From: Mollicutes bacterium
GTDB taxonomy: Bacteria; Bacillota_I; Bacilli_A; Izemoplasmatales; Izemoplasmataceae
Reading direction: 5' to 3'
Length of the DNA: 36,471 bases
NCBI GenBank assembly: GCA_003559235.1
Contig: PWME01000161.1
Location: 1 to 36,471 of the forward strand
How positions within the stretch are numbered: the stretch's first letter is position 1; every line of letters begins with the position of its first letter. A model generated the notes under the pieces. It was not told where the DNA came from and searched no databases. It worked only from the letters and a program-made list of their open reading frames with translations. Made by a program: the position numbers and the translations under genes. Shown piece after piece: positions 1 through 36,471 of this stretch.

Positions 1-654
1 ATTGAAGTCATGGCTGAAGGGCATAGTGTTACTGAAGCGCTTGAGGCAGATTTAGGGTCTGAACTACTTGTTGAAGGCATTGTATCAGGGTTTGGATTAC
101 GCAGCAATGGACGTAAGACACCACTTATTGTTGAAGATCCTACCAATGGCAATGCGATTGAACTGTGGACCAACTCTGATGCGTATATGTCCTTAGAAGT
201 TGGTGATCGTGTGGTCATTTATAGCGGCTCAACAACGCTTGAAAAAGGTCAACCCCGCTTAAACAGCCATCAGTTAATTGCCGTTAAAGATCACGACAAT
301 GATTTATTTGCACCGACGGTTATTGACGATTTAGAAGCATGGTTAGATGATGTTGTAGAAAACGACTTACCAATTTTCGGTCGCTATACCTTTACCGCTG
401 AAATGCTTGATACTGAAAGCTCTGAAACGTATGATTACTTTGTGCAATGTGGTGAAGAACGGTGTTTACAGTTTGGTGTTCATCAAGATTCAGCCGCAGA
501 TATTGAGTGGGTTGAAGGTACTACCTATATAGTTACTGGTGTCATTTATGGCGTTAGTGATCCCATTAGTGTTTTAGACAATCCTGAAAGTACAACGATT
601 CCTACCATTCGTTTTGGTGTTATGGATGAAGAGGATGTTCAAGTAGAAGAATAA
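1..654 (+). CDS. C-terminal part of an OB-fold-like protein (probably truncated by the left window edge)
   Basis: Reading frame is open to the window start (att gaa gtc atg). The segment 'LLVEGIVSGFGLRSNGRKTPLIVEDPTNGNAIELW...LEVGDRVVIYSG' looks like an OB-fold; a second similar beta-rich segment follows. Confidence 0.5.
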   Translation: MEVMAEGHSVTEALEADLGSELLVEGIVSGFGLRSNGRKTPLIVEDPTNGNAIELWTNSDAYMSLEVGDRVVIYSGSTTLEKGQPRLNSHQLIAVKDHDNDLFAPTVIDDLEAWLDDVVENDLPIFGRYTFTAEMLDTESSETYDYFVQCGEERCLQFGVHQDSAADIEWVEGTTYIVTGVIYGVSDPISVLDNPESTTIPTIRFGVMDEEDVQVEE

Positions 655-732
655 TGCTTAATCAACGATAAATTGGTCAGTGGTAGACACTTATCGCTGA
701 CCAATTTATTGCATTACAAAGGACGTGACGGC

Positions 733-1749
733 ATGATTACATTTAAAGGCATTGAAGTTAAATATGGAGATTTTGTTGCTATTAAGGACTTAGACTTAAC
801 CATTAAAGAAGGCGAGTTCTTTTCCTTTTTGGGTCCATCTGGCTCAGGAAAAACGACGGTATTACGAGCGTTGACAGGTCTGTCTAGGCCTTCACAAGGG
901 ACCATTATGGTCGCGGACAATGATATCACGCATAAATCGATTGAGAAACGGCAAATCGGTATTGTTTTTCAATCGTATGCACTCTTTCCAACGATGAATG
1001 TTTACGAAAATATTGCCTATGGGTTAAAGGTACGTAAAATGTCTAGGCAAGCGATTCAAAAAACAGTGTATGAAATCGTTGATAAGATTGATCTTTCACG
1101 TGAGCAGCTACAAAAGAAGGTGAGTGAACTTTCTGGTGGGCAACAACAACGTGTTGCCATTGCCCGTGCGTTGGTGACAAAACCGAAAATTTTATGCCTT
1201 GATGAACCACTCTCTAATCTCGATGCGAAATTACGTCATAAATTGCGCACTGAGTTAAAAATGTTGCAGCGTGACTTTGGCATTACAACCATTTACGTTA
1301 CGCATGATCAAGAAGAGGCGTTAACGTTATCCGATCGTATAGCGGTGTTTGATGAAGGAAACTTACAACAAGTCGGCACACCCCGAGAAATTTATCAAGA
1401 GCCCGCAACGGAGTTTGTAGCCAATTTTATTGGTGAAGTCAATAAAGTATCAGGGAATGCGTTTTTAAGCATGGTTGACGCGACGATAGATATTGATACA
1501 AATCGTGATGTCTATATGATGATTAATGATATTGATGTTCAACATAGTGATAATGCGATTCCGATTACTGGCATTATAGATGACATTGAGTATTTTGGCT
1601 TTTATATTAAATATGCGTTAAAAACAAACAATAATGAAATTATAAAGTTTATTACATTTTTAGACGCTCAACGCGCCATTACGTTTGAACGAGGTGCACA
1701 GGCTACGGTGTACATCCAACCCAATCGTGTTAAACAATACAGTGTGTAG
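733..1749 (+). CDS. ABC transporter ATP-binding protein, Fe3+/polyamine type (FbpC/PotA-like)
   Basis: Walker A GPSGSGKTT, signature LSGGQQQR, Walker B ILCLDEP, C-terminal TOBE-like region. ATG at 733 follows aaaggacgtgacggc; the ORF track start (673) is likely too early. Confidence 0.9.
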   Translation: MITFKGIEVKYGDFVAIKDLDLTIKEGEFFSFLGPSGSGKTTVLRALTGLSRPSQGTIMVADNDITHKSIEKRQIGIVFQSYALFPTMNVYENIAYGLKVRKMSRQAIQKTVYEIVDKIDLSREQLQKKVSELSGGQQQRVAIARALVTKPKILCLDEPLSNLDAKLRHKLRTELKMLQRDFGITTIYVTHDQEEALTLSDRIAVFDEGNLQQVGTPREIYQEPATEFVANFIGEVNKVSGNAFLSMVDATIDIDTNRDVYMMINDIDVQHSDNAIPITGIIDDIEYFGFYIKYALKTNNNEIIKFITFLDAQRAITFERGAQATVYIQPNRVKQYSV

Positions 1750-3462
1750 GTGAATGTGATGGGCAAACAAGTTTTACGCACAATTAAAGACAATGCAATC
1801 TACTTTATCATCGGGGCGTTCTTTCTATGGGCATTCGTAGCGTTGCTTATATACCCGAATGTGAATGTTGTCATTAGTGCCTTTCGTGTTGATGGTGAAT
1901 TTTCTTTAGAAGCATTGCGTTTAATTCGTGGTTCAGCACGTGCCATGCAAGGCTTAAGAAATAGTGTCGTGCTTGCGGTTGCGTTAAGTCTTACAGTGAA
2001 TGCAGTAGGAATATTCATTGTCTTGGTAACCGAATATTTCGATGTGAAGGGCGCAAATATTTTAAGGCTTGGCTACATGACGACATTGATTTATGGTGGC
2101 ATTGTATTGGTTTCTGGTTATGTGTTTGTGTACGGTGATAACGGTATGTTTACAAAAGTAATTCAGTCGGTGATACCATCATACAGTTCTTCATGGTTTG
2201 GCGGCTTCACTGGCGTGCTTTTTGTCATGACGTTTTCGATTACTTCAAACCACATGATCTTCTTAAGAAACGTTATGCGCAAAGTGGATTATTTTTCGAT
2301 TGAAGCCTCACGGAACTTAGGCGCTTCAACGATGAGAACCTTATTTAAAGTGGTATTACCAATTTTAATGCCAACCATATTTGCGGTAACGATTTTGGTA
2401 TTTTTAACGGGCTTAGGTGCGTTTGCGGCACCATTACTTGTTGGTGGGCGTGAGTTTGAAACCATCAACCCATTAATTCGAGCGTTAATTTATGATGCGC
2501 CTGATATAAGTATTATGCTGTCCGTTATTTTAGGCGCCATGGTTATTGGACTATTGATCATATTTACACGGATTGAAAGTGGCGGAACTTATTACTCTTC
2601 GTCTAAGACGCAAGGGATATTTAGAAAACAAAAAATTGAAAATCGATTGGGGAATGTTGTGGTTCACATCTTTGCATACGTATTATTTATCATCTACATT
2701 ATCCCGATTATATTCATCGTACTTTTTTCTTTCACAGATGTTGTCAGCATTGCTACTGGTACGTTAAGTTTTAGTAGCTTCACAATCCAAAACTACGTTA
2801 CGATATTATCTGATACACAAATACTTAGACCACTTTTTAACAGTATTCGGTTTTCAAGTGTTGCTGCGGTGCTCGGCGTATTCTTTATTTTCTTTATTGT
2901 ATTAATACAGTTTAAAAAGAAAAACAAAATTACAGGTCTGATGCAATATATCATACTCATTCCATGGTTGTTACCATCAACCGTGATTGCCCTTGGTTTA
3001 ATAACATCATACAATCAAGCAACTTTTCTCTTTTTAGGCCGGAGCTTAATAGGGACATCGACGATTGTCATCATTTCATATATAATCATAAAAATGCCGT
3101 TTACATATCGGTTATTACGGGCGATTTATTACACCGTTGATGACTCTTATGAGAGTGCGTCTAAAAGTTTAGGGGCTGGGCCACTTTATACGTTCAGACG
3201 CGTTACGTTGCCGATGGTGTTACCGACAGTCATTGCATTGATGGTCATCAATTTTAACAGTATGCTAGATGATTATAATTTAACAGTATTTTTATACCAT
3301 CCATTGCAGCGAACGTTAGGGATTGACATTAAAAATAAAACAGACTTGATGGCTGGGGGCGATGTGCAAGTGGTATTGCTCATTTATACTGTATTATTAA
3401 TGACATTTTCAGCAATTACACTTTATATAGCTTACGGAAAACTATTGAAAAAAGTCGACTAA
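1750..3462 (+). CDS. ABC transporter permease, two-domain fused (FbpB/iron-type)
   Basis: About 12 TM segments; two EAA-like loops ('EASRNLGASTMRTLFKVVLPILMP' and 'ESASKSLGAGPLYTFRRVTLPMVLP'). Start could be GTG 1750 or ATG 1759. Confidence 0.9.
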   Translation: MNVMGKQVLRTIKDNAIYFIIGAFFLWAFVALLIYPNVNVVISAFRVDGEFSLEALRLIRGSARAMQGLRNSVVLAVALSLTVNAVGIFIVLVTEYFDVKGANILRLGYMTTLIYGGIVLVSGYVFVYGDNGMFTKVIQSVIPSYSSSWFGGFTGVLFVMTFSITSNHMIFLRNVMRKVDYFSIEASRNLGASTMRTLFKVVLPILMPTIFAVTILVFLTGLGAFAAPLLVGGREFETINPLIRALIYDAPDISIMLSVILGAMVIGLLIIFTRIESGGTYYSSSKTQGIFRKQKIENRLGNVVVHIFAYVLFIIYIIPIIFIVLFSFTDVVSIATGTLSFSSFTIQNYVTILSDTQILRPLFNSIRFSSVAAVLGVFFIFFIVLIQFKKKNKITGLMQYIILIPWLLPSTVIALGLITSYNQATFLFLGRSLIGTSTIVIISYIIIKMPFTYRLLRAIYYTVDDSYESASKSLGAGPLYTFRRVTLPMVLPTVIALMVINFNSMLDDYNLTVFLYHPLQRTLGIDIKNKTDLMAGGDVQVVLLIYTVLLMTFSAITLYIAYGKLLKKVD

Positions 3463-3488
3463 CAAACAAGAAGAAATGAGGTGGCGAG

Positions 3489-4193
3489 ATGACAAAACCT
3501 CAAGCCAACGATAAATTTTATTCAAGCAAAAGGTATAAATTCTTTCCTGGTATTGCCATTGTGCATATGATAGATGACCCAGTACTGATTAATCAATTAA
3601 AAGCCATTGCACAGTCTATGCACGCTTCAGGGTGTTTTTCTCACTATGTATTTTTACCAGAAAAAACGTATCATATGACGGTCGCGGATTTAATTACATA
3701 CAAAGACTTACAAACCAATGGCATGTTTTCTGATTTCCCTTACAAACATGAAACGTCGCTCAAGGCGATTGATGCCTATGTTAAGCGCGTATTAGGTCAG
3801 TCAAAATTTCAACTTGATGTTCGTATGAAGCCTAAAAAAATAACCTCAAGAAAGATTGTTTTAACACCAGCATCCCGTGATGATGAAAGAAAACTTCACG
3901 ACTTCCGAAATAAGGTGTATAAAACATTGCATATTGAGCCTGATCCTCGTTATCAGTTTCATATCTCTTTAACCTATCGCTTACACGCGCTCAACGACAA
4001 AGACCAAGTGGCTATGGATGTATTTTTAGATAGCATCAATGCCCGCTATTTAACCCTTTTACCAACTGTTGTGGTTAAAACGGCTGAACTCGTTGCCTTT
4101 AATGATATGGCAGACTATCGAAACATTGAATTAGGGCGCCATAATTTAGGGGTTAGTGAACCCGAATCTTCTGAAAAGCACTGGTTAGAATAA
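3489..4193 (+). CDS. DUF1868-like / 2H phosphoesterase superfamily protein
   Basis: Two 2H-type motifs: 'TYHMTVADL' and 'YQFHISLTYR'; RBS gaggtggcg upstream. Confidence 0.7.
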   Translation: MTKPQANDKFYSSKRYKFFPGIAIVHMIDDPVLINQLKAIAQSMHASGCFSHYVFLPEKTYHMTVADLITYKDLQTNGMFSDFPYKHETSLKAIDAYVKRVLGQSKFQLDVRMKPKKITSRKIVLTPASRDDERKLHDFRNKVYKTLHIEPDPRYQFHISLTYRLHALNDKDQVAMDVFLDSINARYLTLLPTVVVKTAELVAFNDMADYRNIELGRHNLGVSEPESSEKHWLE

Positions 4194-4202
4194 ATTTCAC
4201 TT

Positions 4203-4240
4203 GACTGATGTGGTAATCCCGAACCATGTCAGTCTTTTTT
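4203..4240 (+). terminator. Rho-independent terminator
   Basis: GACTGATGTGG...CCATGTCAGTC followed by TTTTTT. Confidence 0.8.
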
Positions 4241-4249
4241 ATGTGATAG

Positions 4250-4278
4250 TTGGATTATCCTGTGTTATTCGTTATAAT
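4250..4278 (+). promoter_or_regulatory. sigma-A type promoter for aldo/keto reductase (and possibly glnA)
   Basis: TTGGAT (4250-4255), 17-nt spacer, TATAAT (4273-4278). Confidence 0.7.
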
Positions 4279-4300
4279 ATAGACAAAGAAAGGGGAATGC

Positions 4301-5134
4301 ATGATGCAAACCACATTGCTTAATGAACGGTATACGTTGGCGAATGGTGTAAGAATTCCCAAACTAGCTTTTGGCACATCACCTCTAACGCAGGCGGTTT
4401 GTAAAGACGCCGTTATAACGGCGCTTGAGATTGGGTATCGGCATCTTGATACCGCCGCAATTTATGACAATGAAGACGCGGTGGGTGAAGCGGTTAAAGC
4501 CAGTGGGCTTTCACGCAGCGAACTTTTTATTACCACTAAACTTGATGCCCGTATTAAAGACCCGCATCAAATAAAACCAGCACTAATGAAAAGTTTGGAT
4601 GCACTCGGGATGGAATATGTTGATTTGTATTTAATTCACTGGCCTAAACCGATGGATGAAATGGATGATGATGCAAAAAATTATGATGAAGCGAATGCGG
4701 CGATTTTCACAGAAATGGCTAGCTTGATGAAAGCTGGCTACATCCGAGCGATTGGGGTTTCAAACTTTTCCCCACGGGACTTAAAAAGTTTAATTGCTAA
4801 AACTGCACTTGTCCCTCATGTTAATCAAATCCGCTATCATATTGGCCATACACAAGAAGACACAACCGCATTTTGTGATCAAGCTGACATTTTGGTAGAA
4901 GCCTATTCACCACTCTCTAAGGAACGGTTTATTGAGCATGAAACATTACAAGCGATTGCGACACGCTATGGGGTTAGTGTTGCACAGCTTATGCTTCGGT
5001 TTTGTATTGATGAAGGGCGTTTGCCTTTGCCAAATTCCAAAACCCCCTCACGAATACGTGAAAATGCGTTGCTAGATTTTTCTATCGATGCAGAAGACCG
5101 AAAACGATTAAAAACATGGACACCAGAAAAATAG
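4301..5134 (+). CDS. Aldo/keto reductase
   Basis: AKR motifs 'GYRHLDTAAIYDNE', 'LYLIHWPKP', 'IRAIGVSNF', 'VEAYSPL'. Confidence 0.93.
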   Translation: MMQTTLLNERYTLANGVRIPKLAFGTSPLTQAVCKDAVITALEIGYRHLDTAAIYDNEDAVGEAVKASGLSRSELFITTKLDARIKDPHQIKPALMKSLDALGMEYVDLYLIHWPKPMDEMDDDAKNYDEANAAIFTEMASLMKAGYIRAIGVSNFSPRDLKSLIAKTALVPHVNQIRYHIGHTQEDTTAFCDQADILVEAYSPLSKERFIEHETLQAIATRYGVSVAQLMLRFCIDEGRLPLPNSKTPSRIRENALLDFSIDAEDRKRLKTWTPEK

Positions 5135-5143
5135 GAGGACATC

Positions 5144-6475
5144 ATGGATAAAACAGACATCTTAAATGATGCCAAGAAAAACAATGTTAAGTATGTACGC
5201 TTATGTTTTACTGATATTCACGGCTTAATCAAAAACGTAGAAATACCAGTACGAGGCTTAAAAGCGGCAATGGATAATACCATCATGATTGATGGGTCTA
5301 GTATTGATGGGTTTGCGACCATACAAGAAGCGGATATGTATTTGCATCCCGACCTTGATACATGGCTTGTTTTGCCGTGGGAAAATACGGATTATGGCAA
5401 TGTTGCACGGTTAATTTGTGATGTATACTTGCCCGATGGGACGCCGTTTGAAGGTGATCCACGTATTGTCTTAAAACGTAATATTAAAGCCATGCAGGCC
5501 ATGGGCTTTGACAGCTTAAATATTGGGGTTGAGCCAGAATTCTTCTTATTTAAGCGTAAACAAGATGGTACACTAAGCATGAAACCGCATGATCATGGTG
5601 GGTATTTTGATTTATCTCCCGTCGATGCGGCTGAAGATTGCAGGCGCGATATTGTGCTTGAACTTGAGAAGCTTGGCTTTGACATGGAGGCATCACACCA
5701 CGAAGCCGCGCGTGGCCAACAAGAAATTAATTTTAAGTTCGGCAATGCATTAGAAGCCTGCGACAACTTACAAACCTTTAAGCTTGTGGTAAGAAACGTT
5801 GCAGAAAGGCATGGGCTTTACGCAACGTTTATGCCAAAACCATTTACCAATGAAAACGGTTCTGGGATGCATGCGAACTGTTCATTAACTCGCAAAGATG
5901 GGTCGAATGCGTTTGATGATCCTGAAGGTGAACGTGGCTTATCGCAAGTATGTTATCAATGGATTGGTGGCATTATGGCACATGCCCGTGCTTTTACGGC
6001 CATTACCAACCCAATTGTTAACTCATACAAGCGGTTAATCCCTGGCTATGAAGCGCCATGTTATGTGTCGTGGAGTGATGCGAATCGCTCCGCGATGATA
6101 CGCTTACCAGCAACCCGTGGCGCCGGCACTAGAACCGAAATACGCAGTGTTGATCCTTCCGCCAATCCTTACCTCGCGATAAGCGTTATTTTAGCGAGTG
6201 GGTTGGATGGCATTAATAACGGCGTTGATTATCCGAGCCCCGTGCATGATAATCTTTATTTGCTTGAACGCGAAGAGCGAGAGCGTTTGGGCATCAAAAA
6301 CCTTCCTGAAAATCTAAAAGATGCGCTAAAGGAACTACGTCGTGATGCGGTTGTTAAAGCGGCGCTTGGTGAGCATGTGTTAGAAAAATTTATGGCAGCG
6401 AAAAATGATGAATGGGATCGTTTCAGAAAACATGTGTCACAATGGGAAATTGATACCTATTTAAAAGCGATATAA
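5144..6475 (+). CDS. glnA: Glutamine synthetase, type I
   Basis: 'IDGSSIDGF', 'GVEPEFFLF', 'NGSGMHANCSL', 'NPYLAISVILASGLDGI'; RBS aggagg upstream. Confidence 0.95.
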   Translation: MDKTDILNDAKKNNVKYVRLCFTDIHGLIKNVEIPVRGLKAAMDNTIMIDGSSIDGFATIQEADMYLHPDLDTWLVLPWENTDYGNVARLICDVYLPDGTPFEGDPRIVLKRNIKAMQAMGFDSLNIGVEPEFFLFKRKQDGTLSMKPHDHGGYFDLSPVDAAEDCRRDIVLELEKLGFDMEASHHEAARGQQEINFKFGNALEACDNLQTFKLVVRNVAERHGLYATFMPKPFTNENGSGMHANCSLTRKDGSNAFDDPEGERGLSQVCYQWIGGIMAHARAFTAITNPIVNSYKRLIPGYEAPCYVSWSDANRSAMIRLPATRGAGTRTEIRSVDPSANPYLAISVILASGLDGINNGVDYPSPVHDNLYLLEREERERLGIKNLPENLKDALKELRRDAVVKAALGEHVLEKFMAAKNDEWDRFRKHVSQWEIDTYLKAI

Positions 6476-6485
6476 AAAAAGACAT

Positions 6486-6516
6486 AAAAAAGGTTGGCGC
6501 CGGTGCCAACCTTTTT
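6486..6516. terminator. Bidirectional Rho-independent terminator between convergent genes
   Basis: aaaaaAGGTTGGCgccgGTGCCAACCTttttt hairpin with A-tract upstream and T-tract downstream. Confidence 0.85.
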
Positions 6517-6559
6517 ACATGGGACATAGATGTCAAAGATTATCAATAAAAGGGGGAAA

Positions 6560-7221
6560 TTATTTGTCATAAGGGTATTGCAGTTTGGTACCGAAAGCAT
6601 CACGGTTTGCAGAGTTGTCATAAATTTCTTCGATATCAAATACATAGGCTGGATAATTTAACCAGCGACTCATATCTGGGGTGTGATAAACATCGTGTTG
6701 GGCATTTAAAAACTGTTGGTACAGTTCGCGCTGCCCTGAATCTAGTTCGTCATAAATTGACATTTTACCCCGCAACTCATAAGAAACCATTGGCGGTTGA
6801 TAGTAAATGATGGTTGCTTCGGGATTGGCTTTATAGTTTTCAAAACTATGTTTTTTTGCCATCTCAAGACTTCCAATTCTTGTAAAATCGATGCGGTGCC
6901 TTACGTCTTCACCATACATCCATTTTACGAGTAAAGCAAGCCCGCGTTTACTATAGTCTTTATCACCTGGTGTATAGCTTTTAATGTGTTCTAAGTAAGC
7001 ATTTAGTGTTTCTTCTAAATACTCAGGCTTTGGCATAAAACCAACGCCTTTAATGCTTGCGTTTAATCCTGCGGGTCCGTTTGAAACTAGTGCTGGCGTA
7101 TGTGAGCAAAAGCTCAAAAAGATTTTTTCTTTTGATAGTTCTTCGCCATTATACAGTTTTAATACCGTGTTGGCTCTTGTGGTAAAAGCCCAATTGAAAA
7201 ACTTTTCAGCAGTTTTCATAG
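6560..7221 (-). CDS. Conserved hypothetical protein, possibly PNPOx-like split-barrel family
   Basis: MKTAEKFFNWAF start after ggagg. The segment 'EATIIYYQPPMVSYELRGKMSIYDE' loosely resembles FMN-binding split-barrel proteins. The family call is tentative; the ORF-track start at 7264 overlaps the promoter. Confidence 0.5.
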
Positions 7222-7250
7222 CGCCTCCTGGCAAAAATATTTTTTTGAAA

Positions 7251-7263
7251 TGACACATTGTCA
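7251..7263. promoter_or_regulatory. Palindromic operator copy 1
   Basis: TGACA-CAT-TGTCA, adjoining the minus-strand -10. Confidence 0.6.
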
Positions 7264-7291
7264 TTTTAGCACGTTTAATCGGCTAAGTCAA
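7263..7291 (-). promoter_or_regulatory. Promoter for the minus-strand hypothetical gene
   Basis: On the minus strand TTGACT (7286-7291), 17-nt spacer, TAAAAT (7263-7268). Confidence 0.7.
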
Positions 7292-7405
7292 TATATGAAA
7301 AAAATCGCCAAAGGAAGCGATTTAGGGGGACTTTTACATAATAATTAGAAAAGAAACATATGACAAAAAGGGCGGTAACATGCCGTTTATCATCACTAAG
7401 GTGTA

Positions 7406-7434
7406 TTGACACTTTGTCATTTTGGTTCTATAAT
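7406..7434 (+). promoter_or_regulatory. Consensus sigma-A promoter for lipoprotein gene
   Basis: TTGACA (7406-7411), 17-nt spacer, TATAAT (7429-7434). Confidence 0.85.
7407..7419. promoter_or_regulatory. Palindromic operator copy 2
   Basis: TGACA-CTT-TGTCA overlapping the -35 box. Confidence 0.6.
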
Positions 7435-7444
7435 ACACATGTAC

Positions 7445-7457
7445 CGACAAATTGTCA
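7445..7457. promoter_or_regulatory. Palindromic operator copy 3
   Basis: CGACA-AAT-TGTCA about 11 nt downstream of the -10. Confidence 0.55.
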
Positions 7458-7531
7458 TTTCTTTATAGCTTTTTTGATTTACCTTGCTTTTCGTTTTATG
7501 TTTATTGTATTCATAAAGAGGAGGAAAGAGT

Positions 7532-8932
7532 ATGAAAAAAGTATTACAATGGCTTATGATGTTTACTTTGGTAATGGTAATTGGTGTTTTTGCGGTTGCG
7601 TGTGGTGGAAATGGCGATGATAATGGTGACGACAACGGTGATGACAATGGTGACGTTGAAGCATTTGAACTCGCTGGTGAGTACGAAATTGATATTACGA
7701 ACATGGGAATGCCACTTGTATTTTTCTTAAAAATTGATGACGAAGCAAACTTTATTTTATCGCCATCGCGTGCCTTTGAGGATAACCGTGGCAGTGGAAC
7801 AATCCATGAAGTGGATGAAGATGGTGACATTTCTTACATGATGGTGTATGATGCTTCTACGGCAGAAGAAATGATTACGGCTGACTTTATTGTGATAGGA
7901 CATAATTTACGGTTTATGACACGTTTGCCTTATGGTTCTTCTAATATAATGTATGAGGCGGAAGATCCAGTTGACCCAGAGATTATGCATTATTTGATGG
8001 CACGTACGTATTTACATGAAGCGTTGCACGGCATTTACGGTGGTAGTCACACAACGATGGGTATGGGTGGAGAAGTAGAATACAATTATACCCTTGAACT
8101 CATGCCAGGACTTGAATATTATTTCAATAGCCAGTTCGAACTTGGTGGCGAAATGTATGATTTTGAAGAAGTTGGAACGTGGCATGTTGAAGACGATGTG
8201 ATGACCATTACGCCTGAAGGTGAAGATCCTGTGGTTGGTGCGTTGCTCGCAGATGGCAGTATTGATATTGCTGTCTTACCTTCATTCATGGCATCGTCTA
8301 GAACTGAGACGAATTTAAGATTAACAACCCATAGTGCTTATGCTGGTATATATTATGCACATTACCTATTTGAGATGATGGGGACTGTTATGGGTGATAC
8401 AGATGCTACACTCGTATTGGATCACTTCGGTGGTTATACGTATCATGCCATTGATAATTTAGCAGAAGAAGACAATGAAATTTATGAAGAAGGAACGTAT
8501 ACGGTTGACGGTGATGTTATTGCGTTCGAACCTGAAGAAGGTGACACGCGGGTTGGAACGTATAATAACTATACATTACAAGCTGAATTTCATGCATCGA
8601 TTGGTAGACCGGACACGACCTCTGATTTAATGTTTTATGCCCATGCCATTCAAGGTGAGTTCACCGCTGAAATTACGGTTGATGAAGCACCGCTTTATGC
8701 GACATTGACGTTGAATGCGGATGGGTCATACCATATTGTTATTCTTGAAGATGATGATTCTGTCTACTATGAAGATTTAGGCGGTTTCACCGTAGGTACC
8801 GTAGGCATGGGGATTCCAGCGTTGATTATGGAAAGTGAAACGTGCGAACACAATGCAGTAATCTCCGCGGCCGGGCTCAATGCAACCATCATTATAGATG
8901 AAGTTGAATACAGTTTCTATTTAAGTAAGTAG
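7532..8932 (+). CDS. Secreted lipoprotein with about four repeated beta-rich lipocalin-like domains
   Basis: Signal peptide and lipobox 'FAVACGG', (GDDN)n acidic linker, then four segments each starting '[AHQ]G[EI][YF]'. Strong RBS aaagaggaggaaagag. Confidence 0.8.
   Translation: MKKVLQWLMMFTLVMVIGVFAVACGGNGDDNGDDNGDDNGDVEAFELAGEYEIDITNMGMPLVFFLKIDDEANFILSPSRAFEDNRGSGTIHEVDEDGDISYMMVYDASTAEEMITADFIVIGHNLRFMTRLPYGSSNIMYEAEDPVDPEIMHYLMARTYLHEALHGIYGGSHTTMGMGGEVEYNYTLELMPGLEYYFNSQFELGGEMYDFEEVGTWHVEDDVMTITPEGEDPVVGALLADGSIDIAVLPSFMASSRTETNLRLTTHSAYAGIYYAHYLFEMMGTVMGDTDATLVLDHFGGYTYHAIDNLAEEDNEIYEEGTYTVDGDVIAFEPEEGDTRVGTYNNYTLQAEFHASIGRPDTTSDLMFYAHAIQGEFTAEITVDEAPLYATLTLNADGSYHIVILEDDDSVYYEDLGGFTVGTVGMGIPALIMESETCEHNAVISAAGLNATIIIDEVEYSFYLSK
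7613..7654 (+). repeat. 12-nt tandem repeat encoding the Gly-Asp-Asp-Asn linker
   Basis: ggcgatgataat ggtgacgacaac ggtgatgacaat ggtgacgtt. Confidence 0.8.
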
Positions 8933-8970
8933 CATTAACTTTTTGCCATAATTGGGATAATGATGAAGCA

Positions 8971-9004
8971 ATGGCAAAACTATTCTTGCGGGTAGTTTTG
9001 CCAT
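8971..9004 (+). promoter_or_regulatory. Perfect 12-bp inverted repeat (possible terminator or regulatory hairpin)
   Basis: ATGGCAAAACTA (8971-8982), 10-nt loop, TAGTTTTGCCAT (8993-9004); no clear U-tract follows. Confidence 0.6.
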
Positions 9005-9049
9005 TTGCGTATCATTTTGACAACGGATTTAGACTATAGGAGTGATTGC

Positions 9050-10918
9050 ATGCATAAGAAATTGTTCTTGGTGGGTCTCCTAGCTGTCTTCTTTTTCACT
9101 TTACATGCGTGTTCTAATCCCGGAAGACAGCGAATGGAAGACGAAACAAACACATTATATGTTGGCTATCAAGCCGATTCTTTTCCAACATCCTTTATGC
9201 CTTGGCTATCGCGCGAAGGGATTGCCCCAACCGTTGCGAGTATGATGTATAATACATTGTTTGCATTTGACTTAGATACTGGCAATTTTGATCCGTTAAT
9301 TGGTAAAACATGGTATTACGTTGATGAAGCTGGTGAGCCATTATTGACGGATGATGGTGAGATTGACTATGAGCGATTGGATGAAATATACAGTTGTCCG
9401 AGTTATGACTATCTTCCTGTTAAAGTCATTTTACATGATGATGTTACGTGGAGTGATGGGACGCCGTTAACGGTTGAGGATGTCTATTTTTCTTATGATA
9501 CTGGTGCGAACAATGCGATATCGAATCATGCTGGTGCGTTGGCGTGGACGGCAGATTTGCAGCACAGTTATAGGGATGGTGTCCTTAGGCGTCAAGGCAT
9601 TTTTACCTATGACCATGGTGCAGCAGAACAAGGTTATGTAATTGATGAGGTAGATCGTGATACAGTGATGTATTTACATGTTGATAAAATACTCGGTGCG
9701 GTGTCATCTTTGTTTACGTCAATGCTTATTTTGCCAAGCCATATTTGGGAACCGATTATTAGTGAAGATAATCCGTTAAATAGTGCGAGTCCTCAAGGTG
9801 AATTATTGTTTCATTATCGCAATCCCGTTGGGAGTGGTCCATGGACATTAGACCTTGATGCATCGAGTGGCCAACAAATTGTCATGCACCGAAGAGAGGA
9901 TTTTCACCTTAAAGATGATGACGAAGGACCGCTTTATAAAGTCGACACCATACGGTTTTTATTATTTCAAGAAATCAATGTGGCGATATACGCTTTATTA
10001 AAAGGGCATATCGATGTGTTGAACTCAACGGTTAGTGCGAATTATAGCCGGTTGTTTGATACGCACGATAATATCTTTGTGTCTGAAGCGCCTGGAACGT
10101 TTGCGCAGACGCTTGTCTTCAATGTCAATCCTGTTGAGAGTGAACGCAATCCGATGCGGGATTTATTAAGCAATGAAACGGTGCGTCGTGCGATGGCACT
10201 TGCCGTTGACCAACAGTTTCTTATTGATATGGTATTGAATGGCGCAGGTGAAGAGATGAGTCCAGGGTTGATGCCATCCCATATGGAAGATTTTTATAAC
10301 CCCGATGCGTGGGGTGTCATTGAAGGGGATTATGAGGCGCGTTTATTAGAAGCGAATGCGTTGCTTGATACGGTAATTCCAGATCGTGATACTTCTGGGT
10401 ATCGGTTGCTTGAAGGCGACCGTGTTGGTTTTGATATTTTAGGGCATCCTGGGGAACAAGATCTTATTAGTTATTTAGAGGTGCTGTTTGAGCGCATTGG
10501 GATTGAAATCGATTATGCACCGAAAGGATCACAACCTGAACGCACCTATTTATATCGAAGTCGGTTTGATATGACATTGCAAACAACCATATTTTCCTTA
10601 CAAAATATTGATATTATGTACCGTGCACACTTTGTGACAATCGGTGAGACATCCAATTATGGTCGTTTGATTGATGCCGATATGAACGCACAAATTGCGC
10701 GGATGCGTTCAACCCTTGACTTAGATGAAAAATATGAATTGATAAAAAGTATTCAACCGATGATTGCGGAAAATTATTATAAAGTGCCACTTTATAGCGC
10801 GAATGTTTTAAGTGTTGCGAGGACGGATCGTTTCGATAATTGGCAAGTTGTGCCGGGGGCAACGGTTTTTAATGGCGAATCATTACAAAATCTACGTCGC
10901 GTACACGAGGGGGAATAA
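9050..10918 (+). CDS. Oligopeptide/dipeptide ABC transporter substrate-binding lipoprotein (SBP_bac_5 family)
   Basis: Lipobox 'TLHACSN'; 'VTWSDGTPLTVEDVYFSYD', 'NETVRRAMALAVDQQFLI'. ATG 9050 after taggagtg; the ORF track start at 9005 is early. Confidence 0.9.
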   Translation: MHKKLFLVGLLAVFFFTLHACSNPGRQRMEDETNTLYVGYQADSFPTSFMPWLSREGIAPTVASMMYNTLFAFDLDTGNFDPLIGKTWYYVDEAGEPLLTDDGEIDYERLDEIYSCPSYDYLPVKVILHDDVTWSDGTPLTVEDVYFSYDTGANNAISNHAGALAWTADLQHSYRDGVLRRQGIFTYDHGAAEQGYVIDEVDRDTVMYLHVDKILGAVSSLFTSMLILPSHIWEPIISEDNPLNSASPQGELLFHYRNPVGSGPWTLDLDASSGQQIVMHRREDFHLKDDDEGPLYKVDTIRFLLFQEINVAIYALLKGHIDVLNSTVSANYSRLFDTHDNIFVSEAPGTFAQTLVFNVNPVESERNPMRDLLSNETVRRAMALAVDQQFLIDMVLNGAGEEMSPGLMPSHMEDFYNPDAWGVIEGDYEARLLEANALLDTVIPDRDTSGYRLLEGDRVGFDILGHPGEQDLISYLEVLFERIGIEIDYAPKGSQPERTYLYRSRFDMTLQTTIFSLQNIDIMYRAHFVTIGETSNYGRLIDADMNAQIARMRSTLDLDEKYELIKSIQPMIAENYYKVPLYSANVLSVARTDRFDNWQVVPGATVFNGESLQNLRRVHEGE

Positions 10919-10921
10919 AGC

Positions 10922-11920
10922 ATGAAAAAAAGTTATGCAATTAAGCGAGTGCTTTATTCAGTTTTTGTCTTTGTCATTGTGATGGCGCTTAACTTCTTTA
11001 TTCCTCGCATTGGCGTTGCAGACCCTGCGGAACGTTATTATCCTCCGCAAGGGAATATGACGGACGCACAATATGAGATTATTAAACAGTTAACGCGTGA
11101 ACAATACGGGTTTGATGTGTCGACGCCACAGCAGTTCTTAAACTATGTTGGGGGGTTATTTCAAGGCGATTTAGGAACATCGTTTCGTTCTGGGAGTCCT
11201 GGTGTTATGGAGTTGATTGTAGATCGGTTACCGTGGACGCTTGTTTTGTCGGTTTCAACGATGCTCCTTGGATTAATATTCGGTATTATGATAGGTGTTA
11301 TTGCAGCGATGAAACGCGGAAGGTGGCAAGATACAACACTGCTGAATGCCTCAACAATTATGATTGCTTTGCCAGGGTTTTTTATCGCGTTGTTGCTATC
11401 GTTTTTCCTAGGCTTTGAGTTAGAAATATTCCCTGCGTATACAGACCCCAATATGGTATCAGATTTTGGGTGGAATATGACCGCCATTTTACGGGTTATT
11501 GAGAATGCGGCATTGCCGGTTTTAAGTATGATGGTTGGTAGTATTGTTGGGTATGCACAAGGGACAAGAAACGCGGTGATTGCCGTAACGAATGAAGATT
11601 TTATTTTGACGGCAAAAGCGAAGGGACTTAGAAATACGACGATTCGATATAAGCATACCCTTCGCAATGCGATGTTGCCGATTGTAACATCGATTGGAAT
11701 GAGTATTAGTGGCCTTATAGGTGGGCAAGTCGTCATTGAACAAATCTTTAATTGGAATGGTATGGGAACGTTATTTTTAGAAGCGAACAATATGAATGAT
11801 TATCCATTGATGATGGGGATTATGTTGCTTTTGAGTGGGTTTACCATACTTGCGATTTTAATAACGGACTTGATTTATGTGCTCTTAGACCCACGCGTAA
11901 CGGTAGGTGATCGCCGATGA
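10922..11920 (+). CDS. Oligopeptide ABC transporter permease (OppB/DppB-like)
   Basis: 'LGTSFRSGSPGVMELIVDRLPWTLVLS', 'DFILTAKAKGLRNTTIRYKHTLRNAMLP', 'LLDPRVTVGDRR'. Confidence 0.93.
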   Translation: MKKSYAIKRVLYSVFVFVIVMALNFFIPRIGVADPAERYYPPQGNMTDAQYEIIKQLTREQYGFDVSTPQQFLNYVGGLFQGDLGTSFRSGSPGVMELIVDRLPWTLVLSVSTMLLGLIFGIMIGVIAAMKRGRWQDTTLLNASTIMIALPGFFIALLLSFFLGFELEIFPAYTDPNMVSDFGWNMTAILRVIENAALPVLSMMVGSIVGYAQGTRNAVIAVTNEDFILTAKAKGLRNTTIRYKHTLRNAMLPIVTSIGMSISGLIGGQVVIEQIFNWNGMGTLFLEANNMNDYPLMMGIMLLLSGFTILAILITDLIYVLLDPRVTVGDRR

Positions 11921-12936
11921 AAGCTGTGTTGAAAAGTATAGGACGCTTTTTCTTAAAGCGGTTCAAAGGCATTCGAAGATTCATTAAACGGGTTTGGGCA
12001 CATCGCCAAGGGAAGATTGGCTTAACCATGGTCACGTTTTTGGTTATTGTGGCGGTTTTCGCGCCATGGATTGCGCCTTTTGACCCGTATGATGTTGCGG
12101 AAAGAACGACGAAAGGGTTACCGCCTTCAACGACCCATCTACTTGGGACGACAATCAATACTGGACAAGACATTTTCAGTATGCTCGTTTATGGAACTCG
12201 GGTTTCTTTAATTGTGGGGGTCTCATCGGGCGTTTTAATCGCGATTGTAGGTAGTGTGTTAGGCGTTATGGCAGGGTATATTGGTGGTGCGGTTGATTCG
12301 TTTATAATGCGGTTGGTTGATGTGTTATTGGTTATTCCAACCTTGCCGCTTGTTATTGTCTTAACCAATGTGCTAGGCAGAGACTTTTGGATTATTATCT
12401 TAATCTTTGTGGCGATTGGATGGACGGGGTTATCACGTACCATTCGTTCGCTGGTGCTTGTATTGAAAAATAGCAATTACGTGAAAGCCGCTGAACTTTC
12501 TGGTGCGAGCAGGTTTCATATTATGATTCGCCACATTTTGCCAGGGACTTCGCATTTGTTGATTATGAGTACGGCGTTATCAAGCGCTGGGATTATGGTT
12601 GCTGAAGCGGGGTTAAGTTTCCTAGGACTTGGCGATCCAACGGCGATTAGTTGGGGGAAAATGCTTGCCGATGCCCAAAGCGGTGGTGCCTTACTCTTTG
12701 GTGCATGGTGGTGGATTATTGCCCCAGGTATTGGCATCTTTATGGCTGTATTTGCGTTTATGCGTATTGGTATCGTGGTAGAAGAAATTTTGAACCCACG
12801 CATGAAACAATCAAGTGGTGTCTATAAAATATTTAAAAACTTAAATAGTTCTTATGTCGAAGATGTATTTAATAGTATGGATGAACATGCACAAATTGGT
12901 GAGGCATCCAGTGCGAAAGGAGGCGCCCATGGCTGA
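11917..12936 (+). CDS. Oligopeptide ABC transporter permease (OppC/DppC-like)
   Basis: 'HLLGTTINTGQDIFSMLVYGTRVSLIVG', 'YVKAAELSGASRFHIMIRHILPG'; overlaps upstream stop (ATGA). Confidence 0.93.
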   Translation: MKAVLKSIGRFFLKRFKGIRRFIKRVWAHRQGKIGLTMVTFLVIVAVFAPWIAPFDPYDVAERTTKGLPPSTTHLLGTTINTGQDIFSMLVYGTRVSLIVGVSSGVLIAIVGSVLGVMAGYIGGAVDSFIMRLVDVLLVIPTLPLVIVLTNVLGRDFWIIILIFVAIGWTGLSRTIRSLVLVLKNSNYVKAAELSGASRFHIMIRHILPGTSHLLIMSTALSSAGIMVAEAGLSFLGLGDPTAISWGKMLADAQSGGALLFGAWWWIIAPGIGIFMAVFAFMRIGIVVEEILNPRMKQSSGVYKIFKNLNSSYVEDVFNSMDEHAQIGEASSAKGGAHG

Positions 12937-13924
12937 ACAAACCTTAACATTGCGTAATTTAAAAGTTGTGTTTCCAAGTGGGATGGGCTTAATTCGTGCG
13001 GTTGAAGGGGTTGATATTGATATTGGCAAAGGGGAATCCATTGCGCTTGTGGGTGAATCTGGTTGTGGCAAAAGTGTGACGTCGATGTCGATTATGAAAT
13101 TAATTGAATCACCACCAGCGATCACAAAAATGGATCAGTTAACCTTTGCGGGTGATGATATAAAAGATTACACCCCCTCACAAATGCAGTCAGTACGCGG
13201 GAAAATGATGGCGATGATTTTTCAAGATGCCATGACGTCACTGAATCCTGTTATGACATGTGGTAAACAAATTGATGAAATGTTTATGCGCCACATGCAA
13301 CTCAATAAAAAAGCGGCTCGCGAAGAAACTGTAAAAGCGTTAGAACTCGTTGGGGTTCCTGAACCACGCAAGCGGGCGAAAAACTTTCCGCATGAATTAT
13401 CGGGTGGTATGCGACAGCGCGTACTTTTGGCCATGGCGTTTGCGTGTATGCCAAAGCTCATTATTGCGGATGAACCCACCACGGCACTCGATGTAACCAT
13501 CCAAGCACAAGTGTTATCGGTTTTACGGGACATGCAAAAAAAACACGACGTTTCGTTACTTGTCGTGACGCATGATTTATCGGTTGTTGCGAATATTGCG
13601 GATACAGTGTATGTTATGTATTCAGGGAAGATTGTTGAAAAAGCGTCTGTAAAACAGTTATTTAAGCAACCTTTCCATCCGTATTCAGCAGGACTGCTCG
13701 CTTCGGTTCCTAGTTTGTCGGACACGGCTGGACATTTTGTCCAAATTCCAGGGTCTGTGCCGCATCCGATGAAAAAACCAACAGGCTGTTATTTTCACCC
13801 ACGCTGTCACTACGCAAAGGACAAGTGTAAAGCTTCTATGCCACCACTTAGTGCGCATGATGATGGCCGCCAAGTACGGTGTTTTTATCCGCTTAAGACG
13901 AATGGAGGGACATCCAATGTCTGA
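12929..13924 (+). CDS. Oligopeptide ABC transporter ATP-binding protein (OppD/DppD-like)
   Basis: GESGCGKS, ELSGGMRQR, LIIADEPTTALDVT; C-terminal cysteine cluster 'CYFHPRCHYAKDKC'. ATG 12929 after aaaggagg. Confidence 0.93.
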   Translation: MAEQTLTLRNLKVVFPSGMGLIRAVEGVDIDIGKGESIALVGESGCGKSVTSMSIMKLIESPPAITKMDQLTFAGDDIKDYTPSQMQSVRGKMMAMIFQDAMTSLNPVMTCGKQIDEMFMRHMQLNKKAAREETVKALELVGVPEPRKRAKNFPHELSGGMRQRVLLAMAFACMPKLIIADEPTTALDVTIQAQVLSVLRDMQKKHDVSLLVVTHDLSVVANIADTVYVMYSGKIVEKASVKQLFKQPFHPYSAGLLASVPSLSDTAGHFVQIPGSVPHPMKKPTGCYFHPRCHYAKDKCKASMPPLSAHDDGRQVRCFYPLKTNGGTSNV

Positions 13925-14963
13925 AACGAAAGTGAATCCAATTGTCGATATGCGACATGTATCCGTTGATTTTCCTGTAAAAGGCGCATTGCCATTCATA
14001 CGTAAAGGCTGCATCCAAGCGGTTTCAGACGTTTCTTTAACCATTCATCGTGGTGAAACATTTGGGATCGTTGGGGAATCTGGTTGTGGGAAAAGTACGT
14101 TGGCGAATGCAATGATTGGTATGGTGAAACCAACGGCTGGTGAGGTTGTGTTTGATGGAAAAAATTTGTATGAACTAAGCCGTGATGACTTTAAGGCAAC
14201 ACGCCGTGATATGCAAATGATTTTTCAAGACCCGTTTTCATCGTTAAACCCACGTTTTAACGTTTACCAAATTATTTCGGAGCCGATGTTTATTCGTGGT
14301 CAAGATAGTGAAGCAACGATGAAAGCGCGTGTTATTGAGTTGCTTGAGCTTGTGGGGCTTTCTAAAGATGATTTATATCGCTATCCTTCAGATTTTTCTG
14401 GGGGGCAGCGCCAACGATTAGGCATTGCACGAGCGATTATATTGAATCCTACTTTTTTGGTTTGTGATGAGCCTGTTTCAGCACTTGATGTATCGGTGCA
14501 TGCGCAAATTTTGAATTTATTAACCGATATTCAAAAGAAACTTAAGTTGACGTATGTATTTATATCGCATAACTTAGCGGTTGTAAAAAGTATTTGCGAC
14601 CGCATGATTGTTATGTACCTTGGAAAAATTATGGAAGCGGGCAATGTCAAAACCATTTTTGATAATCCCTTGCACCCTTATACCCATGCCCTTTTATCAG
14701 CGGTTTTGGATACCGATCAAACCAAACAGCGCGAACAAGTCATTTTAAAAGGTGATATACCATCGCCAATTGACCCGCCTAAAGGCTGCAGGTTTTATCA
14801 ACGGTGTCCAAAAGCAATGGAAGGGTGTAAAACGATTCCCGCACCAGAAATTACAGTAGAAGAAGACCATGTGGTCGCGTGTCATTATGTTAATGGATTT
14901 CCTGAGTCAGTTGAAAAGGGCGAAGGCTATGACACACCTTTGAAACAACAAGCGGATGAATAA
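13917..14963 (+). CDS. Oligopeptide ABC transporter ATP-binding protein (OppF/DppF-like)
   Basis: GESGCGKST, FSGGQRQRLGIARA, FLVCDEPVSALDVS; start overlaps stop of preceding gene; RBS ggaggg. Confidence 0.93.
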   Translation: MSETKVNPIVDMRHVSVDFPVKGALPFIRKGCIQAVSDVSLTIHRGETFGIVGESGCGKSTLANAMIGMVKPTAGEVVFDGKNLYELSRDDFKATRRDMQMIFQDPFSSLNPRFNVYQIISEPMFIRGQDSEATMKARVIELLELVGLSKDDLYRYPSDFSGGQRQRLGIARAIILNPTFLVCDEPVSALDVSVHAQILNLLTDIQKKLKLTYVFISHNLAVVKSICDRMIVMYLGKIMEAGNVKTIFDNPLHPYTHALLSAVLDTDQTKQREQVILKGDIPSPIDPPKGCRFYQRCPKAMEGCKTIPAPEITVEEDHVVACHYVNGFPESVEKGEGYDTPLKQQADE

Positions 14964-15348
14964 TCTAGGCTTGCATGCGTTGCGGCTTTACGGTTTGGCT
15001 TATGTGTTTACAGTAGGGTTTTTAACAGCGATAAAAATCGCCCCCTTATGGTTTTTTGCGCCGGGGTTAATCCTGATGCACGGTGGGATAATTTTGTTTG
15101 CTGTATCACGGAAAACGTTTGCCAAAACCGCTATCAATGTCCAGAGTGAATATCAACGCACGTATCGCAGTTTAGCAGCCTTTTTACCGATTTTGCTTTA
15201 TCGATTGGGCAGCACTGTTTTACCGTATGACGCCAATGAACGGTTTATCTTAATTGCAACTTTAACGGTCGCCGCATTTGTAAGTGGCATCGGTGTTATC
15301 AATTTGTTCTTATTGAATAAAAAATGCCAAAAGCATGTTACCCATTAA
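14956..15348 (+). CDS. Small hypothetical membrane protein
   Basis: 130 aa, about four hydrophobic segments; start overlaps the end of the oppF-like gene. Confidence 0.6.
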   Translation: MNNLGLHALRLYGLAYVFTVGFLTAIKIAPLWFFAPGLILMHGGIILFAVSRKTFAKTAINVQSEYQRTYRSLAAFLPILLYRLGSTVLPYDANERFILIATLTVAAFVSGIGVINLFLLNKKCQKHVTH

Positions 15349-15440
15349 AAGTTGCTTTATTATGGCGTCATACTGTGGTAAACTAGTCGTGAAGACGCAA
15401 AGCGTCTATCGTTTTACCAATACAATGATGGAGGGTACTC

Positions 15441-15785
15441 ATGGATCAATTAATCGCGCTTTACAAACGTTTTTGGGAACAATGGAGTGATTTTGAAGGG
15501 AAAACAACTGTAACACCGTTTTGGTTAACTGTCTTAGCACATTTTATTGTCATTATTATCCTAACAATCGTTCAGTTTATCTTTTCATACGTACCTTTAC
15601 TTGGAGATTTGGTTAACGCTTTATCACTTTTATACTTATTTGTATCGCTTGTGCCACTGCTTGCGATTGGGGCACGGCGACTCAATGATACGAAACGAAG
15701 CCCGTTACTCTTGTTATTATGGCTCATTCCTTTGGTTGGCTGGATTATTCTCGTTGTCTTTTGGGTTCAAGAGTCTAAAGCATAA
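15441..15785 (+). CDS. DUF805-like membrane protein
   Basis: 'LLAIGARRLNDTKRSPLLLLLWLIPLVGWIILVVFW'; RBS ggaggg. Confidence 0.8.
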   Translation: MDQLIALYKRFWEQWSDFEGKTTVTPFWLTVLAHFIVIIILTIVQFIFSYVPLLGDLVNALSLLYLFVSLVPLLAIGARRLNDTKRSPLLLLLWLIPLVGWIILVVFWVQESKA

Positions 15786-15791
15786 CACACT

Positions 15792-15819
15792 GCACTCGGT
15801 TTTCCGGGTGCTTTTTTTT
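15792..15819 (+). terminator. Rho-independent terminator
   Basis: GCACTCGG tttt CCGGGTGC TTTTTTTT. Confidence 0.85.
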
Positions 15820-15822
15820 ATG

Positions 15823-15847
15823 AAAAACACGCCCTTTTAGGCGTGTT
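15823..15847 (-). terminator. Rho-independent terminator for minus-strand aldo/keto reductase
   Basis: AACACGCC ... GGCGTGTT, with the T-tract on the minus strand. Confidence 0.8.
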
Positions 15848-16670
15848 ATCGAACATCATAATCAAGGGCATCAAGCTGCTTCATATCGTCTATCTCGATG
15901 GTGAAATCGACATCAGCATTTTCAATCATACGTTTTGGTGTTTTGGTTTTAGGCAGCGGCAAGGTATCATGCATTAAGCAGTAACGTACCGCGAGTTGTG
16001 CTGGTGAGACGTTATATTTTTTGGCGGTATTAATGATTAATGGATGGTCTAAAATGCGTCCAACCCCAAAGGGCGAATAGGCTTCAATCAAGATGTTATG
16101 TTCTTTACAATAGGCCATCAGTTCGTCTTGATTTTTGCCGATATAAAATGGGATTTGGTTCACTTGTGGAATAATATCACTGTGCATCATAAGATTTTTT
16201 AAATCGCGCACGGCGAAGTTTGAAACCCCTATGGCGCGAACGCGTCCATCGTGATAAACTTTTTCAAGGGCTTTCCATACATCGAGGTTTTCATCGTCAT
16301 AGTGACGACTTGACTCGCCCCATGGCGCTGGGGCATGGACTAAATAAAGATCAAGCACATCAAGCCCGAGTTTTTCCATGGTTTCATCAAAGGCTTTTAA
16401 GGTTCCATCATACGATTTGATGTTCGATTGCAATTTTGATGTGATGAATAGGTCTTTTCTTGGAATTTTTGATTCACGGATCGCTTTCCCAACGCTTGCT
16501 TCGTTTTCGTATAACGCCGCGGTGTCGATGTGACGATAACCACTTTCAAGCGCTTTCTTTAATAGTTCAACCGTTTTTTCACCGTCAAACATTTGCCAAG
16601 TTCCGTATCCTATTTTGGGAATCTTTACCCCGTTACGCAAGGTGAATGTTTCGTGTAAATATTTCATCAC
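15846..16670 (-). CDS. Aldo/keto reductase (second copy)
   Basis: 'GYRHIDTAALYENE', 'LYLVHAPAPW', 'VRAIGVSNF', 'IEAYSPFGVGR'. Confidence 0.93.
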   Translation of the reverse strand: MMKYLHETFTLRNGVKIPKIGYGTWQMFDGEKTVELLKKALESGYRHIDTAALYENEASVGKAIRESKIPRKDLFITSKLQSNIKSYDGTLKAFDETMEKLGLDVLDLYLVHAPAPWGESSRHYDDENLDVWKALEKVYHDGRVRAIGVSNFAVRDLKNLMMHSDIIPQVNQIPFYIGKNQDELMAYCKEHNILIEAYSPFGVGRILDHPLIINTAKKYNVSPAQLAVRYCLMHDTLPLPKTKTPKRMIENADVDFTIEIDDMKQLDALDYDVR

Positions 16671-16822
16671 AATACCTCCTTTTGACTTTTAGTAAGTATA
16701 GCATGTTGGGTGTGAATGATGCAAGAAGTTAGCACATAGCATATGGTTTTTTGCAACCTATGCTCATCCGCTTTACACCGCACAATTCGTATGATAATCT
16801 TGCCGTGAAAAGGAGTGATATA

Positions 16823-17755
16823 ATGCCGAAGATTATTGGCGTATTCAGTGTGCTTTTGAGCGTTTTGCTTTTTACAGCGTGTGAGGTTGTCGATGCACCA
16901 CATGAAAGAGTTGGAACCGTACTTAGTGAAGATACAGTGCTCGATGTGACGCGGTTTCGCACCAATGTCATTGCAGGCAGTTATGGTGAAGCGCCAACCA
17001 TCCATTTTATTGAAAGTGTGAACGATTTAGAAACGTTTTTAGAAAAACAACAGGAACGCTATGATATACGGGAAACATTTGCGGAAGCACTTAAGAAGTA
17101 TGATGCAACGTACTTTGAAAACCATGTATTGTTGGTGGCGGTTTTTGAAGAGGGCAGTGGGTCGATTGGCCACAGTGTGAGTGATGTGACCATCGATGAA
17201 GATGGGTTGCTTAGGGTGTATGTCAACAGGCATATACCAGAGATTGGGACAGCGGATATGGCTGGGTGGCATATTTTAGTGCCCGTTGAACGGGGTGAGG
17301 TGCCTTATCAAGATGCGAAGCTTTATGTCGATCACGATGAACATGATTCTGTGCATATTTTTAGAACCGATTTATTTGCCTTTTATGATGATGTAGAAAC
17401 CGTGCATGCGTTTGATAATCTAGAGGATTTTGAAGCGTACATTGATGATGTAAAAAACTATTATCAACTGCATATTGAAGGCACCTTCTTTGAACATATT
17501 AGACGGTATGATGCGGCGTTTTTTGATCTTCATAGCCTTGTGGTGATTACCTTAGAAGAACCGAGTGGGTCCATTCGTCACGTGGTGAAGGATTACTCTG
17601 TGGATGATGGGGTTTTAACGATTAGCATAGAACGCCGCATTCCAGAGGTAGGAACGGATGATATGGCCAACTGGCATCTATTGATTGAGTTGCCAAATGA
17701 TCAGTTTGATTACAAAGACGTTGAGATTGAAATCACTTCACACCATATAGACTGA
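16823..17755 (+). CDS. Lipoprotein with two tandem homologous domains (PrcB C-terminal-like, tentative)
   Basis: Lipobox 'LLFTACEV'; the two halves align internally ('RRIPEVGTDDMANWHLLIEL' vs 'RHIPEIGTADMAGWHILVPV'). ATG 16823 after aaaggagtg. Confidence 0.75.
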   Translation: MPKIIGVFSVLLSVLLFTACEVVDAPHERVGTVLSEDTVLDVTRFRTNVIAGSYGEAPTIHFIESVNDLETFLEKQQERYDIRETFAEALKKYDATYFENHVLLVAVFEEGSGSIGHSVSDVTIDEDGLLRVYVNRHIPEIGTADMAGWHILVPVERGEVPYQDAKLYVDHDEHDSVHIFRTDLFAFYDDVETVHAFDNLEDFEAYIDDVKNYYQLHIEGTFFEHIRRYDAAFFDLHSLVVITLEEPSGSIRHVVKDYSVDDGVLTISIERRIPEVGTDDMANWHLLIELPNDQFDYKDVEIEITSHHID

Positions 17756-17758
17756 ATG

Positions 17759-17787
17759 CCAAAGGGGCTTTTTAGGCCCCTTTTTAT
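17759..17787. terminator. Bidirectional Rho-independent terminator
   Basis: AAAGGGGC tttttag GCCCCTTTTT between convergent genes. Confidence 0.85.
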
Positions 17788-17788
17788 T

Positions 17789-19483
17789 TTATCCATCCGT
17801 AATGTCATCACATTCTAATAAACTGCGAATGTGGGTGATTTGTTTTTGGCGTTCTTGCTTTCGGTAAGTAGTTTGCAAGTTTTGCACAAGTAAGACACAC
17901 ATAACAAGCATGAGTAAGACAAAAGGTAAGCCGGTTAAAATGACGGCATCTTGTAAGGTTTCTAACGCCATCTCACCGCCAATAATGATTAACATTGCGG
18001 CGATAAACCCTTCCGCAAGGGCCCATAAGACCCGTTGTCTTGACTTTGTCGAGGTTTTCCCACCGGATGTGATGGCATTGACAACAATCGATCCTGAATC
18101 GCTTGAGGTGATAAAAAAGAAAATAATAATACCCGTAGCGAGAACGCTTAGTAAGACAACGGCAACGTTTTGAAATAACGCGATGTCTAAGCGTTCAATG
18201 AGCTCAAAGAGCGCAATCGGCAGTTGTTCACTGGATAAGTTGTATAAATCCCCACCACTCGCAAACCCATCAATACTAAACGCGGTGCCACCAAAGGTGC
18301 TTAACCAAATAAATGAAATGAGCGACGGCACAAGCAAAACGGCGATAATGAACTCTCTTATGGTACGCCCTTTTGAGACGCGTGCGATAAACATACCGAC
18401 AAACGGACTCCACGATACCCACCATGCTAAGTAAAAGATTGTCCACGCACTTTGCCATTCTCGCGCCGAACCACTTTCTAATGCCAAAAAGAAACTTGCG
18501 CTTGGAAGGTCACTAACATAATGCCCAAGTGATGTGGTAAAAAGGCGAATGATGTAAAGGGTTGGGCCGAGTAAAATAATAAGTATCATAAAGATGAATG
18601 CCAGTTTGATGGTCCACTTTGATAAGGTTTTTACGCCTTTATCAATGCCTGATAAAATGGAATAAACCGCCACGAGCGTGATGACGGTAATTAAGATCAC
18701 TTGCATAAACGTTGAAATCGAAAGTCCAACCAAATAGTTAAGACCACTGTTAATTTGTTGGACACCAAGGCCGAGTGATGTGGCTAATCCCACCATGGTT
18801 GCGACCACGGCAATTAAGTCAATGATGTCCCCCAGCCGTCCAAACACGCGCTCTTTAAAGAGTGGATAAAAAACAGAACGCAAGGATAAAGGCATGTTTT
18901 TATTATAAGCAAAATACGCCAGCGATAAGGCCATGACCGCATAAATTGCCCACGGGTGTAAGCCCCAATGTAAAAACGTTGAAGCCATGGCGCTGATGGC
19001 GCCATTTTCATGATTGAAAATAGGACCGGGATTATTAAAGTGACTGAGCGGTTCACCAACAGCCCAAAACATGAGCCCGATGCCCATGCCCGCAGATAAA
19101 AGCATCGAGTACCATGCGAAGTTTGAAAACTCCGGTCTGGCTTTCATCCCACCCAAACGCACGCGGCCTAATTTTGAAAAGGCGAGAAATATACAAAGCA
19201 AAATAAAACTGTTCACAATGAGAATAAATAACCAATCGGCATTGCTAACCACACTTTCACGCACGCGTGAAAGCACTTCGTTGGCCGGCGCAAGGCCAAA
19301 TACTTGGGCATTGGCTAAAACCGAATACAGTCCTAATAAGCATACCATTACAATCGTGCCAATCGACACAAAAAGGTTTAAATCAAAGCCCCACTTATTA
19401 AAGTTCCTCTCATACAGCTTCTTTTCCATCGCTTCTTGTATAGCTTTTTGATCGGTTGGTTTTTGTTCAAGCATGTCCATCAC
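17789..19483 (-). CDS. BCCT family (betaine/carnitine/choline) transporter
   Basis: 'GMGIGLMFWAVGEPLSHF', 'TFLHWGLHPWAIYA', 'WTIFYLAWWVSWSPFVGMFIARVSKGRTIREF', 'FFITSSDSGS'. Confidence 0.95.
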   Translation of the reverse strand: MMDMLEQKPTDQKAIQEAMEKKLYERNFNKWGFDLNLFVSIGTIVMVCLLGLYSVLANAQVFGLAPANEVLSRVRESVVSNADWLFILIVNSFILLCIFLAFSKLGRVRLGGMKARPEFSNFAWYSMLLSAGMGIGLMFWAVGEPLSHFNNPGPIFNHENGAISAMASTFLHWGLHPWAIYAVMALSLAYFAYNKNMPLSLRSVFYPLFKERVFGRLGDIIDLIAVVATMVGLATSLGLGVQQINSGLNYLVGLSISTFMQVILITVITLVAVYSILSGIDKGVKTLSKWTIKLAFIFMILIILLGPTLYIIRLFTTSLGHYVSDLPSASFFLALESGSAREWQSAWTIFYLAWWVSWSPFVGMFIARVSKGRTIREFIIAVLLVPSLISFIWLSTFGGTAFSIDGFASGGDLYNLSSEQLPIALFELIERLDIALFQNVAVVLLSVLATGIIIFFFITSSDSGSIVVNAITSGGKTSTKSRQRVLWALAEGFIAAMLIIIGGEMALETLQDAVILTGLPFVLLMLVMCVLLVQNLQTTYRKQERQKQITHIRSLLECDDITDG

Positions 19484-19556
19484 TCCCTAAAAAGCATTAT
19501 CACACCCATCATAACATATTCATTAAAACGATGCATGCCACGATAATTGCTTGCTT

Positions 19557-19587
19557 TTGAAGACACACTTTGATAAAGATAAAGTGT
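19557..19587 (+). promoter_or_regulatory. Promoter with overlapping inverted repeat upstream of fetAB-like genes
   Basis: TTGAAG (19557-19562), 17 nt, TAAAGT (19580-19585); ACACTTT-N9-AAAGTGT (19565-19587) spans the spacer and -10. Confidence 0.5.
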
Positions 19588-19609
19588 CACATTTTTTCAG
19601 GAGGAAAGC

Positions 19610-20245
19610 ATGTTTAGACTCGAAAATGTAAAGTATAAAGATGTGCTCCATATTGAAACGCTTGCGTTTCCTGCACATAAAATTACTTGTCTAGTTGGGC
19701 CTTCGGGTGGCGGAAAAACCACCTTGCTTAAGTTGCTTAATAAAATACTTACCCCTGATGAAGGTGCGGTTTTTTACAAAGAAAACAATCTCGAAACAAT
19801 TGATAGTGTGATGCACCGTAGAGACGTTGTCTTATTGTCGCAAACGCCGTTTATCTTTCCCGGCACAATAAGAGACAATTTGTTAAAAGGATTGCGTTAC
19901 CAAGGCAAACACCGAGAGGATGCCACCCTTTTAGAAGCGTTAAAACGTGTGGCATTAACCCAAAGTTTAGATGATGATGCGGATACGCTTTCGGGTGGTG
20001 AAAAACAACGCCTTGCACTGGCAAGAATCATGGTGTTAGATGCACAATGTATTTTGCTAGATGAACCCTCAAGTGCACTTGATGATGAAACGGAAATGCG
20101 GATTGTGGATGATGTGGTTGCGTATGTAAGAGCACATAAAAAAACGCTTATTATGGTAACCCATGCAAAGTCTATCGCCAAAAAAGTTGGCGCTCATACC
20201 TGCACCATAGAGGCTGGACGCTTAAAGGGGTGTGAAACGGCATGA
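19610..20245 (+). CDS. ABC transporter ATP-binding protein, FetA/YbbL-like
   Basis: GPSGGGKTT, LSGGEKQRLALAR, CILLDEPSSALDDET; directly overlaps the UPF0014 permease gene. Confidence 0.85.
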   Translation: MFRLENVKYKDVLHIETLAFPAHKITCLVGPSGGGKTTLLKLLNKILTPDEGAVFYKENNLETIDSVMHRRDVVLLSQTPFIFPGTIRDNLLKGLRYQGKHREDATLLEALKRVALTQSLDDDADTLSGGEKQRLALARIMVLDAQCILLDEPSSALDDETEMRIVDDVVAYVRAHKKTLIMVTHAKSIAKKVGAHTCTIEAGRLKGCETA

Positions 20246-21024
20246 ATGATGACATTGTGATTCTTGCACCGTGGCAAGTTGGTGTGGCGTATATATTTGT
20301 TATTATTGTACTAACGATTTTAAAGCATCGTGGCATTAAACGTGAAAAAGTATTATTATATGGGACACTGAGAATGAGTGTGCAACTTATACTTGTTGGG
20401 TTTATCTTGACATGGATTATTGAAAACCCGCATCCGCTTATTACCGTATTCATTGTTTTGGTTATGGTGTCATTTGCGGCATTAACCGTAATGCGTAAAT
20501 TCAAAGAAACGATGTCAAAACCGCTTGCGCGCGTTGTGACGCTTTCACTTTTTGTTGGAACCTTGCCTGTATTGTTATTCTTTTTTGCGGTAGTGATTGG
20601 CATTCGCCCAATTTATGATCCGCAGTACGTCATTCCGATTACAGGGATGATTGTTGGAAACAGTATGACGGGGATTTCACTTGGTGTGCATACGTTACTA
20701 ACCCGTTTTACAAAAGGCAAAGCAGAAATAGAAGAAGCGCTGATTTTAGGCGCGACACCTAAAGATGCGTCAAAACCGATTGTCGATGATGCCTTTGACG
20801 CTGCAATTATGCCAACCCTCAACAGCATGCTTGGCATGGGAATTATTTTCTTGCCTGGGATGATGACAGGGCAAATACTTTCAGGCGTTGACCCGTCGTT
20901 GGCAATTTCATATCAAATCGCCATTATGCTTGGTATTTTAGGTGGTGTCAGTTTAACGACCTATGCCTTTTTACAATGGGGTTATAAAACGTTTTTCAAC
21001 CGTGAGGCACAACTGATTGCCTAA
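20242..21024 (+). CDS. UPF0014 family permease, FetB/YbbM-like (iron export)
   Basis: 'ILKHRGIKREKVLLYGTLRMSVQLILVGF', 'PITGMIVGNSMTGISLG', 'LILGATPKDA', 'FLPGMMTGQILSG'. Confidence 0.92.
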   Translation: MNDDIVILAPWQVGVAYIFVIIVLTILKHRGIKREKVLLYGTLRMSVQLILVGFILTWIIENPHPLITVFIVLVMVSFAALTVMRKFKETMSKPLARVVTLSLFVGTLPVLLFFFAVVIGIRPIYDPQYVIPITGMIVGNSMTGISLGVHTLLTRFTKGKAEIEEALILGATPKDASKPIVDDAFDAAIMPTLNSMLGMGIIFLPGMMTGQILSGVDPSLAISYQIAIMLGILGGVSLTTYAFLQWGYKTFFNREAQLIA

Positions 21025-21048
21025 TGGGTTTATAGGAAGGGATACTTT

Positions 21049-22056
21049 ATGAATAATCCAAAAACGATTCGTGCCATAGAAAAAGCGCTTTATACATTTT
21101 TAGATATTTATTTTACCGCACGCGATACAGAAGGTACGTACGCATATTTTTCTGATTTTTTAACAGGATTTGGGTCTTCAAAAGATGAAAATGCATTTGA
21201 TGTTGATCAAGCGAAGGCGTTTTTTGCGCGTGATATACGTGAAGCCCCAAATCCAATTCATTTCACTATTGAACAGTTAACCATTACAGCCCCAAATGAT
21301 GAAACAGGGTTTGTGACGTTTTTGTTATCGATTTCAACCGTGCTACATAAACAAGTCGTTAGCTTTAATCGCTTGCGTTACACCCTTTCCTTTATAAAAA
21401 AAGCAGACCAGTGGCAAATAGCGCAAAAACACTTATCATTCCCATCGAGTATTACTGGCTCGGATGAAGGCTATCCAGTAAAAGAATTAGAAGCCCGCTA
21501 CCAGACAGTAAAAAGACTTGTTGATGAAAAAACTGAAGCGCTTGAAGAGGCGTTAGAAAAAATCACTACACTTGCCAATACGGATTCCTTAACCAATTTG
21601 CCCAATCGGCACTTTATTGAATCCCGCTTAGCGTCCCAGCTAAAGCATTTAAACGGGGATGAAGCTTTGTTTGCGATTATTATGGTTGACATCGATAGTT
21701 TTAAGACTATCAACGATACCTATGGCCACTTAAAAGGAGACACGATCTTACGTGCTATGGCCCATACCTTAGCATCCCAGCTTGAAACATCAGAAAATAT
21801 TGGCCGCTGGGGTGGTGAAGAGTTTATTATCCTGTGTCCAGGATGCTCTGAACAAGAAACGATGAAGAAAGCTGAAGCGATCCGACAGGATTTAAGCCAA
21901 AAAACGTTTGATAACATCGGCATTCAAACCGCAAGTTTTGGGATTGCAAGCTACCAAAAAGGCGATACAGTAGAAAGCATGATTATGCGTGGTGACCGTG
22001 CACTATATGAAGCGAAGCGATTAGGAAAAAATCGCGTTGTTGTATACAAACCATAA
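21049..22056 (+). CDS. GGDEF-domain protein (diguanylate cyclase) with NTF2/SnoaL-like N-terminal domain
   Basis: 'DSLTNLPNRHFIESRL', 'IMVDIDSFKTINDTYGH', 'GRWGGEEFIIL'. The N-terminal ~140 aa is NTF2-like in pattern (inference). Confidence 0.88.
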   Translation: MNNPKTIRAIEKALYTFLDIYFTARDTEGTYAYFSDFLTGFGSSKDENAFDVDQAKAFFARDIREAPNPIHFTIEQLTITAPNDETGFVTFLLSISTVLHKQVVSFNRLRYTLSFIKKADQWQIAQKHLSFPSSITGSDEGYPVKELEARYQTVKRLVDEKTEALEEALEKITTLANTDSLTNLPNRHFIESRLASQLKHLNGDEALFAIIMVDIDSFKTINDTYGHLKGDTILRAMAHTLASQLETSENIGRWGGEEFIILCPGCSEQETMKKAEAIRQDLSQKTFDNIGIQTASFGIASYQKGDTVESMIMRGDRALYEAKRLGKNRVVVYKP

Positions 22057-22088
22057 AAAAACACCATCGTTCGTTTGGTGTTTTTTTT
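22055..22088. terminator. Bidirectional Rho-independent terminator
   Basis: AAAAAAACACCA tcgttcgtt TGGTGTTTTTTTT. Confidence 0.85.
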
Positions 22089-23850
22089 ATGCAAATAGGA
22101 TTAAGAACCACTCGCCAATGCGGGCAATCAAGCCCCCAATGCCAATTGCTGTGACGGTTGTAAAGACAAATACCCCAACCGCTACGCGACCATTGAATTC
22201 TTTTGCGAGCGTCGCAATCATCGCAATGCAAGGCACATAAAGCAGTGCTACAATGGCTGCGGTAATAAACTGTAACGTTGTGAGTGTCATATCAAAAAGC
22301 GGTAAGACCGCAAGTTCACGCCGAATAACACCAAGCAATAATGGTGTAGAGGCTTCTTCAGGAAGCCTTAGCCACCCTGAAACAACAGGGGAAAGGCCTT
22401 CGCCGATAACTTGTAAAACGCCAAATTCATACAAAAAGGCCGTAAAGAAAATGGCGATGATCATTGGCGTGGCACCATCTTTAATGTAGTATTTAATACG
22501 CATGGCAATTTTTTTGCCTAAAATACGGGGTTTCGGCATCAAAAGCTGTGGGAGTTCATACAGGGTAAACGGCGCTTTTTCTTTATTCATTTTATCCATG
22601 ACAAAGCCCGTAATTATAAGCGTGACAATCGAAAAAGCAAAGACAAACACCAACGCCAAAAGTGATCGTTCACTTAACAAAGCAATAAACGCTCCCGTTT
22701 GTGAGACGCACGGAACGGCAAGGGAGATCATGACGGCTAAGCTGAGGCGTGCTTTTTTTGAGGGCAGAGAACGGGTTGCCATAATGGCGGGAATGCCACA
22801 GCCATACCCAAGCAAAAGCGGAATAATGCTTGAACCAGGCAAACCAATTTTTTTAAAAACCCCATCAAGTAAAACGGCAAGTCTTGGAAGATAACCCGTG
22901 TCTTCTAAGATACTTAGCATCGCGTAAAAGCTAATAACATACGGAAGCACAAGCGCAAAAGGCCATTCTATACCTTTAATGAGAAATCCATAATCCCCGA
23001 TAAGCACATTTTTCAAACTTTCATTGGTGATAAAAGCAGTAACGGATTGTTCGATAAAAGGAAAAAGGCCTTCTCTAAGCAAGGGGAGTAAAATAAATTG
23101 TCTTAACCCCATACCCAAACCAATTACTAAACCAAATGCGAGGCCTAACATAAGTATGGCAATGAGTAAACCAGGAAAAGGGCGAATGAGAAAGGCATAT
23201 TTTTCATTGGGATCATAGGGGTCAACGGGACGTTTTACGGCACGTTTAACAATCCGTTCAACATCTTCCCACCGCGCTTCATCACCTTCTTGAAGTAAAA
23301 AGTCTGCACTGGGATTATCAAGGCGGTTTTTTAAGGTGGTTTTCAGCGCATCAAGGCTCTTGCCTTCAAGGGCTACGGTTGGGACAACATCAACGTTTAA
23401 TCGGTTCGCAATGATGCGTTCATCGATGGTAATGCCACGCGATTGACTTAAATCATTTCGGTTTAACGCCACAACGGTTGGAATCTTGTATTCAAGCACT
23501 TGCATAAGTAAAAACAAACTGCTTTCAAGGTTGAGCGCATCAAGCACGAATAAGACGGCATCAGGTTTTTCGTTGAGCATGTCGATGGCGACTTGTTCAG
23601 CGGCATCAATGCCTTGTTTAATGTTGTAAACCCCAGGCGCATCTTTTAAGACATAACGGATTTCATCGATACTCATGAAGCCATTGACATATTCAACGGT
23701 CGTGCCTGGATAGTTTGAAACGGTGACGTGCATGTTGGTATAACGTGAAAAGATGGCGCTTTTCCCAACATTGGGTAAGCCCATCAATAAAATCGTTTTA
23801 TGGTTATGCGCCATAGGAACGGAACTTTTATTTTCATGACACTGTGCCAT
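22087..23850 (-). CDS. feoB: Ferrous iron transport protein B
   Basis: G1 'GLPNVGKS', 'NYPGTTVEY', G3 'DAPGVY', G4 'NRND'; Gate motifs 'LPRLAVLLDGVFKKIGLPGSSIIPLLLGYGCGIPAIMATR'. Confidence 0.93.
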   Translation of the reverse strand: MAQCHENKSSVPMAHNHKTILLMGLPNVGKSAIFSRYTNMHVTVSNYPGTTVEYVNGFMSIDEIRYVLKDAPGVYNIKQGIDAAEQVAIDMLNEKPDAVLFVLDALNLESSLFLLMQVLEYKIPTVVALNRNDLSQSRGITIDERIIANRLNVDVVPTVALEGKSLDALKTTLKNRLDNPSADFLLQEGDEARWEDVERIVKRAVKRPVDPYDPNEKYAFLIRPFPGLLIAILMLGLAFGLVIGLGMGLRQFILLPLLREGLFPFIEQSVTAFITNESLKNVLIGDYGFLIKGIEWPFALVLPYVISFYAMLSILEDTGYLPRLAVLLDGVFKKIGLPGSSIIPLLLGYGCGIPAIMATRSLPSKKARLSLAVMISLAVPCVSQTGAFIALLSERSLLALVFVFAFSIVTLIITGFVMDKMNKEKAPFTLYELPQLLMPKPRILGKKIAMRIKYYIKDGATPMIIAIFFTAFLYEFGVLQVIGEGLSPVVSGWLRLPEEASTPLLLGVIRRELAVLPLFDMTLTTLQFITAAIVALLYVPCIAMIATLAKEFNGRVAVGVFVFTTVTAIGIGGLIARIGEWFLILFA

Positions 23851-23861
23851 GATGCACCACG

Positions 23862-24122
23862 CTACTTCCTGATGATAATTTGCTTAGCGATTTCACGATC
23901 AATGACAATAGAGCGGTCGTTGATGTGCAAAATACATGGTCCTTTTGCTAAACTTTTGGCAACCATTTTTACGGTTTTTCCAATCCGAACGCCAAGCGAT
24001 GCGAGTAAACCAACGTCTGGAATGGATGTAATGATGCCTTCATCGCCACGTTCCATAGAAAACAGTGTGTTTAATGCGATGGGTGGTGTTGGGTGATAGG
24101 TATGGGTATTTGGTGTTTGCAT
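23862..24122 (-). CDS. feoA: FeoA domain protein
   Basis: 'LLASLGVRIGKTVKMVAKSLAKGPCILHINDRSIVIDREIAKQIII', immediately upstream of feoB. Confidence 0.85.
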   Translation of the reverse strand: MQTPNTHTYHPTPPIALNTLFSMERGDEGIITSIPDVGLLASLGVRIGKTVKMVAKSLAKGPCILHINDRSIVIDREIAKQIIIRK

Positions 24123-24185
24123 AAGGGCACCTCACAATGGTTGTTTAAGGTATTAATTAGAAAGATTTCAAATTATTTCACTTTG

Positions 24186-24214
24186 AGTATAACGCAGGCA
24201 AGAAGGCGTGTCAA
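24186..24214 (-). promoter_or_regulatory. Promoter for feoAB
   Basis: Minus strand TTGACA (24209-24214), 17-nt spacer, TATACT (24186-24191). Confidence 0.8.
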
Positions 24215-24261
24215 CACTATCTATAGAAATTATAAATAAGCGCCTAAAGTGGTATGACAAC

Positions 24262-24795
24262 TTAAAATTGTAACAAGACTGAATCGTGAAACGCGCGCAT
24301 CCCGTGGACCACATAATCTTGAATGTTGTACCGCGCATCTAACGCGTCATATTGCTCAGTAAAACGTGGCGATGGTCTTCGTACAATGATTGTTTTGATG
24401 CCTTGTGAGTATAACGTTTCAATGGTTTCATTCAAAGGGGTAACTTGCAATGCGAGGATTGCCGCATCAAAGGAAGCATTTCCGTTATCAAGCGAGGTTG
24501 TATGAATATCGATAAACGCATCAAGCGCATGCTTTTTTACGACGCGCCTTGCTCGCTTAACGGCATAATGATCGATGTCAATGGCTGTGACATGACAGCC
24601 TTGCAGGGTTGCTAACCATAATGGGGTAAAGGGAAACGCGCCTGAACCAATAAAAAGCACTTTTGCTCCATCCTTAAGGCTTAGCATACTTAGTTCACGA
24701 TCAATTACGGCTTTGTAAGCATGGTGATAAAGGTGCGCGAAGCAGTGGCTGTAACTGAATAATTTCTCACTGTTTTTGACAATTGACTTTAACAT
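24262..24795 (-). CDS. Nicotianamine synthase-like / SAM-dependent methyltransferase-fold protein
   Basis: 'KVLFIGSGAFPFTPLWLATLQGCHVTAIDIDHYAV' matches the NAS-type SAM-binding motif pattern (G-S-G-x-x-P-x-T). Confidence 0.65.
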   Translation of the reverse strand: MLKSIVKNSEKLFSYSHCFAHLYHHAYKAVIDRELSMLSLKDGAKVLFIGSGAFPFTPLWLATLQGCHVTAIDIDHYAVKRARRVVKKHALDAFIDIHTTSLDNGNASFDAAILALQVTPLNETIETLYSQGIKTIIVRRPSPRFTEQYDALDARYNIQDYVVHGMRAFHDSVLLQF

Positions 24796-24956
24796 AACGG
24801 CTTCCTCACTACATTATAAGATTAATTATAAAAATTACAAAAAGTGTTGTTCGCGACAAACATAACGGTTACAATAGGGTTGGTTTCATTGTTTGTAAAA
24901 ATTATGAATAACGTATTAATTGTACGTGATAATGGCAAATTATGCAATGAAAAGGT

Positions 24957-25469
24957 GTGACAATAATGATAGAAGCACTAACCAATTTGTTTGAGTCAGT
25001 GGCGCGCAGATTTCCTAGCGTGCGCCCGCTGTTTTCATTATATTATGATCGCATGTGTGAACGAGAGATTTTGGCAGTAAGAATGCAACCGCATCATCGT
25101 GTGCTTTTTATTGGCGCTGGTGCTTACCCTTATAGTGCGATGATGTATGCCAAAACGGGTGCGATGGTGACGGCAATTGATCGTGCGCGCGCCGCAGTCA
25201 TATCGGCAAGCCGCTATGCGCATGAGCGCTTGCGCTTCATTGAAGCGGATGGGGCAACGTTTGATATGGCACACTACGATACCATTATTATTGCAAAACA
25301 AGTTGTAGAGAAACAGTTTATTATCAATCAAATTAAAAAAACGGCGAACCGCCGTGTACGTATCTTAGTTCGCAGTGGAAAATCATGTCCATGTGCAAAG
25401 GGGTGCGCTTTACAATCGTTATCACACCGCGGTCGCTTGGTGAAACATTCATGGATGATAACGTTATGA
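24957..25469 (+). CDS. Nicotianamine synthase-like / SAM-dependent methyltransferase-fold protein (paralog of preceding)
   Basis: 'RVLFIGAGAYPYSAMMYAKTGAMVTAIDRARAAV' aligns with the divergent neighbour; start codon uncertain (24957 or 24966). Confidence 0.6.
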   Translation: MTIMIEALTNLFESVARRFPSVRPLFSLYYDRMCEREILAVRMQPHHRVLFIGAGAYPYSAMMYAKTGAMVTAIDRARAAVISASRYAHERLRFIEADGATFDMAHYDTIIIAKQVVEKQFIINQIKKTANRRVRILVRSGKSCPCAKGCALQSLSHRGRLVKHSWMITL

Positions 25470-26407
25470 AAACCATGCGTAAATACGGTGGGTTTTTCGT
25501 TGGCATATCGCTGATTGCGTTTTTGTTATTTAGAACGGATTTCAGTGAAATTCGCCGCGCATTTTCGCAATTTCAGCCCGTGATTTTTTTTATGCTTGCT
25601 ATCATGCAGTTCATCACCATGTTAGTAATTACAGCGCAATGGCGACTTTTAGCGTTTCATATGGCAGACCCGATTCGCTTCAAAAGTTTGTTTGTGATGA
25701 ATATGGGGGGTGCCTTGCTTGAAAGTGTGACCCCAGCCGCAAAGAGCGGTGGCGAAATGTATAAGGTATATTATTTACGTGTGAAAGAAGCGTGGCATAG
25801 TGCGCAAGCCCTCAGTCTTGTGGGGGTTCAAAAGCTGTGTAGTTTTACGACATTTTTGGTGCTCTTTTTGGTCGCATTGGTTTTGATGCTTTGGCAAGGC
25901 ATTGTTTTAGAGGGTGCGCTTCTGCATGCTACTTTGGGTTTTCTTGGGCTTGTGGTAGGGATCGTTGGTGTGACTTTGGTGTTGGTTTTTAAACAACATA
26001 AAACGCGTTGGTTCGCTGATTTAAAGAAAGCCTTGATGCGCTTTAAAGAAAAACGCATGCTTTGGGGGGGACACGTTGGCATCGGATTATTGATTTGGTT
26101 CTTTTATGTGCTTAAAACGACGGTGCTTTTGGAAGCCTTTGATGTTTCAATGCCGTTTGTTGTGGCATTGAGTGCAACGATGATTGCTTATACGGTTTCA
26201 ATGTTGCCGATAACGCCTGGTGGGCTTGGAACGTTTGAAGGGACGTTTGTGTGGATTGCAACACGCTTTATGGTCGATGCAGGGATTGCATTGGTGGTTG
26301 TTTTAACGTTACGCTTATTTACCTTCTGGATGCGTTTTTTGGTAAGTGTAGTGGTGGTTGCTTTTGTACATGTGAAAGGGTGGTTGCCCCATGCAAAAAC
26401 GGCTTAA
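25454..26407 (+). CDS. UPF0104 / lysylphosphatidylglycerol synthase TM-region (AglD-like) membrane protein
   Basis: 'MNMGGALLESVTPAAKSGGEMYKVYYL', 'LPITPGGLGTFEGTFVW' are characteristic of the family. Start inferred at ATG 25454; 25385 is an upstream alternative. Confidence 0.85.
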   Translation, partial: DDNVMKTMRKYGGFFVGISLIAFLLFRTDFSEIRRAFSQFQPVIFFMLAIMQFITMLVITAQWRLLAFHMADPIRFKSLFVMNMGGALLESVTPAAKSGGEMYKVYYLRVKEAWHSAQALSLVGVQKLCSFTTFLVLFLVALVLMLWQGIVLEGALLHATLGFLGLVVGIVGVTLVLVFKQHKTRWFADLKKALMRFKEKRMLWGGHVGIGLLIWFFYVLKTTVLLEAFDVSMPFVVALSATMIAYTVSMLPITPGGLGTFEGTFVWIATRFMVDAGIALVVVLTLRLFTFWMRFLVSVVVVAFVHVKGWLPHAKTA

Positions 26408-26897
26408 ACCGTATGTCGCAAACGCGATGACGATTGTTGGCATCTTCCTTGCATTGAGTGCGCTCTATTTCGCATTACAAGGACTGATCACGTTGGTAAT
26501 CGGGTTGGTTTTAATCAGTGCCGTGATCGATTTCTTTGATGGACGTGTGGCGAGAAAACTAACAACGGAAAGTCGCTTTGGAAGTTGGTTGGATACGATT
26601 CATGATTTTTTGGCGTTTGGCATGGTACCAGCGGTTATGCTTGTTTATTTATATGCTGAATCGTTACTTTATATCATCGCGGCGAGTGTTTATGTCATGG
26701 CAACGTTTTTACGTTTGATACGATTCATGAAACTGCGTCAGTCCAATCGCTTCACTGGTTTGCCTGCCCCTGCAGCGGGCGTGCCTTTTGTGCTTGCACT
26801 AAGCGTTGTATTGCATGGAGGGCACTTTGGGTTTGCGGTCATGGCCATTGTGTTTGCAGGCTTAATGGTTGCGCCCTTTTCTATTAAAAAGCCTTAA
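26391..26897 (+). CDS. CDP-alcohol phosphatidyltransferase (PssA-like)
   Basis: Complete CDP-AP motif 'DGRVARKLTTESRFGSWLDTIHD' (DGxxARx8Gx3Dx3D). Confidence 0.9.
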   Translation: MQKRLKPYVANAMTIVGIFLALSALYFALQGLITLVIGLVLISAVIDFFDGRVARKLTTESRFGSWLDTIHDFLAFGMVPAVMLVYLYAESLLYIIAASVYVMATFLRLIRFMKLRQSNRFTGLPAPAAGVPFVLALSVVLHGGHFGFAVMAIVFAGLMVAPFSIKKP

Positions 26898-26918
26898 CCG
26901 CCTCGTGGGGCGGTTTTT
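26896..26918 (+). terminator. Rho-independent terminator
   Basis: AACCGCC tcgtgg GGCGGTT TTTC. Confidence 0.8.
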
Positions 26919-27035
26919 CATGCATATGTTTTTTTGTCCAAATCATATCCGTTTGAATCCTTTTAATGGAGCCATTTAAATAGCATTGTAATATGTTTTT
27001 AATACGAAAAAAAATCATACACATTTAACCATTCA

Positions 27036-27044
27036 TGCTATAAT
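27036..27044 (+). promoter_or_regulatory. Extended -10 promoter element upstream of nqr operon
   Basis: TGCTATAAT; no good -35 seen. Confidence 0.45.
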
Positions 27045-27117
27045 ATAGGTTGTCGATATTTTTCGTGTGATTTCACGTAATTATCGCATAGTAACAATGA
27101 AAGAGAGTGGTGAATTC

Positions 27118-28041
27118 ATGGACAAAAGCATCAATCCATTGCATCCTGAAACGCCGTCACAACGTAATGTTTTTATTGTGACCGCATTTTTAGGGGTGCT
27201 TTTTATCGCGGGAACCATTATTTTTGGGACGCGCGTTTTGCTTGTGGGGGCAATCGCCTTAGCGGTATCGGCGGCGATAGAAGCCCTTTTTGCGTATTTT
27301 CGTAAACACCCCCTAGACAAAAGTTGGATGATCACGCCATTGGTATTAACATTGCTTTTGCCGCCAACCTTACCGGTTTGGATGGCAGGTGTTGGTTCAG
27401 CGTTTGGGGTCTTTTTTGGGAAAGCGATTTTTGGTGGCACTGGTCGAACAGTGTTTAATCCTGCCGCAGTTGGGTGGATTTTCTTATTCATTAATTTCCC
27501 ACGCTATATGGCGACCGATTGGCTTAACCCACAAACCGGGCAAAGCGGTCCTGATATTCCCTTGACAGAGCTTGCGGCCGGCACGTTTGATTATGCGTGG
27601 AATGATATATTGCTTGGTAATATACCTGGTGCGATTGGTGAGACGTTTGTACTCGGTATTATTGTACTTGGGCTTGCGCTTATTGTGTTTAAAGTGATTG
27701 ACTGGCGCATTCCACTGGTAACCATCGGTTCGGCATTTGCTTTGTTAGGCATCGGCCATCTTTTGATGCCAGATACCTTTGCACAACCCTTAGAAGCGGT
27801 GTTGGTAGGGAGTTTACTGTTTGCATCATTTTTTGTTGCAACCGATCCTGTTACCGCACCGGTTAAGAAGTTAAATCGTGTGTATTATGCGATTGGTATT
27901 GCATTGATTACGGTTGTGATCCGTACCTTCTCTGCGGCACCTGAAGGCGTTGTGTTTGCAATTGTGCTTATGAATGCTATTGGGTCGTTGTTTGAAGACA
28001 CTGAAGCAAATGTTGAAACAGAAGGAGTTGAAGCAACGTGA
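27118..28041 (+). CDS. nqrB: Na+-NQR subunit B / RnfD-like membrane protein
   Basis: 'GTGRTVFNPAAVGWIFLF', 'LLGNIPGAIGETF', 'FFVATDPVTAPV'; ATG 27118 after aaagagagtgg. Confidence 0.85.
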   Translation: MDKSINPLHPETPSQRNVFIVTAFLGVLFIAGTIIFGTRVLLVGAIALAVSAAIEALFAYFRKHPLDKSWMITPLVLTLLLPPTLPVWMAGVGSAFGVFFGKAIFGGTGRTVFNPAAVGWIFLFINFPRYMATDWLNPQTGQSGPDIPLTELAAGTFDYAWNDILLGNIPGAIGETFVLGIIVLGLALIVFKVIDWRIPLVTIGSAFALLGIGHLLMPDTFAQPLEAVLVGSLLFASFFVATDPVTAPVKKLNRVYYAIGIALITVVIRTFSAAPEGVVFAIVLMNAIGSLFEDTEANVETEGVEAT

Positions 28042-28631
28042 AAGATTATCTGAAAATGGTTATATTTGTGTTAATCTTAGGCGTTACAACCGCTACGGTT
28101 TTAACGGGAATGGATGCTTTGACGCGTGAACGCATCGAAGAAAACCAATTGATTGTTTTACAAGATGCCATTTTAGAAGCATCTGGTATTACTGATTATG
28201 ACGATACGATTTCGACATTTGAAGCGAACTTAGAGGTAATCGAAGCTGAAGGCAAAACATTTTATATTGATGGTGAAGGTCGCGTATCATATACGTTTGA
28301 AGGGTTAGGTGTTTGGGGACCTATTTTTGGTGTTATAACGTTAGAAGCCGATTTTGAAACCATCGCGTGGATTACAGTCATCGATCAAGAAGAAACCCCA
28401 GGCCTTGGTGGTGTGGTTGAAGAGCGAACCTATCTAGATAATTATGTGGGCACTTCTATGTACCCTGAACTTAGAGTGAGTCGCACAGCGGATGCCGATG
28501 ACATAAACGAAGTGGACGCGATTGCGGGTGGTACAAGAACAAGCGAACGGTTTGAGGCCATGCTCAATGAAGCGTATCAAGCCCATCGGGATGTATGGCT
28601 TACTTTACAAGAATCGGCGGGTGATGCGTGA
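28038..28631 (+). CDS. nqrC: Na+-NQR subunit C / RnfG-like FMN-binding protein
   Basis: N-terminal TM; 'WITVIDQEETPGLGG'; flavinylation-region 'DAIAGGTRTS'. Confidence 0.85.
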   Translation: MKDYLKMVIFVLILGVTTATVLTGMDALTRERIEENQLIVLQDAILEASGITDYDDTISTFEANLEVIEAEGKTFYIDGEGRVSYTFEGLGVWGPIFGVITLEADFETIAWITVIDQEETPGLGGVVEERTYLDNYVGTSMYPELRVSRTADADDINEVDAIAGGTRTSERFEAMLNEAYQAHRDVWLTLQESAGDA

Positions 28632-29254
28632 TGAATTTCATTCGCATGAAGTATACGAAATGGTTCAATATCTCAAAAGATGGCTTAAGCAAAAATAACC
28701 CAATCATGATTGCCGTACTGGGCATTTGTTCGGCGCTTGCGATTACCAACCAAGTTGAAAATGCGCTTGCGATGGGGGCGGGGGTTACTTTTGTTATTGT
28801 TGGAAGTTCTGCCGTTATTTCTATAATTCGAAACTTTATCCCTGCGCGGTTGCGTATGGTTACATACATGGTGGTTATTTCCTCGTTCGTTATTTTAGTA
28901 CAAATGTTTTTAGAGGCATATTTCCCATTTATTTTTGCAGCACTTGGGCCTTATTTAGGACTCATCATTACGAACTGTATTGTCATGGGCCGCGCCGAAG
29001 CGTTTGCATCAAAAAACCCTATTCGCTACACACTTGTTGACGGGCTTGCCAACGGGCTTGGGTATACGTATGTGCTCGTGTTAATTTCTATTGTGCGTGA
29101 GGCGCTTGCGTTTGGGACTATCTTAAACATTCGCGTAATGCCTGAAGCTTGGACAGATTGGGTTGTCATGGCCATTGCGCCGGGTGGTTTCTTTGTGCTC
29201 GGTGCTATCATCTGGATCTTTAGGGAGTTGACGAATAATTATGAAAATGCGTAA
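28628..29254 (+). CDS. nqrD: Na+-NQR subunit D / RnfE-like
   Basis: 'NNPIMIAVLGICSALAITNQVENALAMG', 'GPYLGLIITNCIVMGRAEAFA'. Confidence 0.9.
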   Translation: MMNFIRMKYTKWFNISKDGLSKNNPIMIAVLGICSALAITNQVENALAMGAGVTFVIVGSSAVISIIRNFIPARLRMVTYMVVISSFVILVQMFLEAYFPFIFAALGPYLGLIITNCIVMGRAEAFASKNPIRYTLVDGLANGLGYTYVLVLISIVREALAFGTILNIRVMPEAWTDWVVMAIAPGGFFVLGAIIWIFRELTNNYENA

Positions 29255-29283
29255 CTGTTTGTTAGAAAGAAAGGGTGAAAATC

Positions 29284-29877
29284 ATGGCTGATGGACCTAG
29301 TGTATTTGAAATATTTATTGGCTCTATTTTGGATAATAATATTGCTTTGGCGTTTATTCTTGGAATGTGTCCGCTTATTGCGGTATCTACAAGTGTTAAA
29401 AATGCTAAAGGCATGGGGTTAGCAGTCATTTTTGTGGTAACCTTGACTGGGATTATAAACTATCCGATTTATGTGCTGTTGCAACGGGTTGAAGCGACAT
29501 ACATCGCGCTGCTTGTTTTCATCATTACCATTGCGGCAACCGTACAATTTATGGAAATGGTTATTGAAAAATATTTCCCAGCTCTCTATAACGCGTTTGG
29601 GATTTTCTTACCGCTTATTACGGTTAACTGTGCTGTGCTCGGTGTCTCGTTATTCTTTGTCAACCGTTCATACAATTTCATCGAAACTGCATCATTCTCT
29701 TTAGGAAGCGGTATTGGGTGGATGTTTGCGATTTTACTTTTGGCTGGCGTGCGAGAAAAACTCGGGCGGTTTGGAAATGTTCCAAAAGGTTTACAAGGAC
29801 GCGCAATGGCGTTTATTATACTTGGAATCTTGTCATTAGCTGTCATTGGTTTTGCCGGCTTGGCAAGTGTTCAATAA
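29284..29877 (+). CDS. nqrE: Na+-NQR subunit E / RnfA-like
   Basis: 'DNNIALAFILGMCPLIAVSTSVKNAKGMGLAV', 'LGIFLPLITVNCAVLG'-like region (FLPLITVNCAVLGVSLF). ATG 29284 after gaaagggtg. Confidence 0.9.
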   Translation: MADGPSVFEIFIGSILDNNIALAFILGMCPLIAVSTSVKNAKGMGLAVIFVVTLTGIINYPIYVLLQRVEATYIALLVFIITIAATVQFMEMVIEKYFPALYNAFGIFLPLITVNCAVLGVSLFFVNRSYNFIETASFSLGSGIGWMFAILLLAGVREKLGRFGNVPKGLQGRAMAFIILGILSLAVIGFAGLASVQ

Positions 29878-29889
29878 AGGAGAATCCCT

Positions 29890-30975
29890 ATGAACTGGTT
29901 TGTACCGATTGTATTGATTGGGGTGCTTCTCATTATCACCCTACTCTTAATCATTGCGGATAAATACTTAGGCGCTGGTGGTGAGAAAACGCTCAATATT
30001 AACAGCGAAAAACCGATGGAAGTGCCTAGTGGTGACACGTTACTTAATACGCTTTCAAAGAAGAAAATATACATCCCATCAGCGTGCGGTGGTAAGGCGA
30101 CGTGTGGGGTTTGTAAGGTACGTATTTTAGACCCTGTCCCTGATGTCAAGCCAACCGAAGAACCACACTTAACCGCAGAAGAAAAAGCCGACGGCGTACG
30201 GTTATCGTGTCAAGTGAAACTGCGCCAAAGCATGCATATTGAAGTGCCTGAAGATAAGTTGAATGCGGAAGAATACAAAGCAAAAGTGGTCAACGTTGAA
30301 GACTTGACGTATGATACCAAACTGGTTCGCTTTGAGCTTATCAAGCCTAAAGAGATGAACTTTTTACCCGGACAATACGCGCAATGGCGTATTCCCGGGG
30401 TTTAAGTTATCCGGGCGTATTCAATTGCCTCAGACCCAAAAGAAAATAATAGTGTTGAGTTTATTGTTAGACTTGTGCCGGGTGGGCAAGCAACCACATT
30501 TGTCCACCGTGCCATGCGGATGAATGATACGCTAACCTTAACAGGACCATTTGGTGATTTCTATCTTCGTGAAGAAAGCAATAAAGACATTATTTGTATT
30601 GCTGGTGGTTCTGGTAAAGCACCGATTCGCTCCATTGTACGGCGCTTAGAAGCGCTTGGTATGCCAAGGAAAGTTCGCTATTTCTTTGGCGCACGCACCA
30701 CGAAAGACCTTTATTACACTGAAGAATTTAATGAAGTGGCAAAGAAGTATGAAAACTTTGATTACATTCCTGCATTATCGCACCCTGAAGATGATGAACA
30801 GTGGGAAGGTGAAACAGGATTGATTACGGATGTGCTTGACCGTTTAAGTGGTGATCTATCGGAATCTGAAGCCTATTTATGTGGTTCACCCGGTATGATT
30901 GATGCGTGTATCAAAGTGCTTGAAAAGCATAATGTTAAATCTGAAAATGTTTATTATGATAAATTTACAGGATGA
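29890..30975 (+). pseudogene. nqrF: Na+-NQR subunit F (2Fe-2S + FAD/NADH reductase), interrupted by in-frame TAA at 30403-30405
   Basis: Ferredoxin motif 'CGGKATCGVC...C' in the first part. After TAA the same frame continues 'VIRAYSIASDPKENN...GPFGDFYLR...AGGSGKAPIRSI...YLCGSPGMIDAC'. Either a nonsense mutation or a base error. Confidence 0.85.
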
Positions 30976-31069
30976 GCCATTGGGTTCATCCTATTCTCGT
31001 TTCATTGGTTTACCTAGCTTGCACTTTGCGTTATAATCATTTTTAGATATTGACTGAAGGAGTTATTGT

Positions 31070-32005
31070 ATGCAAGCACGCTATTATCTAGCCGGTGTGG
31101 TTTTTGCCATATTATTCGGCTTTACCTTTATGTTTTCCAAGACCGCTTTAGATGTTGTTCGGCCGATTGGCTTAATCGCATATCGGTTTTTGATTGCGTT
31201 TTTTACATTTGAAGTGATACGACAATTGAAACTTGTGGTCATTCGGTTTGAACGCGTACATTTAAAACCTGTGCTGATTGTGGTCTTGTTTCAACCCGTT
31301 TTGTATTTTTTGTTTGAAACGTATGGACTTGATCGTACTACCAGTGGTGAGGCTGGGATGATGATTGCATTAATTCCAATATTTGTGACGATAGCGAGTG
31401 CGATGCTTTTGCGCGAAAAACCAACGCGTTTGCAGTTGTTTTTTATCATACTTAGTGTTTCAGGTATTTTACTCATTCAGTTCGCCAGAAGTAGGGGCGA
31501 TATTGACCCTGAAACGATAGGTTTCTTATTGCTTTTAGGGGCGGTTATATCCGCAGCACTTTTCAACATCGCTTCGCGCAGCGCTTCAAAAACCATGAAA
31601 CCACAAGAATTAACGTATTTTATGATGCTTTTTGGGGCCGTCATCTTTAATACGATTTATGTTGTGACACTCATCATTGAAGGCACACCACTTGATTATG
31701 TACGCAACCTTAGGGAGGTTTCATTGGTGGTACCACTTATTTATTTAGGGGTCTTTGCCTCAATTGGTGGATTTTTCTTAGTCAATGTCACGTTAAAAAA
31801 TATGCCAGCCCACGTGTCAAGTATTTTCGCGAACTTGGCAACGGTTGTGGCAATTACTGCTGGTTATGTATTTTTAAACGAATCCCTTTATTGGTACCAT
31901 TTTGTCGGAAGCGCAATGATTTTGATTGGTGTTTATGGTACGGTGCGTTTGAACCAACGCGTGAAACGCTTAAGTCAACACTCGAAAGGCTATATTGATA
32001 GGTGA
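31070..32005 (+). CDS. EamA/DMT family transporter
   Basis: Ten TM segments; 'YRFLIAFFTFEVIRQL', 'GLDRTTSGEAGMMIALIPIFVTIASAMLLREKPT'. Confidence 0.88.
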   Translation: MQARYYLAGVVFAILFGFTFMFSKTALDVVRPIGLIAYRFLIAFFTFEVIRQLKLVVIRFERVHLKPVLIVVLFQPVLYFLFETYGLDRTTSGEAGMMIALIPIFVTIASAMLLREKPTRLQLFFIILSVSGILLIQFARSRGDIDPETIGFLLLLGAVISAALFNIASRSASKTMKPQELTYFMMLFGAVIFNTIYVVTLIIEGTPLDYVRNLREVSLVVPLIYLGVFASIGGFFLVNVTLKNMPAHVSSIFANLATVVAITAGYVFLNESLYWYHFVGSAMILIGVYGTVRLNQRVKRLSQHSKGYIDR

Positions 32006-32010
32006 TTAAG

Positions 32011-32634
32011 ATGGATAAAGAGTCTTCTAAACTGCAATCTATTTACGGTGCGCCTGATATTGAAGAAGCAACGTTACCCAAAGAACCTTCGGCGTTTGTG
32101 CAAGTGCTTGAAAAAATCGGTATGGTGGTGAGTGGGTTCTTTTTCCCTCTCATTACAATTATCATTGCGTATGTACTTTATTATGAGCGTATGAAGGCGT
32201 CGATTTATATGTTCATTGGGGCGTTTGCAGGGATTATCAATTTCTATATTGCGTGGCGTTTTGCGATTCCATTTTTACGCATTTTACCACCGCCCGCCGA
32301 CTTGTCTACCTTTTGGATGATTTTGCCGTTTATGCATTACGCGTTTATTGCGGTGGGGCTTTTCTTTGTGCTCCGTTATCTCGTGCGTAAACGATTGTTT
32401 AAAATTCCTTTGAATGAACTAAACAATACCTTTACCGATTCTTTACCCGTTAAAAGGCGCAACCGCTTTTTATGGTTTTTCCTTGGGTTTATGTTGCCGT
32501 TTTTAGGGTTGCCAATGGCATTTTTGTATTCGCAAGAACACGACCGTAAAGCGAAGTATTTATACGGTGGTTCGATGACGATTTTGTTTATTTCATCGTA
32601 TGCGCCGATGGTGCTTATGCAGCTAAGTCGTTGA
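32011..32634 (+). CDS. Hypothetical membrane protein
   Basis: About 5 TM segments, no family recognised; start 32002 or 32011. Confidence 0.6.
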   Translation: MDKESSKLQSIYGAPDIEEATLPKEPSAFVQVLEKIGMVVSGFFFPLITIIIAYVLYYERMKASIYMFIGAFAGIINFYIAWRFAIPFLRILPPPADLSTFWMILPFMHYAFIAVGLFFVLRYLVRKRLFKIPLNELNNTFTDSLPVKRRNRFLWFFLGFMLPFLGLPMAFLYSQEHDRKAKYLYGGSMTILFISSYAPMVLMQLSR

Positions 32635-32694
32635 AATAATACATAATTTTGCGTATAATATAATTATGTTAAAAACGAAGAAGGGAGCACTACC

Positions 32695-32994
32695 ATGTGG
32701 CCGTTTAAACGAAAAAAGCGTGAGACAGAAGAAAAGCCGAAAGACACCTCAACGAAAGATGAAATAGCGCGAGAAGAAAAAGCAAAAAACCGTTATCATG
32801 TTTCACAAAATAAAGATGAAGCAAGTGAACACTATAAAGCGTGGCGCGTAAGAAAAGAAGGTTCACAAAAAACCATTAAATACTTTGCCACACAAAAAGA
32901 GGCCATTAACCATGCAAAACAACTTGCTAAAGGCAATAACAGTTCTGTTATCATTCATAAGGTCGATGGCAAAATGCGCCGTAAACAATACTAA
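32695..32994 (+). CDS. DUF2188-like protein
   Basis: 'YHVSQNKDEASEHYKAWRVRKEGSQKTIKYFATQKEAINHAKQLAKGNNSSVIIHKVDGKMR'; RBS gaagggag. Confidence 0.8.
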   Translation: MWPFKRKKRETEEKPKDTSTKDEIAREEKAKNRYHVSQNKDEASEHYKAWRVRKEGSQKTIKYFATQKEAINHAKQLAKGNNSSVIIHKVDGKMRRKQY

Positions 32995-33018
32995 AAAACC
33001 CCCTGTTTGGGGGTTTTT
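32992..33018. terminator. Bidirectional Rho-independent terminator
   Basis: AAAAAACCCCC tgttt GGGGGTTTTT. Confidence 0.88.
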
Positions 33019-33023
33019 GCTTT

Positions 33024-34715
33024 TTATAGGGATGAATCGTCGATGGCATCAAGCGCTCCGGTTATGGTCGGGATAACTTTCTTTAGGGTGCCATCTTTAA
33101 ACGGATTGTCTAAACCAGCAAGTTTGAGTAAATCTACAAAGCTTCGGCTACCGCCCGCTTTACAAAGCGTGACATAACTATCCCAAGCGGCTTCTTTATT
33201 TTGCATTGAACGGGTAAAGTATTGGAAAGCACACACTTGTGCTAAGGTGTAATCAATCATGTAAAAGGGAACGGCAAATATATGCATGATGCTTTGCCAA
33301 CCGTTGCCGTTTTCTAAATACGGTTCATCATCGTAGATGCGTTCTGGATAATACTTTTTATCAACGGCTTGCCACATGGCTTTACGTTCTAAGGCGCTTG
33401 CATCAGGTTTTGCGTATACGGCGTGTTGGAATTCATCAATCATGACCCCGTAAGTAATAAGGTTTAGTGCGGTTGAAAGGTGCGAAAACTTGTATTTTTC
33501 AGCATCTTTACCAAAGAAATTGTCCGCCCATGGTCTGGCGAAAAATTCCATACTCATAGAATGGATTTCGCTCGCTTCCATCGTTGCCATTAAATATTCT
33601 GGGACATCGTGATGACGACTCATAAACATTTGAAAGGCATGACCCGCTTCGTGGGTTAAGACATCAACATCGTGTTTGGTTCCGTTAAAGTTTGCGAAAA
33701 TAAACGGTGAATCATAGTTTGGAATAAAAGTGCAATAACCCCCACCCGCTTTGCCTTTTTTCGCTTCTAAGTCGAGTAGGTTACGTTCGGTCATGAACGA
33801 GAAGAAGGTATCGGTTTCTTCACTAAGGTCGCGATACATTTTTTTCGCTTCATTGAGTAAAAAGTCTTTATCGCCTTGCGGTTTAGCATTGCCGCTTTTA
33901 AAATCGATGCCATCATAGTGATATAAGGTTTCTAAACCGAGGCGTGCTTTGCGCTTTTTGCCGAGTTCTCGGTTAATCGGCACAATGTATTCAGCAACTT
34001 GATCACGGTAGCTTTTTACATCGTCTGCATTGTAATCTAACCTACCAAGCCGGTCGTAAGCGAGTTCGGTAAACGAAGGATAACCAAGCGTTTTGGCAAT
34101 ATCGGTGCGCACTTTGACAAGTTTATCATATAGGTTGTCTAAAGTCTCTTCGTGTCCCGCAAAAAATGTCATGACTGCTTTGTTTGCGCGCTTGCGAACC
34201 GCGCGATCACGGTGTTGCATAAACGGTGACATTTGGCTGATGTTATAGGTTTCGCCATCAAACTCGATGTTTGCGGATGCGAGCAACTTTTGATGTTCAT
34301 TGGCGAGTTTGTTTTCTTCTTGGAGTTGTGGTACGATTTTGTCGCTAAAAGTTTTTAAGGATTGTTCGGCTTGCTTAAAAAGCAGTGCCCCCTTTTCTTT
34401 TTCTAAGGCATCGCGAAACGGGCTTTTAACAAGGGCAGCATAAAACTGGTTGTTTAGCTGACTAAAAAGGGGGCCGTTTTGATTGAAAAACGCTTTCTCT
34501 GCTTCATAAAATGCATCGGTTGTATCTAAACTATGACGAATGCTGGCCAGGGTTGCCATGGTGCGAAAATCAAAGCGGATGGCATTGATTTCATCAATTG
34601 CTTTTTTCTGTTCATCGATGTTCTTTGCTTCATTAAAACGTTTTAAGACATCTGTGAAGCGTTTTTTGGTTGTGTCCATGTTTGGACGTTCGTACCTATA
34701 GTCTTCAAATTTCAT
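33024..34715 (-). CDS. M3 family oligoendopeptidase (PepF-like)
   Basis: Zinc motif 'HEAGHAFQMF'; start MKFEDYRYERPN at 34715 after agaaagga. Confidence 0.93.
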   Translation of the reverse strand: MKFEDYRYERPNMDTTKKRFTDVLKRFNEAKNIDEQKKAIDEINAIRFDFRTMATLASIRHSLDTTDAFYEAEKAFFNQNGPLFSQLNNQFYAALVKSPFRDALEKEKGALLFKQAEQSLKTFSDKIVPQLQEENKLANEHQKLLASANIEFDGETYNISQMSPFMQHRDRAVRKRANKAVMTFFAGHEETLDNLYDKLVKVRTDIAKTLGYPSFTELAYDRLGRLDYNADDVKSYRDQVAEYIVPINRELGKKRKARLGLETLYHYDGIDFKSGNAKPQGDKDFLLNEAKKMYRDLSEETDTFFSFMTERNLLDLEAKKGKAGGGYCTFIPNYDSPFIFANFNGTKHDVDVLTHEAGHAFQMFMSRHHDVPEYLMATMEASEIHSMSMEFFARPWADNFFGKDAEKYKFSHLSTALNLITYGVMIDEFQHAVYAKPDASALERKAMWQAVDKKYYPERIYDDEPYLENGNGWQSIMHIFAVPFYMIDYTLAQVCAFQYFTRSMQNKEAAWDSYVTLCKAGGSRSFVDLLKLAGLDNPFKDGTLKKVIPTITGALDAIDDSSL

Positions 34716-34865
34716 GAAAAAAGTCCTTTCTTTAGACAATTTGTGTGTCACAATCATAAACATTGTAACATGGAAGTGTGTGGTTTATAGATATCCGCAT
34801 GTAAAAAGTCAAAAACAGGCTTTCGTTTTTTAGTACTTTCTTATATAATGGAATAGGTGTAAATA

Positions 34866-34942
34866 GTTCCGGTAGCTCAGTGGATTAGAGCGGCAGCCTC
34901 CGAAGCTGTAGGTCGAGGGTTCGACTCCCTCCCGGAGCGCCA
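34866..34942 (+). tRNA. tRNA-Arg (anticodon CCG), CCA encoded
   Basis: Acceptor GTTCCGG/CCGGAGC, D-arm agctcagtggattagagc, anticodon loop CTCCGAA, T-arm gagGGTTCGACTCcc, 3' GCCA. Confidence 0.95.
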
Positions 34943-35231
34943 TCCGACATAACGAAGGGTTGAGTACGCTTTAAATCCATTGACCACCAATGTATTTTAC
35001 TAAGTGATTACTGCACGATGGATTATGGGGTGCGATAATATGATCGCCATCAATGGATGGTTTAGCTCTTAATGGCGTGGTTTATCAAGTATATGAAGTG
35101 CTGCATGTTATATTTAAGGATTTTTTTCCTGCTTGTCAGCATTTTTTATTTACGGTACAATTCATATGGGTGAATTGCCATATTAAAGGTTTTTTATGTA
35201 ATACACAAATTTGAATGAACTCGGTGATGAC

Positions 35232-36471
35232 ATGGTGCATTTTATTGTTATAAGCGTTGTGCTTTTGGGGATTGCTTTGATTGTGATGGGGGTTAAGGAT
35301 CGTTTGAATCACAATACTTTGTTAAAAGCGTTTGCACTTGTGCTTTTTGTCGTGTTTTCAGCGGGCTTGATTCAACGCCATGCTATTGATGGGTCATTCA
35401 ACTTGTTTGGGTTTGATACCGATACAACGGATTATGGGTATTATCCTGACACGTGGATTTTTTCAGTTGGAAAAAGCTTTGCCATTATAATGTTGAGATG
35501 GTTAACGCTCTTTGTGGCAACGTGGGCGATTGCGTGTGGGATTAAGCCACACCGCTTTATTGAGAAGTTGGTTGCATTCGTTGGTGTGCCACTCAGTGTT
35601 TTAAACATTGTCTTTTTAGAGTCCCATATAATCGCTTCGGTAGGCGAGTTCGATACATATGCGAATTTTCAAGCTATACAAATCATTGCAAGTATTACAT
35701 TTCTCGGTATTGTGAGTGGTGTCTTATTTGTTAAAAACATACGTACCATAGCGTTTAATCGCCGTGCATTATTGATGGGTATCGGTGTGGTTGGGTTAAC
35801 GATGTTTGCGGTTATGCCCCAAGGGTTACTTTTTAATTTCTTTGGTTATTTGGGTGAAGACCCGGTTGATTTCACACCCATTCATATAATTGTTATTCTT
35901 TTTACGTTTGTGGTGATGATTTTAGGGTATATAATTATGCGCAACCGTAGCATGCGTGCGAAAGAAATTATGTTAATATTTTTTGTGTTGGCATCGTATT
36001 TTCAGTTTTTCTATTTACGCCGTTCTGGGTTATCGGGCTTACCCTTGCACTTATGCAATACAGCGGTTATCTTAATGTTATTTGGCTTTATTTTTAGGTG
36101 GCAAAGTTTTTTCTACTTTACATATTTTGCGAATGTTATCGGGGCGTTGGCCGCCATTATGGTGCCAGATTTCAACCGTGATTTCACAGATTTACGGACC
36201 ATCCATTTTGGCTACAATCACATGTATGCTTTTGTGATTCCGATTTGGGGTGTTGCGTTGCATTATTTTAACCGCCCACGATTACAACAGATGTTAAAGG
36301 CTTTGGGTGTGTTTTCGATATACTTTGTGGCCATGGTTATTTTTAATCCGTTGGTCGAAAATTTCGATATATCAACGAATTATTTCTTTACTTATAACGA
36401 TCATTTGCCAGATATGTTTGGCGTGCGTTGGATTTTTTACGATTATGTTGAAACGGTCGAAGTATTTGGTC
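35232..36471 (+). CDS. YwaF/TIGR02206-like integral membrane protein (partial, runs off right edge)
   Basis: Translated by hand from ATG 35232: MVHFIVISVVLLGIALIVMGVKDRLNHNTLLK...; contains 'SGLSGLPLHLCNTAVILMLFGF' and 'IHFGYNHMYAFVIPIWG'. No stop before window end, so absent from the ORF track. Confidence 0.65.
   Translation, partial: MVHFIVISVVLLGIALIVMGVKDRLNHNTLLKAFALVLFVVFSAGLIQRHAIDGSFNLFGFDTDTTDYGYYPDTWIFSVGKSFAIIMLRWLTLFVATWAIACGIKPHRFIEKLVAFVGVPLSVLNIVFLESHIIASVGEFDTYANFQAIQIIASITFLGIVSGVLFVKNIRTIAFNRRALLMGIGVVGLTMFAVMPQGLLFNFFGYLGEDPVDFTPIHIIVILFTFVVMILGYIIMRNRSMRAKEIMLIFFVLASYFQFFYLRRSGLSGLPLHLCNTAVILMLFGFIFRWQSFFYFTYFANVIGALAAIMVPDFNRDFTDLRTIHFGYNHMYAFVIPIWGVALHYFNRPRLQQMLKALGVFSIYFVAMVIFNPLVENFDISTNYFFTYNDHLPDMFGVRWIFYDYVETVEVFG

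Follow-up and report, generated by a model that had tools for sequence, protein, structure and literature searches.

The window, the whole 36,471-nucleotide stretch of DNA analysed here, carries five consecutive genes, nqrBCDEF (27067-30975), on its forward strand. Four of them are intact; the fifth, nqrF (29890-30975), lies in a single frame that is broken solely by an in-frame TAA at 30403-30405. The features are listed below with the near-invariant columns that each one keeps, a near-invariant column being at least 97% invariant among homologues, with deviations counted leave-one-out.

27067-28041, + strand: nqrB/rnfD-like subunit gene, intact (NCBIfam TIGR01946, NF003756); 17/17 near-invariant columns
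28038-28631, + strand: nqrC/rnfG-like subunit gene, intact and with the flavin-attachment motif AGGTRTS (NF003749, TIGR01938); 21/21 near-invariant columns
28628-29254, + strand: nqrD/rnfE-like subunit gene, intact (NF006777, TIGR01939); 59/59 near-invariant columns
29275-29877, + strand: nqrE/rnfA-like subunit gene, intact, terminator TAA (TIGR01940); 51/53 near-invariant columns
29890-30402, + strand: nqrF 5' part, covering the transmembrane helix, the 2Fe-2S ferredoxin domain and the beginning of the FAD-binding domain (TIGR01941 positions 8-170); 27/27 near-invariant columns
30403-30405, + strand: in-frame TAA at a codon position occupied by Glu or Asp in 105/105 homologues covering the site
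30406-30975, + strand: nqrF 3' part, with the remainder of the FAD domain (RAYS) and the NADH-binding domain, in frame and with no second lesion (TIGR01941 positions 205-404); 61/61 near-invariant columns

The open reading frames 29890-30405 (171 aa) and 30475-30975 share one frame, and reading through the TAA gives ...GQYAQWRIPGV-stop-VIRAYSIASDPKENNSVEFIVRLVPGG... with no gap, as the initial annotation had described and as the homologue alignment confirms. One uninterrupted reading frame, as an NqrF gene should have, is thus not present. The two parts match the 405 positions of TIGR01941 in order (E 2.9e-37 and 5e-37, respectively), although neither part by itself (128.5 and 127.8 bits) reaches the curated cut-off of 295 bits. 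On both sides of the stop the matches follow the domain order of the NqrF of Na+-NQR (TIGR01941; Vibrio cholerae 8a1t, 7xk3, 4u9u), which consists of one transmembrane helix, a 2Fe-2S ferredoxin domain, and a FAD- and NADH-binding reductase domain. In contrast to the Vibrio gene, nqrF in the window is interrupted by the TAA and lies in a cluster without nqrA, and its protein is about 45 residues shorter, without the Vibrio segment before RAYS. The profile gap between the two parts corresponds to this segment, which is absent from the nqrF subfamily found here; because relatives align gap-free, the gap is not a deletion in the genome. The homologue alignment at the TAA site is free of insertions and deletions. 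A frameshift or indel at the G-run 5' of the stop was ruled out, as the alignment shows no length difference and both sides are in one frame. No second intact nqrF copy was found in the assembly, where the gene is single copy.

The stop site in related genomes

The homologue set combined orthologues from a family-level search with species-level genome contigs, which contributed 80 loci; these loci came from an alignment-based scan of the contigs, a single-protein scan having given none. Some genomes are counted twice among the homologue loci, which hold 89 distinct near-full-length sequences, and the named organisms are Izimaplasma/Acholeplasma/Tenericutes-type genomes. The codon at the stop site was GAA in 47, GAT in 47, GAG in 7, and GAC in 4 of the 105 homologues, and a stop in none. 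This comparison had been proposed in the initial annotation, which described the site as often polar in relatives; the site is indeed polar, and "often" understates an acidic residue that never varies beyond Asp and Glu. The accompanying suggestion, that one substitution such as GAA to TAA would explain the stop, agrees with the codons seen, TAA being a single substitution away from GAA. No stop was found within the nqrF match in any of 106 homologue loci, and among 90 genomes in an order-level search, about 31 had a near-full-length nqrF orthologue, with an internal stop in none but the window's own. The genus of the sequenced strain is represented by one genome in the comparison.

The residues around the stop are fully conserved. 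NqrF of the window deviates at 0 of 27 near-invariant columns before the stop and at 0 of 61 after it, as compared to means of 0.10 and 0.28 (maxima 1 and 4) in the other homologues. For the remaining subunits the counts are 0/17 (NqrB), 0/21 (NqrC), 0/59 (NqrD), and 2/53 (NqrE), so that the near-invariant columns give no sign of relaxed constraint in nqrF or elsewhere in the operon, and decay of the other subunits, all intact, was ruled out. Full conservation on both sides of the stop indicates that the lesion is either very recent or not real, and the initial annotation had suggested both, besides readthrough or reinitiation, from the well-conserved downstream part.

Decoding of the TAA and restart downstream

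A stop that is read as an amino acid would give full-length NqrF, alone or alongside a short form, and the frame and all conserved residues past the stop are intact, as this would require; moreover, the acidic site sits one base from TAA. We compared a 295 kb sample of the genome with open reading frames from 1.6 Mb of a single-contig relative, which gave 123 conserved regions (106 kb, 35,435 codons). According to the alignments, a true internal stop is present in nqrF only, and no frameshift was found in these regions. The other internal stops flagged in the scan are, on inspection of the alignments, at the start or end of a gene, where the alignment extends beyond it, and further ones are likewise no more than about 13 residues from an end. 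At 88 conserved gene ends, each with its stop no more than 20 codons away from where the homologue ends, the terminators were TAA (44), TGA (30), and TAG (14). An alternative code would place TAA inside many conserved genes and rarely at their ends; here TAA is the commonest terminator and, among the 123 conserved regions, is internal in nqrF alone, and genome-wide recoding was ruled out. A stop programmed for readthrough would be conserved in relatives, and no homologue shares it. Folding of the RNA around the TAA is unremarkable (z -1.3; 21 of 200 shuffles equally stable), and no significant structure signal was found at the stop. These results weigh heavily against a reassigned TAA and against any conserved signal for readthrough, and nothing indicates a new kind of decoding at this codon. 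Functional readthrough or recoding, which the initial annotation had raised, is therefore very improbable. Less probable still is that the strain reads through its lone TAA at a useful level, giving full-length NqrF together with a surplus of the short form, a membrane-bound protein with the ferredoxin only.

The initial annotation had also considered reinitiation at GTG 30475, which would yield two working fragments, a ferredoxin protein and a separate reductase. The frame 30475-30975 is open, and this GTG is the first usual start past the stop, about 70 bases downstream. However, it is the Val codon of a conserved RLVPGG stretch and not a recognisable gene start, no Shine-Dalgarno-like sequence precedes it (tttattgttagactt), and its product would lack the FAD-binding part RAYSIASDP. 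The 171-residue product made upstream would contain the membrane helix and the 2Fe-2S domain but only the beginning of the FAD domain. A restart at GTG 30475 is implausible because of the missing Shine-Dalgarno sequence and the loss of the RAYS flavin motif from the fragment, and no relative has a split gene; we give a functional split hardly any credence.

Nonsense mutation or sequence error

Two readings of the base itself carry most weight. We consider it slightly the better bet that the stop is a very recent single-base nonsense mutation of the sequenced strain. The conserved Glu codon just 5' of the RAYS flavin motif would have become TAA, and translation would stop after 171 residues, leaving a ferredoxin domain anchored in the membrane, with neither the FAD nor the NADH site complete. 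The nqrBCDEF complex of the strain would thereby lose its NADH-oxidising subunit, a null allele and an incipient gene loss. NQR receives its electrons through NqrF, which oxidises NADH (PMC4014512, PMC12174285), and from this we infer that the truncated product should be non-functional in that role.

If the TAA is an error of consensus or base-calling, or an allele of a minority strain picked by the assembler, the nqrF of the cell is intact and makes a normal full-length protein; we rate this as quite possible, with a chance somewhat short of even. The lone substitution comes with no other sign of decay, nqrF is intact in all relatives that have it, and the assembly is fragmented (261 contigs), all of which fit an error; the complete conservation elsewhere in the gene is predicted equally by a base-call error, and this, the fragmentation and the single genome from the genus count against a real mutation. 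One nonsense codon in 35,435 would correspond to about 2e-4 errors per base, given that 4.4% of random substitutions produce a stop; this figure has a very wide uncertainty and is possible for thin coverage. Against an error, well-covered short-read assemblies have a rate near 1e-5, for which our own arithmetic predicts no more than about 0.05 stops of this kind. The 106 kb of conserved coding sequence contains no frameshift and no other internal stop, and this low lesion background argues that the assembly is not generally error-ridden and supports a real mutation.

The wider distribution of the gene bears on the same point. Several near-complete relatives lack nqrF, even inside genera that otherwise have it. 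For example, in one genus (g9), nqrF is present in G022 and G029, but genome G008 (99% complete, 1 contig) gave no more than weak paralogue matches; G023 in genus g14 is a case of the same kind. The repeated absence from near-complete genomes shows that the complex can be lost, and loss of nqrF is common in the order. The genome of the window also carries a separate canonical rnfC-rnfD-rnfG cluster (L076, contig G000:C46, 8669-11901, cut by the contig end), which could make the loss of NQR tolerable. A real nqrF null is believable because such loss is common in the order and because the separate rnf cluster is kept. We thus lean slightly towards a real mutation and infer that the base is present in the cell.

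In its form, a lone in-frame stop with intact relatives, the lesion does not differ from an ordinary nonsense pseudogene or a single-base error in a metagenome-type assembly. Bacterial genomes and assemblies often contain a lone nonsense change, and the nqrF stop by itself is of little weight. If real, it would represent a redox-driven ion pump caught at the first step of its loss, in a lineage with repeated losses of this kind. The case is also a warning that split annotations of nqrF are not to be taken as two genes.

A cluster without nqrA

The more interesting side fact is that nqrBCDEF occurs without nqrA in the genome and with neither rnfB nor rnfC alongside. The six subunits of Na+-NQR, NqrA-F, are therefore not complete here. 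No nqrA match above the cut-off was found in any of 37 genomes (that of the window and 36 relatives), and weak matches, where checked (e.g., on G000:C46), are the rnfC gene. Most of the 80 loci (L091-L170), at least 65, have the five-gene order with varied upstream genes that, judged by eye, are not nqrA; they belong to Acholeplasma/Izimaplasma/Erysipelotrichia-type genomes. Genome G004 (96% complete) has nqrF and no rnfC match at all. A cluster of nqrBCDEF that lacks nqrA is thus conserved across these bacteria, and its product has the look of a natural NQR-type pump that does without NqrA. We found no description of such a cluster in the literature searched, which is not proof that none exists.

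Some minor observations concern other genes. In NqrB (27067-28041), the flavin-attachment region at residues ~150-175 reads SGPDIPL, as compared to SATPL or similar in many relatives, and several relatives are also without the usual threonine motif; the flavin site seems to be variable within the group. The rnfC match of one relative (G015:C15:7212-8483) contains one internal TGA, which may be an end effect. Within the window, two short, similar methyltransferase-like open reading frames lie adjacent on opposite strands (24262-24795, - strand; 24957-25469, + strand) and, by eye only, are possibly nicotianamine-synthase-like paralogues.
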